From Marinobacter alexandrii (GTDB taxonomy: Bacteria; Bacteroidota; Bacteroidia; Cytophagales; Cyclobacteriaceae), in NCBI GenBank assembly GCA_039984955.1, contig JBDWTN010000007.1, positions 1-64,000 on the forward strand: a stretch of 64,000 nucleotides of DNA, given 5' to 3'. The position numbers and the translations under genes are program-made. Under the pieces are notes generated by a model. That model saw nothing but the letters and a program-made list of their open reading frames with translations. It did no database searches and had not been told where the DNA came from. Each line of letters opens with the position of its first letter. Positions within the stretch are counted from its first letter, which is position 1. Shown here piece after piece: positions 1 to 64,000 of the stretch.

Positions 1-78
1 GGGCGTCAAGTACCAAATCGCCCAATAGGTCAACGTAACATCGTTACCTGGTTAGCGCGTGGTTCTCACTTGACGTCC
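1..78. repeat. Long imperfect inverted repeat at the window edge
   Basis: Arms 1-11 and 68-78 are complementary at 10 of 11 positions (core CGTCAAGT / ACTTGACG at 4-11 and 68-75). A second nested stem, AGGTCAACG with CGTTACCT, closes a small central loop. The whole unit could fold as one long interrupted hairpin. It may continue to the left of the window. The frame starting at base 1 stays open to a stop at 94-96, but this looks like a by-product of the palindrome. I cannot tell whether it is a transposon end, a palindromic repeat family member or a terminator-like structure. Confidence 0.5.
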
Positions 79-269
79 TTATCTTTAAGTTATTAAATTC
101 AGCTTCTTTAAATAGTTATAGGAAGGGAAGCTAAAGGTTAATAGCTATTATCTGGTGGGCCTAATTACTTGCTCAAAAAGAAAGGCAAAAAATAGAATAG
201 AAGCGAGGGATATTGAAAAATAGTACGTCCAAACAACTAAACGTATGTTTAAAATAAACCTTGTAGTAA

Positions 270-1031
270 ATGAGACACTTAACATTTCTATTCATCGCCT
301 TAATGAGTACCACTATTGTGCTCACCTCTTGTGGAGAAGATGATACAACATCAACTGGAGTTGCTACACCTGTATCTGCTTTTGACGAGTTTAATCCAGA
401 TGCCGTAACTGTCTCTTTTGATGGCGATGAAATTACCATTGAAACAAATGGTTTGCCCAATCATACATCTCCTTACTGGGAAGAGACGGATCCATTATAT
501 ATTGAACCTGTAGTTGCTACACGTCAAACACCCGGTCGCATTGGTGGCGATCGAAGTTTAACTGTTACTGTTTCTGCTGCGCCAGAAATAGCCGCTTCCA
601 GTTCAGCTACCGGATTAGGCCCTATTGGTATTTCTGTGACTGGTGTTCCTATTTTCAATGACACGGAAGGTCCTAATCGTCCCATAGAAGAAGAAATTGT
701 CCAAACGTTTGATTATGCGGGAGCTCACAATGGTCCTAGTGGTTATCACTACCATATTGAGTCGTATGATGTTCCTGAAAATACCGTACTCTCTCATGAT
801 GATGAAGAACTGGTCGGTATCATGGCAGATGGATTCCTTATTTATGGAAGAAAGTGTAATTCTCTGGGAGATCACCCAGCAGACCTGGACGTTTCAGGTG
901 GTCACACTTCATCCACACAACATGGCGATGAAGCATTTTATCATTACCACATCATCAACGAGTTTTATTTAGGAAATATCATCGCACTTTTTGCTTTTGA
1001 TCTCCAGGGTACTCCTAGCAGTATCATGTAG
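270..1031 (+). CDS. YHYH domain lipoprotein
   Basis: A 253-residue exported protein. The N-terminus is a lipoprotein signal (hydrophobic stretch, then LTSCGED), so it should be anchored in the envelope. The middle and C-terminal part carry the signature of the YHYH family: YHYHIE near residue 158, GIMADGFLIYGRK, and a second YHYH near residue 225. Function of the family is unknown; in Bacteroidota such genes often lie with SCO1 and heavy-metal-sensor genes, as here. The extreme C-terminus (ALFAFDLQGTPSSIM) is unlike typical family ends, but no clear frameshift is visible. Confidence 0.8.
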   Translation: MRHLTFLFIALMSTTIVLTSCGEDDTTSTGVATPVSAFDEFNPDAVTVSFDGDEITIETNGLPNHTSPYWEETDPLYIEPVVATRQTPGRIGGDRSLTVTVSAAPEIAASSSATGLGPIGISVTGVPIFNDTEGPNRPIEEEIVQTFDYAGAHNGPSGYHYHIESYDVPENTVLSHDDEELVGIMADGFLIYGRKCNSLGDHPADLDVSGGHTSSTQHGDEAFYHYHIINEFYLGNIIALFAFDLQGTPSSIM

Positions 1032-1055
1032 CCACAGCTTAAATTATTGATTGAG

Positions 1056-1096
1056 AAGAAGCCGTCATTCATCTTTATGACAGATGGCTTCTTTGT
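1056..1096 (+). terminator. Rho-independent terminator after the YHYH gene
   Basis: AAGAAGCC (1056-1063) pairs with GGCTTCTT (1086-1093), with an inner GTCAT/ATGAC stem, followed by a short T-containing stretch. It lies 25 bases after the YHYH stop codon and before the MORN gene, so the two genes are probably separate transcripts. Confidence 0.5.
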
Positions 1097-1127
1097 TGGT
1101 TGAATTATGGAAGTTCTAAACATTAAA

Positions 1128-1751
1128 ATGAAAATTATTTTTTGGATGTCTTTGCTGGCTAGCTTTCTACTGATTGGCTGTTCCGCAGAAAAAGCACAAT
1201 CTCCAGAAAGCGATAGTGCTGAAATCTTTCTGGAAGTGCCAAATATTACCACCGTAAAGTCCACCTTGCATTATGATCATCAAATATCGTTATGGCTATT
1301 AAATGGGCAACCCTATTCAGGATTTGCTGTCAGCTATTATCCAGACAGTACTTTGATGGAAAGAATTGGAATTTTAGATGGAAAAAAGCAGAACGAGGCT
1401 ATTAAATGGTATCCCGATGGGCATTTTAAAAATGTTTCTAATTACCATCAAGGAAAACAACACGGGGAGAAAAAAATATGGGCTAATGATTCAACACATG
1501 TGTTAATTGCTCACTACAATTTTCGCAAAGGCAAAGCACATGGGGAACAAAAGAAATGGTATCCAACTGGAGAGCTTTTTAACGTTTTAAACCTCAATAT
1601 GGGAAAAGAGGAAGGCCTGCAAAAAGCGTTTAGGAAAAATGGTGCCCTATATGCCAACTATGAAGCTCGGGAAGGAAGAATTTTTGGGTTAAAAAAAGCG
1701 GCTCTTTGCTATGGGTTAGAGGATGAAACCGTACGAACTAAAAAAGAATAA
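1128..1751 (+). CDS. MORN-repeat lipoprotein (YwqK-like)
   Basis: A 207-residue protein starting at MKIIFWMS; an in-frame ATG at 1107 would add seven residues before the signal peptide and is less likely. A lipobox (LLIGCSAEK) follows the hydrophobic stretch. The body has several MORN_2-type repeats of the form G..(N/H)G....WYP.G, for example PYSGFAVSYYPDST, AIKWYPDGHF, GKQHGEKKIW, GKAHGEQKKWYPTGEL and GKEEGLQKAF. Such repeats form antiparallel beta sheets; the family has been annotated as YwqK antitoxin-like without a shown role in most bacteria. No toxin gene lies next to it. Function unknown. Confidence 0.75.
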   Translation: MKIIFWMSLLASFLLIGCSAEKAQSPESDSAEIFLEVPNITTVKSTLHYDHQISLWLLNGQPYSGFAVSYYPDSTLMERIGILDGKKQNEAIKWYPDGHFKNVSNYHQGKQHGEKKIWANDSTHVLIAHYNFRKGKAHGEQKKWYPTGELFNVLNLNMGKEEGLQKAFRKNGALYANYEAREGRIFGLKKAALCYGLEDETVRTKKE

Positions 1752-1817
1752 AGAGAAAAGATGATGCAGGATGAATTGAATTATCACTGCTAATTTTATT
1801 TCTCTGCTAGGAAATGG

Positions 1818-2096
1818 ATGATGAAGCCTTATGGATTGATGAAAGACTATATCGAAACGCTTAATATCCATTCCACCGCCTCTGTTGAACAGATCAGAAA
1901 TGAGATATTGAAAATAGAATCCGCGAAACTTGAGTATACCTATAAACACTTCGAAGAATTAAAATCGATTTTAAATGAACAGCAAAAATCTCGTTTTGGA
2001 CTGATTATCAAGGATATCACAATCATTCTAATTGGCGAAGAAAGAGAGCACCCCGTCCTCCGAGGGATTAGGAAACGCAATCACGTCTATAGTTGA
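1818..2096 (+). pseudogene. Remnant of a periplasmic heavy-metal-sensor (Spy/CpxP-like) protein
   Basis: The 92-residue frame contains a helix pair (EQIRNEILKIESAKLEYTY then KHFEELKSILNEQQKSRF) that resembles the C-terminal half of Bacteroidota periplasmic heavy-metal-sensor proteins, where a KHF..L..I....Q...F pattern is typical. The expected N-terminal membrane segment is absent. The same frame upstream reads MMQDELNYHC, then a stop at 1791-1793, then runs open into this ORF, so an in-frame stop may have cut an older gene. The final 20 residues are basic and unlike the family. Neighbours SCO1 and a second Spy-like gene fit a former metal-response cluster. Homology is inferred from pattern only. 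Confidence 0.4.
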
Positions 2097-2159
2097 AATA
2101 GAAACTATGGAAGTACGAAAATATCTTTTAACTATTACTTCCAATATTCTGATAGCCAT

Positions 2160-2816
2160 ATGACTAAATACATATTCATCCTTCTTGCTCTTACCGCAAT
2201 AGATTGTAGCTCACCTGGCAGGGAAACCAGTCGAGTGGGTCAATTGCCCTATTACAATGAGGCCACATTTACGCCAAAGTGGTTTGCTTCATCAAAGGAA
2301 GTTCCGGAGGATTTTCATCAAATCCCATCGTTTTCTTTGATCAATCAACTAGGAGATACATTGACACAAAAAGACGTAGATGGAAAAATATTTGTAACTG
2401 ATTTTTTCTTCACTACCTGTCCAGGTATCTGTCCAAAAATGACCTCTAACATGCTAATGGTCCAGAAAGCTTTTTTGGAAGATGAGGCTATCATTATTCT
2501 CTCACATTCGGTGACACCTGGGTATGACAGTGTGGCTATACTCAGGGACTATGCGGACATGAAGGGTGTAGTAGACGGAAAATGGCATTTACTCACGGGG
2601 GATCGCAATGAAATCTATGACTTAGGTAGAAATCAATACTTTGTGGAAGAAGATCTGGGTTTAGAAAAAGAACCTGAAGATTTTATACATACTGAAAATT
2701 TCATTCTGATTGATCATGAAAGACGTATTCGTGGCATTTATAATGGACTTAACAAAGCGGCAATCAATCAATTGATTGCCGACATCAAAACTTTAAAAAA
2801 TTCAAATTCACTTTAA
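2160..2816 (+). CDS. SCO1/SenC family copper chaperone lipoprotein
   Basis: A 218-residue thioredoxin-fold protein with an N-terminal lipoprotein-type signal (ALTAIDCSS). It has the SCO metal site CPGIC (motif FTTCPGICPKM, near residues 86-96) and the distal conserved His in FIHTENFILID near residue 178. SCO1 proteins bind copper through CxxxC plus His and help deliver it to the CuA centre of cytochrome c oxidase or act as thiol-disulfide reductants. It sits between two Spy-like fragments, consistent with a copper or redox stress cluster. No oxidase genes are in the window. Confidence 0.9.
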   Translation: MTKYIFILLALTAIDCSSPGRETSRVGQLPYYNEATFTPKWFASSKEVPEDFHQIPSFSLINQLGDTLTQKDVDGKIFVTDFFFTTCPGICPKMTSNMLMVQKAFLEDEAIIILSHSVTPGYDSVAILRDYADMKGVVDGKWHLLTGDRNEIYDLGRNQYFVEEDLGLEKEPEDFIHTENFILIDHERRIRGIYNGLNKAAINQLIADIKTLKNSNSL

Positions 2817-2828
2817 AATGTACAACAG

Positions 2829-3113
2829 ATGAAAAAAATTACTTTAACACTCTCATTGATGATTTTAGTTATGCTTGCTTGGTCACAAGGGCCTAAAGAG
2901 GGAGGTCATAGACCAGAAAGACCCTCTGCTGAGGAAATGATAAAACGTGCTACCAGAGAGCTCAGTTTAACAGATGAACAAGCTCAACAATGGACTGAGA
3001 TACATGAAAAATATGAATCAGATATGAAGAGTCAGTCCAAAACACGAGCGACGAAGGAAGCAATGAGAAAGGAATTAACAGTAAATCGAGAGCTAGACAA
3101 TAATCAACCTTAA
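2829..3113 (+). CDS. Spy/CpxP-like small exported protein, probably C-truncated
   Basis: A 94-residue protein with a cleavable signal peptide (MKKITLTLSLMILVMLAWSQ). The mature part is charged and helical, with LSLTDEQAQQWTEIHEKYESD, the LTxxQ pattern of Spy/CpxP/DUF4890-type periplasmic proteins. Family members in Bacteroidota normally continue with a second helix pair and an EQ-containing motif; here the protein ends soon after ATKEAMRKEL with an unrelated tail (NRELDNNQP). I infer that the gene was cut near position 3080, at the left edge of the accessory block. It lies 12 bases after SCO1 and is probably cotranscribed. Confidence 0.5.
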   Translation: MKKITLTLSLMILVMLAWSQGPKEGGHRPERPSAEEMIKRATRELSLTDEQAQQWTEIHEKYESDMKSQSKTRATKEAMRKELTVNRELDNNQP

Positions 3114-3159
3114 TCTTAGTTTTGTCGTAAAGAAGTAGAGTTTCTAACTCTATATCCAA

Positions 3160-3504
3160 ATGAGAATCCAATTGTCTAAAAAAGCACCTCCTATAAAAGA
3201 ATTAACAGAAATCTTGAAACAAAGATTTTCAAATCAATACTCCATTAAGACATTTGGTTTAGGCAATAAAAACATTTTAATTACTAAGTCAACTTTAGTG
3301 GGTGCTGAAATATCAGTGAATGAAAATGAAATATCAGTTGATTCGCATTCAACTTTTGAAAAGGTTTCACGAACACTTGGTTACATAACAGGATTTATTC
3401 TTTTCTTTTTACCCTTTATGATCAGAGAAGGCTCAAATTCAGAAGCAAGATATAGAGAACTTGAATTAGAAATCGGTTATTTCTTAAAACGAAAGTTCGC
3501 CTAA
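3160..3504 (+). CDS. Hypothetical protein with a C-terminal membrane segment
   Basis: A 114-residue protein. The first 70 residues are soluble and mixed alpha/beta (MRIQLSKKAPPIKELTEILK...); a hydrophobic stretch (TLGYITGFILFFLPFMI, about residues 70-88) looks like one membrane helix, and a short charged helix follows. No signal peptide is seen, so the soluble part is probably cytoplasmic. I do not recognise the family. It is the first gene of the accessory block of small plus-strand genes between about 3.1 and 6.3 kb. Confidence 0.5.
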   Translation: MRIQLSKKAPPIKELTEILKQRFSNQYSIKTFGLGNKNILITKSTLVGAEISVNENEISVDSHSTFEKVSRTLGYITGFILFFLPFMIREGSNSEARYRELELEIGYFLKRKFA

Positions 3505-3703
3505 ACTACTCCTCAAGATCTGCATTGGTTCTTAACCGTGAGTCTTCCGCCAAGAAACTGAGGTTCATTCTATTGTTTTCAGTTCGATAGAGTTTTTCAC
3601 TTCATCATGAACTGCCTTCTACAAACTTTGGAGGCACTAGCAGACTTCACTATTTTACAAGTATTAAATCCAGTGTCAGCACACAGCCTTTTACCAGAAA
3701 TAT

Positions 3704-4390
3704 ATGAAAAATAAATTCACCTATCTTATCTTAACAGTGATTGGGATATTTTGCTTCTCTTGTAATCATCAAAGTGGAACAACAGATAATAGCGGTGTTG
3801 ACAAAGAGACACCAGCAGTGACTGAAGAAGTCGTTTCTCAGCAATTAGAAATTCCAGAAGACACCATCTCGGATGAAGCATTAATGAATGAATCCACACT
3901 AACTAAAGCCATAATATTATCTGTAGGCGAAGAGCTGATTATGCCAAGTGACTATTTAACAACAGCTATGACGGTTAAAACGGTCACAAATGACACGTTA
4001 GTTTTCTTGGATATGTTTGGTTTTGAAGAATTGGTGAATCAAGAAATTACTATCCAATATAAACTAACCCCAGGAACTAAATTATTAGTTTGCTTTGATT
4101 GTACTTCTTACTCAGAAAAAATTCAACTACACGATATAACATCATTTCTTTCAGATGTTGTGTTTGAAAATTTGAAATTAAAAGAATATGTTCCAGACCC
4201 TTATATTGTACCAGCTGCAACTTTCAGCATGATTAAAAATGATGGAACTGTTGAGGAGTTTTATAGCAACGATAGTGATTTGATTTCTGACAGCCTCAGA
4301 ATGAAAGCTGAATTTTATAGTTACGGGATAGTAACAAAGTTGTACCCCGAACTGGAAAACAGAGAAGAATTGGAACAACTGGTGAAATAA
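3704..4390 (+). CDS. Hypothetical lipoprotein
   Basis: A 228-residue protein with a lipoprotein signal (ILTVIGIFCFSCNHQ). An acidic, Thr-rich linker follows (about residues 25-65), then a globular region of mixed beta strands. There is a CFDC pair (LLVCFDCTSY, near residue 126). I recognise no family. The gene is isolated: a 199-base spacer lies upstream and the repeat-bounded spacer 4397-4475 downstream. Confidence 0.55.
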   Translation: MKNKFTYLILTVIGIFCFSCNHQSGTTDNSGVDKETPAVTEEVVSQQLEIPEDTISDEALMNESTLTKAIILSVGEELIMPSDYLTTAMTVKTVTNDTLVFLDMFGFEELVNQEITIQYKLTPGTKLLVCFDCTSYSEKIQLHDITSFLSDVVFENLKLKEYVPDPYIVPAATFSMIKNDGTVEEFYSNDSDLISDSLRMKAEFYSYGIVTKLYPELENREELEQLVK

Positions 4391-4396
4391 GTCACT

Positions 4397-4475
4397 TAAC
4401 AAAAAATAAATTCGTAGGTCAAGGAAAACAAGGAGCTATTCAATCTCTACGTTTTTTATCAAGTCGTTGATGATC
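4397..4475. repeat. Spacer element A with ends shared with element B
   Basis: The spacer begins 7 bases after the upstream stop codon with TAACAAAAAATAAAT (4397-4411) and ends with a 47-base module (4429-4475) containing GCTAT and TTTTTTATCAAGTC. Both parts recur in the spacer at 5542-5703. ACTTAAC at 4394-4400 fits the RYYYAAC box of attC sites; the distal end (GTTGATG) fits GTTRRRY only partly. The ends are also partly complementary: CGTAG near 4413 with CTACG near 4450. Confidence 0.45.
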
Positions 4476-4495
4476 ATTGAAAAAAAGCATACGAA

Positions 4496-4912
4496 ATGAC
4501 AGACATAATTAAGAAAAATAGAGTCTTAGCCATATTGACAATACTTGTCGTATTAGGTGTGTTGATTTTTAATATTTTCCACTATTCTTCGAGCTTTGGA
4601 ATCGTAGAAATCAATAATATAAACTCACTATTTTTAGTTCCATTTATAACTTTAGTCTGCTGGCTTGGAATGACACTTGGAACAAATAAGAAAAATGAAG
4701 ACTTTGAAATAGCATACCATAATCAAATTTCAGAGCGAGAGAAACAAGTCATTGAGCTAGTTTCCTTGGGTAAAAGGAACCAACAAATTGCAGACGAGTT
4801 GTTCGTTGACATTTCTACTGTCAAAACACATATCAACAACATTTATAAAAAAACAGGAATTAAGAATAGGAGAGAACTTGGTTTTTTGAGTAATAAGGTT
4901 TTAGAAAAGTAG
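4496..4912 (+). CDS. Membrane-anchored LuxR-type transcription regulator
   Basis: A 138-residue protein. Two hydrophobic segments (about residues 10-30 and 43-62) form an N-terminal membrane anchor; the C-terminal 65 residues are a LuxR/NarL helix-turn-helix (ISEREKQVIELVSLGKRNQQ, then IADELFVDISTVKTHINNIY). There is no receiver or ligand-binding domain, so the signal, if any, is sensed through the membrane part or a partner. It is followed closely by a four-helix DUF4199 membrane protein; this pairing suggests a joint function. Confident for the DNA-binding domain, unknown for the signal. Confidence 0.85.
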   Translation: MTDIIKKNRVLAILTILVVLGVLIFNIFHYSSSFGIVEINNINSLFLVPFITLVCWLGMTLGTNKKNEDFEIAYHNQISEREKQVIELVSLGKRNQQIADELFVDISTVKTHINNIYKKTGIKNRRELGFLSNKVLEK

Positions 4913-5005
4913 TAAATCACTAATTCCACCTTTTTTTCCACCCCTTTTCAATTGGAATACTATGATACTGCAATGAATTTTGTCGAAACAAAAAGATTAA
5001 AGAAG

Positions 5006-5536
5006 ATGATAAAATTCAAAGCACCTATCATTTACGGATTCGTAGTTGCATTTTCAGGAAGTGCATTAATGCTCACACTCATTTGGCTAAAACTGCTTGG
5101 CCCTAAGGCTATTTCATTAGATAATGAAATGGTTGGAGGTACAATTCTGTTTTTAATGCTTTATCTCTTTTTACTGTTTGGTATTTATTTCGCTATCAGA
5201 AAGAGGAAAGAACTGAATAGTCAAATCATATCATACAAAGAAGCACTTTTACAAGGGCTTGTTTTAAGCTTATCAACAGCTGCGTTTAGTATCGTATTTA
5301 CCTATGTGTTTTATGAATTGCTTTATCCCGACTATGTTTCTGAGACGCTTAACGCCACGAAAATGAAAATGCAAGAAGCAAATGTTTCAGCAGAAAAACT
5401 GGAAATAAAACTACTAGAGAAGAAAAAATATTACAGCACTTCTGTGCAAAGTTTTTACTCCTTCGTAGGTAATCTTATTACTGGCTTAGCTTTCACACTA
5501 CTTTTAAGTTTCTTTTTAAAATCGAATAAGAAATGA
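5006..5536 (+). CDS. DUF4199 family membrane protein
   Basis: About 176 residues from the ATG at 5006 (MIKFKAPIIYGF); in-frame ATGs at 4973 and 4952 would add a polar N-terminus. Four membrane helices are visible: two in the first half separated by a short loop, then two more flanking a charged, Lys-rich region (about residues 105-145). The layout with the large loop between helices 3 and 4 fits DUF4199, a Bacteroidota family without known function. It follows the membrane LuxR gene by less than 100 bases and could be its partner. Confidence 0.65.
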   Translation: MIKFKAPIIYGFVVAFSGSALMLTLIWLKLLGPKAISLDNEMVGGTILFLMLYLFLLFGIYFAIRKRKELNSQIISYKEALLQGLVLSLSTAAFSIVFTYVFYELLYPDYVSETLNATKMKMQEANVSAEKLEIKLLEKKKYYSTSVQSFYSFVGNLITGLAFTLLLSFFLKSNKK

Positions 5537-5541
5537 ACCGC

Positions 5542-5703
5542 TAACAAAAGATAAATAAACATAAGGTTATCCACGATCTGGAAGTTTATCGGATTTCTGG
5601 AAAGTCCAACAAGTATATTTAATTTTATAAACTGGTCTTGGCTTGTACATTATGGGAGCAAGGTGCTATGAAAGCCCTTCTTTTTTATCAAGTCATTAAT
5701 ATC
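5542..5703. repeat. Spacer element B with ends shared with element A
   Basis: TAACAAAAGATAAAT (5542-5556) starts 6 bases after the DUF4199 stop and matches element A at 14 of 15 positions. The distal module 5659-5703 matches 4429-4475 at about 37 of 47 aligned columns, including an identical TTTTTTATCAAGTC. The interior is different and longer than in A. Conserved ends with variable interior, placed directly after a stop codon, is the layout of cassette recombination sites, but here the distal core is ATTAATA rather than GTTRRRY. Confidence 0.45.
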
Positions 5704-5731
5704 TCGCTTGTCACTTTAAACTTTGAGTATC

Positions 5732-6265
5732 ATGGTAAACTTGAAACAAAAAAATATTGACATCATAAAAATCAATTTGATTAAGAACATACGGCTAGTT
5801 TGTATTTTTTCAATTGTATTTATCATCAATAGTTGCAAAACGGATAGCAGCCTAGAACAGGAAGAGAAAGTCGAATACGAAAAGACATCAATTGTCAAAG
5901 AAAAATGGCATTGGGACAACCCTGCTAAACAAAGCGAAAGCGCAGGATATGCACAGGTTGTGAAGGTTGGCAATACCATATATGTATCAGGAGTTCCGAC
6001 AAGTGACTTAAGTCTAGATGGTATCACGAGGCTTTATCAAACATTAGAAGAATGTTTGAAGTCGTTTGGAGCCACTCCTAAAGATGTAGTGAAAGAAACC
6101 CTCTATACTACGGACATAGAAACAATGAAAAAATACAATGATGCAAGAAAAGAGTTTTATCAAGGCGACTATCCTGCTGCTAGTTGGGTGCAGGTGAGTA
6201 GATTGTATGAACCCAGCGCAAAGTTAGAAGTCGATTTGATTGCAGAAATCACAGACGGTGATTGA
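5732..6265 (+). CDS. RidA/YjgF-like lipoprotein lacking the catalytic arginine
   Basis: A 177-residue protein from the ATG at 5732. The first 35 residues include a hydrophobic stretch and a lipobox (FIINSCKTD), so the RidA fold is exported, unusual for this mostly cytosolic family. The domain (about residues 65-175) has the Rid pattern: VKVGNTIYVSG, GI..LYQTLEECLKSFGAT and the closing LEVDLIAEI. RidA enzymes that hydrolyse 2-aminoacrylate imines need an Arg in PARSxVEV; the matching site here reads PAASWVQV, so the Arg is Ala and imine deaminase activity is unlikely. It may belong to one of the non-deaminase Rid subfamilies. Confidence 0.8.
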   Translation: MVNLKQKNIDIIKINLIKNIRLVCIFSIVFIINSCKTDSSLEQEEKVEYEKTSIVKEKWHWDNPAKQSESAGYAQVVKVGNTIYVSGVPTSDLSLDGITRLYQTLEECLKSFGATPKDVVKETLYTTDIETMKKYNDARKEFYQGDYPAASWVQVSRLYEPSAKLEVDLIAEITDGD

Positions 6266-6305
6266 CACTATTCGAGCGTCTAAAAGCATTAATTTAAAAA
6301 AATAT

Positions 6306-7592
6306 TCAACTCACCAGAAACTCTTTAAACTGCTCATAATTAGTTTCCATCTCAATGAATATCTTCTCCTTCTCAAGGAGTGGTTGTGCAACATCTGGAA
6401 TGGACAGCTCAGTTCCCAATGTATCATTCATCGTTGGGAGAAACTTACAATAATGAGCTGTCCCCAAGAAAACCCCCTTTTCTCCTTCCTTCAGTGAGTC
6501 TTGAAGTGCCTGATAGCCTATAGCACTATGAGGATCCATGATGTATTCATTTCTCTCAAAGCATTTCTTTATTGCAAGCTTTGTTTCCTCATCGTCCATA
6601 CTAAAACCTGTAATATCCCTTCGAATAGCGGCAATATCATTATCATACAATGTTTGTAGTCTGGTAAAATTGCTAGGCATACTTACATCCATTGCATTAG
6701 AAATGGTTGGAACTGTTTCTTTGGGTCGATACTCTCCCTCTATAAGGTACCTAGGAACAACATCATTAGCATTGGAAGCGGCAATAAACCGGTGAATAGG
6801 GAGCCCCATTTTCTTGGCTAAAATTCCTGACGTAATGTTTCCATAATTTCCACTAGGTACACTGAAGACTAACTGCTCCTCTAACCCCATATTTATATAC
6901 GGAACATAATAGTAAACCGACTGTGGAAGCCACCGAGCTATATTAATGGAGTTAGCAGAAGATAAATTCATTTGACTACTTAAATGCTTATCTAGAAACG
7001 CTTGCTTCACCAATGCCTGACAGTCATCAAAATCTCCATTTACCTTTATTGCTTGAATGTTTCCTCCCAAAGTAGTCATCTGATGCTCTTGCAGTGCTGT
7101 CACTTTACTTTGTGGATATAGAATCACGACATTGATTCCGGGCTGATTGTAGAATCCGGAAGCTACTGCTCCTCCTGTATCTCCTGAGGTTGCAACGAGA
7201 ATGGTTGTTTCACTATTCTCTGACTCCTTAAAAAAGCCCATTACCCTGGCAAGAAACCGAGCACCAACATCTTTGAAAGCCATCGTAGGTCCATGAAATA
7301 ACTCAAGACAATGCGTATTCTCTCCTACCTGAGTCAAAGGAATATCGAAGGTAAACGTATCTTGTAAAATGGATATAAGCTTATCTTCTGGAACATCCTT
7401 TTTACAGAAATGCTTCAACACTTCTAATGCAATATCCGGCAATCTTTTATCCCCAAGAGTGTTCAAGAATTCTTTTTGAAGCTTCGGAATTTCTGTAGGA
7501 AAATACAAGCCAGTATCTCCTGGTAAACTATTCAAAACAGCTTCTCTGAAGGAAGCAGTATTTGTTCTATCCTTGGTACTATAAAATTCCAT
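6306..7592 (-). CDS. thrC: Threonine synthase
   Basis: A 428-residue PLP enzyme that converts O-phosphohomoserine to threonine, the last step of the pathway. The N-terminal motif MEFYSTKDRT and the PLP lysine in GPTMAFKDVGARF (Lys at about 107) are typical, as are the phosphate-binding SGDTGGAVASGF and SGNYGNITSG motifs. Length fits the family. It starts one base after the thrB stop codon, so thrA, thrB and thrC form one operon with coupled translation. No strong terminator is visible downstream. Confidence 0.96.
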   Translation of the reverse strand: MEFYSTKDRTNTASFREAVLNSLPGDTGLYFPTEIPKLQKEFLNTLGDKRLPDIALEVLKHFCKKDVPEDKLISILQDTFTFDIPLTQVGENTHCLELFHGPTMAFKDVGARFLARVMGFFKESENSETTILVATSGDTGGAVASGFYNQPGINVVILYPQSKVTALQEHQMTTLGGNIQAIKVNGDFDDCQALVKQAFLDKHLSSQMNLSSANSINIARWLPQSVYYYVPYINMGLEEQLVFSVPSGNYGNITSGILAKKMGLPIHRFIAASNANDVVPRYLIEGEYRPKETVPTISNAMDVSMPSNFTRLQTLYDNDIAAIRRDITGFSMDDEETKLAIKKCFERNEYIMDPHSAIGYQALQDSLKEGEKGVFLGTAHYCKFLPTMNDTLGTELSIPDVAQPLLEKEKIFIEMETNYEQFKEFLVS

Positions 7593-7593
7593 T

Positions 7594-8514
7594 TTATATT
7601 ATTCTACATCCTTGAAGGTCAATACTCGTACGATACAAGCTGAAATCGAAATCACTATTGAGATATAAATTTTCAATCTTATCTATAGCCGTTTCAACTC
7701 CACCATCATCCCTAAACAAAGCAAACATACTAGGGCCTGACCCTGAGATATTAAAACCGACCGAGCCAGCTTCATCAACAATTTGCTTTACATCATCATA
7801 AAATGGAATGAACTGGCTTCTAACTGGCTCTGCAATAAAGTCTTCTATCGATCTCTTCAACAATGAATAATCTTTATCATGTAAAGCATGGATCAAGGCT
7901 GCAACATTGCCCCATTGATTCCTGGCTAACGAAACCGAAACTTCTGATGGTAGCATCTTCTTTGACTCTGCTGTTTTTATCTGCACGTGAGGAAAAATGA
8001 TAAGCACTTTTAACTCAATGTCAGTGCTTATCTGAAAAAGATCCAATGGTTCATAGCTCCTGACCACCTGAAATCCACCCAATAGAGAGGGGGCAACATT
8101 ATCCGCATGATAGCATTTTGAGGCAAATGCCTCTCCTTCCAAAGCAAACGGCAGGAGTTCGTTTCTCGAAAAAGGATTTCCAAGTAATTCATTAGCGGCA
8201 AACACAGCGCCTGAAGCACTGCTTGCACTCGACCCTAAACCACTCCCTGGTTTAAAAAATTTTTGAATTGAAATATCAAATCCTTGATCAGAAGCTAATT
8301 GGGAGAGTAATGCTTTTATCGCAATTGTTGCTACATTCTGATCTGGGTCTTTACTCAAATCCGCGCCTAAGATTTCGTCAATCACCAATTTAGAATCATT
8401 TCTTTTTGTAAGCGTCAACTCTTCTCCAATGGACTCGACAGCAAATCCAATGGTATCGTATCCGCATCCTAAATTAGCTACTGATGCCGGAGCAAAGACT
8501 TTTATCTTTTCCAT
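7594..8514 (-). CDS. thrB: Homoserine kinase
   Basis: A 306-residue GHMP kinase that phosphorylates homoserine. The glycine-rich ATP loop PGSGLGSSASS lies at about residues 88-98, the N-terminal motif FAPASVANLGCGYDTIGFA binds substrate, and the C-terminal GFNISGSGPSMFAL motif is the third GHMP signature. The start codon lies five bases after the thrA stop. It is the middle gene of the thr operon. Confidence 0.96.
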   Translation of the reverse strand: MEKIKVFAPASVANLGCGYDTIGFAVESIGEELTLTKRNDSKLVIDEILGADLSKDPDQNVATIAIKALLSQLASDQGFDISIQKFFKPGSGLGSSASSASGAVFAANELLGNPFSRNELLPFALEGEAFASKCYHADNVAPSLLGGFQVVRSYEPLDLFQISTDIELKVLIIFPHVQIKTAESKKMLPSEVSVSLARNQWGNVAALIHALHDKDYSLLKRSIEDFIAEPVRSQFIPFYDDVKQIVDEAGSVGFNISGSGPSMFALFRDDGGVETAIDKIENLYLNSDFDFSLYRTSIDLQGCRII

Positions 8515-8519
8515 ATCAA

Positions 8520-10940
8520 TTAGTCTGACTGAACAATTCGTAATACATCTGCAAAAATGCCGGAGGCCGTCACCTCAGCCCCTGCTCCTGCCCCTTTAAT
8601 CACCAACGGCTGCTCATTGTAGCGATTGGTATAAAAAAGTACAACATTGTCTTTTCCTTCCAGGTGATAGAAAGGATGTGAGGATGACACTTCTCGTAAA
8701 CTTACACTTCCTTTATTGTTTTCATATGAAGCTATGAATTTCAACTTTGTCCCATTGTCAACTGAGGCTTTATAAAGCGATCTAAAGTATTCTTCCTCTT
8801 TCTCTACCAACTCATAAAACTCTTCTAAGCTCGCGCTTTTTAAACAAGACTCAGGAAGAAATGAAGTTGAACCTAATTCCTTCATTTCCATCGAATACCC
8901 ACTTTCTCTAATCAGAATAAGCAGTTTTCGCATTACATCTTCGCCCGATATATCTAACCTAGGATCTGGTTCTGTATAGCCTAATTCTTTTGCATACCTA
9001 ATCACCTCAGCAAAAGACCTGCTGCCATCGTATTCATTAAACAAGAAATTCAATGTGCCAGACAAGACTGCTTCTAGCTTTATTACCTGATCACCACTTC
9101 GTACAAGGTCGTTCAAAGTAGAGAGCACAGGGAGTCCAGCACATACGTTTGTCTCTATCAAAAACTGACTTCTGTATTTCTTTGCTGAAGACTTGAGCTC
9201 CAGATAATCTTTGTATGATCTTGTAGCCGCAATCTTATTGGGAGTCACTACCGAGATACTCTTCCTTAGTATTTCTTGATACAATTCAGAAATGGCTGAT
9301 GAAGCAGTAATATCAATAAAAATACTGTTTCGATAATTTAGATCGGTCATGGACTTAATAAATCCCTCTTTAGAAAATTTTTCACCTTCAGGTAAAAGAC
9401 CCTCCCACTTGGAAAATGGAATACCATCTTTTTGAAAGATCATTTTCCGTGAATTCGCTATGCCAATCACTTTGATATTGAGATGATGATGTTCTTTCAG
9501 GTAAGAAAACTGCTTAGTGATCTGATTCAAGAATGCCTTACCAACATTCCCTGTTCCAATAATAAACAGATTGATTCTTTTCATTTCTGAAAGGAAAAAA
9601 CTCTCATGTAAAACATTTAATGCTTTACTAAGATCAGATTTAGGAAGAATAGCTGAGATATTTCGCTCAGAAGAACCCTGTGCGATTGCCTTTATGCTTA
9701 CGCCATTTTTTCCCAATACATTAAACATATTTCCACTCACCCCTACCTGATTCTTCATGTTTTCTCCTACCAATGCCAGTAATGAATACCCTTCTTCCAT
9801 CACGGAAGATTGAAGTGATTCATCAACATTTCGAAACTCAGCTTGTACAACCTTCAATGCTTTTTTTGCCTCTGAAGATTTAAGTCCCAAGGTTACTGTG
9901 TATTCTGCATTTGCATAGGTGGTGAAAACCACTTGTATGTTGTTGTCTGCGAGTACTCTAAAAAGTCTGGCAAAAAAGTTTGCACTTTCCTTTAAGTAGT
10001 TACCACTTACAGATAAAACCGAAATATCATCCGTACTGGCTATGCCTTTTATCAAATCGGGATCACCTTTTTCATTGGATATGAGTGTTCCTTCAGATTC
10101 AGGAGAAAATGTGTTTTTAACTCTAACTGGTATGCCTTCCTTGAACACAGGAAGTATGCTTTGAAAATAGATCACTTTTGCTCCAAAGTGAGACAATTCC
10201 AACGCTTCCTTATAAGAAACGTGATTCAACGTATGCGATCTCTTTACCAGTCTTGGATCTGCTGTCATGATACCGTCTACATCTGTCCATATCTCCAGCA
10301 CATCAGCTTTAAGAATACCTGCCAAAATAGAAGCTGTATAATCTGACCCACCCCTCCCAAGAGTCGTCATAAGACCTGTATCTGTAGATGCAACGAATCC
10401 AGGAAATACATTTACATCCACAAATTGGTTTTTCAATTCATCAAGTATTTCTTTTGTTCTATCAAGGTTTACCGTTGCGTTTCCAAAAGAATCGTCTGTC
10501 TTTATTACTTCTCGTGAATCAAAAAAAGCAGAAGCTACTCCTTCCTCCTTCAGATAAGAATTTATTACACTAGCTGAAAGTAGTTCCCCCGCACCAAGAA
10601 TAAAATCCTTACTTCTATCAGTGAGCTCCTTGAGAAGGTAAACTCCTTTGCAAACTTGCCTAAGCTGATCAAAAACAGCTGTTACTTCATTGCTTTCATC
10701 TTTTTGCACCAAGTCATGGTACATTTTCTGATGCCTTTCTTCCATGGTAAGCAATAGGCTTAAATAAGACAGATCTCCACTACAAGCCAAATGCCCAACA
10801 CGTTGGAGATCATCTGTAGTACTTCCTGTTGCAGAAACGACAACTATCATTGGAGAATCGCTTGATGCAATAATGTTTTTCGCCTTTCTTATTGACTCGC
10901 TAGAACCAAGAGATGTACCTCCAAATTTTAATACTTTCAT
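8520..10940 (-). CDS. thrA: Bifunctional aspartate kinase / homoserine dehydrogenase
   Basis: An 806-residue fusion enzyme. Residues 1-290 are aspartokinase (MKVLKFGGTSLGS at the start, TTLGRGGSDYTA near residue 200). About 300-450 hold the tandem ACT-type regulatory region. Residues from 453 are homoserine dehydrogenase, with NAD-binding IIGTGNVGKAF, the SGTLNFLF motif and EPDPRLDISGEDVMRKL. It supplies homoserine to thrB and thrC and is usually feedback-inhibited by threonine. The start is the ATG at 10938-10940; an upstream in-frame ATG at 10964 lies inside the attenuator hairpin and would add a non-homologous octapeptide. Expression is probably controlled by the leader at 11010-11075. Confidence 0.96.
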   Translation of the reverse strand: MKVLKFGGTSLGSSESIRKAKNIIASSDSPMIVVVSATGSTTDDLQRVGHLACSGDLSYLSLLLTMEERHQKMYHDLVQKDESNEVTAVFDQLRQVCKGVYLLKELTDRSKDFILGAGELLSASVINSYLKEEGVASAFFDSREVIKTDDSFGNATVNLDRTKEILDELKNQFVDVNVFPGFVASTDTGLMTTLGRGGSDYTASILAGILKADVLEIWTDVDGIMTADPRLVKRSHTLNHVSYKEALELSHFGAKVIYFQSILPVFKEGIPVRVKNTFSPESEGTLISNEKGDPDLIKGIASTDDISVLSVSGNYLKESANFFARLFRVLADNNIQVVFTTYANAEYTVTLGLKSSEAKKALKVVQAEFRNVDESLQSSVMEEGYSLLALVGENMKNQVGVSGNMFNVLGKNGVSIKAIAQGSSERNISAILPKSDLSKALNVLHESFFLSEMKRINLFIIGTGNVGKAFLNQITKQFSYLKEHHHLNIKVIGIANSRKMIFQKDGIPFSKWEGLLPEGEKFSKEGFIKSMTDLNYRNSIFIDITASSAISELYQEILRKSISVVTPNKIAATRSYKDYLELKSSAKKYRSQFLIETNVCAGLPVLSTLNDLVRSGDQVIKLEAVLSGTLNFLFNEYDGSRSFAEVIRYAKELGYTEPDPRLDISGEDVMRKLLILIRESGYSMEMKELGSTSFLPESCLKSASLEEFYELVEKEEEYFRSLYKASVDNGTKLKFIASYENNKGSVSLREVSSSHPFYHLEGKDNVVLFYTNRYNEQPLVIKGAGAGAEVTASGIFADVLRIVQSD

Positions 10941-10951
10941 AACTGTACAAT

Positions 10952-10982
10952 AAAAAAGCGCCATCCTTTTTAAGAATGGCGC
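10952..10982 (-). terminator. Attenuator terminator in front of thrA
   Basis: On the minus strand GCGCCATTC and GGATGGCGC form a nine-pair stem (one G-U) around an A/T loop, directly followed by TTTTTT. It lies between the Thr/Ile leader peptide and the thrA start, only 11 bases upstream of it, so it can act only as a conditional terminator, not as the end of an upstream gene. Confidence 0.85.
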
Positions 10983-11009
10983 TTCGGTTGTTTATTTAAT
11001 AAGCCGCAA

Positions 11010-11075
11010 CTACCATTCACCCGCTCGGGTAATCCCGATGGTGTCTGTGATAATCGTTGTGCTTGTATTTCTCAT
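11010..11075 (-). CDS. thr operon leader peptide (thrL-like)
   Basis: A 21-codon frame begins ATG at 11075 and ends TAG at 11010. It reads MRNTSTTIITDTIGIT followed by five more residues ending in Trp. Six of 21 residues are Thr and four are Ile, the end products of the pathway, which matches the composition of the E. coli thrL peptide. The stop codon is 28 bases before the attenuator stem. A short hairpin (ACCC-GAGC-GGGT, 11019-11030) overlaps the last codons and could be a pause signal. I infer ribosome-stalling attenuation: charged Thr/Ile tRNA shortage would stall the ribosome and prevent the terminator. Confidence 0.85.
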   Translation of the reverse strand: MRNTSTTIITDTIGITRAGEW

Positions 11076-11163
11076 TATAACTTAAATGTAGTCGTGAGAT
11101 TCAATAATCAAAACAAATGCCTATAAATAATTTGAAATAAGTACATTTTTTTATTTTAGACAT

Positions 11164-11739
11164 ATGAAGAAAAAAGCACTCACACAAATTGCCTTTGAAT
11201 TCTTGTCCGTAGTATTCGCAGTGCTTCTAGCCTTAGGTCTTAACTCATTCAAGCAAAACATGGATCTTGAAAGTGAAGGTGAGTTTCTTCAAGAAAAAAT
11301 CATTAAAGAAACAAAAAGAAATCTTTTAGAACTCGACTCAGTATTAATCACTAACAAGGCATTTTTTATCCAGTTAGACTCTCTCAGAAAGACTGATAAG
11401 CTTATAAGTGATCAACTTAACATTAGTATCGCAAGTGAATTATTGACTCGAAGTGCTTGGGATTTCACTAAAGCATCAAGATCGTTTTCCTACATAGACG
11501 AAGAATTTCTAAGTGAAGCAGCTTTTTTATACGAAAGCCAAGATTATTATATGACCATCTCCAATCAAATGTTTGAAAAGTTGGGGGATATGTTACTGAC
11601 AGATCCAGATATGGAAAAGGTGATAAAACTAACTCACTACTACATATCAAACCTTAATGTTACAGCCGAAAATTTAATAAAAACCTATCAGGAATTTTTA
11701 GATAGATATACCCAGTCTATCTCTGAAGAAATGATCTGA
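11164..11739 (+). CDS. Membrane-anchored hypothetical protein (DUF6090-like)
   Basis: A 191-residue protein with one N-terminal membrane helix (IAFEFLSVVFAVLLALGLNSF, about residues 8-28) whose end resembles the membrane motif of DUF6090-type proteins. The rest is helical and charged, probably extracytoplasmic, with a long helix (LESEGEFLQEKIIKETKRNL) right after the membrane. Divergent from the thr operon. A weak promoter may be TTTG (11131) plus TATTTTAG (11152). Function unknown. Confidence 0.55.
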   Translation: MKKKALTQIAFEFLSVVFAVLLALGLNSFKQNMDLESEGEFLQEKIIKETKRNLLELDSVLITNKAFFIQLDSLRKTDKLISDQLNISIASELLTRSAWDFTKASRSFSYIDEEFLSEAAFLYESQDYYMTISNQMFEKLGDMLLTDPDMEKVIKLTHYYISNLNVTAENLIKTYQEFLDRYTQSISEEMI

Positions 11740-11779
11740 ATTAATCATTATCTTGGCGTCCCAATTTTAAGAAAACAGC

Positions 11780-13273
11780 ATGACCTACCTCATTGTAACC
11801 ATTGGCTACATCCTCTTACTAGCATGTATTATTATTTACAAAAGCCGCTCTGTAAAAAGTGAAGAAGACTTTGTTGTAGCAGGTAGGAATGTTCCTGTAT
11901 ATCTACTCGTGGGAACACTCGTTACCACATGGATAGGATCTGGTAGCTTGTTTGGAACTGCTGGTCTTACATTTCAAGTTGGCTTCTCGGAATTATGGTT
12001 CTCACTTGGTGCTTGGATAGGTATTTTAGCGGTCTATTTTATAGCAGCACGTGTCAGGAGAATTTCGCAATATACCCTCACTGACATCTTGGAAAAGCGA
12101 TACTCACCTATCGCAAGACTTCTGGGTACTATTACCATCATAGTGGCCTACTTGATTATCGCTGGATATCAATTCAAAGGCGGAGGGAAATTTCTATCTA
12201 TATTAACTGAAGGTGGGATTACTGAAGGTCAAGGAACATTGATCACTTTTCTAATCATTATTGCATTTACAGCACTAGCAGGAATGGTATCTATCGTTTC
12301 AATAGATATTTTTAATGGTATCATCATGATAGCAGCCATTATTCTTGCTGTACCATTTGCCATCAATGGTTTTGGTGGATGGGATAATGTGGTAAACACC
12401 ATTAACGAAGTAAGTCCAGACCATTTATCCATCACCGAAGGACACGAACCAATGTGGTATATAGGCATCATGCTGCCAACATTGATTCTTTTGCTAAGTG
12501 AAAGTAGTGTTTACCAAAAATTTTCATCCGCAAAGGATGCCAAGTCAGCTAAGAAAGCGGTGATGGGAATGTTTATAGGTGTTGTAGGTATTGAATTTCT
12601 AATGTGCCTATTAGCTGTTGTCGGTTTTGCTATCTACGCACACGATCCTCGTTTCTTTGCGGCAGATGGCTCTATAATTGCAGAAAAGTCAGAAGAGATT
12701 ATTTTACTAATCGGTTTTGAACAGCTACCAACTTTTGTTGGATCATTACTATTTGCCGGTGGTGCAGCAATCATTCTCTCTACAGGCAACACCTTTTTGA
12801 TGGTTACATCTACGAACTTCTCACGAGATATTATGGAAAAGTACTTCATTAAAAACCCCACAGAAAAAACGAAACTGATTATTCAAAGAAGTGCGATCGT
12901 CATTCTTGGGTTTGTAGCGTACTTGATCATGACTCAATTTGAAGAAATATTATCAATGGCCTTTATCTCTTACACTATGATTGGAGCTGCATTGGCACCC
13001 TCCCTTTTAGCAACATTCTTTTGGAAGAGAGTTACCAAACAAGGAGGTATTGCTTCTATCCTCTCAGGAATGCTTTCTGTCGTTATTATTGAAGTTTTCA
13101 CACGTTCAACGGCCGAAAACCCGATAGACCTTGGATGGTTTTCATTTATCTACGATTCTAAAATGATTGCCATACCTGCTCTAATTACTTCATTACTGGC
13201 CCTGATCATAGTCAGCCTGCTTACTAAGCCTACTCCAAAAGAAATAGTCGATCCTTTTTTCGAGAAAGAGTGA
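11780..13273 (+). CDS. Sodium/solute symporter (SSS family)
   Basis: A 497-residue integral membrane protein with about 13 hydrophobic helices. The N-terminal part has the SSS pattern (DFVVAGRNVP then TWIGSGSLFGTAG), and GYQFKGGGKFLS and LLSESSVYQKFSSAKDAKSAKKA fit the conserved cytoplasmic loops of sodium:solute symporters. Such proteins couple Na+ entry to uptake of sugars, amino acids, carboxylates or pantothenate; the substrate cannot be read from the sequence. It lies alone between a hypothetical membrane protein and PEP carboxykinase. Confidence 0.9.
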   Translation: MTYLIVTIGYILLLACIIIYKSRSVKSEEDFVVAGRNVPVYLLVGTLVTTWIGSGSLFGTAGLTFQVGFSELWFSLGAWIGILAVYFIAARVRRISQYTLTDILEKRYSPIARLLGTITIIVAYLIIAGYQFKGGGKFLSILTEGGITEGQGTLITFLIIIAFTALAGMVSIVSIDIFNGIIMIAAIILAVPFAINGFGGWDNVVNTINEVSPDHLSITEGHEPMWYIGIMLPTLILLLSESSVYQKFSSAKDAKSAKKAVMGMFIGVVGIEFLMCLLAVVGFAIYAHDPRFFAADGSIIAEKSEEIILLIGFEQLPTFVGSLLFAGGAAIILSTGNTFLMVTSTNFSRDIMEKYFIKNPTEKTKLIIQRSAIVILGFVAYLIMTQFEEILSMAFISYTMIGAALAPSLLATFFWKRVTKQGGIASILSGMLSVVIIEVFTRSTAENPIDLGWFSFIYDSKMIAIPALITSLLALIIVSLLTKPTPKEIVDPFFEKE

Positions 13274-13383
13274 GTTAAAGTAACTTCGCGCAAACGTTTG
13301 AGGAGCTTGATAGTTAAACCTATTTATTGGGTATCATTGAGCTACTCACATTTTCATTTTATTTGAAACCTCACAATATAAAA

Positions 13384-14997
13384 ATGCAAGAATACGGCGT
13401 AAAATCAACAAAAAGCGACCTTTCTAATTTAGGAATCAAAGTAAAAGAAGCTCACTGGAATTTAAGTCAATCGGAACTTATAGAGGAGACACTTAAATCT
13501 GGTGAAGGTGTACTTACTTCTACAGGTGCTCTAATGTGTGATACTGGAAAGTTCACAGGGAGATCCCCAAAAGACAGGTTTGTCGTAGAAGACGCCAAAA
13601 CCAAAGATTCTGTTTGGTGGGGTAACATTAATATTCCATTCTCAGAGGAGAACTTTGATAAGCTTTTCCAAAAAATGACAAAGTTCGTCGAGGATAAAAA
13701 AGTTTACGTGCGCGAAGCTTATGCTGGAGCGGATAAAACACATCGTCTTAGGGTGAGAGTCATTAATACAATGGCTTGGCATAATCTTTTTGCTTACAAT
13801 ATGTTTCTACGTCCTGATGCGTATAAGCTAAAAGATTTTGATCCAAACTTTACCATTCTATGTGTACCGGAATTTCAGGCCAATCCTGAAGAAGATGGAA
13901 CAAGACAATCAAACTTCGCGATAATCAATTTCACCAAACGGATGATCCTTATAGGAGGCACAGCATATTCTGGTGAAATGAAAAAAGGTATTTTTTCCGT
14001 ACTTAACTACATTCTTCCTCATGACGAAAGTGTTTTAAGTATGCATTGTTCTGCGAATATGGGTATCGAAGAAAAAGATACAGCGATATTCTTTGGTCTT
14101 TCAGGGACAGGGAAAACAACTCTCTCTGCTGACCCCAATAGATTATTGATTGGAGATGATGAGCATGGATGGACGGAGAAAAACGTATTCAACTTTGAAG
14201 GAGGATGCTATGCGAAAGTGATAGATCTAACGGAAGAGAAAGAGCCAGACATCTATAAGGCTATTCAGTATGGGGCAATACTCGAAAATACTAGATTCAA
14301 AGAGGGTACTCGAGAAGTGGACTATGAAAATGCAAGTGTAACTGAGAACACCAGAGCCTCCTATCCCATCCACCATATTAGGAATGCAATGGAACCATCT
14401 ATTGGTGGTATTCCAAAAAATATTTTCTTCCTAACATGTGATGCTTTTGGCGTAATTCCTCCAATTCAACGCTTATCTAAAGGCCAAGCTATGTATCACT
14501 TCATTTCCGGATATACTTCAAAAGTTGCTGGAACAGAAGCTGGGGTAACAGAGCCAGAGCCTGTATTTTCAGCCTGTTTCGGAGCTCCGTTTCTTCCGCT
14601 TCACCCTACAAAATATGCAGAAATGCTGGGTGAAAAGATGGATAAGCATGAGGTAAATGTTTGGCTTATTAATACTGGCTGGACAGGTGGTCCATACGGA
14701 GTAGGCAATAGAATAAGCCTTAAATACACTCGAGCAATGATTACAGCTGCTTTGAATGGACAGCTTGATAATGTTGGTTACCGCACCCACTCTATCTTTG
14801 GTGCCGAAATACCAATGACATGCCCAGGTGTACCAAGTGAGATTTTAAGCCCTAGAGAAACTTGGAAAGATGATGAAGCTTTCTATCAGAAAGCGAATGA
14901 TCTGGCTTCTCGCTTTGTAGACAATTTCAAAAAATTTGAAGAATATGCTAATGATGATATCATGAACGGTGCTCCTAAGCAAAATACCAATCATTAA
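13384..14997 (+). CDS. pckA: Phosphoenolpyruvate carboxykinase (ATP)
   Basis: A 537-residue enzyme that makes phosphoenolpyruvate from oxaloacetate and ATP, the entry to gluconeogenesis. It has FTGRSPKDRF (about residues 58-67), the kinase loop GLSGTGKTTLSADPNR (from about 238), IGDDEHGW and the C-terminal NTGWTGGPYGVG. The start chosen is the ATG at 13384 (MQEYGVKST), giving the usual length; an upstream frame from 13327 would add 19 non-homologous residues. A possible promoter is TTTG at 13297 with TATTTATTG at 13321. A strong terminator follows. Confidence 0.96.
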   Translation: MQEYGVKSTKSDLSNLGIKVKEAHWNLSQSELIEETLKSGEGVLTSTGALMCDTGKFTGRSPKDRFVVEDAKTKDSVWWGNINIPFSEENFDKLFQKMTKFVEDKKVYVREAYAGADKTHRLRVRVINTMAWHNLFAYNMFLRPDAYKLKDFDPNFTILCVPEFQANPEEDGTRQSNFAIINFTKRMILIGGTAYSGEMKKGIFSVLNYILPHDESVLSMHCSANMGIEEKDTAIFFGLSGTGKTTLSADPNRLLIGDDEHGWTEKNVFNFEGGCYAKVIDLTEEKEPDIYKAIQYGAILENTRFKEGTREVDYENASVTENTRASYPIHHIRNAMEPSIGGIPKNIFFLTCDAFGVIPPIQRLSKGQAMYHFISGYTSKVAGTEAGVTEPEPVFSACFGAPFLPLHPTKYAEMLGEKMDKHEVNVWLINTGWTGGPYGVGNRISLKYTRAMITAALNGQLDNVGYRTHSIFGAEIPMTCPGVPSEILSPRETWKDDEAFYQKANDLASRFVDNFKKFEEYANDDIMNGAPKQNTNH

Positions 14998-15017
14998 TTA
15001 GAAAAGTCCTAATTTCC

Positions 15018-15054
15018 AAGCCTGACCTTCGAAAAAAGGTCAGGCTTTTTTTTT
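15018..15054 (+). terminator. Rho-independent terminator after pckA
   Basis: AAGCCTGACCTT pairs with AAGGTCAGGCTT around a short A-rich loop, followed by a run of T residues (15046-15054). It lies about 20 bases after the pckA stop codon. Confidence 0.9.
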
Positions 15055-15079
15055 AACTTTAGTCTTAAACCTAACTATT

Positions 15080-15868
15080 ATGAAGAAGATTAAAGTACTT
15101 ACCTTACTATTACTGTGGGCAGTAACTCCTGCTCTTTCCCAAATAAATTGGGTAAAAGATTTAAAAATAGCACAAGCTAGTGCGTTGACTACCGACAAAT
15201 TTATTGTTATGGATTTTTGGGCTACCTGGTGTGGTCCTTGCAAAAAAATGGATAGCGATATGTGGAACACCGAGGAGATGGCGAAATACAAAGACAAATT
15301 CGTATTCCTCAAAATTGATGTTGATAACAACAAGGCATTAGCCATGGGCTATCAAGCCAACTCAATTCCCAAAGTAATTGTTATCGACGCTTCAGGAAAC
15401 GTGCTTTGGAATCAGGTGGGATATCAAAATGCCATTCCATATTTTAAAATCCTTGAAGGATTGCCCTTCGATAAACTTCCATCAAATGATTTAAAAGCTT
15501 ATCTCAATGACACAAACAAAGAATCTGCTGCTCTAAACATTGGGCTTTGGTATCAGTCAGTCAGTGCTAATCTTGAAAATCAAAAGCTTGCTATGAGTTT
15601 TCTTAACATGAGTGACCAATATTTAAAAACAGCAACAAAATCTAAAAATGAAAATGTTGCGATTGAAGCTGATTTTAGTTTAGTCCTAAATCAAGCCTAT
15701 AAAGGCAATACAAAAAAAGCTATAAAGAAGGTTGCAAAGATGGATGAAACGGAGATGAAAAATTTTATCCTTGCCTATTGCTATAAATGTGAAGGACAAA
15801 ACGAGTTGATGAACAAGTTCACAGAAAAAATCAAATCAGAAGAACTTCTAGCCAGGCTAGATAACTAG
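15080..15868 (+). CDS. Exported thioredoxin-fold protein
   Basis: A 262-residue protein with a cleavable signal peptide (LLLLWAVTPALSQ). A thioredoxin domain covers about residues 25-135, with active site WATWCGPCKKMD (CGPC near residue 54) and cis-Pro motif SIPKVIVID. The remaining 120 residues are helical and TPR-like, with CYKCEG near the end. Such periplasmic oxidoreductases usually reduce disulfides in envelope proteins. It is a single gene between two terminators. Confidence 0.88.
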   Translation: MKKIKVLTLLLLWAVTPALSQINWVKDLKIAQASALTTDKFIVMDFWATWCGPCKKMDSDMWNTEEMAKYKDKFVFLKIDVDNNKALAMGYQANSIPKVIVIDASGNVLWNQVGYQNAIPYFKILEGLPFDKLPSNDLKAYLNDTNKESAALNIGLWYQSVSANLENQKLAMSFLNMSDQYLKTATKSKNENVAIEADFSLVLNQAYKGNTKKAIKKVAKMDETEMKNFILAYCYKCEGQNELMNKFTEKIKSEELLARLDN

Positions 15869-15889
15869 ACTAAAAAATCTAACGCTACT

Positions 15890-15916
15890 AAAAAGCCCTC
15901 CTAATCGAGGGCTTTT
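15890..15916 (+). terminator. Rho-independent terminator after the thioredoxin gene
   Basis: AAAAAGCCCTC and GAGGGCTTTTT form an 11-pair stem with a five-base loop; the A/T flanks make it potentially active in both directions. It separates the thioredoxin gene from the sigma factor operon. Confidence 0.88.
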
Positions 15917-15985
15917 TAAATTTATAAGAATTTGTACAACCATTTTGAAATACAACCATCCTATTATTGAAAACACTTATTATCT

Positions 15986-16516
15986 GTGACTGAAACACAA
16001 ATTGCATGGATTAACCAACTTAAAAAAGGGAATGAATTGGCGGCTTTCAATTTATACAACAGCTATTCAAATGCCATGTATAGTACACTAACTAGGATGA
16101 CAAACGATGCTGAAATTGCTAAGGACATATTACAGGAATCCTTTGTTAAGGCTTTTAGGAAAATACATGATCTAGATGACCCTTTAGCTTTTGGTGGATG
16201 GCTTAAAAGGATTGTGGTAAATGCCGGACTTGAGCACCTCAGAAAAAAGAAGTTTGATTTTGAAGACATTCATGAACAAAATCAAATCGAGTCAGAGGAA
16301 GTTGATGAGCAGTTGATAGATGATAAGAGCCTTCATGATGCGATCAAGGAATTACCTGATGGATGTCGAACGGTACTCTGTTTATACCTATTAGAAGGAT
16401 ATAAACATAAGGAAATAGCTGAACAGCTTGGTATATCTGAATCCACCTCCAAAACGCAGTTCCGTCACGCTAAGCAATTATTAAAAACTAAACTTCAGCA
16501 TTATTATGAATATTGA
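15986..16516 (+). CDS. ECF-type RNA polymerase sigma factor
   Basis: A 176-residue sigma-70 family factor beginning with GTG. Region 2 is at about residues 22-90 (AEIAKDILQESFVKAFRKIH, then FGGWLKRIVVNAGLEHLRKK) and region 4 at about 120-170 (LPDGCRTVLCLYLLEGYKHK, then EIAEQLGISESTSKTQFRHA). It overlaps the next gene by 11 bases. The neighbour is a small membrane protein that is probably its anti-sigma partner, and the third gene may be a target. Likely an envelope-stress or housekeeping ECF system. Confidence 0.93.
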   Translation: MTETQIAWINQLKKGNELAAFNLYNSYSNAMYSTLTRMTNDAEIAKDILQESFVKAFRKIHDLDDPLAFGGWLKRIVVNAGLEHLRKKKFDFEDIHEQNQIESEEVDEQLIDDKSLHDAIKELPDGCRTVLCLYLLEGYKHKEIAEQLGISESTSKTQFRHAKQLLKTKLQHYYEY

Positions 16517-17045
16517 AGAGCTAATAAAAAGAAGAAAAGATAAGTTAGACGTAGAAAACACTCCCCCTGAAGTTTGGGGTGACATCCAAAAAGAATGGAA
16601 GAAAGAATCACCTAGAAAGCATCTCTTGTGGCAAGTAGCGGCTGTCATCTTTATCGTCACATCTATAGGTCTTCTTAGTCAGAATATCATACTTCAAAAC
16701 AAGGTAGAAGATTTAGCTTCTTTAGGAGATATCTCTGAGAAATATTCGGAAATAGAAAAAAATTATCAAAAAGAAATTGATCAAATAGAGTCTTCCATTT
16801 CTATTATTCAAGTAAAAAAACAGGAAGATTTTTCCTGGATTTTTAATGAATTAACAGCACTAGATGAAGTTAATGAGATTTATCGGCAAGATATTGGAAA
16901 AGCAAATGAAGAGCAATTGGTGAGTGTTCTGATAGACTATTATGAAAAAAAATTAAGGCTTTTGAAAAAGCTTGAATTTGAAATAAAACGGACTAATAAA
17001 CTGAAAAATGATGAAAAAATTAATACTGATAGCATTAGCATATAG
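16506..17045 (+). CDS. Membrane protein, probable anti-sigma factor
   Basis: A 179-residue protein. A short cytoplasmic N-terminus (MNIEELIKRRKDKLD, then PPEVWGDIQKEWKK) precedes a single membrane helix (LLWQVAAVIFIVTSIGLLSQ, about residues 39-59); the outer part is a long coiled coil with many Glu/Lys heptads. Placement directly after, and overlapping, an ECF sigma gene and the single-span topology suggest an anti-sigma factor, although no zinc-binding ASD motif is seen. Its end overlaps the next gene by 38 bases in another frame. Confidence 0.7.
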   Translation: MNIEELIKRRKDKLDVENTPPEVWGDIQKEWKKESPRKHLLWQVAAVIFIVTSIGLLSQNIILQNKVEDLASLGDISEKYSEIEKNYQKEIDQIESSISIIQVKKQEDFSWIFNELTALDEVNEIYRQDIGKANEEQLVSVLIDYYEKKLRLLKKLEFEIKRTNKLKNDEKINTDSISI

Positions 17046-18306
17046 TATCTCATTATCATTAATTGCTAGTAATGAAGGTGAGACAAGAACCACAACAGTA
17101 AAAAGGGAAATTGCATCTTCAGATGTAATCGTAATCGAAGCTAAAAACACAGAATTGGCTATAGAAACATGGAATAAGTCTGAAGTGGAAATAGAAGCAA
17201 CTGTTCGATTCGATGGTAAACTCACCGATAAGATGCAAGACTTTCTAAATGACTTTGAAACTAGGGTACGCGAAAATATATCTTCTTCAGAAGGAGAATT
17301 TAAAATTGATTCAGATCTTGATCTTCCTAATAAAATTCAAATAGGTAGCAAAAGTGTAGGAATCAACATTTCATTCGGAGATGACGAGTTAAAAATCATC
17401 TATCGTATCAAAGCGCCAGGAACCAATAAGTATGTTATATCTAATTCATATGAAGATGTGAGGCTTGTGGGCTCCTTTGATAATATGGAACTCAAACAAT
17501 ATTCTGGTGAGCTGGAAGCAGAAAAAATAGATCAGGCTAAATTGAATCTTAAATATGGCTCAGCCACGATCAAAGAAATAGGGATAGGAGACATAGAACT
17601 GTATGAGCAAGAATTAAATATATCAGATATTAATAAACTCACATTGAATGCTAAATATTCTGATCTTGAACTTGAGCGTGTTAACGAAATTGATGCGATT
17701 TCTTATGAAACAGATTTTCAGGTTTCTACCATAGAGACTCTTACGGGTAATTATAAATACGGTGAGATCAACATTGGCAGAAAATTGGATCAATCAGAAT
17801 TGGTTTTGTACGAAATGGAGATTGAAGCAGAAGAAATAGGTTCTTTGAGATTAGAAAACAGCAAATACAGCAAAATATTTATAGACAAAATAGGTTCTCT
17901 TGTATTTGATCAGTCTTACGAAGATGAAGTAGAAATCGGAGTTTTGGGATCTTTCCAAAGTCTTGAATCAAAGTATGGAAATCATTCTATTGATCTTCTG
18001 GAAGGAAAATTAGAATTGAATGCGTATGAAAATGATATTGAAATAGACAGATTGGCATCTACAGTAACGGAGGTGACTATAGATGGAAAGTACATAGAAT
18101 CATCTATTGGTATCGGAGATATCTCTTACATACTTAAGACAAACATCAAATATGGAGAGCTAGATTATGATGAGTCAGCCATGGATGTTAGGAGATACAT
18201 TAAGGAAAGTGATCGACTTGAGGTTGAAGCTCATTCAAAAAATATGTCAGGAAATCCGGTGAAGATTTCTATTAAGGGATACGAGGTAGATGTAAAGCTG
18301 TATTGA
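17008..18306 (+). CDS. Secreted beta-solenoid protein (DUF4097-like)
   Basis: A 432-residue protein with a signal peptide (MMKKLILIALAYSISLSLIA). From about residue 140 the sequence is built of units of about 22-25 residues centred on a KYG/KYS/SYE turn, for example LKYGSATIKEI, AKYSDLELERV, YKYGEINIGRK, SKYSKIFIDKI, SKYGNHSIDLL, GKYIESSIGIG and IKYGELDYDES. This fits a right-handed solenoid as in DUF4097/DUF2807 proteins. It is the third gene of the sigma/anti-sigma operon, so it is either a regulated target or part of the sensing. Function unknown. Confidence 0.7.
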   Translation: MMKKLILIALAYSISLSLIASNEGETRTTTVKREIASSDVIVIEAKNTELAIETWNKSEVEIEATVRFDGKLTDKMQDFLNDFETRVRENISSSEGEFKIDSDLDLPNKIQIGSKSVGINISFGDDELKIIYRIKAPGTNKYVISNSYEDVRLVGSFDNMELKQYSGELEAEKIDQAKLNLKYGSATIKEIGIGDIELYEQELNISDINKLTLNAKYSDLELERVNEIDAISYETDFQVSTIETLTGNYKYGEINIGRKLDQSELVLYEMEIEAEEIGSLRLENSKYSKIFIDKIGSLVFDQSYEDEVEIGVLGSFQSLESKYGNHSIDLLEGKLELNAYENDIEIDRLASTVTEVTIDGKYIESSIGIGDISYILKTNIKYGELDYDESAMDVRRYIKESDRLEVEAHSKNMSGNPVKISIKGYEVDVKLY

Positions 18307-18310
18307 ATAT

Positions 18311-18352
18311 AAAGAACAAGAAAGACTTTTGATAAAGTCTTTCTTGTTCTTT
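18311..18352. terminator. Bidirectional terminator between convergent operons
   Basis: AAAGAACAAGAAAGACTTT pairs completely with its complement AAAGTCTTTCTTGTTCTTT around a five-base loop. It lies between the plus-strand sigma operon and the minus-strand FKBP gene and should end both transcripts. Confidence 0.85.
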
Positions 18353-18362
18353 ATCAATCTAG

Positions 18363-19223
18363 CTATTTAACCTCCAAGAGTTCAATTTCGAAGACCAATA
18401 TTGTATTTGGAGGAATGGTTTGATTGCCTGAAGGGCCATATCCATATATCGAAGGAGTGTATATTTTAATCTTTCCTCCCTCACTCATCGTTGGTATCAT
18501 AATTTGCCAGGCCTCTATCAAATTTGTTAACGCAAACTGAACTCCTACATCATTCGAATCAAAAACAGCTCCCGACAAAACCGTTCCTTCATACTTCACA
18601 ACTACCTCATCTTCGGATGCTGGAGTACCCCCCGTCCCCTCAACTTCAGTAACAAACCGGATACCTGAAGAGTGTGTTTCTGCTTCAATACCACTTTCTG
18701 AAAGAAATTCATCAATGATAGCTTCATCCACGCTTTGTTGTTCTTCTACATCATCTATTATTGATATCACCTCAATGGTATAGATCAGATTTGCATTTGG
18801 AGGAATAGGTCCATTACCTACAGATCCGAAACAATAGATTGATGGAGCATAGATTGTGATAGATCCTCCTTCTTTTATTTCAGGTATCATTAGTCTCCAT
18901 GCTTCTATTAACTGAGAACCAAAATCAAGAGTAAAACCAATTGTGTCTCTGCCTATTACTCCACCATCCAAATAAAACCCTTCAAATTTTAGTGCTATTT
19001 TATCACCAATGGAAGGTCCATCTCCAGTTCCCTCCACATTCATCACATATCTTATACCAGATTCATGCTCTTCTGTATCTATATTATTTTCATCTAAATG
19101 GTTATCGATGACCGCTAAATCAATAGATAACTGTTTTTCTCGGCTAACAGGCTCATCATCGTTTCCACAACTAGTCATCCATATTGATGATAGTATCACT
19201 GAAGTATAAAATAACTTTTTCAT
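18363..19223 (-). CDS. Tandem FKBP-type peptidyl-prolyl isomerase lipoprotein
   Basis: A 286-residue lipoprotein (lipobox IWMTSCGND) with two FKBP-like domains in a row. Each carries the pattern SGIR(Y/F)V..VEGTG, a (V/A)(V/L)K(Y/F)EG strand, a L.EAW(R/Q).MIP segment and (I/T)IPPN(A/T).L(I/V)(Y/F).IE, about residues 60-165 and 180-285. They catalyse Xaa-Pro isomerisation during folding of exported proteins; whether both domains are active cannot be decided. The start is the ATG at 19223, giving a proper signal peptide. It is the last gene of the etf-to-FKBP operon, 16 bases after the nucleoside transporter. Confidence 0.88.
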   Translation of the reverse strand: MKKLFYTSVILSSIWMTSCGNDDEPVSREKQLSIDLAVIDNHLDENNIDTEEHESGIRYVMNVEGTGDGPSIGDKIALKFEGFYLDGGVIGRDTIGFTLDFGSQLIEAWRLMIPEIKEGGSITIYAPSIYCFGSVGNGPIPPNANLIYTIEVISIIDDVEEQQSVDEAIIDEFLSESGIEAETHSSGIRFVTEVEGTGGTPASEDEVVVKYEGTVLSGAVFDSNDVGVQFALTNLIEAWQIMIPTMSEGGKIKIYTPSIYGYGPSGNQTIPPNTILVFEIELLEVK

Positions 19224-19239
19224 CTTTCTCGTTTTAATA

Positions 19240-20553
19240 TTAACTGAATAAAGCCCCAGCAATTGTAGCCGTCATCATTGTAGCTAAAGTAGCAGCAACA
19301 AGGGCTCTCAACCCTAGCTTTGAAAGATCAGCTTGTCTATTGGGTGCCATTCCGCCAATTCCTCCTATTTGAATAGCTATTGAACTAAAGTTTGCAAACC
19401 CACAAAGAGCATAAGTAGATATGATTATAGACTTTTCATTTAATAGTCCAGCCGACTTCATATCAGCAAGGCTGAGATATGCTACAAATTCATTTATGAC
19501 TGTTTTCTGCCCTAATAAACTCCCCACTTTAATAGTTTCAGCCCAATCAACTCCCATGATAAATGCAAAAACTCTAAAAACCTGTCCCAATATGTACTGC
19601 AATGAAAACCCATCAAACGCACCATCGGTAGTTCGTACGACAAATTCATTCAGTCCCGTCCATTCGCCAATACCATCGACGAGAATCCAGTTCAATGCAA
19701 AGATGACTGCTATAAAAGCAAGTAGCATTCCTGCAATATTCAATGCAAGTTTGACTCCATCAGAAGCTCCTCTCGCTAAAGCATCCACTAGATTCACTCC
19801 AATATTTTCTTTATTTACGCTGAGGCTACTGTCAATTTTTTCAGGTTCATTTTCAGGTAAAAATATTTTAGCCATCACTATTGCCGCCGGTGCATTCATG
19901 ATTGAAGCACTTAATAGATAGGTAGCAAAAATTTGTTGTTGGACTGGGTCTCCTCCGCCCAAAAAAGAGACATACGCTCCTAATACACTACCTGCAATGG
20001 TTGCCATACCTCCTGTCATGAGGCAATTAAGCTCAGAGTTAGTCATCTTAGAGATGAAGGGGCGAACAAGAAGAGGTGCTTCCGTTTGGCCTAGAAAAAT
20101 GTTTCCAGCTGCTGAAAGACTTTCAGCTCCTGAGAGTCTCATAGTTTTTGCCATAAGCCACGCAAATCCATAAACTATCTTCTGTAATAGTCCGAGGTAA
20201 TATAGTCCTGCCGTGACGGCTGAAAAGAATATGACTGTAGGAAGGGCTTGAAAAATAAATAGAAATCCCAGATTATGTTTTGCATCTCTTACCGCTTCGC
20301 TATTTTTTGCTAAGTCTCCGTATAAAAATTCAGCGCCTTTTAATCCGAAATTGAGGAATTTTACAAATCCAGCACTTGCCCACGAAAAAAGTTGATTTAC
20401 AAAATCAACGTTCGCTATCATTAAGCCTATGATTACTTGAATGGTAATCCCGATACCAACTAATCTGAAGTCTACATTTTTACGGTTACCTGATAGTAAC
20501 CAAGCAATACCTATGAGTCCTATAAGTCCGACAATTCCTCTTAGGTAATCCAT
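19240..20553 (-). CDS. Concentrative nucleoside transporter (NupC/CNT family)
   Basis: A 437-residue integral membrane protein. Typical CNT segments are visible: NIFLGQTEAPLLVRPFI (about residues 150-167), MTGGMATIAGSVLGAYV, GQKTVINEFVAY and the end region YALCGFANFSSIAIQIGGIG. CNT proteins import nucleosides with Na+ or H+. It starts one base after the stop of the bifunctional nuclease gene, so the two are coupled in an operon. Confidence 0.95.
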   Translation of the reverse strand: MDYLRGIVGLIGLIGIAWLLSGNRKNVDFRLVGIGITIQVIIGLMIANVDFVNQLFSWASAGFVKFLNFGLKGAEFLYGDLAKNSEAVRDAKHNLGFLFIFQALPTVIFFSAVTAGLYYLGLLQKIVYGFAWLMAKTMRLSGAESLSAAGNIFLGQTEAPLLVRPFISKMTNSELNCLMTGGMATIAGSVLGAYVSFLGGGDPVQQQIFATYLLSASIMNAPAAIVMAKIFLPENEPEKIDSSLSVNKENIGVNLVDALARGASDGVKLALNIAGMLLAFIAVIFALNWILVDGIGEWTGLNEFVVRTTDGAFDGFSLQYILGQVFRVFAFIMGVDWAETIKVGSLLGQKTVINEFVAYLSLADMKSAGLLNEKSIIISTYALCGFANFSSIAIQIGGIGGMAPNRQADLSKLGLRALVAATLATMMTATIAGALFS

Positions 20554-20554
20554 A

Positions 20555-21136
20555 CTAGTTTCGCTTATTCAACACATCTCTAATATGGGCAGCTTTTTCA
20601 TAATCTTCTTTATCTAGCGCCTCATTGAGAAGTTTTTCAAGCTCACTTGATGACAGATCCTCTATGTTTTTATTTTCTGATTTACCTACTTCTCTCTCTA
20701 CAATCTCATCCTCAAATTCATCTGTGAGAACTATACCTGCTTCAGTTAGAATGCTTTCGTTAGTAAAGAAATCAACATTGAATCTTAATCCTATGGCTAT
20801 TGCATCAGAAGGTCTTGAGTCGATTTCAAATACTTTACCTTCATGCTCACAGATAATTCTGGCAAAGAATACCCCTTCCTTTAAATCTGAGATGTATATT
20901 TCTTTGATTTCAATTTCGAAATTATGAGAAAAAGTTTTGAAAAGATCATGCGTCATAGGTCGATTTGGAACAATCTTCTCTATTTCAATCGCAATTGCCT
21001 GAGCTTCAAACATACCTATGATGATTGGAAGTCGTCTATTTCCTCCAGTCTCTCCTAGAACTAATGCAAAGGAGCCTGATTGGGATTGGCTAGAAGACAA
21101 TCCTAAAATCTCCAATTTTATCTTATCATTGGCCAT
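20555..21136 (-). CDS. Bifunctional nuclease (DUF151) protein with UVR motif
   Basis: A 193-residue protein. The BFN/DUF151 domain is at residues 1-135, with the motif ETGGNRRLPIIIGMFEAQAI, the PMTHDLF segment and SRPSDAIAIGLRF. The C-terminal 40 residues are an acidic linker and a UVR motif (LEKLLNEALDKEDYEKAAHI). Homologues in plants and mycobacteria have been described as dual-specificity nucleases; the bacterial role is unclear. Its start overlaps the etfA stop by one base (TAATG). Confidence 0.9.
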   Translation of the reverse strand: MANDKIKLEILGLSSSQSQSGSFALVLGETGGNRRLPIIIGMFEAQAIAIEIEKIVPNRPMTHDLFKTFSHNFEIEIKEIYISDLKEGVFFARIICEHEGKVFEIDSRPSDAIAIGLRFNVDFFTNESILTEAGIVLTDEFEDEIVEREVGKSENKNIEDLSSSELEKLLNEALDKEDYEKAAHIRDVLNKRN

Positions 21137-22086
21137 TAACCCTGTGCCTTCTTAATTGCTTCAGTAAGTTTTGGAAGTACATCGAAGGCATCACCAACAA
21201 CTCCATAGTCAGCCGCTTTGAAAAATGGAGCTTCTGAATCCTTGTTGATTACCAAAATGTACTTTGAGGAGTTTACACCAGCTAAGTGCTGAATAGCTCC
21301 TGAAATCCCTACAGCTATGTATAGTGAAGGACTTACTTTAATACCTGTCTGTCCCACATGCTCGTGATGAGGCCTCCAATCCATATCCGATACAGGTTTA
21401 CTACAGCCAGTAGCAGCTCCAAGTGTCTTTGCCAGATCTTCTATCATTCCCCAGTTCTCTGGGCCTTTGAGTCCTCTACCTCCTGAAACAACTAAATCCG
21501 CTTCTGGTAAAAGAATATCTCCTTCCGCTTTTTCTACCTTGGTCGTTTTTACTGTAAAATCACCATCACTTATGTTTGGTGAAAATCCAACTACTTCTGC
21601 AGATCCGCCATCTTCTTTAATAGCGATCGCATTTTTCTTGATAATGATAATTTTCTTATCTCCCTCAAGGTTGGTATTCGCGAATGCCTTTCCTGTATAA
21701 ATACTTTTCTTAACTGCATACCCACTTGATGTGTCAGGTAAATCGGACACATTTGAAGCCAACGCAGCATCTACTTTAATGGATACTCTTGCTGAAACTG
21801 GATCTCCCAAAGAGCTTTTAGCTAAGACCAAGAGGTCTGCGTTTTCCTGATTCATAGCCTCTGCTATAGCCGACGCATAAGCCATAATGTTAGGTGAAGA
21901 TAATTTCTCATCTGTCACATTCAATACCTTCCCAGCTCCTGCTTTTCCTATTTCATCAATGTCTGAAACATTGCCAAAAACTATAGCAGTGACATCACCT
22001 GCCACTGCGTGAGCATAACTTACAGCTTCAAGTGATGATTTCTTTACTTTTCCTTCGTCCGTTTCTACAAATGCTAATGCTGCCAT
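21136..22086 (-). CDS. etfA: Electron transfer flavoprotein alpha subunit
   Basis: A 316-residue subunit that binds FAD. The C-terminal domain shows the family signature VSGGRGLKGPENW and the FAD-binding HVGQTGIKVSPSLYIAVGIS with SGAIQHLAG, ending in GVVGDAFDVLPKL. With EtfB it transfers electrons from acyl-CoA dehydrogenases to the quinone pool. It follows etfB by one base. Confidence 0.96.
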   Translation of the reverse strand: MAALAFVETDEGKVKKSSLEAVSYAHAVAGDVTAIVFGNVSDIDEIGKAGAGKVLNVTDEKLSSPNIMAYASAIAEAMNQENADLLVLAKSSLGDPVSARVSIKVDAALASNVSDLPDTSSGYAVKKSIYTGKAFANTNLEGDKKIIIIKKNAIAIKEDGGSAEVVGFSPNISDGDFTVKTTKVEKAEGDILLPEADLVVSGGRGLKGPENWGMIEDLAKTLGAATGCSKPVSDMDWRPHHEHVGQTGIKVSPSLYIAVGISGAIQHLAGVNSSKYILVINKDSEAPFFKAADYGVVGDAFDVLPKLTEAIKKAQG

Positions 22087-22087
22087 A

Positions 22088-22825
22088 TTATATCACTTTT
22101 GCTTCGTTCTTCAATAAATTCACCAATTCATCCATATTATCTGGATCTACCAATTTAACGTCTCCTTTTGCTGGAGGTAGTTCAAACTTACTAACCTTAG
22201 TCTTAGCTGAATCTCCAGTTGGGTCTTTCACCTCTAGGGGCTTAGTTCTTGCGCTCATAATTCCTCTCATATTTGGAATCTTCCATTCAGCTATTGGCTC
22301 TTGGCACCCAGCCACGAAAGGTAGTGGCAATTCCATATATTCTTTTCCTCCTTCTATCTCTCTCGATATTTTAGCTGTGGTTCCTTCAATATCTAACGTC
22401 ATAACTGGTGACAAGGAAGGTATTCCTAGAAGCTCACCTACCATACTATGAACCTGACCCCCATTGAAATCGATAGATTCTCTTCCCATCAGGATTAAAT
22501 CATATCCGCCATCCTTTGCTATGGAGGCAATCTGTTTTGCTACGAACAAAGCATCTTCTGGAAATGCATTAACTCTGATAGCATCATCCGCTCCTATAGC
22601 CAACGCCTTTCTTATAGTCGGTTCTGTTTCTGCCTCTCCTACATTCAGGACTGTAATACTTCCTCCGCTTTGCTCTTTCAACTCTACAGCCCTTGCAAGA
22701 GCATAATCATCATAGGGTCCGATGATAAATTGAACACCATTTTTGTCAAACTTCGTATCATCATCGGTAAATCCTATACGAGATGTAGTATCAGGCACAT
22801 GCGTTATACAAACTAATATTTTCAT
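22088..22825 (-). CDS. etfB: Electron transfer flavoprotein beta subunit
   Basis: A 245-residue AMP-binding subunit with the N-terminal MKILVCITHVPDT, the acidic loop DDYALARAVELKEQSG and the family signature VAGCQEPIAEWKIPNMRGIM with K(P/T)LEV near residue 193. It is the first gene of a five-gene minus-strand operon (etfB, etfA, bifunctional nuclease, CNT, FKBP). A minus-strand promoter box TAACTTCG lies at 22898-22905. Confidence 0.96.
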   Translation of the reverse strand: MKILVCITHVPDTTSRIGFTDDDTKFDKNGVQFIIGPYDDYALARAVELKEQSGGSITVLNVGEAETEPTIRKALAIGADDAIRVNAFPEDALFVAKQIASIAKDGGYDLILMGRESIDFNGGQVHSMVGELLGIPSLSPVMTLDIEGTTAKISREIEGGKEYMELPLPFVAGCQEPIAEWKIPNMRGIMSARTKPLEVKDPTGDSAKTKVSKFELPPAKGDVKLVDPDNMDELVNLLKNEAKVI

Positions 22826-22897
22826 TTATTAAATCGAGTGTTTTTAGAAGAAACAAGCGAGAAGCGAAACAGTTCAACCCCTCTGATTTTCGAACCT

Positions 22898-22905
22898 CGA
22901 AGTTA
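22898..22905 (-). promoter_or_regulatory. Possible -7 box for the etf operon
   Basis: Minus-strand TAACTTCG fits the Bacteroidota -7 pattern TAnnTTTG with one change, about 70 bases upstream of etfB. No good TTG -33 box is seen at the right spacing. The rest of the 259-base gap between etfB and the metalloprotease gene shows nothing else clear. Confidence 0.3.
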
Positions 22906-23084
22906 GCAATTATGTCGAATTTGGGAAGACTGAATCTATGCTTTTCATAAAATCAGCAAATGATTTATTACGAAACATGAAATACTTAATCAAAAACGCT
23001 CAATACAATTATTATTCCTGATAATGGTTTTATAATTCCAAATTATATTTTAAATTCATTATTAAGAACCAAATATTAATTATT

Positions 23085-23888
23085 ATGAGAAGATTAAAAA
23101 CGCTGGGCTTCTATGCCCTAGCTATGATCATACTATGGTCATGTCAAGAAAGTGAAACACAAACTCCGGAGTTAGATGATGTTCCTCCTGAGGTATTGGC
23201 TAAAATTTCTGCATTAGGATTTAATGCAGATGAAGTAAAAATGTATGACGATCAGTTGTTTATTGAAGGTGATATTTTAATCTCCCTTGAGCAATTGAAT
23301 CAAATGTCTCCAAGTGATGGGCTTCTTATTGAAGAGCATTACCACACAGACAATCTAGTGACTGCAACTCCAAGAACAATCAATGTTTACGTTCAGAATA
23401 TGCCCGCTAACTATGCGCAAGCAACAGACATTGCTATTTCAAGGTATAATTCGGAAAGCCTGAATTTGACTTTTCAGCGAGTGACGAGTGCCGGTCAAGC
23501 GGATATCACAATAAGGGCATCTCCTTGGTACTACTATTTCTTTGGAATTTTGGGTTCAGCTGGCTTTCCAGAAAATGGGAACCCGCACGGAACAATTCTG
23601 ATGACCAGAGCCTTTTATGACAATGTCTCAAACATTAATGGGTTAGCCACAACCATAGCTCATGAAATGGGTCATTGCATAGGGTTTCGTCATACAGACT
23701 ATATGGACAGAAGCTACAGTTGTGGCGGGGCTCCTGACAATGAAGGTGATGGTGGTATAGGAGCTAATTATATTCCTGGTACACCATCAGGTCCTAGTGC
23801 AAACTCCTGGATGCTGGCATGTGGATCCCCGGAAGGAGATAGACCATTTACTACCGATGATCAAACAGCTCTAGAATATGTGTATTAA
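23085..23888 (+). CDS. M57-type zinc metalloprotease lipoprotein
   Basis: A 267-residue protein with lipoprotein signal (MIILWSCQESE). The zinc site is HEMGHCIGFRH (starting at residue 193), the extended HExxHxxGxxH of metzincins, followed by the M57-type DYMDRSYSCGG and a C-terminal FTTDDQTALEYVY. A pro-like N-terminal region (about 20-95) precedes the catalytic domain. It matches the dual-action HEIGH peptidases of Bacteroidota in layout. Likely degrades extracellular protein. Single gene with its own terminator. Confidence 0.9.
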   Translation: MRRLKTLGFYALAMIILWSCQESETQTPELDDVPPEVLAKISALGFNADEVKMYDDQLFIEGDILISLEQLNQMSPSDGLLIEEHYHTDNLVTATPRTINVYVQNMPANYAQATDIAISRYNSESLNLTFQRVTSAGQADITIRASPWYYYFFGILGSAGFPENGNPHGTILMTRAFYDNVSNINGLATTIAHEMGHCIGFRHTDYMDRSYSCGGAPDNEGDGGIGANYIPGTPSGPSANSWMLACGSPEGDRPFTTDDQTALEYVY

Positions 23889-23918
23889 ATAGGAAAACAC
23901 CATATCGATTGATTTTAG

Positions 23919-23946
23919 GGTGCAGAGTTTTCTGCACCTTTTTTCA
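23919..23946 (+). terminator. Rho-independent terminator after the M57 protease gene
   Basis: GGTGCAGA and TCTGCACC form an eight-pair stem with a four-base TTTT-type loop, followed by TTTTTT. It lies about 30 bases after the stop codon. Confidence 0.88.
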
Positions 23947-24063
23947 TTCTCAATTTATAATACTAATTCCCATATTGAGAAATTGTTAATACCCTTAATT
24001 GCAACTCATAAGCTCTAACAGTATTGGCACAACTTTCGAAGCTCTTACTCGGAAATGATAACT

Positions 24064-24792
24064 ATGAAAAATACATTTTCGATACTCGTCTTAATATTCA
24101 GTCCCCTTTTCGCCTTACCACAATCTCAAATTGTGAATGAAGAAATTGAATTGATTGAGACATTCCACAGCGTCAATCTAAACTCCCGATATAATGTTTA
24201 TTTGAAACAATCGAATGAGACGAAAATTGAAGTCAAAGCATTAAAAGAATTTTTGGATATCTCCGAATTCACTGTAGAAGATGGCGTACTAAATATTGAT
24301 ATTGAACGTGACGAAAAAGATAAAAGCATCTGGGAACAAATCGATGATATCAAAATAGCTCCCAAACTTGATGTTTACCTTTCCATGCAAGAAGTAAAGG
24401 CTATATCGGTGAATGGAAATGGTAAACTAGTATCTAAAAATTCCATCTCCTCGAATACATTGACATTAAATATTTCAGGATCAGGAACTTTAGAACTAGA
24501 TATTAAAGGAAAAGATCTGTCTATAAACAATTCAGGAAATGGTTTGATTAAACTTAAAGGCTATGCAAATCATGTAAATCTGGAACAGTCAGGTTACGGG
24601 AAAATAGAAGCTTTCGATTTAGACTTAAAAACAGCAATTGCCAAATCTACCGGTTCAGGTGACGTTGAAATTAGTGTTTCTCAAGACTTAAAGGCCTACG
24701 TTTATGGAGATAGTACTATTAAGTTCAAAGGGAATACAAAGGAAGTAAAGAAGAAAGAATATGGATCCGGTAAAGTAGAGCGCACTTACTAG
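24064..24792 (+). CDS. Head-GIN domain (DUF2807) exported protein
   Basis: A 242-residue protein from the ATG at 24064, with a signal peptide ending at LPQSQ. It has the DUF2807 layout: an N-terminal ETFHSVNLNSRYNVYLKQS segment, then repeated strands with G(N/S)G turns (NGNGKL, SGSGTLELD, NSGNGLIKL, SGYGKIEAFD, TGSGDVEISV, YGSGKVE) forming a beta-solenoid. Family members are common in Bacteroidota and were called putative autotransporter adhesins, without proof. An ATG at 24055 is also possible. Single gene. Confidence 0.85.
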   Translation: MKNTFSILVLIFSPLFALPQSQIVNEEIELIETFHSVNLNSRYNVYLKQSNETKIEVKALKEFLDISEFTVEDGVLNIDIERDEKDKSIWEQIDDIKIAPKLDVYLSMQEVKAISVNGNGKLVSKNSISSNTLTLNISGSGTLELDIKGKDLSINNSGNGLIKLKGYANHVNLEQSGYGKIEAFDLDLKTAIAKSTGSGDVEISVSQDLKAYVYGDSTIKFKGNTKEVKKKEYGSGKVERTY

Positions 24793-24964
24793 AAATACGA
24801 ATTTCATTTTTCTTAAAACTCTGGCACTACCATCCATCCTATGGATGGTTTTTTAGATCAAAGGCAGCTTCATTTAAATTGACGGGCAAATGACGGGTAT
24901 ATTGCAAGTTATTTATTTGGCAAGAAATCCAAGTCGAGATAGAATTGCAAAAACAATTACAAAA

Positions 24965-25783
24965 ATGAAACAGCCCGAACTTGGAATACGATTGGCAGAT
25001 CTTCGACAGCAGAAGAATCTCACACAGGAAGAGTTGGTAGATGCTTGCAATGTAAGTGTACGAACAATTCAACGAATAGAGTCTGGTGATGTAACACCTC
25101 GAATTTCTACCGTTAGAATACTCCTTTCTGCCCTCGGTGAAGATTTCGAAATTTTTAAAGAAGAGGTCAAAATCACTAAGCCTAAACGCTACCTTTCTTC
25201 ATTAGAATCTTGGCTCACGGTAGCATGGATTTCAGGGATTATCTATTTTATCGTTGGGTTTATTGATGCTGCATATGATTTCGCCAGATATGAAAACCTA
25301 GGGTTTGAGACTATTCAACTTGACTCATCACCACAATTTTACATACCTATTAAGATCATTTATTTCATATCATACGTTTTCTTCTTCTACGGCTTCATTC
25401 GGCTTTCAGACTACTTCGACAACTATCTATTGAAAATTACTTGCTATATAATGATTGGTCTTTTTGCTCTATCGACATCTTTAGACATTGCTTCACTTTA
25501 CATTAAAATCAGTGAGGGGAACCTAATCATGTTTGGGGTAGGTGAATCTATTTCTGTAGGTGCGGTAGGGATTATTCTGGGCATAGGTTTTATGAGACTT
25601 CAGGATGGAATGGGAGTACTCGCAAGAGCAGCTGGAATAACTGAAATTATTGCAGGAGCATGCTTTGTATTAGTCATTCTATTCTTTTTGGGTTTTGTTG
25701 TATTGGTGCCAGCAATCATTCTAGAGATTATCCTGTTATTCAAGGGATATGAGTTCATCAAAGCAGAACGTCTCAAAGCCTAA
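24965..25783 (+). CDS. XRE-type helix-turn-helix regulator with membrane domain
   Basis: About 272 residues from the ATG at 24965 (MKQPELGIRLADLRQQKN). Residues 1-65 are an XRE HTH (LTQEELVDACNVSVRTIQRI, ESGDVTPRISTVRILLSALG). The rest has six or so hydrophobic segments (about residues 80-265), so the DNA-binding domain is tethered to the inner membrane. The reading frame extends 25 codons upstream without homology. The next gene, six bases downstream, is a beta-lactamase-like hydrolase with probable shared transcript. Confidence 0.85.
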   Translation: MKQPELGIRLADLRQQKNLTQEELVDACNVSVRTIQRIESGDVTPRISTVRILLSALGEDFEIFKEEVKITKPKRYLSSLESWLTVAWISGIIYFIVGFIDAAYDFARYENLGFETIQLDSSPQFYIPIKIIYFISYVFFFYGFIRLSDYFDNYLLKITCYIMIGLFALSTSLDIASLYIKISEGNLIMFGVGESISVGAVGIILGIGFMRLQDGMGVLARAAGITEIIAGACFVLVILFFLGFVVLVPAIILEIILLFKGYEFIKAERLKA

Positions 25784-25788
25784 TCATC

Positions 25789-27003
25789 ATGAAAAAAACG
25801 TTTTTATGCTTCGGGCTGATTGGTCTGATATCAATAACCTATTGCCTCTTCCAAAATATCATAGAATGGAATTTTGGATGGAATGATATTCCAAAACAAA
25901 TTGATCAAGAGGGTTTTACAGGAATCCAAGATTCTTCTTATCTAGCTGCTATTTCTCTAGCAGAAAAATCTGCGCGAAAAGTTCAGAAAGAAAGCTCATC
26001 TCCATCTATTTCAATTGCAGCAATGATCGATGGGAAGATGGTTTGGACATACGCTGCGGGCATGCAATCAATCGAAGATAAAACTCCTGCAGATACGAGT
26101 ACCCTGTATCGCATTGGAAGCGTCTCCAAGGCTATAACATCTATGGGATTAGGGAAGCTTATTGATGATGAGAAAATCAGTCTGGACTCATCTATTCAAT
26201 ATTATACCGACGCATTCATCGATAAACCTAAAATTACACTTCGACAACTAGCTTCACATCAATCAGGTATTCGAAACTATGGTGTATGTTTTTGCTTTCC
26301 TATTTGGGAATATTATCGAAACAAGGAGTTTTCCAGTGTAAAAGAGAGTGTCGATGAATTTTCTAATGATCCGCTACTATTCAAACCTGGAACTGATTTT
26401 TCATATAGTTCATATAACTACACTGCTTTAAGCTTCGCTATAGAGAAAGTTGCTAACAAGAGTTTTATTCAATACATGAAAAATGATGTATTTGAAGTAC
26501 TTGATATGAAGTATACACAGCCTGACATAAAAGAATCAGAAATATCAAATAGATCAGTCCCTTATGAGATTGATAGAGGGATATTCAAGCAATCTTTTTC
26601 CGTGAACCTGAGCAACAAATGGGCCGGTGGCGGACTTCTTTCTACACCATCTGATTTAGTTAAAGTCGGTAATGTATTATTGGATAGTACATTTCTCAAT
26701 CACAGAACCATAAAAGAGCTAACTACTCCACAAGTACTTTCAGACGGAACCATCAATGAGCAGAACTATGCATTGGGGTGGCGTCATGGTTTTTCAAAAC
26801 GATACTTTGATGGAGCAAAGCAAATTGAAGTGATTCATCATGGAGGAATGGCTGTAGGTGGACTCGCTCTTTTAATCGTATATCCAGAATATAATTTAGT
26901 AATGGCACTTACCATGAATAGATCCGGTCAGCATGGGCGCTTTGAGTTATTTGAGTACATACGACCCATTGCTGAAATATTCATGAAGGAAATAGATAGA
27001 TAA
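25789..27003 (+). CDS. Serine hydrolase of the class C beta-lactamase/PBP family
   Basis: A 404-residue protein with an N-terminal membrane signal. Catalytic motifs: SxxK as SVSK at residues 111-114 (YRIGSVSKAITS), YxN as YSSYN(Y) near residue 206, and the HxG-like HHGG near residue 357 in place of KTG. These fit the beta-lactamase/D-Ala-D-Ala peptidase (AmpC-like, esterase) superfamily. The substrate cannot be assigned; such exported proteins range from peptidases to esterases. It is six bases behind the membrane XRE regulator, which may control it. Confidence 0.88.
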   Translation: MKKTFLCFGLIGLISITYCLFQNIIEWNFGWNDIPKQIDQEGFTGIQDSSYLAAISLAEKSARKVQKESSSPSISIAAMIDGKMVWTYAAGMQSIEDKTPADTSTLYRIGSVSKAITSMGLGKLIDDEKISLDSSIQYYTDAFIDKPKITLRQLASHQSGIRNYGVCFCFPIWEYYRNKEFSSVKESVDEFSNDPLLFKPGTDFSYSSYNYTALSFAIEKVANKSFIQYMKNDVFEVLDMKYTQPDIKESEISNRSVPYEIDRGIFKQSFSVNLSNKWAGGGLLSTPSDLVKVGNVLLDSTFLNHRTIKELTTPQVLSDGTINEQNYALGWRHGFSKRYFDGAKQIEVIHHGGMAVGGLALLIVYPEYNLVMALTMNRSGQHGRFELFEYIRPIAEIFMKEIDR

Positions 27004-27035
27004 GTTTAGTCTAGACTATTTTTGAAAAAAAAGTT

Positions 27036-27548
27036 ATGAAAGCTTTAAAACTCTCCTTTGTCTCATTAGCATTTTCTGTTTTTCTACCTGCTTGTGGAGA
27101 TGATGATTCAGATTCAGGCCCCTCATTTGACTTTATAGACCAAGACCTTCAAGGTAGCATTGATGGTATCAGTTTTACAAGTAAAGGAGGTTTTTTTGAT
27201 GAAGGCTTTGATGAGGGGACAATCAGTATCAGATTATACGACGTTTCTGAAGAAGGTGATATATGTGAGATTTTTGGCAATGAATCTGTTTCAGCTTCCG
27301 CGATACTGCCTGATGAGATTGGAATACATGAATTGTTCTTCGATATTAGTTCTTTTAGTGGGATTGTAGTTAATCTGGTCAATCCAAATGGCGAAGATGG
27401 AATTCCTCAAAACAATTTAGCTTTTATAGGAGCTGTTGAAATTTTAAGCATTTCAGAAACACAAATAACTGGTAGAATGGATGCAACACTAGACAGTGAT
27501 AATACCGTAAACGGAAATTTTACAGTGATTTCATGTGACGCAAACTAA
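27036..27548 (+). CDS. Hypothetical lipoprotein
   Basis: A 170-residue acidic lipoprotein (lipobox FLPACGDDDSD). The Asp-rich segment after Cys is a frequent linker in Bacteroidota surface lipoproteins. The rest is beta-rich with GIVVNLVNPNGED and ISETQITGRMDATL. I recognise no family. It lies 32 bases after the serine hydrolase and may be cotranscribed. Confidence 0.6.
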   Translation: MKALKLSFVSLAFSVFLPACGDDDSDSGPSFDFIDQDLQGSIDGISFTSKGGFFDEGFDEGTISIRLYDVSEEGDICEIFGNESVSASAILPDEIGIHELFFDISSFSGIVVNLVNPNGEDGIPQNNLAFIGAVEILSISETQITGRMDATLDSDNTVNGNFTVISCDAN

Positions 27549-27630
27549 ATCCTTGTGATCTTTTGTCATTAAAGTGACTTAAGCAAATAGATAGTAGTGA
27601 TAAAATTATCTAGCAAACTACCTTCGTCCT

Positions 27631-28599
27631 ATGAGTGAAGAAGTTGATATTTTAATCGTAGGAGCTGGCCCTATTGGATTGGCATGTGGAATAGAAGCGC
27701 AAAAAGCTAACCTTTCTTATATAATTGTAGATAAAGGATGCTTAGTGAACTCCCTCTACAATTACCCTAAAAATATGACCTTCTTCTCTACCTCTGATCG
27801 CTTAGAAATTGGCAAGGTTCCTTTCATTTCCCATAACCCTAAACCTACTAGAGCGGAAGCATTGGAATACTATCGTAGAGTAGCCTCCTCCTGGAAACTA
27901 CAAACACGATTGTATGAAGAAGTGGAAGAGGTGAAAAAAAAGGGTAAAGGCTTTATAGTCAAATCCAATAAACGAAATTATACTGCAAAAAATTTAATTA
28001 TAGCAACTGGTTTTTATGATCTGCCTTACTTATTGAATGTACCCGGAGAGGATTTATCAAAGGTTAAGCATTATTACGATGAACCTCACCCCTACTATGA
28101 CATGGATGTCGTGATAGTTGGAGCTGCTAACTCCTCTGTCGATGTGGCACTTGAGGTGTATCGTAAAGGAGCTAAAAGCGTTACTATGGTGATTCGGGAG
28201 GAGGAAATTAATCCTAGAGTAAAATATTGGGTAAGACCTGATATTGATAATCGCATAAAGGAAGGATCAATCAAAGCTTACTTTCAGAGCAACATTACAA
28301 AGATTTCAGAGCAATCTGTCGATATAAAAACTCCTAAGGAAAACATTACTATTCCAAATGATTTTGTCCTTGCCATGACTGGTTACCAACCAAATTTTTC
28401 ATTTCTTAAAAGCATAGGTGTTGAAATTGGAAAAGATGAATTTAAAACTCCCTTCTATAATGCTAAAACCATGGAAACAAATGTAGATGGAGTTTATTTA
28501 GCAGGTGTGATCTGTGGTGGGCTGAAAACCAATACATGGTTTATTGAAAACTCCAGAGAGCATGCAGAACTAATTATCAGTCACCTTTCTAAGAATTAA
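27631..28599 (+). CDS. YpdA-type flavin disulfide reductase
   Basis: A 322-residue two-dinucleotide-binding-domain flavoprotein. The FAD site is IVGAGPIGLACGIEA (about residues 9-23), the NADPH site VVIVGAANSSVDVALEVY (about 166-183), and MTFFSTSDRLEIG and YYRRVA are characteristic of YpdA. YpdA reduces bacillithiol disulfide in low-GC Gram-positives; homologues in Bacteroidota occur where bacillithiol synthesis genes are present, none of which is in this window. The SemiSWEET gene starts four bases downstream. Confidence 0.88.
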   Translation: MSEEVDILIVGAGPIGLACGIEAQKANLSYIIVDKGCLVNSLYNYPKNMTFFSTSDRLEIGKVPFISHNPKPTRAEALEYYRRVASSWKLQTRLYEEVEEVKKKGKGFIVKSNKRNYTAKNLIIATGFYDLPYLLNVPGEDLSKVKHYYDEPHPYYDMDVVIVGAANSSVDVALEVYRKGAKSVTMVIREEEINPRVKYWVRPDIDNRIKEGSIKAYFQSNITKISEQSVDIKTPKENITIPNDFVLAMTGYQPNFSFLKSIGVEIGKDEFKTPFYNAKTMETNVDGVYLAGVICGGLKTNTWFIENSREHAELIISHLSKN

Positions 28600-28603
28600 T
28601 ACA

Positions 28604-28852
28604 TTGGAACAATACATTGGCCTCATTGCCGCCTTTCTTACAACTGTATCGTTTGCGCCTCAGGCGATCAAAACTATCCGAACTCGAAACACCGAGAGTA
28701 TCTCTCTAGGTATGTATGTCTTATTTACAACCGGCGTTGGTTGCTGGCTGGTGTATGGCTTATACTTAAACAATTTGCCTATTATTCTAGCGAATTCAAT
28801 AACGTTGATTCTTACAGGAATCATATTGATAATGAAAGTGAAACATGGCTAA
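28604..28852 (+). CDS. SemiSWEET-type sugar transporter
   Basis: An 82-residue protein with three membrane helices and the PQ-loop FAPQAIKTIRTRNTESISLG near residues 17-36. SemiSWEET proteins form dimers that let sugars cross the membrane passively. The only suitable start is TTG at 28604, four bases after the YpdA stop, so translation is probably coupled to the upstream gene. The end is two bases from the convergent DinB-like gene. Confidence 0.9.
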   Translation: MEQYIGLIAAFLTTVSFAPQAIKTIRTRNTESISLGMYVLFTTGVGCWLVYGLYLNNLPIILANSITLILTGIILIMKVKHG

Positions 28853-28854
28853 AG

Positions 28855-29436
28855 TTAGCCCTTCACCTTACCACTGAGCACACTAATATTCTGATTGTAT
28901 GGGTTTCCATTCGTCCGTCTCAATGAAATAATTTGCCCCACATGATTGATTGCATCTGCAATAGGACCATTTAGTAAATTCCAAAAAGGGTATTCAGTTC
29001 CTGATGAAAATATCATGTCATATTTCATCAAGTCATCAGGAGTTGATTCTTTTAAGCGTTCACTTGACATTCGTATACTACTGAGGGTCAGCTTTCTTTT
29101 GTCCTCATAGGACATCCCTTCTATATCGATACCATTGAATGGCTTCTGATCAACTGCATTGGAAAGAATTCCTACCAATACAACTATATGATTTATTGTT
29201 TCTTCAATCGTTCGAGCCTCCTCGCTAGGCTTAAATGCAAGGTCTTCAGCTCTCAGCCCTTCAGTGGCCCAATAGTATCTAAACCCTAATCCATCCACTA
29301 CACGGGCCGCTACAGTTCCTGCAGTATACTTCTTCGGAGAATCCGGTATTTCATAGTAATGGTCATTTCTATTTCCCTGGCCGATAACCGAACCAAGTAG
29401 TGTAATAAACAAAGCAGTTGAACATATTGATTTCAT
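28855..29436 (-). CDS. Exported DinB-like protein
   Basis: A 193-residue protein with a signal peptide (MKSICSTALFITLLGSVIGQ). The mature part is helical and fits the DinB four-helix fold: YYWATEGLRAEDLAF, TIEETINHIVVLVG and the late DAINHVGQIISLRR, which carry the spaced His residues of the DinB metal site. DinB/YfiT proteins are often metal-dependent thiol transferases; an exported one is unusual. Function unknown. Confidence 0.75.
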   Translation of the reverse strand: MKSICSTALFITLLGSVIGQGNRNDHYYEIPDSPKKYTAGTVAARVVDGLGFRYYWATEGLRAEDLAFKPSEEARTIEETINHIVVLVGILSNAVDQKPFNGIDIEGMSYEDKRKLTLSSIRMSSERLKESTPDDLMKYDMIFSSGTEYPFWNLLNGPIADAINHVGQIISLRRTNGNPYNQNISVLSGKVKG

Positions 29437-29523
29437 TCGATAAACTTAAGCTAAATCCTAACAAATAATGATCTACCTAATTTGATACTGATTTAAGCTC
29501 TTTTCATTGACTAGATTCGCTCC

Positions 29524-29847
29524 ATGAATGCTGAAAGAATCAAATTATTAAAGCAATTCATAGACGAAGAGCCTTCCAACCCTTTCAATAGGTATGCATT
29601 GGCCATGGAATACTATGATGTAGACGCTGAAGAATCATTGGAATTGTTAAGGAAACTACTTTTAGAATATCCTGATTACTTGCCTTCTTATTTCAAAGCC
29701 GCCCACTTGCTATGGGATAATGAAGAATGGGAGGAAGCAAATAAGGTTTTTCAAGAAGGTATTGAATTGGCAGGTAAGCAAGAGAATCAAAAAGCACTTG
29801 CTGAGTTAAAAGCAGCTCATCAAAATTTCGAATTTGATAGAGAATAG
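29524..29847 (+). CDS. Small tetratricopeptide repeat protein
   Basis: A 107-residue helical protein without signal peptide. It contains about two TPR units (NPFNRYALAMEYYDVDAEES, LPSYFKAAHLLWDNEEWEEA), in line with short scaffold proteins found in Bacteroidota. A near-promoter box TAGATTCG lies just upstream at 29512-29519. Partner unknown. Confidence 0.75.
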   Translation: MNAERIKLLKQFIDEEPSNPFNRYALAMEYYDVDAEESLELLRKLLLEYPDYLPSYFKAAHLLWDNEEWEEANKVFQEGIELAGKQENQKALAELKAAHQNFEFDRE

Positions 29848-29921
29848 ATACAAGAAGAAAAATCTAAACAATCTGTACCTAAGGCTGTTTGTAAAATAAG
29901 ATTGAAATAATATAGATTAAC

Positions 29922-30080
29922 ATGAACATTATCACGATAGCATTCATAATTATTTTAATAGCTCTAATTGTTTGGGTCATAAGTTCATTTACACAATTCA
30001 AAAAAATGGATGACCAACCCGATGATTACACAAGTAGAAGAACTTTCAAGTCATTGAGTGATGGCTCAGATGAGATCTGA
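29922..30080 (+). CDS. Small single-span membrane protein
   Basis: A 52-codon frame begins ATG at 29922 and ends TGA at 30078-30080. The first 22 residues are almost all hydrophobic (MNIITIAFIIILIALIVWVI), followed by a polar, charged tail ending in GDEI-like residues (SDGSDEI). This is the shape of small inner-membrane proteins with a cytoplasmic tail. No homologue is recognised. Confidence 0.45.
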   Translation: MNIITIAFIIILIALIVWVISSFTQFKKMDDQPDDYTSRRTFKSLSDGSDEI

Positions 30081-30106
30081 AAACTAGACATAGATTTCGT
30101 ATGACT

Positions 30107-30114
30107 TAAATTTG
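30107..30114 (+). promoter_or_regulatory. Possible -7 promoter box before the YdeI-like gene
   Basis: TAAATTTG matches TAnnTTTG exactly, four bases before the ATG at 30119. If used, the transcript would be nearly leaderless or would favour the second ATG at 30125. No -33 TTTG is visible. Confidence 0.3.
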
Positions 30115-30118
30115 GTCT

Positions 30119-30706
30119 ATGAAAATGGCCAAGACTACTCAAGAATATTTCGATTCGAATCCCAGCTATCTCTCCATTCTTGAAAAACTCCAGCATATCA
30201 TTCTTCAGACAGAACTAGATGAAAGAATGAAATGGGGAATACCTACTTACTGTCTTGGGAATAAAAACATAGTCAGCATTGGCGCTTTCAAAAGCTATGC
30301 TGGCCTCTGGTTTTTCAATGGGGCTTTCCTGAAAGATTCCGCATGTGTATTAGTCAATGCACAAGAAGAAAAAACGAAAGGTCTGAGACAATGGCGATTT
30401 ACATCTTCTGATGATATTGATGAAAAACTGGTTTTGAAATACGTGCAAGAAGCCATACAAAATCAGAAAGACGGTAAAGAAATAAAGTCAGAGAAAAAGC
30501 CATTGATTATTCCAGACGAACTGAAAGAAGCACTGGCTTCTAATAGTCCACTTTCGGAAGCATTCGAAAATTTATCGCTTTCTTACAAAAGAGAATATGC
30601 TGAATACATAGCCACAGCAAAGCGAGACGAAACAAAGCAAAAGCGACTTCAAAAAATCATTCCAATGATTCTTGACCAAGTTGGCTTGAATGATAAGTAC
30701 AAATAA
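30119..30706 (+). CDS. YdeI/OmpD-associated family protein with DUF1801 domain
   Basis: A 195-residue soluble protein. Residues 10-115 fit DUF1801 (ERMKWGIPTYCLGNKNIVSI, AGLWFFNGAFLKDSACVL), and the C-terminal part fits the YdeI bacteriocin-protection-like motif (PDELKEALASNSPLSEAFEN, then LSYKREYAEYIATAKRDETK). The biochemical role of the family is not established. It converges with an alcohol dehydrogenase gene ten bases downstream. Confidence 0.8.
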   Translation: MKMAKTTQEYFDSNPSYLSILEKLQHIILQTELDERMKWGIPTYCLGNKNIVSIGAFKSYAGLWFFNGAFLKDSACVLVNAQEEKTKGLRQWRFTSSDDIDEKLVLKYVQEAIQNQKDGKEIKSEKKPLIIPDELKEALASNSPLSEAFENLSLSYKREYAEYIATAKRDETKQKRLQKIIPMILDQVGLNDKYK

Positions 30707-30716
30707 TCTTATCTAT

Positions 30717-31703
30717 TTAGCTTCTAAAATCAATCACAATCTTTCCCACAGAGTCTGGGTCTTTGAATCTGTCAAATGCCTGAATGTAGTCTTCTAAATC
30801 AAATGTTTTATCTATAGTTGGAAAGATTTGATATTCATTAACCCACTCCAACATTTCCTTAAACTCATCATCACTACCCATAGTAGATCCCATAATCTGT
30901 GCTTGGGACCAGAATAGTCTGAATACATCTAATTTTTCCGGATGTCCAGTAGTACTTCCATACATGACTATTCGACCAGCAGGTTTTATCATTTTCAGGT
31001 AATTATTTAGCTGATTACCTCCTGCACTATCAATAATCGCATCAAACCCTCCATGTTTACTTGCCTCCCTCTCCCATTTTTCATTTTTATAATTAAAACC
31101 CTCCTTCACTCCCATCTCCTTTAATCGATCAATCTTCTCCTCGCTACCGCTCGTGACATAAACTTGCGCTCCAGAGGCTATGGCAAAAGCAATTGCAAAC
31201 TGACTCACTCCACCTCCTGCTCCCGTAACAAGCACTCTTTTTCCTTGATTTGAGAGTCCTTTCTTTATCGTAGCTCTGAAGGCGGTAAGCGCTGCAAGGG
31301 GCAATGCCGCTGCTTCTGCATCACTCAAATGAGCTGGTTTTTCATGTAATCTGTGAATTGGTACTTTGATGTATTCAGCAAGTGTTCCATTGGTAGGCAT
31401 GCCAAGAACTGAGTAACTAGCAGATTGAACATCTGGATTATTCCCCCAATCTACATTTGGATTGATAATAATTTTTTTTCCTTTCCACTCAGCAGGGCCT
31501 TCTTCTACAATTCCGCATCCATCTGATCCCAGTATTGTGCCAAATTGGATACCTGGATACATACCTTCCCTTATCCATTGATCTCGGCGATTAAGTGCAG
31601 AGGCAGACAACTTAATCAAGCACTGGTCTTCTGAAATTTCAGGCTTGTCAACCTCAACTAATTGTAATGGTTCCGATTCTTCGGTAATCGTAATCGCTTT
31701 CAT
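30717..31703 (-). CDS. Zinc-type alcohol dehydrogenase / quinone oxidoreductase
   Basis: A 328-residue MDR superfamily protein. The GroES-like domain has ALNRRDQWIREGMYPG and GSDGCGIVEE; the Rossmann domain has VLVTGAGGGVSQFAIAFA (about residues 153-170). The catalytic-zinc Cys/His set of classical alcohol dehydrogenases is not clearly complete, so a zinc-independent quinone or enoyl reductase role is likely. Single gene downstream of dnaB on the same strand. Confidence 0.85.
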   Translation of the reverse strand: MKAITITEESEPLQLVEVDKPEISEDQCLIKLSASALNRRDQWIREGMYPGIQFGTILGSDGCGIVEEGPAEWKGKKIIINPNVDWGNNPDVQSASYSVLGMPTNGTLAEYIKVPIHRLHEKPAHLSDAEAAALPLAALTAFRATIKKGLSNQGKRVLVTGAGGGVSQFAIAFAIASGAQVYVTSGSEEKIDRLKEMGVKEGFNYKNEKWEREASKHGGFDAIIDSAGGNQLNNYLKMIKPAGRIVMYGSTTGHPEKLDVFRLFWSQAQIMGSTMGSDDEFKEMLEWVNEYQIFPTIDKTFDLEDYIQAFDRFKDPDSVGKIVIDFRS

Positions 31704-31776
31704 TTCCTTAATAGCAAAATTCTAAAAGTTCTAAATTGTCAGCATCATAGCTTTCGAAGCTGGCCTCTATCCTTTT

Positions 31777-33306
31777 CTAGAAAGGAGCATCGTCTTCCTG
31801 CTGATCACCACCATTTGCTTTACTTGGCAAAGTAATTGTGAAGTCAGAATTGGTTGGACCTGAAGTTGGAAAACCTCCAAAACCATCGCCCTGATCTCCA
31901 TCCCAGTCCGTAAACTTGGTAAATTTGCCTATGAACTTAAGATTGACAGTATCCAATGAACCATTTCTGTGTTTGGCAATAATCACTTCACCTAACCCTT
32001 GCAAAGGCATACCCGATTCATCCGTATCTAAACCATAATATTCTGGACGGTAAAGGAACATTACCATATCTGCATCTTGCTCAATAGATCCTGACTCCCT
32101 CAAATCAGAAAGTTGAGGTCGCTTATCTCCTCCTCTTGTTTCCACGGCTCTACTCAATTGAGATAGTGCAAGTACTGGCACATTCAGCTCTTTAGCAATT
32201 CCCTTCAATGCTCTTGAAATTGAAGCAATCTCCTGCTCACGATTTCCCATGCCTTTGCTGCTATCACCACTCATCAGTTGTAAGTAGTCAATGATGATCA
32301 GCTTCACTCCATGCTGAGCAGCTAGTCTTCTACACTTAGCTCTTAGCTCGAGGATACTCAGTGCAGGTGTATCATCAATAAAAATTGGAGCTTCAGATAA
32401 TTTTCTCGTTTTGTGAATCATCTGCTCCCACTCATAGTCTGCAAGGTCTCCCTTTTTAATTTTTTCACTAGGCAGCTCAGCTTCAGCAGAAATCAATCGA
32501 TTGACTAACTGAACTGAGGACATCTCAAGAGAAAAAATAGCCACTGGATGATTAAAGTCAATAGCTGCGTTACGAAGTGCTGATACGACAAATGCAGTTT
32601 TACCCATACCTGGTCTTGCTGCAATAATGACTAAATCTGACGGCTGCCATCCTGATGTAACGCGATCTAATGCAGAGAATCCACTAGGCACTCCCGTCAA
32701 TCCATCTTTACGATCTTTTCTAATTTGAATCTCATCAATGGCTTGATGCATCAATGCACTCATCTTATCATAGTTCTTTCTTATGTGAGATTCAGAAACG
32801 TCAAATAGTGATTGCTCTGCCCTGTCCAACAATTTGAATACATCAGTCGTATCCTCATAGGCATCTTTTTGGATCTCTGAAGAAATACGTATCAACTCAC
32901 GCTTGATTGACTGCTCGGCAATGATACGAGCATGATACTCAATGTTTGCAGCAGAGTTTACTTTAGTGGTAAGTTCAGCTACATAATGCGCTCCGCCTAC
33001 AATGTCTAGCTTGGCCACTTTACGAAGCTGATGAGTGACTGTCTTGATGTCAATAGGCTGGCTATCATTGAATAGCACTACTATTGCTGCATAAATTTCG
33101 CGATGAGCATCTTTGTAAAAACTTTCTGAATGCAGAATATCAATAACGTTGGAAAGTGCATCACGCTCCAACATGAGTGCCCCTAAAACTGCTTCTTCTA
33201 TCTCAACTGCTTGTGGTGGTAATTTCCCTAAATGCTCTTGAACTGTGGAAAGGCCGATTCTACGGCTTTTTGCTTGTGTTGTTGACGGTTTTTGAGCTCC
33301 TTCCAT
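31777..33306 (-). CDS. dnaB: Replicative DNA helicase
   Basis: A 509-residue helicase from the ATG at 33306; the frame opens with a TTG at 33321 but the ATG is preferable. The N-terminal domain (AVEIEEAVLGALMLERDALS) binds primase. The RecA-like domain has Walker A AARPGMGKTAF, Walker B LIIIDYLQLM and the H4 motif SDLRESGSIEQDADMVMFLY. It unwinds DNA at the fork as a hexamer. It is divergent from the DnaQ-like gene; its promoter box is at 33339-33346. Confidence 0.97.
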   Translation of the reverse strand: MEGAQKPSTTQAKSRRIGLSTVQEHLGKLPPQAVEIEEAVLGALMLERDALSNVIDILHSESFYKDAHREIYAAIVVLFNDSQPIDIKTVTHQLRKVAKLDIVGGAHYVAELTTKVNSAANIEYHARIIAEQSIKRELIRISSEIQKDAYEDTTDVFKLLDRAEQSLFDVSESHIRKNYDKMSALMHQAIDEIQIRKDRKDGLTGVPSGFSALDRVTSGWQPSDLVIIAARPGMGKTAFVVSALRNAAIDFNHPVAIFSLEMSSVQLVNRLISAEAELPSEKIKKGDLADYEWEQMIHKTRKLSEAPIFIDDTPALSILELRAKCRRLAAQHGVKLIIIDYLQLMSGDSSKGMGNREQEIASISRALKGIAKELNVPVLALSQLSRAVETRGGDKRPQLSDLRESGSIEQDADMVMFLYRPEYYGLDTDESGMPLQGLGEVIIAKHRNGSLDTVNLKFIGKFTKFTDWDGDQGDGFGGFPTSGPTNSDFTITLPSKANGGDQQEDDAPF

Positions 33307-33338
33307 TAAGAATTTTTTCAAAGTTGAGATTGGTCCTG

Positions 33339-33346
33339 CAAACTTA
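33339..33346 (-). promoter_or_regulatory. -7 promoter box of dnaB
   Basis: The minus strand reads TAAGTTTG followed by C, an exact fit to the Bacteroidota -7 consensus TAnnTTTGY. The predicted start of transcription lies near 33332, leaving a leader of about 25 bases to the ATG at 33306. No good -33 TTTG is seen. Confidence 0.5.
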
Positions 33347-33448
33347 GCTTTTGCTTGACCATGATCCGCTAATTTTTAAGTTGACTTACTAACACTTTTC
33401 CACCGTACTTATCCACAACGATTAATTAGTCTCTTTGGTGCTTTATAT

Positions 33449-33456
33449 TATCTTTG
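33449..33456 (+). promoter_or_regulatory. -7 promoter box of the DnaQ-like exonuclease gene
   Basis: TATCTTTG fits TAnnTTTG. It predicts transcription from about 33463 and so favours the TTG start at 33483 over the earlier TTG at 33435, which would lie upstream of the message. Confidence 0.45.
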
Positions 33457-33482
33457 ATCCATACCTATTTAATAGCAACATT

Positions 33483-34286
33483 TTGTTCAAACTCAATCTT
33501 AAAAACCCCCTTGTCGTTTTTGATCTCGAAACGACAGGAACCAATATTTCTCAGGACCGCATAGTCGAGATGGCAATGGTCAAAGTAATGCCTGATGGTA
33601 CTATTGAAGAGAAGTCCAGAAAGATCAATCCCACCATTCCAATACCCACAGAAACCAGCATGATTCATGGGATATATGATGAGGATGTAAAAGATGAGCC
33701 TACATTTAATCAAATAGCTAAATCACTGGCTCAATACCTTGAGGGGTGTGATTTATCTGGATTTAATGTACTGGGATTTGATGTTCCCATGCTTGCTGAA
33801 GAGTTTTTACGTGCCAATGTCGATTTTGACACAGAACAAAGAAAAATCGTTGACGCTCAAAAAATTTTCCATCTGATGGAAAAAAGAAACTTGACTGCTG
33901 CACTTAAATTCTATTGTGACAAAGACCTAGAGAATGCGCATAGTGCGCTGGCAGATACCAAAGCTACTTATGAAGTTTTGGTATCGCAGATTGAAAGATA
34001 TGAAGGACAGGATGCATTCGACACACTCGGGAAGAAGCTAGCTACCATCGAAAATGATATGGGCATACTTCATGATCTTGCCATGTCTTCAAGAGTTGAT
34101 TTTGCCGGACGCATGATTTATAAAGACGGAATAGAGGTATTCAATTTTGGAAAGCATCGAGGGAAGCCTGTCTCAGAAATTCTTCAAAAAGAACCCAGCT
34201 TCTATGACTGGGTAATGAAAGGAGATTTCCCACTTGATACTAAACGAAAGCTAACCAAAATCAAATTGAGAGGCTTTAATCGGTAA
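33483..34286 (+). CDS. 3'-5' exonuclease (DnaQ / Pol III epsilon-like)
   Basis: A 267-residue protein starting at TTG 33483 (FKLNLKNPLVVFDLETTGTN). The DEDDh exonuclease motifs are DLETTG (Exo I), NVLGFDVPML (Exo II region) and HSALADTKAT (Exo III, with His and Asp). The C-terminal 70 residues include GKHRGKPVSEILQKEPSFYD, a region shared by Bacteroidota homologues. It probably serves as proofreading or repair exonuclease. It is followed two bases later by a small unknown gene. Confidence 0.88.
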   Translation: MFKLNLKNPLVVFDLETTGTNISQDRIVEMAMVKVMPDGTIEEKSRKINPTIPIPTETSMIHGIYDEDVKDEPTFNQIAKSLAQYLEGCDLSGFNVLGFDVPMLAEEFLRANVDFDTEQRKIVDAQKIFHLMEKRNLTAALKFYCDKDLENAHSALADTKATYEVLVSQIERYEGQDAFDTLGKKLATIENDMGILHDLAMSSRVDFAGRMIYKDGIEVFNFGKHRGKPVSEILQKEPSFYDWVMKGDFPLDTKRKLTKIKLRGFNR

Positions 34287-34288
34287 AT

Positions 34289-34594
34289 ATGTATGACAAA
34301 CAATCCATAGTTGTTCACTTTAAAGGATGGATCAATAGTTTGGAACCCGTACATAGATTATCTGAACAATTAAGAGAAGTTCTAAATGATAACTCACTAG
34401 GAATTTTCGACGGTCACGAAATTGCGATGGATGGTAGTCATGGATCTTTATTTGTTTATGGTCTAGATTCAAAGGCTCTCTTTGAAATAGTAAAACCCTT
34501 TCTAGTTTCTGCTGATTTGCTGAAGTGTACACAAGCAATATTGAGATCTGGCACTTCAGAAAGGGAGAATAATGAAATAATTATCGATCTTTAG
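34289..34594 (+). CDS. Small hypothetical protein
   Basis: A 101-residue soluble protein with two helices and two beta strands (FDGHEIAMDGSHGSLFVYG, then LDSKALFEIVKPFLVSADLL). It starts two bases after the exonuclease stop, so the two are probably translated from one message. I do not recognise a family, though the compact alpha/beta pattern is typical of small conserved proteins. Function unknown. Confidence 0.6.
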   Translation: MYDKQSIVVHFKGWINSLEPVHRLSEQLREVLNDNSLGIFDGHEIAMDGSHGSLFVYGLDSKALFEIVKPFLVSADLLKCTQAILRSGTSERENNEIIIDL

Positions 34595-34610
34595 AAAAAG
34601 TAGATAAGTT

Positions 34611-35456
34611 ATCGTATCTCTTCAACTCAAAGACATCTATAAATCGTACGGCCAAGTGCCTGTACTTGAAGGAGTTTCGCTAGCAATACAACCTTCAGAA
34701 ACGATTGTATTGCTAGGCCCAAGTGGATGTGGAAAAACAACTCTTCTTAAGTTAATCAATCGACTCATTGAACCAGATAGCGGTGCAATACTGGTAGATG
34801 ATCAAAACATCAACGTATTAGAAAAGCATACTCTTCGTAGAAACATTGGCTTTGTAATTCAAGATGTTGGCTTGTTACCTCACATAACCATTGAGGAAAA
34901 TATTTCCCTGGTCAATAGGATTGACCGTAAACTTTTCACTCAAGAAAAGCTCAAAGAGCTCATTACTTTAGTTGATCTGAATGAAAGCCTACTTTTAAAA
35001 TTCCCTTCTCAATTAAGCGGAGGACAACAGCAACGTGTTGGTATTGCTAGAGCTCTTGCAAATGATCCTGATCTTATTTTAATGGATGAGCCCTTCAGTG
35101 CGCTGGATAACATTACACGAAATCAACTTCAGGAGGATTTCCTAAACCTTTCTGTTTTACGTGAGAAGACCATCGTATTGGTAACACACGATGTTCAAGA
35201 AGCATTTAAGCTGGGCGATCGAATAGCTATTTTAAATAAGGGTCAAGTCCAACAATTTGCTACACCCACAGAAATTCTTTCAAATCCTGCTAATGATTTT
35301 GTGGCCTCTTTCATAGCTAAGGATAAAGTGTCGTTATTCCTTCACAGTGCACAAATAGATGGGGAATCTTTAATTGACTTCCTGAATAATGATTCAATTG
35401 ACGAGAAGAATCGTAGATCTAAACTCAATGAAGTTTTAAACTCTTACAAACCATGA
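34611..35456 (+). CDS. ABC transporter ATPase, glycine betaine/ergothioneine type
   Basis: The ATPase of an OpuCA/ProV-like importer. Walker A is GPSGCGKTTLL, the signature LSGGQQQR, Walker B DLILMDEPFSAL and the H-loop VTHD. The reading frame is homologous upstream of its first GTG (34656): LQLKDIYKSYGQ carries the aromatic A-loop that stacks on adenine. Between the stop at 34605 and 34656 there is no ATG, GTG or TTG; ATC at 34611 is the only near-start well placed. The start codon is therefore uncertain. It overlaps the permease gene by four bases (ATGA). Confidence 0.88.
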   Translation: MVSLQLKDIYKSYGQVPVLEGVSLAIQPSETIVLLGPSGCGKTTLLKLINRLIEPDSGAILVDDQNINVLEKHTLRRNIGFVIQDVGLLPHITIEENISLVNRIDRKLFTQEKLKELITLVDLNESLLLKFPSQLSGGQQQRVGIARALANDPDLILMDEPFSALDNITRNQLQEDFLNLSVLREKTIVLVTHDVQEAFKLGDRIAILNKGQVQQFATPTEILSNPANDFVASFIAKDKVSLFLHSAQIDGESLIDFLNNDSIDEKNRRSKLNEVLNSYKP

Positions 35457-37006
35457 GTCTGTGGGAATTCATCATATCGCATTGGGATGAAATCGTTGAT
35501 CAAACAGCGGAACACTTAAAACTCACGCTTGTTTCAATGATCATTGCAACGATTCTTGGAATTTCAATAGGGATTCTCATTACAAAAATCGAAAAAATAG
35601 CCTCAGTCACTTTAGGTTTTGTAGGTGTAATCCAAACTATTCCTAGCCTTGCCTTACTCGGATTTTTGCTACCTCTTGTTGGTATTGGTACCACTCCTGC
35701 CATCATTGCCCTCTTCCTTTATGCACTACTACCGATTGTGCGAAATACTTACACTGGTATCAAAGAGATAGACCCAGCAATCAAAGAGGCTACAGTGGGT
35801 ATGGGGATGACTAAAATCCAATTGCTTAGGTATGTTGAATTTCCCTTAGCATTTCCAGTTATCCTGGCAGGTATTCGTACATCTACCGTTATTAATGTAG
35901 GTATAGCTACACTTTGCGCATTAATCGCCGCAGGTGGCTTAGGTGAGTTTATTTTTAGAGGTATTTCGTTGAATAATTCTCAAATGATTCTCGCTGGAGC
36001 AATTCCAGCTTCTATTTTGGCAATTGGATTAGACTCCCTACTTGGGCTTATTCAAAAAAACTATAGAAGCAAATCAACGTGGATTCTAGTTGTGAGCCTC
36101 GTGGGTGGGATTCTTATTGCAAGCAGTTTTTCTCAATCAGAGATTGAAAGCAAATTAGTTGCGGGGTTTAATTCCGAATTCATTGAAAGAGAAGATGGCT
36201 ACATGGGGCTTGATTCAATGTATGATCTCCCTATCGAAATAAAAGAAATGGAAATTGCTTTAATGTACCACGCACTGTACGAAGGAGATGTAGATGTAAT
36301 AGATGGGTTTAGTACCGATGGTAGAATTCAGGAATTCAATTTGCAATCTTTAGTAGATGATAAAGATTACTTCCCTCCATACTATGCCGTGCCTCTTGTC
36401 AACAGCAATTCTTTGGCTAAACATCCCCAATTGAATGAATGCTTCGCTCTATTATCAAACGCTCTATCTGATTCCTTAATGGCAAGCTTAAACTATGAAG
36501 TAGATGGAAACAAAAGAGAGTTATCAACTGTAGCCAATGAGTTTTTAAAGACCTTGAATATCTACGCAAACCCAGAAGCTGGTTCTTGGCCGAATCCGGA
36601 TCTAGTAATAGGTTCGAAAGCATTTTCAGAAAATTTCCTTTTGGCCTACATTTTCTCACAACTTATTGAAAATAAAACTTCCTTAAAAACCAAATTACAA
36701 CTAGGTTTTGGGGGCACTAAGTTGGTTTTTGATGCATTGAGATTTGGCGAAATTGATATTTACCCAGAATATACTGGCACTGCCTATTTGGTACTTCTAA
36801 ACAAGAAACCTGCAGACGTATCAGACTTCAATGATACAGAAATTGTGTTGGAAAGTGTTCGTTCTGAATTAGCTGAAAAGCATAGTATCACGGTAATGCC
36901 TCCGTTAGGTTTTAATAACACTTTTGCCTTAATGATGAGAAAAGCACATGCCGATTCTCTCCAAATCAAAACCATCAGTCAGTTATCCGACTATCTTAAA
37001 AAGTAA
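35453..37006 (+). CDS. ABC permease fused to a substrate-binding protein (OpuCB-OpuCC/EgtU type)
   Basis: A 517-residue fusion. Residues 1-220 are a permease of the OpuCB type with about six helices and the EAA-like loop EIDPAIKEATVGMGMTKIQL. Residues from 235 form an OpuAC-type periplasmic binding domain (YEGDVDVIDGFSTDGRIQEF, VIGSKAFSENFLLAYIFSQL, LGFGGTKLVFDALRFGEIDI). This fusion occurs in choline/betaine importers and in the ergothioneine importer EgtU; the binding-pocket residues cannot be judged by eye. Overlaps the ATPase gene, forming a two-gene importer. Confidence 0.92.
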   Translation: MSLWEFIISHWDEIVDQTAEHLKLTLVSMIIATILGISIGILITKIEKIASVTLGFVGVIQTIPSLALLGFLLPLVGIGTTPAIIALFLYALLPIVRNTYTGIKEIDPAIKEATVGMGMTKIQLLRYVEFPLAFPVILAGIRTSTVINVGIATLCALIAAGGLGEFIFRGISLNNSQMILAGAIPASILAIGLDSLLGLIQKNYRSKSTWILVVSLVGGILIASSFSQSEIESKLVAGFNSEFIEREDGYMGLDSMYDLPIEIKEMEIALMYHALYEGDVDVIDGFSTDGRIQEFNLQSLVDDKDYFPPYYAVPLVNSNSLAKHPQLNECFALLSNALSDSLMASLNYEVDGNKRELSTVANEFLKTLNIYANPEAGSWPNPDLVIGSKAFSENFLLAYIFSQLIENKTSLKTKLQLGFGGTKLVFDALRFGEIDIYPEYTGTAYLVLLNKKPADVSDFNDTEIVLESVRSELAEKHSITVMPPLGFNNTFALMMRKAHADSLQIKTISQLSDYLKK

Positions 37007-37050
37007 CTCCCATCACAATAAACTAAATCAAAATTAAGCCTATATTATGT

Positions 37051-37058
37051 TATATTTG
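37051..37058 (+). promoter_or_regulatory. -7 promoter box before the potassium channel gene
   Basis: TATATTTG fits TAnnTTTG, 17 bases before the ATG at 37075, a typical distance for this phylum. No clear -33 TTTG is visible 19-21 bases upstream. Confidence 0.45.
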
Positions 37059-37074
37059 ATTTTTACCTAGCCCT

Positions 37075-38163
37075 ATGCCTAACACCTTTAAAAAGAACGC
37101 TAGCCTACGTTTATTTAGCCTTGTCTCCTTAGTCATTGTCATCTACTTGATATTGGTATGGCTATTGGTTTTCGTAGAAAAAGATAGTGATCAATCTGCA
37201 CTTAACAATTACTCCAATGCATTTTGGTATTCTTTGGTAACGCTAACAACAGTGGGTTATGGAGATATATTTCCAGCTACGATTTGGGGTCGATATATAT
37301 CTCTCATTTTCATACTTACCAGTATTGGTATTTTCGGAATTTTAATTGGAAAACTTACTACGCTTATGACAACTATTAAGGAAAATAAGAAGCTTGGATA
37401 CGCCGGCACAAGTTTCACGAATCATGCTGTAATCATTGGATGGAATGACTTTGGGTGGCATGTAGTTGATCAACTGGTAGGTGTAGGTAGAAGAGTTTCT
37501 GTTGTCACCAATAAGAAAGATGATGTTGATCTCATTCGAGAAAAATATAACTCTAAGAATGTCTTCGTACTGTTCAGCGATTATAATAATCATGAACTCA
37601 TCAAAAAGTCCAATATTGAGGAGGCTACTATTGTGTTTGTCAATATGATGGACGACACAGACAAATTGGTGTATGTCTTGAACTTGAAGAAAATCTTTCC
37701 TGAAACTGAGTTCGTAGTGACACTTGAAAATGGAGATTTGAAAAACACATTCCTATCTGCTGGTGTCAGTAACACTATCTCGACTCAAGAGATATCATCT
37801 AAATTACTAGCATCGTACATGTTTGAGCCTGACGTAGCTACTTACAGTGAATCTATCCTTTCTTATGCTAAGTCAGATAGCGATTATGATATCAAACAGC
37901 TTTTGATTACCCCTAACAATCCTTACAGTGGCAAAGCCTATCAGGATGTTTTCTTTGACCTCAAGAAACGATACAATTGTGTACTTATTGGTATCACCAA
38001 ACGTGACAAGTTTGGCCAAAAAAAGCTAATTAAGAATCCTTTGGGTGATTTAAAGATCACATCTGGAGATTACTTAATCATCATTTTAAATGGAAAAGCT
38101 TTTAAACTGTTGAAGAAAATATTTGGTGTGGAAGAAGGTACTGTAAAGGATAGAAGAAAATGA
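37075..38163 (+). CDS. Potassium channel with RCK (TrkA-N) domain
   Basis: A 362-residue protein. Two membrane helices flank a pore loop with the K+ selectivity filter TVGYGD (residues 59-64). Cytoplasmic residues from about 115 form a TrkA-N Rossmann domain (HAVIIGWNDFGWHVVDQL) and a C-terminal TrkA-C-like part. This is an MthK-like two-transmembrane channel gated by a cytoplasmic ring. The next gene overlaps its stop by four bases. Confidence 0.93.
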   Translation: MPNTFKKNASLRLFSLVSLVIVIYLILVWLLVFVEKDSDQSALNNYSNAFWYSLVTLTTVGYGDIFPATIWGRYISLIFILTSIGIFGILIGKLTTLMTTIKENKKLGYAGTSFTNHAVIIGWNDFGWHVVDQLVGVGRRVSVVTNKKDDVDLIREKYNSKNVFVLFSDYNNHELIKKSNIEEATIVFVNMMDDTDKLVYVLNLKKIFPETEFVVTLENGDLKNTFLSAGVSNTISTQEISSKLLASYMFEPDVATYSESILSYAKSDSDYDIKQLLITPNNPYSGKAYQDVFFDLKKRYNCVLIGITKRDKFGQKKLIKNPLGDLKITSGDYLIIILNGKAFKLLKKIFGVEEGTVKDRRK

Positions 38164-38597
38164 AAAAGCTATTATCTCTCTCACTGCTGATTGCAGCATT
38201 AATTGGTTGTAAAAACAAAGACATTAATGAAGGTGAAGAGTTTAGGCCCAGAGCTGTCAAAGATAGTTTTGAGGATACGCACTTTACTAAAATATCCGTG
38301 GATGGTGTAGAATACATTTTGACTGAGAGAGACAATAACAATCCTCACGAAGGTTTTGGTTTTATGGCTTTTAGAGCCAATACTCTGATGGAAAAACAAG
38401 ACACTATTTTATCTTATCTGAGAGCTTTACAGCATTTTCAAAATAAGATGTATTCAAGAATGTACAATATTTCTACTGACTCAGGTCAGTCAGAATTTGA
38501 TACTAAATTAGTTGAGTTTCTATCCCTTGAAAAAGGGGAATTGGAAGAATTACGAAAAGAGGATCTGGTAACTAAAGAAAAAGAAGAGAACGAATAA
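38160..38597 (+). CDS. Hypothetical lipoprotein coupled to the K+ channel
   Basis: A 145-residue lipoprotein (lipobox LIAALIGCKNKD). The mature part is charged and partly helical and ends in a Glu/Lys-rich tail (KEKEENE). Its ATG overlaps the channel stop (ATGA), so it is almost surely cotranslated with the channel. Function unknown; an accessory role is inferred from the coupling only. The terminator of the opposite-strand gene overlaps its 3' end. Confidence 0.7.
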   Translation: MKKLLSLSLLIAALIGCKNKDINEGEEFRPRAVKDSFEDTHFTKISVDGVEYILTERDNNNPHEGFGFMAFRANTLMEKQDTILSYLRALQHFQNKMYSRMYNISTDSGQSEFDTKLVEFLSLEKGELEELRKEDLVTKEKEENE

Positions 38598-38611
38598 AAT
38601 CATTCTCTTCT
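38576..38611 (-). terminator. Terminator of the GPP34 gene
   Basis: AGAAGAGAA and TTCTCTTCT (38582-38590, 38603-38611) form a perfect nine-pair stem; on the minus strand a TTTTTC run follows. It overlaps the end of the plus-strand lipoprotein gene. Confidence 0.75.
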
Positions 38612-38625
38612 CCTAATTGTATATG

Positions 38626-39252
38626 TTATGCGAAAAACGCTTTTAGTTGACTAAGCGCATCTGCTAGAGAAGCATCAACTCCAGAATTTGCAACAATATC
38701 TTTCCCAATTTTTTCCGCGTCTATCAACTCATCTCTATCCTTAAATACTTCACTAAGAATGTTACAATCATCAATGATTGAGTAAAGAATAGTAAATGCA
38801 GGCGAAGGCTTAGCGCTTTTGAAAACAATTGCCTTCAAGTTATTTCTAATTTCTTGTTCGAAGGCATAATTTGCATTGTCCATTCGATCTGAAAGAGGAA
38901 TCCAAAGCAATTTTGTTTCTTCCTTCCTTAGAATACCTCTCTGTACTAAAAGCGCATTCAAATCTTCTTGAATGTCTTTAAACTTAGAAGACATTGCCTT
39001 TACTTGATCAATAAAAGATGGGCCTGTCTGAAGCTTCTTCAATACATTATCTAGAATACCATTACCTGTACCAATGGTGTCAATTACTGAAACATTTCCA
39101 CCATCAAGCTTAATCTTTTTCAAAAGGTATAACTCCAGAATACATGCAGAAATCACTCCAGGAACTACGGTTTTTTCTGCAGCAGCCAAGATTCGACCTT
39201 CTTCGTCATCTAAAGCAATTAAATAAAATCCTTCAGCGATACTTAGTTTCAT
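38626..39252 (-). CDS. GPP34 (GOLPH3-like) family protein
   Basis: A 208-residue soluble protein with the GPP34 pattern: MKLSIAEGFYLIALDDEEGR at the start, GVISACILELYLLKKIKL, a middle region LIQRGILRKEETKLLWIPLS-like, and helical C-terminus. Eukaryotic GOLPH3 binds phosphatidylinositol 4-phosphate and Golgi glycosyltransferases; bacterial homologues have no established role. It follows the Na+/H+ antiporter gene by 81 bases on the same strand. Confidence 0.82.
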   Translation of the reverse strand: MKLSIAEGFYLIALDDEEGRILAAAEKTVVPGVISACILELYLLKKIKLDGGNVSVIDTIGTGNGILDNVLKKLQTGPSFIDQVKAMSSKFKDIQEDLNALLVQRGILRKEETKLLWIPLSDRMDNANYAFEQEIRNNLKAIVFKSAKPSPAFTILYSIIDDCNILSEVFKDRDELIDAEKIGKDIVANSGVDASLADALSQLKAFFA

Positions 39253-39333
39253 AGTTGGTTACTTTCTTTTATCTACAGTTTAGTCAGAACAGCGAAGTTC
39301 ATAAATTTTAATTAAATGTGGGATGGTATTAAT

Positions 39334-40617
39334 CTATTTTTTCAACAAAGCTCCAATTGTGAGTCCTTGAACTAAAATCGAAAACACCACAACACAATAA
39401 GTTGTGAATAGAATTGTATCTTTTATCGAGGTGTCGATCCACTCCAAATCAGTTAATGAAAGAGCTAGTGCCACCGAGATACCTCCTCTTAACCCTCCCC
39501 AAGTTAAAATTTGAATTGTTTTTGGTTCAAAAGTTCTAAATCGCTTCATCACTGTAATAGGAATACTTACACCTAAAAATCTTGCTGTCAATACAATAAC
39601 AATACCTATACCTCCTATTGCAAGGTTGCCAAGTGTGAAGGATTCAGCTATTACCAACATCTCCAATCCAACCAATATAAAAAGAATCGCATTTAAGGCT
39701 TCATCAAGCAAATGCCAAAATTTAAAAACATATTCTCCCGTAGCATTGGCCAGATGCTCATCTCTTCCTTGGTTACCAATAAACAGTCCCATTACCACCA
39801 TTGCAAGTGGTGCCGAAACATGAATCATCTCCGAAACACGACCGCCAACCATCACAAGAGTCAGAGTAACGAGCACTTCAAGCTCCACATGATCATTTTC
39901 AATAAAGTTCAGCAGCTTGAAGCCACAAAACCCAAACACAGCACCAAGTAGCAATCCTCCGAATACTTCAACACTGAATAGCATTGCAACACTAGCAGCC
40001 GTTATTTCGCCTGAACCATGTCCACCAGGCTCATGGATACCGGCCTGTGCTTTCGCTATTCCGAGGATAGTTAGGAATACAACAACACCAACTCCGTCAT
40101 TGAAAAGTGATTCTCCAGCAATTTTAATTTCTAATTTCTTCGAAAGTCCTGCCTTTTTTGTCAATGCTAATACGGCTATCGGGTCCGTTGGTGAAATCAA
40201 AGCACCAAAAAGCAAGCAATAGATCAAATCGATTTCATAGCCCAAGAGCGGGAAGATATAAAAGATTAAGAAGCCTACTATAAAAGTTGACATTAACGTC
40301 CCAACCGTTGCAAGTATTACAACCGGAACACGTTCCTCCATCAACTTATTCAAATTGATAGAAAGTGCTCCTGCAAATAGAAGAAAGTTGAGCATCACAT
40401 TCATCAGTACTTCTTCGAAATCGAATTCAGCGATTATATGCTCTGCTCCTTCGGTAACTGACGGCACAAAATAGCCCAAAATAAGTATTGCGAGAGACAT
40501 GATCAAGGCAATCAACATCAACCCAATGGTCGAAGGCAGCTTTACTACGGTAATATTAATTAGCGTAAAAGCAGCGGCCATTAAAATCAGCAAGGTGATT
40601 AATTCTAATATACTCAT
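39334..40617 (-). CDS. Sodium/proton antiporter (CPA1/NhaP family)
   Basis: A 427-residue protein with about 12 membrane helices. The CPA1 core motifs are visible: [15 protein letters not shown] (about residues 140-155), [15 protein letters not shown] with the catalytic Asp (NDG), and [15 protein letters not shown] near residue 375. It exchanges Na+ for H+ across the inner membrane. Like many CPA1 proteins it ends with a short cytoplasmic tail. Confidence 0.93.
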
Positions 40618-40747
40618 CGGCGAAGTAGGTAGAAGTTTCTTTTGGTTTTAGATTAGTGAGCAAAATAAATAAATAAAGGGTATGAAAAAAATTGTACCCC
40701 GCGAATCACAAACCGTTCTAGCAACGAAAAATACGCAAAAATCAACT

Positions 40748-42085
40748 ATGAAAATGACATTTCTTGGCACCAAAAACCCCTCACTATTGAAACTAAAAAA
40801 CAGCTTCTTTGTGCCATTTTTTCTTGCTCTAATTGGGTGTTCTACAGTTAAAAAAATTGCCGTGGAACAAGATGTAACCCGTCAGCTAAATCAGTCGGAG
40901 GTTTTCTCAAATCAATTTACTGGGTTTAGCCTTTTTGATATTGAGAAAAATGAATTCGTTGCTGGGTATAATTCGACCCTTAAGTTCACTCCCGCATCAA
41001 ATACAAAACTACTCACGATGTATGCAGTTCTTAAATCATTTTCTGATTCCATTCCCTCACTTATCTATCAAAGAAACGATTCTGATTTACATGTCCGACC
41101 GATTGGTGACCCCACTTTTCTTTATAAGCCTTTTAAGAGTCAAAAAACATTCGATTTATTGAATTCAGTTGATACCATTAAAATAGATTGGCCAAAAGAA
41201 GAGCTTGCTTCATTTGGAACTGGGTGGGCCTGGGACGATTACATTTACTCATTTCAAGCTCAGCGAAACTGGTGGCCCATCTACGGCAATACAATAAGTG
41301 TAAAAAAGGTTAATGACTCGCTCACTATAGCTCCCCCTTTTTTTAAAGATTATGTAGAAGTCTTGGAGCAAACCCGCCCTGGGGAATTAGTAGCTAGAGA
41401 ACTGAGATTCAATGTATTCAAGGCTTATCTAGAAAGTGACACCTCTAATTTTGAACGAATTATTCCATTCGAATCTTCAAAAGATTTATTGAGTCAATTA
41501 TTGTTGGATACTCTACAATCAGAAGTGCTATTTACAAATAATCAGGAGGTATTTCAAGATACTTTGTATTCACATGCTACAGATTCCGTATTGGCATATA
41601 TGCTCAAGCCGAGCGATAATTTTCTAGCTGAGCAGCTTTTGATCATGGCCGCCTGGCAAAACGGATTCTCAGAAATAAAACCATTTATCAAGCAGGTCAA
41701 TAATACTTGGCTAACAAACCTTACTGATATGGTGTGGGTCGATGGCTCTGGTCTTTCCCGATATAATTTAATTGCACCTGTAGACCAAGTAAGACTGCTC
41801 AAGAAATGTCATGATGAGTTTGGATGGCAAAGAATGACGTCAATTTTGCCAACAGGTGGTGAGGGTACGCTTGAGGAAAGCTTTCTTATGGAGGACGAGG
41901 AAACACCATTCATTTTTGCAAAAACAGGAACACTAAGCAACAATCATAATTTAAGTGGATACTTGATTACTCGATCAGGTAAGCGTATGATTTTCAGCTT
42001 TATGAATAACCATTATACCAAGCCAAGCGAAGACATAAAAAGAGCTATGGAGAAATTCTTGATTGACGTTAGAGACGCCTATTAA
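40748..42085 (+). CDS. dacB: D-Ala-D-Ala carboxypeptidase/endopeptidase, PBP4-like
   Basis: A 445-residue S13-type penicillin-binding protein with lipoprotein signal (FFLALIGCSTVKK). The active site motifs are SNTK at residues 84-87 (PASNTKLLTMYAVL), SDN (LKPSDNFLAEQLL) and KTG (FAKTGTLSNNHNLSGY). It trims or cleaves peptidoglycan crosslinks. The frame is open from an ATG at 40682, but starting there would give an unusually long N-region before the hydrophobic core; 40748 or 40754 is better. Isolated gene. Confidence 0.9.
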   Translation: MKMTFLGTKNPSLLKLKNSFFVPFFLALIGCSTVKKIAVEQDVTRQLNQSEVFSNQFTGFSLFDIEKNEFVAGYNSTLKFTPASNTKLLTMYAVLKSFSDSIPSLIYQRNDSDLHVRPIGDPTFLYKPFKSQKTFDLLNSVDTIKIDWPKEELASFGTGWAWDDYIYSFQAQRNWWPIYGNTISVKKVNDSLTIAPPFFKDYVEVLEQTRPGELVARELRFNVFKAYLESDTSNFERIIPFESSKDLLSQLLLDTLQSEVLFTNNQEVFQDTLYSHATDSVLAYMLKPSDNFLAEQLLIMAAWQNGFSEIKPFIKQVNNTWLTNLTDMVWVDGSGLSRYNLIAPVDQVRLLKKCHDEFGWQRMTSILPTGGEGTLEESFLMEDEETPFIFAKTGTLSNNHNLSGYLITRSGKRMIFSFMNNHYTKPSEDIKRAMEKFLIDVRDAY

Positions 42086-42297
42086 TAGGGCTTGAAGCGA
42101 GTAAAACAGAGCGAATACCATTAACAGATGTTTATGGGTATTCGAAAGACTCCAAAGCTATAGTAGTGAATTATTGGAACGCCATTGAAATTGATGGTGA
42201 ACGTACCGCTGGGAAATTTCAACGATTACAATTAATCTCTAACTCTATTGATATTCCCTTATCAATCCTCCGGTTAGTCTCATCAATTCTATCTTAG
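42085..42297 (+). other. Open frame of unknown origin after dacB
   Basis: A 70-codon frame without ATG starts at the dacB stop and stays open to TAG at 42295-42297. It reads protein-like (ERIPLTDVYGYSKDSKAIVV, NYWNAIEIDGERTAGKFQRL) up to about 42240 and then runs antisense into the TolC gene. It may be the remnant of a lost gene. No family recognised. Confidence 0.25.
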
Positions 42298-43627
42298 AGT
42301 TGACGAGGTTATAGGTGGCCTGTAGTTTCAATATAGATGAAGACAGGTAGTTATTTTGAACGTCTCTAAAATCAAAGGAATTGATACTACCGTTTTTAAA
42401 TTTCTCTTCAGAAAGGTCAAGATTGGTCTTAGCAGCAGCTTCTCTCCTCGCATTAATACCATAGAGTTGTCGTCTTATATTGTATCTATCTAAAGCAGAC
42501 AGCAGGTCTCTATCTAGTGAATTCTCTAACTGATCCACTCTAAGTTCTCCTACTCTTTCATTGACAATGGCATTTTTGATTGCTCTCTTAATTTTTCCGC
42601 CATTGAAGAGGGTAAATGACAATGTGAAATTGGCGAAATACGTATCAGTTACCGAACTCAAAGGATCATTGAAATTTGGTATAAAAACGGCATTAGGATT
42701 TCTACTTAATGAGTCTTGCTGAGATCTTCCTGCGCTTGTCCTTGACAAGTCATTCCGTCCTCTATTTTCAGAAAAACCTGCATTTACTATTAGACTAGGG
42801 TATTGAGAAGCTCTTGATAGTGTAGTTGCAGTCCCTAAAATTGACTGGGTTATATATTGCTTTTTTAAATCTACATTTTCCGTAAACATTCTGGATCGGA
42901 GAGTTTCAGCGGTGTATGTTTCATCGGGAATGTTCAACGAATCGGTAAACAGATATATTTTTGAAATATCATCCTCTGCTAAAAGAACATTTAAATCTCT
43001 AACAGCATTTCTGAAAGCTAGTTGTTGATTGATGTAATTAATTGAATCAGTTAGATAGTTTCCTTCTTCCAGAAGTATTTCAGTAGTAACAGCACTTCCC
43101 AAATCAGATTTTATCTTCATGTAATCATACTTATCTCTTGATAGAGAAAGTTGTTTCTCAAATTCTTCCAGTCGCTCACTTTCAAGAACTGCTAAGTAAT
43201 ACCCTAGTATTACACTTTGAAGCGTATTAGCGATAACTATGGAAGCATTTCCTTGCGTTTCAGCTTGCAACTGATCAAGTCTTCTTTTTGAAATGTTGGC
43301 TCTAAAGCCATCAAAAATTGTCCAGTTTAGATTGACCGCTGGCACCACACTATTTGATTGAATTTGTCCTTGAAGGGAAAAAGGGTTAGCTACTTTAACA
43401 TTATCAGTAATACTATTATTTTGATTTACATTTAATGTAATAGTGGGCCACCTTCCTGCTTCTCCCCAGTTGTTGTTGTTCTGAGCAACCTCTACATTGC
43501 CTTTTTCTATAAGAATGCCATAGTTTCTTTGTAGACCTGTCTGAATTGCATCAGACAAAGAAAGTTGGTCCTGACTATTCGCCTGAAACAGGCATAATAT
43601 TCCTAGTGAAAAAATTAGTTTCTTCAT
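42245..43627 (-). CDS. TolC-family outer membrane efflux protein
   Basis: A 460-residue outer-membrane factor with signal peptide (LIFSLGILCLFQANSQ). Repeated alpha-hairpin patterns of the OEP family are present (LSLSDAIQTGLQRNYGILIE, NNWGEAGRWPTITLNVNQNN, TLFNGGKIKRAIKNAIVNER). The start is the ATG at 43627; an upstream frame would overlap the RND gene and lengthen the N-region. It is the last gene of the efflux operon, following the RND pump. Confidence 0.92.
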   Translation of the reverse strand: MKKLIFSLGILCLFQANSQDQLSLSDAIQTGLQRNYGILIEKGNVEVAQNNNNWGEAGRWPTITLNVNQNNSITDNVKVANPFSLQGQIQSNSVVPAVNLNWTIFDGFRANISKRRLDQLQAETQGNASIVIANTLQSVILGYYLAVLESERLEEFEKQLSLSRDKYDYMKIKSDLGSAVTTEILLEEGNYLTDSINYINQQLAFRNAVRDLNVLLAEDDISKIYLFTDSLNIPDETYTAETLRSRMFTENVDLKKQYITQSILGTATTLSRASQYPSLIVNAGFSENRGRNDLSRTSAGRSQQDSLSRNPNAVFIPNFNDPLSSVTDTYFANFTLSFTLFNGGKIKRAIKNAIVNERVGELRVDQLENSLDRDLLSALDRYNIRRQLYGINARREAAAKTNLDLSEEKFKNGSINSFDFRDVQNNYLSSSILKLQATYNLVNSKIELMRLTGGLIREYQ

Positions 43628-43649
43628 TTGTAGTTGAGTCTTGGGTGAT

Positions 43650-46600
43650 TTAAGCTGATTCTTTGTACTCTTCGATTCGTTGTTCATCAATGAGTACTCG
43701 TTCTACTTCTTCTCGTGTAGGTTTTTCTCCTGTCCACAACCATTTGGCAGCTCTTCTAATATCATTGAATAAAACGATGAATACAGGGAAAAATAGTAAG
43801 ATGATAAATGTACCTATCAGCACCCCATAAGCTACAGAAATAGCCATTGGAATCAAGAATTGTGCTTGAAAACTGGTCTCCTTAATCAATGGGTACAAAC
43901 CTAAAACAGTTGTTAAAGACGTCAACATGATTGGTCTGAATCGTGATAATCCTGCATTATACGCAGCTTGATATACGGTCATTCCCTCATCCTTTACCAA
44001 CATATTGAATTTGGAAAGGAACACAACAGCATCGTTGATAATCACTCCGGATAATGCCACCATTCCCCATACGCTTAATAAAGAAACGGGCAATTCCTTT
44101 CCTGGGGATATCCAATCTTCAATTCCATGTCCAAGTATAGCTCCAAACCACCCTAGCGGAATCATCATGATGATCAATACCGCCTGATAGTACGAACGGA
44201 ACGTAATCATCAGAATGAAAAATATGAGTAAAAAAGCCCCTCCAAAGTACAGCCCTATCTCTTTCCCAGCTCGAGCGCTTTGCTGTGACTGACCTCCATA
44301 ATCTACTATTACCGAAGGGTACTTAGTATTTAGTTCAGGGACAATTTCTTCTTTAATCTTCTTTAAGATCGGTGGTACCTCGCCAAATGGGTCAATCATC
44401 TCCGCCTCTACAGTAATAGCTCTGGATGTATTGTAATGCTTAATGCCGGACACTCCTCTTTCAATATTGTAATCTGCTAACTGCGTAAGAGGAAATTCTT
44501 CCCCATTCTGGGTTTTGATCTTGATATCTTCCAGCTGATTAATACTTTTTCTGCCAGATTCAGGGTACCTCACCCAAACTCTAAGTTCATCGTTTCCTTT
44601 CATGAACCGTTGAACTTCCTCTCCGAAGAAACCTTGTCTCATTTGCTTAGTAATATCATTGTGATTCAGGCCAAGAAAATACGCTTCAGGTCTTAAATCA
44701 AACAACATCTCTCTTCTTCCGACTGGTACATTGTCTTCAATTTCTTTCAAATCGGCAATGCCAGCAAGCTCATCTTTCAAAAACTGTTTTGCATCTCCAA
44801 GTTCAGCATAATTTTTACCCATTAATCGTATGGAAACAGGCTTCCCAAAACGGTTACCTCCACCAATAGCAAATTTCTCTGCTTCCGTAACTGGGCCAAT
44901 CTCTGCTGTGATTTTATTGATTAAATCAAATTGATTAATACCATAATCATCTAACTCTTTGTAGAAGATGTTGATTGAGCCTGTATGTGACCCAGATTCC
45001 CATTGAGAGGAACCAACATTCGAAAATGTATTGTTTATGATATCATCCTCAATGCCAAATTCAGCCTTCAGATCATCATTCACTTTCCAAATGGCATCTT
45101 CAAATGTGCTTAGGTACTTTTCTACTTTCTGCTCTCTCTCACCAGGCTTAAAAGCAATGTTTACATTAAAGCTATTGAAAGGGATTTGCGGAAAAAATGT
45201 AGCCTTAATCTGCCCTCCAGCTAATAACCCCACGATGATGATTAGAAAGCCTGCCAGCATTGATAGAGAAACCCATCTATTTTGCATGGTGAATCTCAAA
45301 CCTCTGCCATAAATTTTATCCCGAGAATAATCTATGACACCATTTAATGCTTTTCTAATTTTATAGCTTCTGGTATTTTCCTTTTTAACCTTCAAGACTC
45401 TCTTACTAGCCAGATGTGCTGGCAATACAAAAAATGCCTCAAGCAGCGAGAAACCTAAACTAAAGCAAACCACAAATGCCATATCTCTTAGGAATTCGAA
45501 ACCACCTGTCAATAGCAATAGAGGTGTAAAAGCAACGATTGTAGTGGTTACGGATGTAAATACAGCCGGCAATACTTCTATGGTCCCATTTACTGCTGCT
45601 TTTATTGGGTTACCATGCTTCTCGAAATGTGCGTAAATATTTTCAGCGATAACAATCCCATCATCAACTAAAATACCGATGACCAGAATCATCCCAAAAA
45701 GTGAGATCATGTTGATGGTTAATCCCACAAATGCTCCCAAAATAAACATTCCTAAAAATGAAGAAGGAATCCCCCACGCAACCCAAAAAGAGAGTCTTAA
45801 GCTTAGAAATAATCCCAAAGAAACCAGAACAAGGATTAAACCCACAATTCCATTATTGGTAAGCAAATCAAGGCGCTGAGATAGCATGCTCATAAAGTCC
45901 CATGTCATGTGAAGCTCTACGGCATCATTGCGAGCATTAAACTCTTCCACATAGGCATTGACTACAACTGATATTTCTTCAAGATCTTCTGTTTCTAATT
46001 TCCTGACCTCAATGAATACAGCTTGTTTTCCACTTAACATTGCCTTTGAGGGCACATCTGCAAACTGCTCTTTTATAACTGCAATCTCTTTAAGGAGAAC
46101 TTCACTCCCATCTTGATTACTTCGTACAACGATATTGGATATATCTGAAGCTTCCGTTTCTTTCGCCTTTGATCGGATTAATATCTCTTCTTCTGAGGAT
46201 TTTACTGAACCTGCAGAAATATCTCTATTGTTTTGACGTACGGCATTAGCTACTTGGTCAAATGTGAGATTGTATCTTAAGAGATCTTGCTCACTTACTT
46301 CAATAGAAACTTCCAGTGCCGGGAAGCCACTCACATTTACTTGAGAAATTGCTTCCTCAGCTAACAGGTCATCTTCTATTTCTTCGGCAAACCGCTTCAA
46401 CGTCTTTAGGTCTACATCCCCAGTCAAACCTAGCCATTGGGCTGTAGAGCGTTGTTTTTGTTTAAATACAATGGGCTTTTCTGCACCAGCAGGGAAAGAA
46501 TTTATACCATCAACTGCGTTTTTAACTTCAGTGTAGATATCATCGATATCGAAATTATCAAAAGTAACTAATGTAATATTTGCAGAGTTTTCAGATGATG

Positions 46601-46859
46601 TTGATAGGATCTCATCTATTCCTGCAACTGAATTGATCGCTTCTTCTATTTTCAAAGTTACTCCTTCTTCCATCTCCTCCGGGGAAGCTCCAGGATAAGT
46701 TACCGTAATGTTGATATTTCGGTCACTCCTAGTCGGGAAGAAAGATTTCTTCGTGTTAACGATTGAAACAACACCTCCAATTAAGGTTAGTGCAATAATT
46801 ATATTTGCCAGAATGGGAAACTTGACAAAGTATTCAACGAGATTTTTAATAAAAGTCAT
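43650..46859 (-). CDS. RND efflux transporter permease
   Basis: A 1069-residue RND pump with 12 expected membrane helices and two large periplasmic loops. The proton relay motif GILVDDGIVIAENIY lies in TM4; SFLGMFILGAFVGLTINMIS and GVIINDAVVFLSKFNML are the repeated second-half equivalents. The N-terminus (YPGASPEEMEEGVTLKIEEA) is typical of AcrB/HAE-like pumps. It works with the adaptor upstream and the TolC-like protein downstream; the substrate is unknown. It starts 12 bases after the adaptor stop. Confidence 0.94.
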   Translation of the reverse strand: MTFIKNLVEYFVKFPILANIIIALTLIGGVVSIVNTKKSFFPTRSDRNINITVTYPGASPEEMEEGVTLKIEEAINSVAGIDEILSTSSENSANITLVTFDNFDIDDIYTEVKNAVDGINSFPAGAEKPIVFKQKQRSTAQWLGLTGDVDLKTLKRFAEEIEDDLLAEEAISQVNVSGFPALEVSIEVSEQDLLRYNLTFDQVANAVRQNNRDISAGSVKSSEEEILIRSKAKETEASDISNIVVRSNQDGSEVLLKEIAVIKEQFADVPSKAMLSGKQAVFIEVRKLETEDLEEISVVVNAYVEEFNARNDAVELHMTWDFMSMLSQRLDLLTNNGIVGLILVLVSLGLFLSLRLSFWVAWGIPSSFLGMFILGAFVGLTINMISLFGMILVIGILVDDGIVIAENIYAHFEKHGNPIKAAVNGTIEVLPAVFTSVTTTIVAFTPLLLLTGGFEFLRDMAFVVCFSLGFSLLEAFFVLPAHLASKRVLKVKKENTRSYKIRKALNGVIDYSRDKIYGRGLRFTMQNRWVSLSMLAGFLIIIVGLLAGGQIKATFFPQIPFNSFNVNIAFKPGEREQKVEKYLSTFEDAIWKVNDDLKAEFGIEDDIINNTFSNVGSSQWESGSHTGSINIFYKELDDYGINQFDLINKITAEIGPVTEAEKFAIGGGNRFGKPVSIRLMGKNYAELGDAKQFLKDELAGIADLKEIEDNVPVGRREMLFDLRPEAYFLGLNHNDITKQMRQGFFGEEVQRFMKGNDELRVWVRYPESGRKSINQLEDIKIKTQNGEEFPLTQLADYNIERGVSGIKHYNTSRAITVEAEMIDPFGEVPPILKKIKEEIVPELNTKYPSVIVDYGGQSQQSARAGKEIGLYFGGAFLLIFFILMITFRSYYQAVLIIMMIPLGWFGAILGHGIEDWISPGKELPVSLLSVWGMVALSGVIINDAVVFLSKFNMLVKDEGMTVYQAAYNAGLSRFRPIMLTSLTTVLGLYPLIKETSFQAQFLIPMAISVAYGVLIGTFIILLFFPVFIVLFNDIRRAAKWLWTGEKPTREEVERVLIDEQRIEEYKESA

Positions 46860-46871
46860 ATCTCTCTGCTT

Positions 46872-48062
46872 TTAGTTTGATGCTGCTGGTGATTGTCCTT
46901 GACTAGCTTCCGGATCATTGCCCAATTCTAAATCAATGTCTTTTTTTTCTCGCTTTTCCACGATCATATTATTGAATGCTCCTATTAATGGTTCAATCAC
47001 CAAGTCTTCACCTTTATTTAGGCCACTTATGATAGCCTCCTCGTTGGCCAACCGAATGACATTGATTCTTTTCACTTTGAGGAGTGTATCTTGAACTACA
47101 AATACCTCATTACCATTATATATTGCATTTCTTGGCATGATCATTCCATCTTGAATAGTTCTTGCAGGAATAGCCGCTTGAAAAAATTGACCATCGTAAA
47201 TTTTCTTTCCTGCTGATTCTATGGTGATAAAGACATCTACTGATTGCGTGTTTTGATTTACAAAATCACTGATCCTTGTCACTTCTCCTCGCCAATATTG
47301 ATCCATTTCGTCAGAGTAGATCTTCACAGGAGAATTAACCTGTATCCAAGGAATGTCTTTCGTCTCCACTGCTACCTTGAGCTCATGTACTCCAGCTCTC
47401 ATTATTTTACCAATGCTTGTTCCAGAATTTAAGAATGATCCAGATTGGATATTGACTTGCATAATGCTACCAGCAAATGGTGCATAGTATCTGTGCTTAT
47501 CTAACCTTGCTTCAGTACTTTTAATTGTATAGTAACTACTGTAGATACCCTTTGTCGCTAGAAAAATTTTCTCCTTTTCAGAACCTGCCTCAGGAAGTGG
47601 TGCAAACTTCTTATCAATATCTAATGCACTGAAATACGTATTCCATGCATCAAAATTATCATTGAAGTCTACCTTCAAATCAGGCAAAATACCAGCTAAA
47701 TCTCTTAAAAAGTTACTTTTTGCAGATTTAAGATTTAGAGAAGGTTCTAAGTCATCAACATAGAACAAAAGATCGCCTCTTTTAAATCTCTGTCCTTCCT
47801 TAAGCCTTACGTTCCCTTGATACATTCTACCGGAAACCTCAGAAAGTAGATCCAACGTCTCAGCCGTTTGTACTCTACCATAAGAAACCACATCTGTTTG
47901 TAACGTCTGGTAGTTCACTTTTTTGGTTTCCACTGTTTTTTTAATAGCCACAGTAGTCTTATCCTTGGGATCTTCCTTTTGACCAGCAAATACTCCTGCC
48001 AGAACAAATGCCAGAACGAGGATTCCGACAGATGAAAGAATGATGATTAGTTTTCTCTTCAT
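46872..48062 (-). CDS. RND efflux periplasmic adaptor subunit
   Basis: A 396-residue membrane-fusion protein. A single N-terminal membrane helix (IIILSSVGILVLAFVLAGVF) is followed by a lipoyl/barrel-sandwich half (EVSGRMYQGNVRLKEGQRFK, RGDLLFYVDD), an alpha hairpin, and a beta barrel (YAPFAGSIMQVNIQSGSFLN, MPRNAIYNGNEVFVVQD). It joins the RND pump to the outer-membrane factor. First gene of the efflux operon. Confidence 0.93.
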   Translation of the reverse strand: MKRKLIIILSSVGILVLAFVLAGVFAGQKEDPKDKTTVAIKKTVETKKVNYQTLQTDVVSYGRVQTAETLDLLSEVSGRMYQGNVRLKEGQRFKRGDLLFYVDDLEPSLNLKSAKSNFLRDLAGILPDLKVDFNDNFDAWNTYFSALDIDKKFAPLPEAGSEKEKIFLATKGIYSSYYTIKSTEARLDKHRYYAPFAGSIMQVNIQSGSFLNSGTSIGKIMRAGVHELKVAVETKDIPWIQVNSPVKIYSDEMDQYWRGEVTRISDFVNQNTQSVDVFITIESAGKKIYDGQFFQAAIPARTIQDGMIMPRNAIYNGNEVFVVQDTLLKVKRINVIRLANEEAIISGLNKGEDLVIEPLIGAFNNMIVEKREKKDIDLELGNDPEASQGQSPAASN

Positions 48063-48163
48063 AATAAGTTAGTAGTGTCAAGTACTTAAAGGTGAAATCA
48101 TCCTTTTAGTTACACGATTTTTTACATATGTGATAAGTGGGCATATCAGTATTTGAACTGTTT

Positions 48164-48171
48164 TATCTTCG
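48164..48171 (+). promoter_or_regulatory. -7 promoter box before msrB
   Basis: TATCTTCG fits TAnnTT(T/C)G and predicts transcription near 48178, about 36 bases before the ATG at 48215. This supports that start over a GTG at 48137, which lies upstream of the box. Confidence 0.4.
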
Positions 48172-48214
48172 TATTAGTTGGTATTACCCAGAACCTATAA
48201 AAACCGCAAAAGAA

Positions 48215-48610
48215 ATGGAAAAAATCAATAAAGGTGAAGAAGAGTGGAAAAAAGAACTCTCGGATGAACAATATCACATCTTGAGAGAAAAGGGTACAGA
48301 AAGGCCTTGGACAGGAGCTCTATTAGAAAATAAAGACAAAGGAGTCTATGAATGTGCTGCGTGCGGAAATGAGCTATACTCCTCGGAAACCAAGTATGAT
48401 TCAGGTTCGGGTTGGCCAAGTTTCTTTGATCCAATCACGGCTGACGCTGTTGATTTCGAAAAAGATAAATCTTTTGGAATGACGCGTACTGAAGTGAAAT
48501 GCGGAAAATGTGGGAGTCACTTAGGTCATATATTCCCTGATGGCCCACAGCCAAGTGGTCAGCGATATTGCATGAATTCTGGCGCCTTAAGTTTTAAGAA
48601 AAAAGATTAA
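48215..48610 (+). CDS. msrB: Peptide-methionine (R)-S-oxide reductase
   Basis: A 131-residue repair enzyme for oxidised methionine. It has two zinc CxxC pairs (CAACGNE and CGKCGSH), the substrate motif [13 protein letters not shown], and the catalytic Cys in RYCMNSGAL (residue 119). No signal peptide is present with this start, so it is cytosolic. It converges with the CheC-like gene and overlaps its end by four bases. Confidence 0.96.
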
Positions 48611-49218
48611 GCAACCGTATTCAGCTTTGTAATTCGGATGAAGTTTTCATCTATCATCCATAGAAAGTGTGGGGCTATGTTTACTACAGTACCATTCAGT
48701 GTGGACTTTACAAAAAAGTTTGTTTTGTTCAATTCGTTCTCATTCTCCAGATAATCATTTACCAACTCTCCTTTGATATTCCGAATGATCGGCACATCAC
48801 CTATTACCTGAACTCCCAAAAAATCTGATAGTGCGGCGATAGACATATTTGCTATCAGGTTTTCAATCTCAGACATGAAGTCATGCTTCATCATTTTTGT
48901 ATGAGAAGATCGTGATGTCGTGATGTCTGCTGGTAAGCAAACTTTATTTATCAGGTCCATTTCATGATTGTTAATCACGAAATAGAAAGCACCGTTGATC
49001 TCTCCACTAAAAGCAACCTTCATTAGGTTTACTTTGAACCTACCAAGCTCATCAAACTCTCTCAGCGGCATAAGTTGACCTTCGCCAAAATGTATGAGTT
49101 CAGGATCAACTCTTATCCTAAGCATTTGCGCCATAGATGCTGCTGCCTTCGTCAGTGACTCTGACAGCATTTCTTTTATGATCTCCTTATGTATGTCTGA
49201 AAGACTGCCTCTACTCAC
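48607..49218 (-). CDS. CheC-type phosphatase-like protein
   Basis: A 203-residue protein starting at GTG. It carries one complete CheC/CheX-type active-site motif, D-x3-E-x2-N-x22-P: DFMSEIEN followed after 22 residues by the Pro of IGDVP (about residues 108-138). Around it are ALSDFLGV and the first-half segment [18 protein letters not shown]. Only one clear site is present, as in CheX. These proteins dephosphorylate CheY-type receiver domains. No chemotaxis operon is in the window, so the target may be another receiver protein. Confidence 0.75.
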
Positions 49219-49373
49219 GGTTCAATTAAAAATGATATAATACGATTGATAAAATTAAAAATACTGAACGGAAAACATGTTCCATCTATACAAATTAAAG
49301 ACCTCTTGTGTAGGCTGTACGATGAACTGCTCCTCTTTAATGATTAAATTCAGAATTTGATAACCTAAATGAT

Positions 49374-52300
49374 ATGAAGAAAGTTTTATTAACTCTATTA
49401 ATTGTTGGATTTGTCTTATTTGAAGGACAAGCTCAGCGAAAGAAAAAGACATCATCTACCTCTCCTACTTTTAGTAGTAAGCTTTACGATGGCATGCAGT
49501 GGAGAAATATTGGCCCCTTTCGTGGCGGTAGATCTGCTGCTGTTACGGGGGTTCCCGGCAAACCCAATCTCTATTATATGGGAGCTACTGGAGGAGGTAT
49601 CTGGCGTACAAAGGATGCTGGAAGTACATGGGAAAACATTTCTGATGGCTTCTTTGGAGGATCTATCGGAGCTGTCGCTGTAAGCGAATGGGATAATAAT
49701 GTCATCTATGCCGGCGGTGGTGAAGTCACTGTCCGAGGAAATGTTTCCTCTGGATGGGGAATGTGGAAGTCTGTAGATGCTGGAACCACTTGGCAAGAAA
49801 TTGGAATGAAGAATGCGCGGCATATACCAAGGGTACGCATACATCCAAAAAATCCCGATTTAGTTTATGCTGCAGTTATGGGAGATCTATACAAGTCGTC
49901 AAGTGAGAGAGGCGTGTATCGCAGTAAGAATGGCGGTCAAACTTGGGAGAGAATTTTATTTGCTAACGCTGATGCGGGAGCGGTTGATTTGACATTTGAT
50001 CCGAATAACCCAAGAATTTTGTATGCATCTACCTGGAGAATTAGAAGAACACCATATAGTCTAGAGAGTGGAGGTGAAGGGTCTGCACTTTGGAAGAGTA
50101 CAGATGGAGGAGACACTTGGACTAATATTTCTTCAAATGAAGGGCTTCCAAAAGGCACTTGGGGGATCTCTGGCGTGACAGTGTCTCCTGTTAACTCGAA
50201 CAGAGTTTGGGCTATTATTGAAAACAATGCAGGAGGCGTCTATCGATCAGATGATGCAGGAAAAACCTGGAAGTTGATCAATAAGGAGAGAAAATTGAGA
50301 CAAAGGGCATGGTATTACACAAGAATCTATGCAGACACGCAAGATGAAGATGGACTATATGTAATGAATGTTAGGTACCATAAATCAACTGACGGTGGAA
50401 AGACCTACGAAACGTACAATGCTCCACACGGAGATCACCATGATTTTTGGATAGCACCAGAAGACAATCAACGTATGGTTATCGGTGATGATGGTGGAGC
50501 GCAAGTGTCATTTGATGCTGGCGAAAATTGGTCGACCTACAATAATCAACCTACCGCTCAATTTTATCGAGTTACCACGGATGACTCATTCCCTTATCGA
50601 ATTTATGGTGCGCAACAAGACAATTCAACAGTACGAATCGATCACCGCTCTGGGGGAAGATATATCGATGATGATAATTGGGAATCTACTGCTGGTGGTG
50701 AGAGTGCTCACATTGCTCCAAATCCTGAAAATAGCGATATCGTCTATGGCGGTAGTTATGATGGTTTCTTAACAAGGGTGGATCATCAGACAGAGCAAAT
50801 ACGTGCCATCAACGTTTGGCCAGATAATCCCATGGGACATGGTGCGGAAGGTTTCAAGTATCGATTTCAATGGAACTTCCCTATTTTCTTTTCTCCTCAC
50901 AATGCTAACCGACTTTACACAGCCTCCAATCAGCTACATGTCACTACTGATGAAGGACAAACATGGGAGGTAATCAGTCCGGATCTAACCAGAAATGATG
51001 CCTCAAAATTAGGATCATCAGGAGGACCAATAACGAAAGATAATACGAGTGTCGAATATTATTGTACAATATTCGCTGCAGTAGAATCTTATCATGAGGA
51101 AGGTGTAATATGGACTGGATCTGATGATGGATTAGTTCATGTAACAAGAGACGGTGGAAAAAATTGGAATAATGTTACTCCAGCTGGCATGCCGGAATGG
51201 ATGATGATCAACAGTGTTGAAATTGATCCTTTCAACAAAGGAGGGCTTTATATTGCAGGAACAAGATATAAACTGGGTGATTACACTCCATACCTTTACA
51301 AAACTGAAGATTACGGCCAGACTTGGACTAAAATCACTTCAGGTATTTCATCCGAACACTTTACAAGAGTATTAAGAGCTGATCCAAACAAAAAGGGGTT
51401 GTTATATGCAGGAACAGAGGCAGGTATGTATGTTTCATTCAATAATGGAGCAAACTGGCAGCCATTTCAAATGAACCTACCTATCGTTCCAATTACAGAC
51501 TTGGCACTTAAAAATAATAACCTCATTGCAGCTACTCAAGGAAGGAGTTTTTGGATGATAGATGATTTAACTCCATTACATCAACTTTCAATGGCAAATG
51601 GAAAAACTCATTTCCTTTATAAACCATTGGATAGCTATCGAATGGGTGGAGGAAATGGACGAACTTCTAAAACCGCCGGAACAGATCATCCAGGAGGGGT
51701 TTTAGTTAACTATTTTGTGAAGGATACTGCAAGTACAGATACAATTGCTATCAGTTTTCATGAAAATGACGGTGATTTGATCAAGAAGTATTCTACCCAT
51801 CCTGACAAAAAAGCCAAAGAAGGTCAATTAGAAATAAAGCCCGGCTTCAATACAATGAATTGGAACTTGAGATATGATGGAGCCAAGACTTTCGATGGTA
51901 TGATCTTGTGGTGGGCAACTACTCAAGGGCCTATGGCGGTTCCTGGCGACTATAAAGTTCAAATGTCAGTGAATGGGAATGAGACTATGCAGAATTTCAC
52001 ACTTCTAGCGGACCCAAGAAGTGAGTCTACTCAAGTAGACTATCAAGCTCAGTTTGACTTTTTACTTAAGGTCAGAGACAAACTAACGGAGACGCATGAA
52101 GCCATCATCAATATACGAAAAGCTAAAAGCCAAATTAGTGATGTGATGAAGAAAGCGGATAATGATGAGATTAGTGAGCTCGGTAAAGGCATCATTAAGG
52201 AAATGTCTGAGATTGAAAAGGCCCTCTATCAAACGAAGAACGAAAGTGGGCAAGACCCTCTTAACTTTCCTATTCGTTTGAATAATAAGCTAGGGCATCT

Positions 52301-52484
52301 TGCTTCTTTATCTGGTATGGGTAATTTCAAACCAACTGATTCATCCCTTGCATTCTATGATGAAGTCACCGCAAATATTGATGAGCAATTGAAAGCACTT
52401 AGTGAAATATTTGATAGTCGAATCAAAGAATTCAATCAGGCCGTGAAAGATGCTGAAGTAGCTGCTGTGAAATTGGATGAGTAA
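49374..52484 (+). CDS. Large secreted BNR/VPS10-type beta-propeller protein
   Basis: A 1036-residue exported protein (signal MKKVLLTLLIVGFVLFEGQA). Residues 40-720 hold repeated BNR/Asp-box motifs, for example TKDAGSTWENIS, SVDAGTTWQEIG, SKNGGQTWERIL, STDGGDTWTNIS, SDDAGKTWKLIN, TRDGGKNWNNVT and TEDYGQTWTKIT, so it forms one or two beta-propellers as in sortilin-like/YCF48 and glycoside hydrolase 74-type proteins. The C-terminal 250 residues are a beta domain and a helical tail. Catalytic identity unknown; no T9SS C-terminal sorting domain is seen. Confidence 0.9.
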   Translation: MKKVLLTLLIVGFVLFEGQAQRKKKTSSTSPTFSSKLYDGMQWRNIGPFRGGRSAAVTGVPGKPNLYYMGATGGGIWRTKDAGSTWENISDGFFGGSIGAVAVSEWDNNVIYAGGGEVTVRGNVSSGWGMWKSVDAGTTWQEIGMKNARHIPRVRIHPKNPDLVYAAVMGDLYKSSSERGVYRSKNGGQTWERILFANADAGAVDLTFDPNNPRILYASTWRIRRTPYSLESGGEGSALWKSTDGGDTWTNISSNEGLPKGTWGISGVTVSPVNSNRVWAIIENNAGGVYRSDDAGKTWKLINKERKLRQRAWYYTRIYADTQDEDGLYVMNVRYHKSTDGGKTYETYNAPHGDHHDFWIAPEDNQRMVIGDDGGAQVSFDAGENWSTYNNQPTAQFYRVTTDDSFPYRIYGAQQDNSTVRIDHRSGGRYIDDDNWESTAGGESAHIAPNPENSDIVYGGSYDGFLTRVDHQTEQIRAINVWPDNPMGHGAEGFKYRFQWNFPIFFSPHNANRLYTASNQLHVTTDEGQTWEVISPDLTRNDASKLGSSGGPITKDNTSVEYYCTIFAAVESYHEEGVIWTGSDDGLVHVTRDGGKNWNNVTPAGMPEWMMINSVEIDPFNKGGLYIAGTRYKLGDYTPYLYKTEDYGQTWTKITSGISSEHFTRVLRADPNKKGLLYAGTEAGMYVSFNNGANWQPFQMNLPIVPITDLALKNNNLIAATQGRSFWMIDDLTPLHQLSMANGKTHFLYKPLDSYRMGGGNGRTSKTAGTDHPGGVLVNYFVKDTASTDTIAISFHENDGDLIKKYSTHPDKKAKEGQLEIKPGFNTMNWNLRYDGAKTFDGMILWWATTQGPMAVPGDYKVQMSVNGNETMQNFTLLADPRSESTQVDYQAQFDFLLKVRDKLTETHEAIINIRKAKSQISDVMKKADNDEISELGKGIIKEMSEIEKALYQTKNESGQDPLNFPIRLNNKLGHLASLSGMGNFKPTDSSLAFYDEVTANIDEQLKALSEIFDSRIKEFNQAVKDAEVAAVKLDE

Positions 52485-52506
52485 CGAATACTTTGAAAGG
52501 TTTATA

Positions 52507-52535
52507 AAGGGGGTGTAATAAACACCCCTTTTTTG
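52507..52535 (+). terminator. Rho-independent terminator after the BNR gene
   Basis: AAGGGGGTGT and AACACCCCTT form the stem with a TAATA-type loop, followed by a run of T. It lies about 25 bases after the stop codon. Confidence 0.88.
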
Positions 52536-52564
52536 TTTACTAACCTACCAAAACTGTTACTGCT

Positions 52565-53593
52565 ATGACTTACTCTATTCATTTCAAAAAACTACTCCCG
52601 ATAGTACCATTTATCATTCCTATTCTGTGTATCGTGGTAGCCAGTTCTTCTCTATTTGTAGAGAATACAGTACAGCTTTCTATGGCGATGACTTTTGATT
52701 TGCTAATCACAACTCCCGTCATATACTTTCTTATCATTAGAAAAAGAGCCATTCCAAAAACGACCATTGTTCCTGTATTTATTTTAGGAATAGTCACTGC
52801 TTCCGTCATTCTTCCTATTGAACATCAATATCACCTCTCCCTCGTTAAGAAATGGTTTCTTCCTCTTCTGGAAGTATCTATTGTTACCTATGTGATTTTT
52901 ACAATTCGGAAGGCTTACAAGAGCATTAAAAAGAACGGCTCCAAGGGTTTGGATTTTTTTACTGCTGCAAAAGATGCAACAAGTAACATTCTTCCTAAAA
53001 GATTGGTGTCTCCATTCGCAACAGAGCTATCTGTATTCTACTATGGTTTTATAGCTTGGAAAAAACGTATTTTATCAGAAAATGAATATTCTTATCACAA
53101 AACAACAAGCACCTCTATGCTGCTCGGTGTTTTTGTTTTCTTGATTCTCATTGAGGCTTTTGCTGTTCATTTGTTATTACAAGAATGGAGTACACTTGCT
53201 GCTTGGATTCTAACTGTTTTAAGTGCATATGGAATTTTCCAGATTATTGGAATAGCTAGGTCATTAGCTAAAAGACCCATTGTTCTTCAAGATGATCAAC
53301 TCATCTTACGATATGGTATTATGGGTGAGACAGCAATCCCTTACGAGCTTATTGAAACCGTGTCTGAATTCAAAAAATCAGTCGAAAAAAATGAGGGTTA
53401 TGTTCATTTATCGCCGTTTAAAGACATGGAAGGACATAATACACTTATAGAAGTGAGAGAAGATGTTCAGTTTTTTGGGTTTTATGGATTCAAAAAAACA
53501 TTCAGTAAACTATTGATTTATGTAGATGAGCCTGAAGGTTTTAGAGCTGCTATTGAGGAAAGGATCATTCCATCTGAGCAATCCACCTCCTGA
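52565..53593 (+). CDS. Hypothetical membrane protein
   Basis: A 342-residue protein with six or seven hydrophobic helices: four near the N-terminus (about residues 8-112), and two or three around residues 178-228. The C-terminal 100 residues are soluble (MGETAIPYELIETVSEFKKS, LIEVREDVQFFGFYGFKKTF) and resemble a PH-like or band of beta strands. I do not recognise the family. It converges with the diheme cytochrome gene and their ends overlap by 29 bases. Confidence 0.65.
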   Translation: MTYSIHFKKLLPIVPFIIPILCIVVASSSLFVENTVQLSMAMTFDLLITTPVIYFLIIRKRAIPKTTIVPVFILGIVTASVILPIEHQYHLSLVKKWFLPLLEVSIVTYVIFTIRKAYKSIKKNGSKGLDFFTAAKDATSNILPKRLVSPFATELSVFYYGFIAWKKRILSENEYSYHKTTSTSMLLGVFVFLILIEAFAVHLLLQEWSTLAAWILTVLSAYGIFQIIGIARSLAKRPIVLQDDQLILRYGIMGETAIPYELIETVSEFKKSVEKNEGYVHLSPFKDMEGHNTLIEVREDVQFFGFYGFKKTFSKLLIYVDEPEGFRAAIEERIIPSEQSTS

Positions 53594-54608
53594 TGAGTTC
53601 TATACCTTCTTCATGAGGAACGGTTCTTCCTAATTCGGGCATCATTTCACCAGGTTCCAGAGACTCTATTCTATGGATTAGAATAGATTGATCAGGTTTT
53701 CCTGGTACAATACTGTATTTTAATCCCCCAGAACCTTTGCCTGCCGCAATAGGTGGTTTATTAACCCCAATCCGATATGGGTCTTTTTGAGATGCTAAAA
53801 GATACAATCCTGAATTTTTAGCCGGCCCCTCCTTTCTGTGGCAATGAGCACAGTTTACTTCCAGCCAGGCTCTTGCACGAAGGTCCAAAGCGACATTATC
53901 GTCTGAGTAGTTAGCCAATTTTGGAAATTGAACGTTAGCGTCCGTATTAAGCCAGCCCTTCTCTTTCCATTCACTCAACTGATTGTTTCTGTTGAGTTGC
54001 CGTGCTGATGGTCCAATAGGCGTCATTTTTCCACCTAAATCATGACAGCTTTTGCATTGAGGTTGAGAAGGTATTGCATAATTGATACGCTTCAGATCAC
54101 CCCGAACGTCGGTCCATTCTACTGAATTTTTTTTTCCTAGAATCACTCTTTTAGCATCAATCTGCTTCTCATCCCATTGATAAACAATTGCTTTCCACTC
54201 CTTTTTCTCGTGAATTAACAATCTGGTTTCTATGATTTTTCGCTCTGACTCATCTTCTCTCAGGTCTTTTGAATAATAAAAATTCTTCACCAGAATTGTT
54301 CCTTTTGGGAAGTTTAGCACCTCCGTTTCTTCATAATTGATCTTACCCTCATCGGGAAGTTTTATAAACCGAGCTTTGAAAGCATAATCTGAAAAAAGTG
54401 CTGAATTGATTTCATATGGAAATATCCGATTTTCGCTTGGTACGAGATCCTTTAATGGCTCTTTGAAAAGGTTCCATTCGCTTAAGTATTTAGGATAATC
54501 AGCTATTTCGGAAACTCCTAAGCTTACCTGTTCTATTTCAAAATTTTTCTGCTCAGGTTTGGAACATGATATTGATACCAAAACGAGAAAAAATGTAAGA
54601 TATCTCAT
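53565..54608 (-). CDS. Diheme c-type cytochrome-like lipoprotein (SO2930/HNE_0200 type)
   Basis: A 347-residue lipoprotein (LVSISCSKPEQ) with two heme c sites, CKSCHDLGG (about residue 196) and CAHCHRKEGP (about residue 264), the latter in a CxxCH cytochrome c region ending MPELGRTVPHEEG. The layout matches the HNE_0200/SO2930 family, which is regularly found as a gene pair with a parallel beta-helix protein, as here: the two genes overlap by four bases (ATGA). Likely an envelope electron-transfer protein; partner redox enzyme unknown. Confidence 0.9.
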   Translation of the reverse strand: MRYLTFFLVLVSISCSKPEQKNFEIEQVSLGVSEIADYPKYLSEWNLFKEPLKDLVPSENRIFPYEINSALFSDYAFKARFIKLPDEGKINYEETEVLNFPKGTILVKNFYYSKDLREDESERKIIETRLLIHEKKEWKAIVYQWDEKQIDAKRVILGKKNSVEWTDVRGDLKRINYAIPSQPQCKSCHDLGGKMTPIGPSARQLNRNNQLSEWKEKGWLNTDANVQFPKLANYSDDNVALDLRARAWLEVNCAHCHRKEGPAKNSGLYLLASQKDPYRIGVNKPPIAAGKGSGGLKYSIVPGKPDQSILIHRIESLEPGEMMPELGRTVPHEEGIELIRRWIAQME

Positions 54609-55822
54609 TGAAAAATCGGCTCAATGGTTTCAGAATCGCATGCATACATTGTCCAATCGGTAGACCTATCGACAAATTCATTTGCAGCATCAATGTTGGC
54701 AAAGTTGAACTCACCATTATTACTTAAGCATAATTCAAAAGCTTGATCTTCTGGCAAGATTCCATCCATTGCAAAATCAGGTAAACTGAATGTGAAATAT
54801 CTTAAAAACAACAAGCCAAAATCATTTTTTAGCGTCGGCAGCCAATGCTTGTTTTTGAATTCATTATCGTGGAAATAGATCTGATTTGGATATGGATCAT
54901 AAACTTCATCAATGCGATTATTGGCTGACTCTAACTGTGAGCCTTCTTCTGCCCCAAGTGCCTCTACTAAAATATAACTTGCCAGAGCAGTGCCAACTGT
55001 CCTGTTATGATGAATCCGATTATTGAATACTTCAATTTTACGAGTAGCCATCATCATAATACCAGTCCCTGGAGGAACAACTGCTACTACGTTCCCCTCC
55101 GGAGCAAAATTTTGATGATTGTTACTAATCACATCGTTATCAAAAACTCTCGTGGTATGCCCACTCTGAGTAAGTCCTGGCATATCAAAAATGAGAATAC
55201 CTCCTGTATTATCATGTGCATGGTTCTCGTATATTTCTACCCATCTACTGTTTTCACTTTCTATTCCAGCCACATTATGATATACCTCATTGTTTCTGAT
55301 AATTACACTGTCTGACTGCCCTACATAGATACCTGCGTCTGAGGAACCAATAGCTAAGCAATTTTCCACGACAACTCGCTTACAGAGAACTGGATAAAAA
55401 GCATACGCTCCGTTCTCCTCACTGGGCTCTCCTGTCCATTGAGATCTTACATTTTTGAATGTAACTCCATCCGTATCAGTCACCTTAATGTTATCTCCAA
55501 GGGCATCTTGGACAGTAAAGTCTTGAAAAGTTAAATTGGTACAATTTGCAGCTCGAATCCCTTCCGCACCTCCCTCCTGAATTTCAAAAGATAGAATAGT
55601 TTCATCTATACCTGCTCCTTCAAAAACCACATCAGATAACCCATCTAAAATCAACGGATTCCTAAACATGAAATTACCAGAAGGTATTTTGATCGTATCA
55701 CCATCATTCGCCTGAATTACTAAGCTTTGTAAGTCATTTTCAATTGATTGCCATTCAACAGAATCCTGCGAAGGTGAGCAGGAAATCCAAATTCCTAATG
55801 AGATGATTAAAAGGTATTTCAT
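54605..55822 (-). CDS. Parallel beta-helix lipoprotein paired with the diheme cytochrome
   Basis: A 405-residue lipoprotein (lipobox LGIWISCSPSQ). The body has repeated right-handed beta-helix turns (VVFEGAGIDETILSF, NLTFQDFTVQDALGDNIKVT, VVVENCLAIGSSDAGIYVGQ, SVIIRNNEVYHNVAGIESEN, KIEVFNNRIHHNRTVG). This fits the TIGR03805-type beta-helix family that forms two-gene pairs with HNE_0200-family cytochromes. Ligand unknown; polysaccharide binding or modification is a guess. First gene of the pair. Confidence 0.88.
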   Translation of the reverse strand: MKYLLIISLGIWISCSPSQDSVEWQSIENDLQSLVIQANDGDTIKIPSGNFMFRNPLILDGLSDVVFEGAGIDETILSFEIQEGGAEGIRAANCTNLTFQDFTVQDALGDNIKVTDTDGVTFKNVRSQWTGEPSEENGAYAFYPVLCKRVVVENCLAIGSSDAGIYVGQSDSVIIRNNEVYHNVAGIESENSRWVEIYENHAHDNTGGILIFDMPGLTQSGHTTRVFDNDVISNNHQNFAPEGNVVAVVPPGTGIMMMATRKIEVFNNRIHHNRTVGTALASYILVEALGAEEGSQLESANNRIDEVYDPYPNQIYFHDNEFKNKHWLPTLKNDFGLLFLRYFTFSLPDFAMDGILPEDQAFELCLSNNGEFNFANIDAANEFVDRSTDWTMYACDSETIEPIFQ

Positions 55823-55876
55823 AGCTGTGAAATTCTACCTTAAAGATAACTGGTTTTAAGTCGGAATAAAACACCC

Positions 55877-55884
55877 TAGTTTTG
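55877..55884 (+). promoter_or_regulatory. Promoter of the acidic protein gene at 55897
   Basis: TAGTTTTG fits TAnnTTTG, with TTTT at 55852-55855, about 21 bases upstream, as a weak -33 element. The ATG at 55897 follows by 12 bases. Confidence 0.45.
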
Positions 55885-55896
55885 CTAAAAAAATAA

Positions 55897-56373
55897 ATGG
55901 AGAAGGTGAATCTGGACATCAAACCTGGCGAAGGCTTAGGTAACATCAAATTCGGGATGAATAGAGATGAGGTTGAAAGACTTTTGGGAAAACCTGATCA
56001 TCAGGAAGTGACGCACTATGGTGAAGATGAATCTGACCAAAGCGATGCTTGGGAATACCATCCTCTTAGATTAGATCTTAGCTTTGAAGAAGTAGAGGGC
56101 TGGCGTCTGATGATCATATCTGTTTCATCTGAAGACTACCTCTTAAAAGGATCCTCACTAATCGGTCTAAATCAAGACGAGTTAATGGAGGAATTGGAAA
56201 TGCTCAGCATCAAGGATTTAGAGATTGAAGATCTTTCTTCTGAAGATCATCCAAATCAAAAGCTTGTTTCTTCAGAAGAACTGGCTGTCAACTTTTGGCT
56301 GCATGATAACATACTCGAGGAAATTCAATGGGGGCCTCAATTTCTTGATGATGATACAATTAAGTGGCCTTAA
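55897..56373 (+). CDS. Hypothetical acidic protein
   Basis: A 158-residue acidic soluble protein. The start, GEGLGNIKFGMNRDEVERLL then GKPDHQE, is the pattern of small SmpA/BLIP-like units where a (K/R)xG(M)xxxEVxxLLGxP helix-turn repeats; a second similar unit may follow (GSSLIGLNQDELMEELEML). Very rich in Asp/Glu. No signal peptide, so cytosolic. Function unknown. It converges with the YaiO gene, with four bases of overlap. Confidence 0.65.
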   Translation: MEKVNLDIKPGEGLGNIKFGMNRDEVERLLGKPDHQEVTHYGEDESDQSDAWEYHPLRLDLSFEEVEGWRLMIISVSSEDYLLKGSSLIGLNQDELMEELEMLSIKDLEIEDLSSEDHPNQKLVSSEELAVNFWLHDNILEEIQWGPQFLDDDTIKWP

Positions 56374-57569
56374 AACATCATAGAAACCCCAATAGATCCG
56401 TCCGTTCTGGTACGGTTTCCTGACAAATATTTTTCCTCCTGAAACCCAACGGAGGCATTAAGCATGAATTTTTCTTTGAAAAGCGTATGGTAGCTTACCC
56501 TTACCGTGGTAGCCTCAAGTCTTGATATTTCAGAAAAATTGCTGACCTGAAGTGGTGTAGTTCCTCTACTTGCATTTATTTGAATGTAATGAAATCTGTT
56601 ACTAAAATTTCGTCTTATCAAAAACGTATGTGTCAAATCGTTTGATCTATTGTCTAGCTGGGCCAAATATGCTTTATAATTCGCGTAGTAATCTCCTTTA
56701 TAAATCCCCATTCCTGCCGTATGAATGAATATTTGATTTTCAGAAAATTTGAAACTCATGATTCTACTTCCAGCTCGAAATTCTAATTTCCTAACATCCG
56801 CAATCAACTCAGCTCCGGCTCGATATTCAGGGAAAATTTCGGAATCACTTCCTCCTAAGTCTATTACCGCTCTAAACGTTTTCCCAAAAGAAGGGTAAAA
56901 GGCTCCATCAAAAGACACTCCGTTTTGAGAAAACATATTTCCGTGACTCACACCCAAGCTCCACGAATGTTTGGCTTCATTATGATAAGATGCTCGTATT
57001 ACTGACCAAGGTGAAAATGTATTGTTAAAATGCGAATAGATGAAGTCTATGCCTACCCGTTGATGATTGTAAAGTTTGGAGATCAAAGCAAGTCTTGTAC
57101 TCAAACTGCTTGCCACATCAATAGTAGAAAAACGCTTACTTGCCTCTTTATATTCTTTCAATTCCCACAAAGCAATGATTTCTTTTTCTTGAAAAAATGG
57201 ATCATTAGGATAATGAACCAATGAACTTCTAGAGGTCTCTTTTAGCCTAATCCAATTATTACTCCACCAATATGAAGTGGCCTTTAGTTGCAGCGTCTCA
57301 TAATCATTTGGATAATCATTTAGAAGGCTCTCAATTTTATTATCTGCACGATCAAAATCTTTTTGCCAAAGCAATATTCTAATCTCGTAAGACTTCAAAT
57401 CATGATCTTCTGGAAACTCTTCAAGTCCTTTACCTATTGCTTTTAGCGCTTGATCATAAAGCTTTACTTCTGACCATTTTTTTGCTTTTAGTAGGTGTTC
57501 CTCTGGCTTATTCTGAGCCATACCAGCTAAGAAAACCAACATTGTTAAAAGGAAAATAATCTTTTTCAT
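56370..57569 (-). CDS. YaiO-type outer membrane beta-barrel protein with TPR domain
   Basis: A 399-residue exported protein with signal (MLVFLAGMAQ). Residues 20-160 are tetratricopeptide-like (HLLKAKKWSEVKLYDQALKA, YNDYETLQL-type repeats); from about 175 the sequence alternates beta strands with aromatic ends (YHNEAKHSWSLGVSHGNMFS, RVSYHTLFKEKFMLNASVGF) and ends in a terminal Phe, as outer-membrane barrels do. It fits the YaiO family. In E. coli yaiO lies near the glycosyltransferase gene yaiP, as here the GT2 gene overlaps by four bases. Probable exopolysaccharide exit channel. Confidence 0.88.
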   Translation of the reverse strand: MKKIIFLLTMLVFLAGMAQNKPEEHLLKAKKWSEVKLYDQALKAIGKGLEEFPEDHDLKSYEIRILLWQKDFDRADNKIESLLNDYPNDYETLQLKATSYWWSNNWIRLKETSRSSLVHYPNDPFFQEKEIIALWELKEYKEASKRFSTIDVASSLSTRLALISKLYNHQRVGIDFIYSHFNNTFSPWSVIRASYHNEAKHSWSLGVSHGNMFSQNGVSFDGAFYPSFGKTFRAVIDLGGSDSEIFPEYRAGAELIADVRKLEFRAGSRIMSFKFSENQIFIHTAGMGIYKGDYYANYKAYLAQLDNRSNDLTHTFLIRRNFSNRFHYIQINASRGTTPLQVSNFSEISRLEATTVRVSYHTLFKEKFMLNASVGFQEEKYLSGNRTRTDGSIGVSMMF

Positions 57570-59023
57570 GGCAATTCATAGGTTAATTTTGACGGCTCTT
57601 CGGCAAGTTTTGATGAATCTTCAAATCCATCTCTTTTCATTTCTCCCCAACTCTTCACTCCTTTTATTTCATCAATATTCCCTTTGATTGACCAATAGGT
57701 GACTCTTGGATGATAAATAATAGGCTCTATCAATGCTGTCACTAACAATTTCAATAAGTCGCTGATTTTATTGTACTTATGAAAAGAAATTTCTTCAGCG
57801 TAAATAGTAAAGCAGGATAGGAATATGGCGAAATTGTAAAACATAAAGAGTAACGCTCCGAAGTGATACCATGAAATGGTACCTGTAAGAATTTGGAAGA
57901 TGAAATAGGACATCCCTACCACCTCCAATATTGGTGCAAACCATTCAAAGAGTGCCCAAAAAGTATAACTAAGTATACCGCCTATTTTATGCTTAGGGTT
58001 AAGGAACATATTACTGTGTTTCAAAAGCACTTCGATTGTTCCTCTTGCCCATCTATTTCGTTGTTTTCCAAGGACTTTATTGCTAGAAGGTCCTTCTGTC
58101 CAGCAAAGTGGATCCGGAATCATGTGAATCTTGAATTTTCTTTTTTTAGAAACCATTAGGCTTCTCATTCGCACCACGAGCTCCATATCCTCTCCAACTG
58201 TATTCGTACTATACCCACCTGCTTCCAGAATCAGCTTTCTATCAAACATTCCAAAAGCACCTGAAATTAACAGAAGGCCATTGAGTTTGGACCAAGCCAT
58301 TCTACTTAGCAGAAATGCTCTTAAGTATTCAAGCACTTGAAATCGGGCCAATTGATTCTTAGGTAGGTTTACCTTGACCAATCTTCCATGTTCTACCTCG
58401 CATGAATTTGCTATTCTAACAGTACCACCAGAAGCGATAATTCTGGCATCTTCCATGAAAGGCTTTACCATGCGCTGTAATGCATCATTCTCTAAGATGC
58501 AGTCTACATCAATGCAGGTAACAAGCTTACTTGAAGAAATATTGATTCCGGCATTTAGTGCATCGGATTTGCCTCCATTATCCTTATCTACGAAAATCAG
58601 CTTCTTAAAAGCCTTGTTTTGAGATTTGTATACCCCTCTGACTTTTTTTGTCTCAACTTTTTCATTGATGAAGAGCGGTACTCGTACTAGGTCAAAAGCT
58701 TTGATAACTTTCGTTAGCGTATCATCCTTGCTTCCATCATTGACCACAATTACATTGTAATTATTGTATTCAAGTGAGAGCATGGATTTTATATTTTCTA
58801 TGATGGTAGGTCCTTCATTGTACGCCGGAGCTATCAGTGAAACTGATGGTGCCAGCTTGTATCCCACCAATCTTCGGAAGGTTGTCAATGAATTTCTCTT
58901 CATATACCTACGGAGAGCAAAGAATGAAACGGTAGCCAATATGAGGTAGCAAGAGGCGATAGATATTGAAAAACTGATGAAAAATCCATCCAAGATTTCG
59001 CTGAATAAATTTAGTAGTCTCAT
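57566..59023 (-). CDS. Membrane glycosyltransferase family 2 (PgaC/YaiP-like)
   Basis: A 485-residue processive-type glycosyltransferase. Membrane helices lie at the N-terminus (about 10-38) and at 360-440; the GT-A domain has VVNDGSKDDT (about 93), the metal-binding DVDC (TCIDVDCILEN, about 173), GEDMELVVRM (catalytic base, about 283) and QRNRWARG (QxxRW, about 326). These motifs mark inverting polymerising enzymes such as PgaC and IcaA. Substrate not determined. It overlaps the HEAT gene and the YaiO gene by four bases each, so the three act together. Confidence 0.93.
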   Translation of the reverse strand: MRLLNLFSEILDGFFISFSISIASCYLILATVSFFALRRYMKRNSLTTFRRLVGYKLAPSVSLIAPAYNEGPTIIENIKSMLSLEYNNYNVIVVNDGSKDDTLTKVIKAFDLVRVPLFINEKVETKKVRGVYKSQNKAFKKLIFVDKDNGGKSDALNAGINISSSKLVTCIDVDCILENDALQRMVKPFMEDARIIASGGTVRIANSCEVEHGRLVKVNLPKNQLARFQVLEYLRAFLLSRMAWSKLNGLLLISGAFGMFDRKLILEAGGYSTNTVGEDMELVVRMRSLMVSKKRKFKIHMIPDPLCWTEGPSSNKVLGKQRNRWARGTIEVLLKHSNMFLNPKHKIGGILSYTFWALFEWFAPILEVVGMSYFIFQILTGTISWYHFGALLFMFYNFAIFLSCFTIYAEEISFHKYNKISDLLKLLVTALIEPIIYHPRVTYWSIKGNIDEIKGVKSWGEMKRDGFEDSSKLAEEPSKLTYELP

Positions 59024-60102
59024 GATATTAGTTCGTTTTGGTGGTGGAGTGTCATTTGTTTCAACTCATCAGTCAAATGGTTAAAGTCGAACCCTAATTT
59101 CAAGGCAGTATTCACAGCTTCCATCCTTACTTCTACATCTTCATGGATAATCATTTGATCCACGATACTCTTATCCTGATCACTCCCCATTTCACTGAGA
59201 AATTGTAAAGAAGCTATAAGAACTTCTTTGTTTGCATCTTTCGCAGAGAAAACAACCTTGTATATAGCTTCGGAAGCCTGAAAAGCACCCAACTCTGTTA
59301 ATCCATGAATAATTTTTGATTGTAAGTCTGGGTTTGCGCTTTCAAGCAATGTGATTAGAAGAGGAATATGATCATAGCATCCAAACTGGATAGACATTTG
59401 AACACAGAAAGAAGCTACTGATGGTTGCGGATGGTAATAGTGCTGGCTAAAATCAGGCAGTTGGTCTTTATCTTTTCCTTTTAATCTGGTAGCAATATTC
59501 ATTTGCTCCCATCCTGTTAATTCTTCTTTGAGATGATCTAGAAAAGATAGTGGTTGAGGCGCCAGAGCTGTTAATCCCATTCTAGCAGCCTTTCTCAAAT
59601 CTTTGTTTCTCGCATTTAGAAATTTGTAGAAATACGTAAAAGAATCATGTTGTTTCATTTGCTCCAACTCTTGAATTCCCTTCGATATTTTATACCAATT
59701 TCTGCTTTTTAGTTTTTTCATGCTAAAAGATTTCAGATCCAGGTCGCTATAAATGCGCATTAATGTACTGTGCGCTTCCCCAGAGAGGTTTGATATCTGT
59801 TTAATCATCTCATCAAGAATCCATTGCTTGATTAATGATGATCGTCTGATGCTCTTTTTAAGTATGCGGAAGTCTCTACGGTACTCATCTTCAGATTGGT
59901 CATTCATTGCAGATTGAATCAATATATGAGCAAGGTGATCTTGAATTTTAACCCAGTATTTCGTTCGGATTAATTCTTCCTTGAATCGTACGATTTTTTT
60001 GAATACAATCAGAAGAAAAAACACAAATGAAAGTGAGAGAAATACACCAGTAAGTACTGATATTACTAGTGCAGATAAATCTCCTGTGTAGATAGTTTCC
60101 AT
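59020..60102 (-). CDS. HEAT-repeat membrane protein
   Basis: A 360-residue protein with one N-terminal membrane helix (DLSALVISVLTGVFLSLSFV, about 8-34) and a cytoplasmic helical domain whose repeats look like HEAT units (RKAARMGLTALAPQPLSFLD, LQSKIIHGLTELGAFQASEA, VLIASLQFLSEMGSDQ, EDVEVRMEAVNTALKLGFDF). It probably scaffolds the glycosyltransferase, whose gene overlaps it by four bases, and the receiver protein encoded ten bases upstream. Confidence 0.85.
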   Translation of the reverse strand: METIYTGDLSALVISVLTGVFLSLSFVFFLLIVFKKIVRFKEELIRTKYWVKIQDHLAHILIQSAMNDQSEDEYRRDFRILKKSIRRSSLIKQWILDEMIKQISNLSGEAHSTLMRIYSDLDLKSFSMKKLKSRNWYKISKGIQELEQMKQHDSFTYFYKFLNARNKDLRKAARMGLTALAPQPLSFLDHLKEELTGWEQMNIATRLKGKDKDQLPDFSQHYYHPQPSVASFCVQMSIQFGCYDHIPLLITLLESANPDLQSKIIHGLTELGAFQASEAIYKVVFSAKDANKEVLIASLQFLSEMGSDQDKSIVDQMIIHEDVEVRMEAVNTALKLGFDFNHLTDELKQMTLHHQNELIS

Positions 60103-60112
60103 CTTTATTTGG

Positions 60113-60481
60113 TTATGCTACTAGCAATCTCTTTGCTCGCATTGAAAGTTCTCCAGGACTAAATGGTTTTGTCAGAAAATCTGTAACGCCTAGATCAAAA
60201 GCATCTAAAACCGTTGATTCAAGTCCTTCAGAGGATAAAATGATGAAATTGGTTGTCTTCTTTTGGTCTTCTCTAACGAACTCCAGGAGTCGCATGCCGC
60301 TTATAAAAGGCATGTGAATGTCTGAAATGATAAGATCAAATTCTTCTTCCTGAAGTAGCTTCATCGCTTCTTTTCCATCATTTACTTTTACAACTTCTCC
60401 CAGGTTATCTTTCCCGAGTTTAAAGAGGATCATGCTGCTAAGCACTGCATCATCTTCACATATTAATATTCTCTTTTTCAT
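60113..60481 (-). CDS. Single-domain response regulator
   Basis: A 122-residue CheY/Spo0F-like receiver without output domain. The acidic pocket is EDD (near residues 9-11), the phospho-acceptor Asp is residue 54 (LIISDIHMP), and the conserved Lys is 105 (LTKPFSP). It lies 20 bases behind the Hpt gene and ten before the HEAT gene, so it likely shuttles phosphate in a relay, or acts directly on the HEAT/GT2 machine. Confidence 0.93.
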   Translation of the reverse strand: MKKRILICEDDAVLSSMILFKLGKDNLGEVVKVNDGKEAMKLLQEEEFDLIISDIHMPFISGMRLLEFVREDQKKTTNFIILSSEGLESTVLDAFDLGVTDFLTKPFSPGELSMRAKRLLVA

Positions 60482-60501
60482 GTTCTTTGGTATTTTGTTT
60501 G

Positions 60502-61008
60502 TTATGCTGCTTCGTTATTGGAGTTTACAATAACTTGGAGTTGAGATTGGATATATTGAGCTTGACTGATAATTCGTGAAACCTTAGATTTCTGGAAATT
60601 GCCAGCTTTCCATTCACTAGCAAGCTTATTGAGCTCGTCAATTAGTGTTAAATCGCCAAGCATTTGTATGGTCGGCTTAATCATGTGATTCAACTTATTA
60701 AGAGCGTCTATATTTTTTGAATTGTAAAGTTCAGGAAGTTGGTCTTCGAGGTTAACCATGTTGTGAAAAATATAGCCAGCAAATTCATTGATAAACTCAA
60801 TATCGCCTTCCATATATTCTTCTAATTGAGCTCTCAAATCCGAAACCCTACTATAATTAGGTTTCCATGTATCACTCACGAATTCAACACATGAGTCGTA
60901 CTGAGAGATATTACTCAAACTTTCATTCTGACTGTTGCTAAACGCTTCATCATAGTAATGATCAATGAGGGTGTGCGTGTTTTGTGATTGTTGATAACTC
61001 GTTTCCAT
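60502..61008 (-). CDS. Histidine phosphotransfer (Hpt-like) protein
   Basis: A 168-residue helical protein. The phospho-acceptor motif is NHMIKPT with His 108. The region from about 70 (YMEGDIEFINEFAGYIFHNM) is clearly paralogous to the C-terminal Hpt domain of the adjacent hybrid kinase (YTEGDVDFMIEFVNNILENI, HMVKPT). Canonical Hpt has HxxKG; here Gly is Pro, in both copies. It is the first gene of the operon and likely takes phosphate from the kinase or another hybrid kinase. Confidence 0.82.
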   Translation of the reverse strand: METSYQQSQNTHTLIDHYYDEAFSNSQNESLSNISQYDSCVEFVSDTWKPNYSRVSDLRAQLEEYMEGDIEFINEFAGYIFHNMVNLEDQLPELYNSKNIDALNKLNHMIKPTIQMLGDLTLIDELNKLASEWKAGNFQKSKVSRIISQAQYIQSQLQVIVNSNNEAA

Positions 61009-61030
61009 GATTCAAATAATTTAATAGTTC

Positions 61031-61058
61031 ACTAAATATTCCTTTTTGATTATTTAGT
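61031..61058. promoter_or_regulatory. Dyad upstream of the Hpt operon
   Basis: ACTAAATA (61031-61038) and TATTTAGT (61051-61058) form a perfect eight-base inverted repeat separated by 12 bases, about 23-50 bases upstream of the Hpt start codon. It could be an operator or a leader stem; there is no T-run after it that would make a terminator for an upstream gene. Confidence 0.4.
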
Positions 61059-61155
61059 AAAGCTATGGGGAACGAGGAGTCGATTTCTACGTAAAATCCG
61101 TATTGTGAAAAATGCGTAATTCCCTCCAAAAGTTATTGGAGACACGTACAATCAA

Positions 61156-61195
61156 GCTACCGCTTCCTTGATTAAGTAGTTAAGAAAGCAGTAGC
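61156..61195 (-). other. Stem-loop between the hybrid kinase and the Hpt operon
   Basis: On the minus strand GCTACTGCTTTC and GGAAGCGGTAGC can pair over 12 positions, two of them G-U. No poly-T follows, so it is not a plain terminator; it may stabilise or process a long transcript. The remaining 221-base gap shows nothing else clear. Confidence 0.35.
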
Positions 61196-61229
61196 AATGT
61201 GTTTTGAGGAGCAGATCTATCCTCTATTA

Positions 61230-64000
61230 TTAAGCAACCTTATCAAGTCTAGATGGTTCTTCTTTGATGATCATGACAAGTTCTGATTTAACCATCTTCG
61301 TTCGGTTGAGCACATCATCAATTAGAGATGCATTGAAGATTTGTGACACCCATTCATCTTTAATGTGATAGAGTGTTTCTACTAGATCATCACATCCTAA
61401 TATTTCCAATGTTGGTTTTACCATATGGATCAATTCACCTAATTCCTCTACATCTTTTGACTCATAGTAGTCAGGAAGCTGTGCTTGGAGTGTGTCTATA
61501 TTTTCAAGGATGTTGTTCACAAATTCTATCATAAAATCAACGTCCCCTTCCGTATACTCTTCCAATCTAGTCTTCAGACCAAGTTTATCTGAATTAGATC
61601 CAATTTGCTTTTCTTCCTTCGGATTACTGACTTCAACTTGACGAACACCATCCAGGTTATTTGAAGAATACTTCGATAAAACATTAAGGAAATCTTTTGG
61701 ATTAAATGGTTTTGCCAGGTAATCGTCAAAGAAATAACCCGAACCTTCTTTTCGTAAATCCAAAATCGTAGAAGCAGTCAATGCAATGATGGGAAGAGTC
61801 TTAAAGTATTCATCTTCCATCTTTCTGATTGTTGCAGTTGCGGTAGGTCCGTCCATCACTGGCATGCGTATATCCATTAAGACTACATCAAACACTTTTT
61901 GTTTCACATAATCCAGTGCTTCTTTACCATTATTTGCAATTTTAAAAGAGACTCCCCACTTCTCAAGGAAGCTTGCTGCGATAAATTGATTAGCCGTATT
62001 ATCTTCAACCAAAAGAACGTTCAAATTGAGGTTGGTTTTGCTAATATCTTCAGTCACATGATCAGAATTTTGAATATCTCCCTGTTCCATCTCTGTGCTA
62101 AAAAAGAATCTTGAACCAAATCCTTCGCTACTTTCTAACTGCAGCTTTGATCCCATCATTTGTAGCAATTTTTCACAAATTGGTAACCCCAATCCTGTTC
62201 CTCCTTTTTCAAGGGTATGCTCGTTGTTCACCTGCTGGAAGCTTTTAAAGACTGCCTCATGCATGTGTTTGGGTATACCAACACCTGTATCTTTGATTTC
62301 AAAATGAATACGATCAGCAGAGTTCTGATCAGAAGAAACCTTTAAATGAACAAATCCCTCATCTGTAAATTTTAGTGCATTATTGATAAGGTTATTCAGT
62401 ATTTGAGAAAGCCTAACCCTATCTCCCAAAACAATCTCAGGCAGGTCCTGATCCCATTTTAACAATAATTCTACTTCTTTTTTATTGGCTATAGGCTTCC
62501 ATGAATTGACCAGGTTTAGACAAAGGTCTCTCAGGTCAAAATCGTTTTCTTCCAGAATAATGTTTCCTGATTCTATTTTACTAAAATCCAGCACATTATT
62601 AATCAGAGATAGCAGGTTATTACTACTAAATTTTAAAAGCTTGAATTTTTCGTCTTCTTTCAAAAATGGATTCTCGTCTAGGAGCAAATCGGTTGTTCCA
62701 ATTATAGCATTGAGAGGTGTCCGTATTTCATGGCTCATGTTTGATAAGAACTCCTCTTTGATTTTACCCATTGCCAGCGCCTCTTCTTTTGCTTTCTTCA
62801 ATTCCCTTTCATGCTCTACAATTTGAGTTACATCATCAGCATAGACAATGATTCCTCCTATTGATCCATCAGTGGTATTATTCCAGGGTGTTGCCACCCA
62901 CTTGATCCATTTTCTATTGCCCTCCTCATCTAAGATTAGATCACTATCGCTATCAATTGCCTCGCCCTCGAGTACTCTTTTTCTTAAAGAATCAAGAAGC
63001 TCTTTTCTTTCAGCACTTACAGAAGTATCCCCTAGCCCTATTGTTTGTTCATTCACCGATTTATCGGCCATCCATTTTTCACTAAAAGCCAAATAATTGA
63101 GATCTTTACTAAACATCGCAATTGCCGCAGGAGATGAAAACACCATTGTTTTCAATAAGGTTTTCTCTGCAAGGATTTGCTCTTCGGTTTCTTTTAACCT
63201 CATCCGAGTATCTACCAATTCGGTGATGTCCTTTGCAATTGCATAGGCTTTCATTATCCTACCATCCACAACCGTATAGTCTACACTTTGCCCAAGCCAG
63301 ATACGTTTTCCAGACTTGGTTTGAATTGGAAATTCATGATAAATAGATTCTATTCCTTCTTTTACTTTCGCTAAGTAATAATTTTTTGCCTTTGACCTTT
63401 CAGTCAATTCTATCAGATCCCAACATGTCATTTTATGAAGCTCTTCTCTTGTATATCCTGTTTTACAAATAGTAGAACTATTGGCGAAAGTGAATTTCCC
63501 CTTGGCATCCAATTCGTAAATTAAATCATGACTTGACTCTACAAGAGTTTGATAGGTTAGTTCACTACTTTTCAGAGCTTGCATATTATCCACTTGCTTA
63601 GCTAATAATTCGAGTCCCTTCTTTTGTTTACTAGAGAGTTTAGCTTTTTCATTATCCAGCACACAAAGTATCCCGATGATTTCACCTTTCTTATTATAAA
63701 GAGGAACTCCTCCAAATAATGATACCGTATTTTCATTGACAGTATTCAATGCCAAATAGCTTTTTGAAGCTTTTTCCTGAAAAGTCTTAAAGACAGAAGA
63801 AATGTTATTTAATAAGCCACTGGAGATTCTTCCAGACGTACTTTTGATATTGATGCCTTTTTGATCTATAAGACCTATAAAGGCATTACTCACATCACAT
63901 ATCTGCTTTGCTAGCATGACTATGTTATCATAGACCTCATTAGATTCTGAATCTGGTAGCTTGCAGCTATTTATTGAAGCAGCTTTATTACTATTCTTTA
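61230..64000 (-). CDS. Hybrid sensor histidine kinase, 5' end beyond the window
   Basis: At least 923 residues, open to the window edge; an internal ATG at 63917 is not the true start because the frame upstream continues in GAF-like sequence. Order: GAF-like domain, two PAS domains (TLVESSHDLIYELDAKGKFT; AKTLLKTMV-type second), HisKA with the phospho-His in SNMSHEIRTPLNAI, HATPase (NNALKFTDEGF, GTGLGLPICEKLLQMMG), receiver (VLLVEDNTANQF; Asp in VLMDIRMP; Lys in LAKPFNP) and a C-terminal Hpt with HMVKPT. No membrane segment is visible in the part present, so it may be cytosolic. Confidence 0.93.
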   Translation of the reverse strand, partial: KNSNKAASINSCKLPDSESNEVYDNIVMLAKQICDVSNAFIGLIDQKGINIKSTSGRISSGLLNNISSVFKTFQEKASKSYLALNTVNENTVSLFGGVPLYNKKGEIIGILCVLDNEKAKLSSKQKKGLELLAKQVDNMQALKSSELTYQTLVESSHDLIYELDAKGKFTFANSSTICKTGYTREELHKMTCWDLIELTERSKAKNYYLAKVKEGIESIYHEFPIQTKSGKRIWLGQSVDYTVVDGRIMKAYAIAKDITELVDTRMRLKETEEQILAEKTLLKTMVFSSPAAIAMFSKDLNYLAFSEKWMADKSVNEQTIGLGDTSVSAERKELLDSLRKRVLEGEAIDSDSDLILDEEGNRKWIKWVATPWNNTTDGSIGGIIVYADDVTQIVEHERELKKAKEEALAMGKIKEEFLSNMSHEIRTPLNAIIGTTDLLLDENPFLKEDEKFKLLKFSSNNLLSLINNVLDFSKIESGNIILEENDFDLRDLCLNLVNSWKPIANKKEVELLLKWDQDLPEIVLGDRVRLSQILNNLINNALKFTDEGFVHLKVSSDQNSADRIHFEIKDTGVGIPKHMHEAVFKSFQQVNNEHTLEKGGTGLGLPICEKLLQMMGSKLQLESSEGFGSRFFFSTEMEQGDIQNSDHVTEDISKTNLNLNVLLVEDNTANQFIAASFLEKWGVSFKIANNGKEALDYVKQKVFDVVLMDIRMPVMDGPTATATIRKMEDEYFKTLPIIALTASTILDLRKEGSGYFFDDYLAKPFNPKDFLNVLSKYSSNNLDGVRQVEVSNPKEEKQIGSNSDKLGLKTRLEEYTEGDVDFMIEFVNNILENIDTLQAQLPDYYESKDVEELGELIHMVKPTLEILGCDDLVETLYHIKDEWVSQIFNASLIDDVLNRTKMVKSELVMIIKEEPSRLDKVA

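Follow-up and report, generated by a model that had tools for sequence, protein, structure and literature searches.

A candidate thr-type attenuator upstream of thrABC in Marinobacter alexandrii, and related Thr/Ile leaders in Bacteroidota

Is the threonine operon of Marinobacter alexandrii, a member of the Bacteroidota, controlled by a leader peptide in the manner of E. coli thrL? The question was raised by a preliminary description of the 64,000-nucleotide stretch of DNA analyzed here (hereafter, the window), which had noted a 21-codon frame with six Thr and four Ile codons ahead of thrA. We conclude that thrABC is very probably controlled by a thr-type, ribosome-mediated transcription attenuator. 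The codons, the terminator, the mutually exclusive pairing with its covariation, the promoter-like site and the operon can all be read directly in the DNA, and the features concerned are collected in Table 1.

In 2010, leader-peptide systems were, to the knowledge of the authors of PMC2965389, unproven outside Proteobacteria and Actinobacteria. The preliminary description held that for many amino-acid operons in the phylum of the window attenuators have yet to be described, a view corrected by two sources: Table 1 of PMC2864571 includes Bacteroid-trp as a cis-regulatory candidate, and PMC9723704 presents strong clues for leader-peptide attenuation before amino-acid operons of Flavobacterium psychrophilum, naming pheA and hisG among the conserved 5' elements. 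These F. psychrophilum candidates share with the window both the phylum and the proposed mechanism. Short frames reminiscent of leader peptides are also mentioned for B. thetaiotaomicron (PMC7366714). Among the matches listed in the open-licence literature, neither a thr leader of Bacteroidota nor the hairpin-CATAT motif described below was the subject of a paper. The window element is a further candidate, of thr type, in a phylum for which attenuators have already been proposed. It brings together regulatory codons, antiterminator, terminator and covariation in a phylum whose flavobacteria reportedly lack Shine-Dalgarno sequences (PMC9723704); because of this reported absence, the leader would provide a clean test of transcription-translation coupling there.

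Table 1. Features of the thr leader region and operon in the window, and hairpin-CATAT elements of his leaders at other loci
Feature	Position	Strand	Basis
Predicted promoter: TTTTG (11113-11109), 18-nt spacer, TACATTTA (11090-11083)	11083..11113	minus	sequence
Leader peptide frame MRNTSTTIITDTIGITRAGEW, stop TAG, 21 codons	11075..11010	minus	
Segment 1 (CGAUUAUCA), pairs with UGGUAGUUG (11015-11007)	11048..11056	minus	predicted minimum free energy fold
Segment 2, GAAUGGU, antiterminator strand spanning codons 20-21 plus the first stop base	11012..11018	minus	duplex search, covariation
Segment 3, GCCAUUC, alternative partner of segment 2 (antiterminator) or segment 4 (terminator)	10974..10980	minus	duplex search, covariation
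Intrinsic terminator (3:4 hairpin 10985-10955, T-run to 10952)	10952..10985	minus	sequence, covariation
thrA, bifunctional aspartate kinase/homoserine dehydrogenase I, 806 aa	8520..10940	minus	NF006959, 914.9 bits
thrB, homoserine kinase	7594..8514	minus	
thrC, threonine synthase	6306..7592	minus	
His-leader hairpin-CATAT before hisG	L263:2199-2236, L267:2200-2237, L284:2200-2238, L259:1234-1271		

The leader frame is present as first described. Its Thr codons (ACA, ACA, ACG, ACA, ACC, ACC) and Ile codons (ATT, ATC, ATC, ATT) all fall within codons 4-16 (11066-11028). With eight Thr/Ile codons in ten, it ranks first among the 1255 short ATG frames of the window, the runner-up scoring 7; this ranking covers frames of 8-60 codons on both strands, nested starts being counted separately. 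When thrA upstream regions were dinucleotide-shuffled, one of 2420 shuffles reached the same score. The 131-nt leader RNA has a predicted folding energy of -43.9 kcal/mol (z -6.4), a stability equaled by none of 200 shuffles. We place the start of thrA at the ATG at 10940, where the sequence MKVLKFGGTS agrees with the start in relatives; the start at 10964 given in the ORF list lies within the terminator and was rejected. The gene 5' of the leader (11164-11739) is divergently oriented, and an NCBIfam search with it gave no match.

A promoter-like site precedes the leader. The pattern TANNTT[TA][GA], which follows the -7 form TAnnTTTG quoted in PMC9723704, occurs once in the 400 bases before thrA, at 11090-11083, and transcription of thrABC would begin a few bases ahead of the leader ATG. 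Counterparts are found at the same place behind TTTTGATTA in two relatives, TACATTTG in G007 and TACTTTTG in G009. A transcription start between leader and thrA had been named at the outset as evidence that would speak against attenuation; the promoter pattern tested has no match in this interval in the window, and looser promoter-like matches occur there in G007 (-35) and G061 (-61). The promoter-like element ends 7 bases 5' of the leader ATG (window 11083-11075), so that the leader transcript may be almost leaderless.

Downstream of the leader, the terminator has a stem of 14 pairs, a loop of 3 and a T-run on the minus strand. The stem ends 15 bases and the T-run 11 bases before the thrA ATG, the latter in agreement with the preliminary description. 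So short a distance would also suit a control exerted mainly on translation, the hairpin and the leader ribosome governing ribosome access to thrA rather than transcription. We regard this as improbable: a G+C-rich hairpin followed immediately by a T-rich run is the form of an intrinsic terminator, compensatory changes preserve this form across the six genomes compared below, and in one of these, G025, the hairpin ends about 157 bases before thrA.

For transcription attenuation a competing structure is needed, which the preliminary description had left uncertain. We assign it to the pairing of segment 2 (11018-11012) with segment 3 (10980-10974), found at the corresponding place in six genomes. 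In the ribosome-free minimum free energy fold, a predicted 1:2 protector hairpin (11056-11048 with 11015-11007) sequesters part of segment 2. The proposed sequence of events is as follows. Transcription would begin just 5' of the leader. When Thr-tRNA or Ile-tRNA is scarce, the ribosome would stall within codons 4-16, leaving segment 2 (GAAUGGU) unoccupied; segment 2 would then pair with segment 3 (GCCAUUC), the terminator would be blocked and thrABC transcribed. When Thr and Ile are ample, the ribosome would reach the stop codon inside segment 2 and mask this segment, and the 3:4 terminator would halt RNA polymerase ahead of thrA. Were the leader left untranslated, the 1:2 hairpin would keep segment 2 and the terminator would form too. 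The geometry is suitable: codon 16 (from 11030), the last regulatory codon, begins 11 nt before the 2:3 duplex, and if the edge of the ribosome lies about 12 nt further on (the figure quoted in PMC4833913), a stalled ribosome would leave segment 2 mostly or wholly free. Counted from the first nucleotide of the final Thr/Ile codon, segment 2 begins at 11-19 nt in all six genomes, a spacing compatible with the same figure. Ribosome stalling, coupling, termination in vivo and the response to both amino acids are what we infer for this leader.

The combination of leader, segment 2 and terminator is common to the window and to G007, G009, G018, G025 and G061. G007 (68%) and G009 (66%) are the closest relatives by ThrA and have leaders MKTITTTIISRTTGTTEYPCHKEW and MRTLSIIITITGIARKPKW, each with the promoter-like site and the terminator; G018, G025 and G061 are more distant genomes of the family. 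Conservation of the leader in close relatives was one of the checks suggested beforehand. Of the three genomes nearest by ThrA, two show it; it fails in the third, G008 (65%), where promoter-like site, leader and terminator are all missing. The loci L005 (G009), which has all three elements, and L006 (G008), which has none, come from sister genomes in the tree. The window-type anatomy is also missing in the 58-59% ThrA relatives L007 and L113-L120.

We picked the six loci by eye, because an automatic finder, which detects a hairpin with a T-rich tail at 58 of the 114 Thr/Ile-leader loci surveyed below, often placed its match inside the leader and missed G025, whose terminator is beyond its range. 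L020, L023, L073, L144 and L196 pass our strict terminator rule (see below) and were excluded from the six because their hairpin shape or tail differs. A duplex search finds the best partner of the terminator arm near the leader end in all six genomes. Against shuffles, the 2:3 pairing gives p values of 0.175 in the window, which by itself is not significant, 0.0155 in G007, 0.228 in G009, likewise not significant by itself, 0.003 in G025, 0.033 in G061 and 0.0015 in G018. The combined p of 6e-6 is optimistic, since the genomes were chosen by eye and in some of them the pairing could already be seen when the choice was made.

In an alignment of the six (A6), the antiterminator is paired in 39 of 42 cells, falling to 36-59% when slid by 1-3 columns; every measure of this pairing is equaled by 77 of 500 shuffles. 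The terminator is paired in 64 of 66 cells. Both sides have changed in 8 cells, which none of 500 shuffles equaled. Of the five terminator measures, two were often equaled by shuffles: the count of pairs showing double changes in 44 and the count of pair types in 219 of the 500. The compensatory changes in the terminator stem that the preliminary description had proposed to look for are therefore seen in this alignment. One column triple (35/86/104) varies on all three strands, as U-A-U, U-G-U and A-U-A. In a ThrA tree of 60 rows built by a quick method, in which the branch of L040 is aberrant (length 10) and for which L144 yielded no ThrA, the six do not form one clade. Four label changes are required, so the anatomy was either gained repeatedly or gained once and lost repeatedly.

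How close is this arrangement to the E. coli thrL attenuator, whose layout the preliminary description had recognized here? Like the window, E. coli thrL (NC_000913 190-255) has a 21-codon Thr/Ile leader and a terminator before a bifunctional thrA, and in both cases segment 2 lies at the leader end, overlapping the stop codon. Measured with the same script, segment 2 starts at -10 relative to the stop in E. coli and at -7 in the window, and the terminator arm follows the stop at 22 nt and 28 nt, respectively. Across the six genomes, segment 2 starts from -5 to -13 (-24 in G061, which has a longer frame), with the terminator arm at 26-30. The terminator sequences differ, and that of the window lies nearer the thrA start. 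From this shared geometry the window leader would work like thrL; the likeness is one of layout and is neutral as to shared descent. Against the Rfam Thr_leader model (RF00506, gathering score 55 bits), the window scores 20.7 bits (E 0.16) and L233, the G018 locus, 23.3 bits (E 0.47), both below gathering.

A structured 5' region before an amino-acid operon might instead be a tRNA- or ligand-sensing element, a T-box or riboswitch acting with no leader peptide. The window yields no Rfam hit at gathering score, the nine weak hits obtained at a relaxed E-value include Thr_leader and neither a T-box nor a riboswitch, and the conserved feature is the codons; we give this explanation almost no credence. 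Other weak matches, among them trpB and GibS, were judged to be chance.

We then considered how frequent Thr/Ile leaders are before thrA. Searches covered 59 relatives, including the genome of the window itself, 196 family genomes (at least 165 with a match at 1e-150) and GTDB contigs, where the best 80 of 590 relatives were used. After exclusion of the truncated L092, usable upstream regions numbered 242: 30 from the 59-relative set (window included), 79 from GTDB, 25 from the family and 108 fetched. Frames with at least six Thr/Ile in ten codons are found in 114 of the 242 regions. The corresponding figures for the controls are 5 of 242 for reverse complements, 24 of 2420 for shuffles and 4 of 130 for other gene starts in the genome of the window. 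By set, they amount to 77/152 in the family, 3/11 in the rest of the order and 34/79 in named records, the last including Flavobacteriaceae, Chitinophagaceae, Weeksellaceae, Marinifilaceae and one Balneolaceae bin.

This survey bears on a further explanation, in which the Thr/Ile frame arose by chance and the hairpin is a constitutive partial terminator that fixes the level of thrABC. The absence of the leader from G008, the sister of G009, and the lack of significance of the window's 2:3 duplex taken by itself would fit such an origin. It is nevertheless very unlikely in our view: frames with at least seven Thr/Ile in ten occur in 79 of the 242 thrA upstream regions, as against none among the 242 reverse complements or the 130 other gene starts in the genome, and shuffles give 3 of 2420. 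A point against the attenuator reading itself comes from a strict terminator rule, which asks for -10 kcal/mol or lower and an end no more than 40 nt from thrA: only 10 of the 114 leader loci satisfy it. Five of these belong to the window's group, G025 being beyond range. Thr/Ile leaders thus precede thrA in about half of the regions surveyed and come in two anatomies, one of which mostly lacks a canonical terminator.

This second anatomy is seen among the 108 Thr/Ile-leader loci other than the six of window type. A hairpin scoring at least 10 is present at the leader stop in 68 of them, against 33 of 323 control positions; typical forms are ACGGGG-UAA-UCCCGU or ACCCC-UUU-GGGGU, spanning the stop codon or lying just ahead of it. 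Under a looser hairpin rule, the 108 divide into 52 in which the hairpin is followed at 7-11 nt by the motif CATAT, 32 with a looser TATA-like sequence, 16 with the hairpin alone and 8 that are hairpin-free. Of the 114 leaders, 59 have CATAT in the 45 nt that follow the stop, where about 9 would be expected from shuffled letters. The window leader has no CATAT in this interval and stands outside the class. In a separate count of 107 loci, CATAT lies within 25 nt behind the hairpin in 56, of which 52 at 7-11 nt, whereas the hairpin end varies from -2 to +11 relative to the stop; the steadiness of the spacing while the hairpin shifts indicates that CATAT is linked to the hairpin. G is scarce in the spacer and CATAT is followed by N-R-Y-C-C (46 non-redundant loci), and the hairpin arms exchange G and C between clades. 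Most leaders of this class lack a U-run terminator; examples from thr leaders are L206:398-432, L055:2883-2918 and L088:2895-2929.

How might such leaders operate? A classic 2:3 switch, sought by eye in the CATAT class, was not found. Hairpins behind CATAT average -3.7 kcal/mol versus -1.8 in shuffles, and at least six T follow them at only 4 of the 46 loci (2.6% in shuffles); a canonical terminator is missing in most of these 46. RNAalifold applied to one clade of 33 gave only 5 pairs, all invariant and hence uninformative. A MAFFT alignment of 48 hairpin modules misaligned G-first and C-first hairpins and was discarded as unfit for a covariance model. According to PMC12288461, a pause can last about ten times longer when an RNA duplex lies 11-12 nt upstream of the 3' end of the paused RNA. 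A hairpin followed by 7-11 nt and CATAT would put the 3' end inside CATAT at about this distance, and this match, together with a spacing fixed to the hairpin rather than to the stop codon, suggests a built-in pause. We may thus tentatively hypothesize, at somewhat less than even confidence, that many Bacteroidota thr leaders and some his leaders differ from terminator attenuators of E. coli type in that the hairpin-CATAT module makes RNA polymerase pause until the ribosome has caught up, shut-off being achieved through Rho or a weak hairpin, and that the window lineage has the classic terminator form. If so, hairpin-CATAT would be a conserved pause sequence.

Leaders of other amino-acid operons in the group show related arrangements. 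A hisG match was obtained in 48 of 59 genomes, and 47 upstream regions were compared after exclusion of L283, whose upstream sequence is lacking. Of these regions, 28 contain a frame with at least four His in ten codons, whereas none of the 47 reverse complements does. These leaders differ from the window leader in carrying histidine codons instead of Thr/Ile, and display the same two anatomies, terminator type and hairpin-CATAT type. The genome of the window itself has, outside the window, a hisG leader of terminator type (L339, G000:C7:2950520-2951274), in which MRINQLHHHAHHYNFTQER is followed by an intrinsic terminator. In the hairpin-CATAT type, the motif, or a variant of it, lies 7-9 nt behind the hairpin and reads CATAT in L259, L263, L267 and L284, CATAC in L264 and TATAT in L287.

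The Rfam family Bacteroid-trp (RF01692) matches 4 of the 59 genomes at E 0.01, one of them over the cut-off (L288), with 0 matches in G000 at this E-value under the stricter filters used for more than 40 genomes. The stretch examined at L288 has no WWW frame. The three matches under the cut-off, L289 (G007), L290 (G028) and L291 (G047), have a WWW frame and then a terminator, as in the window, for another amino acid and other genes. Finally, 6 of 30 pheA loci have at least four Phe in ten codons, and two of these are leader-like: in L295 (MKAHNTFFYFYYFFSAPAGL) and L319 (MKTTRFYFSFYFYPSHRGLAE), a Phe-rich frame is followed by a terminator-like sequence 5' of the prephenate dehydratase gene.
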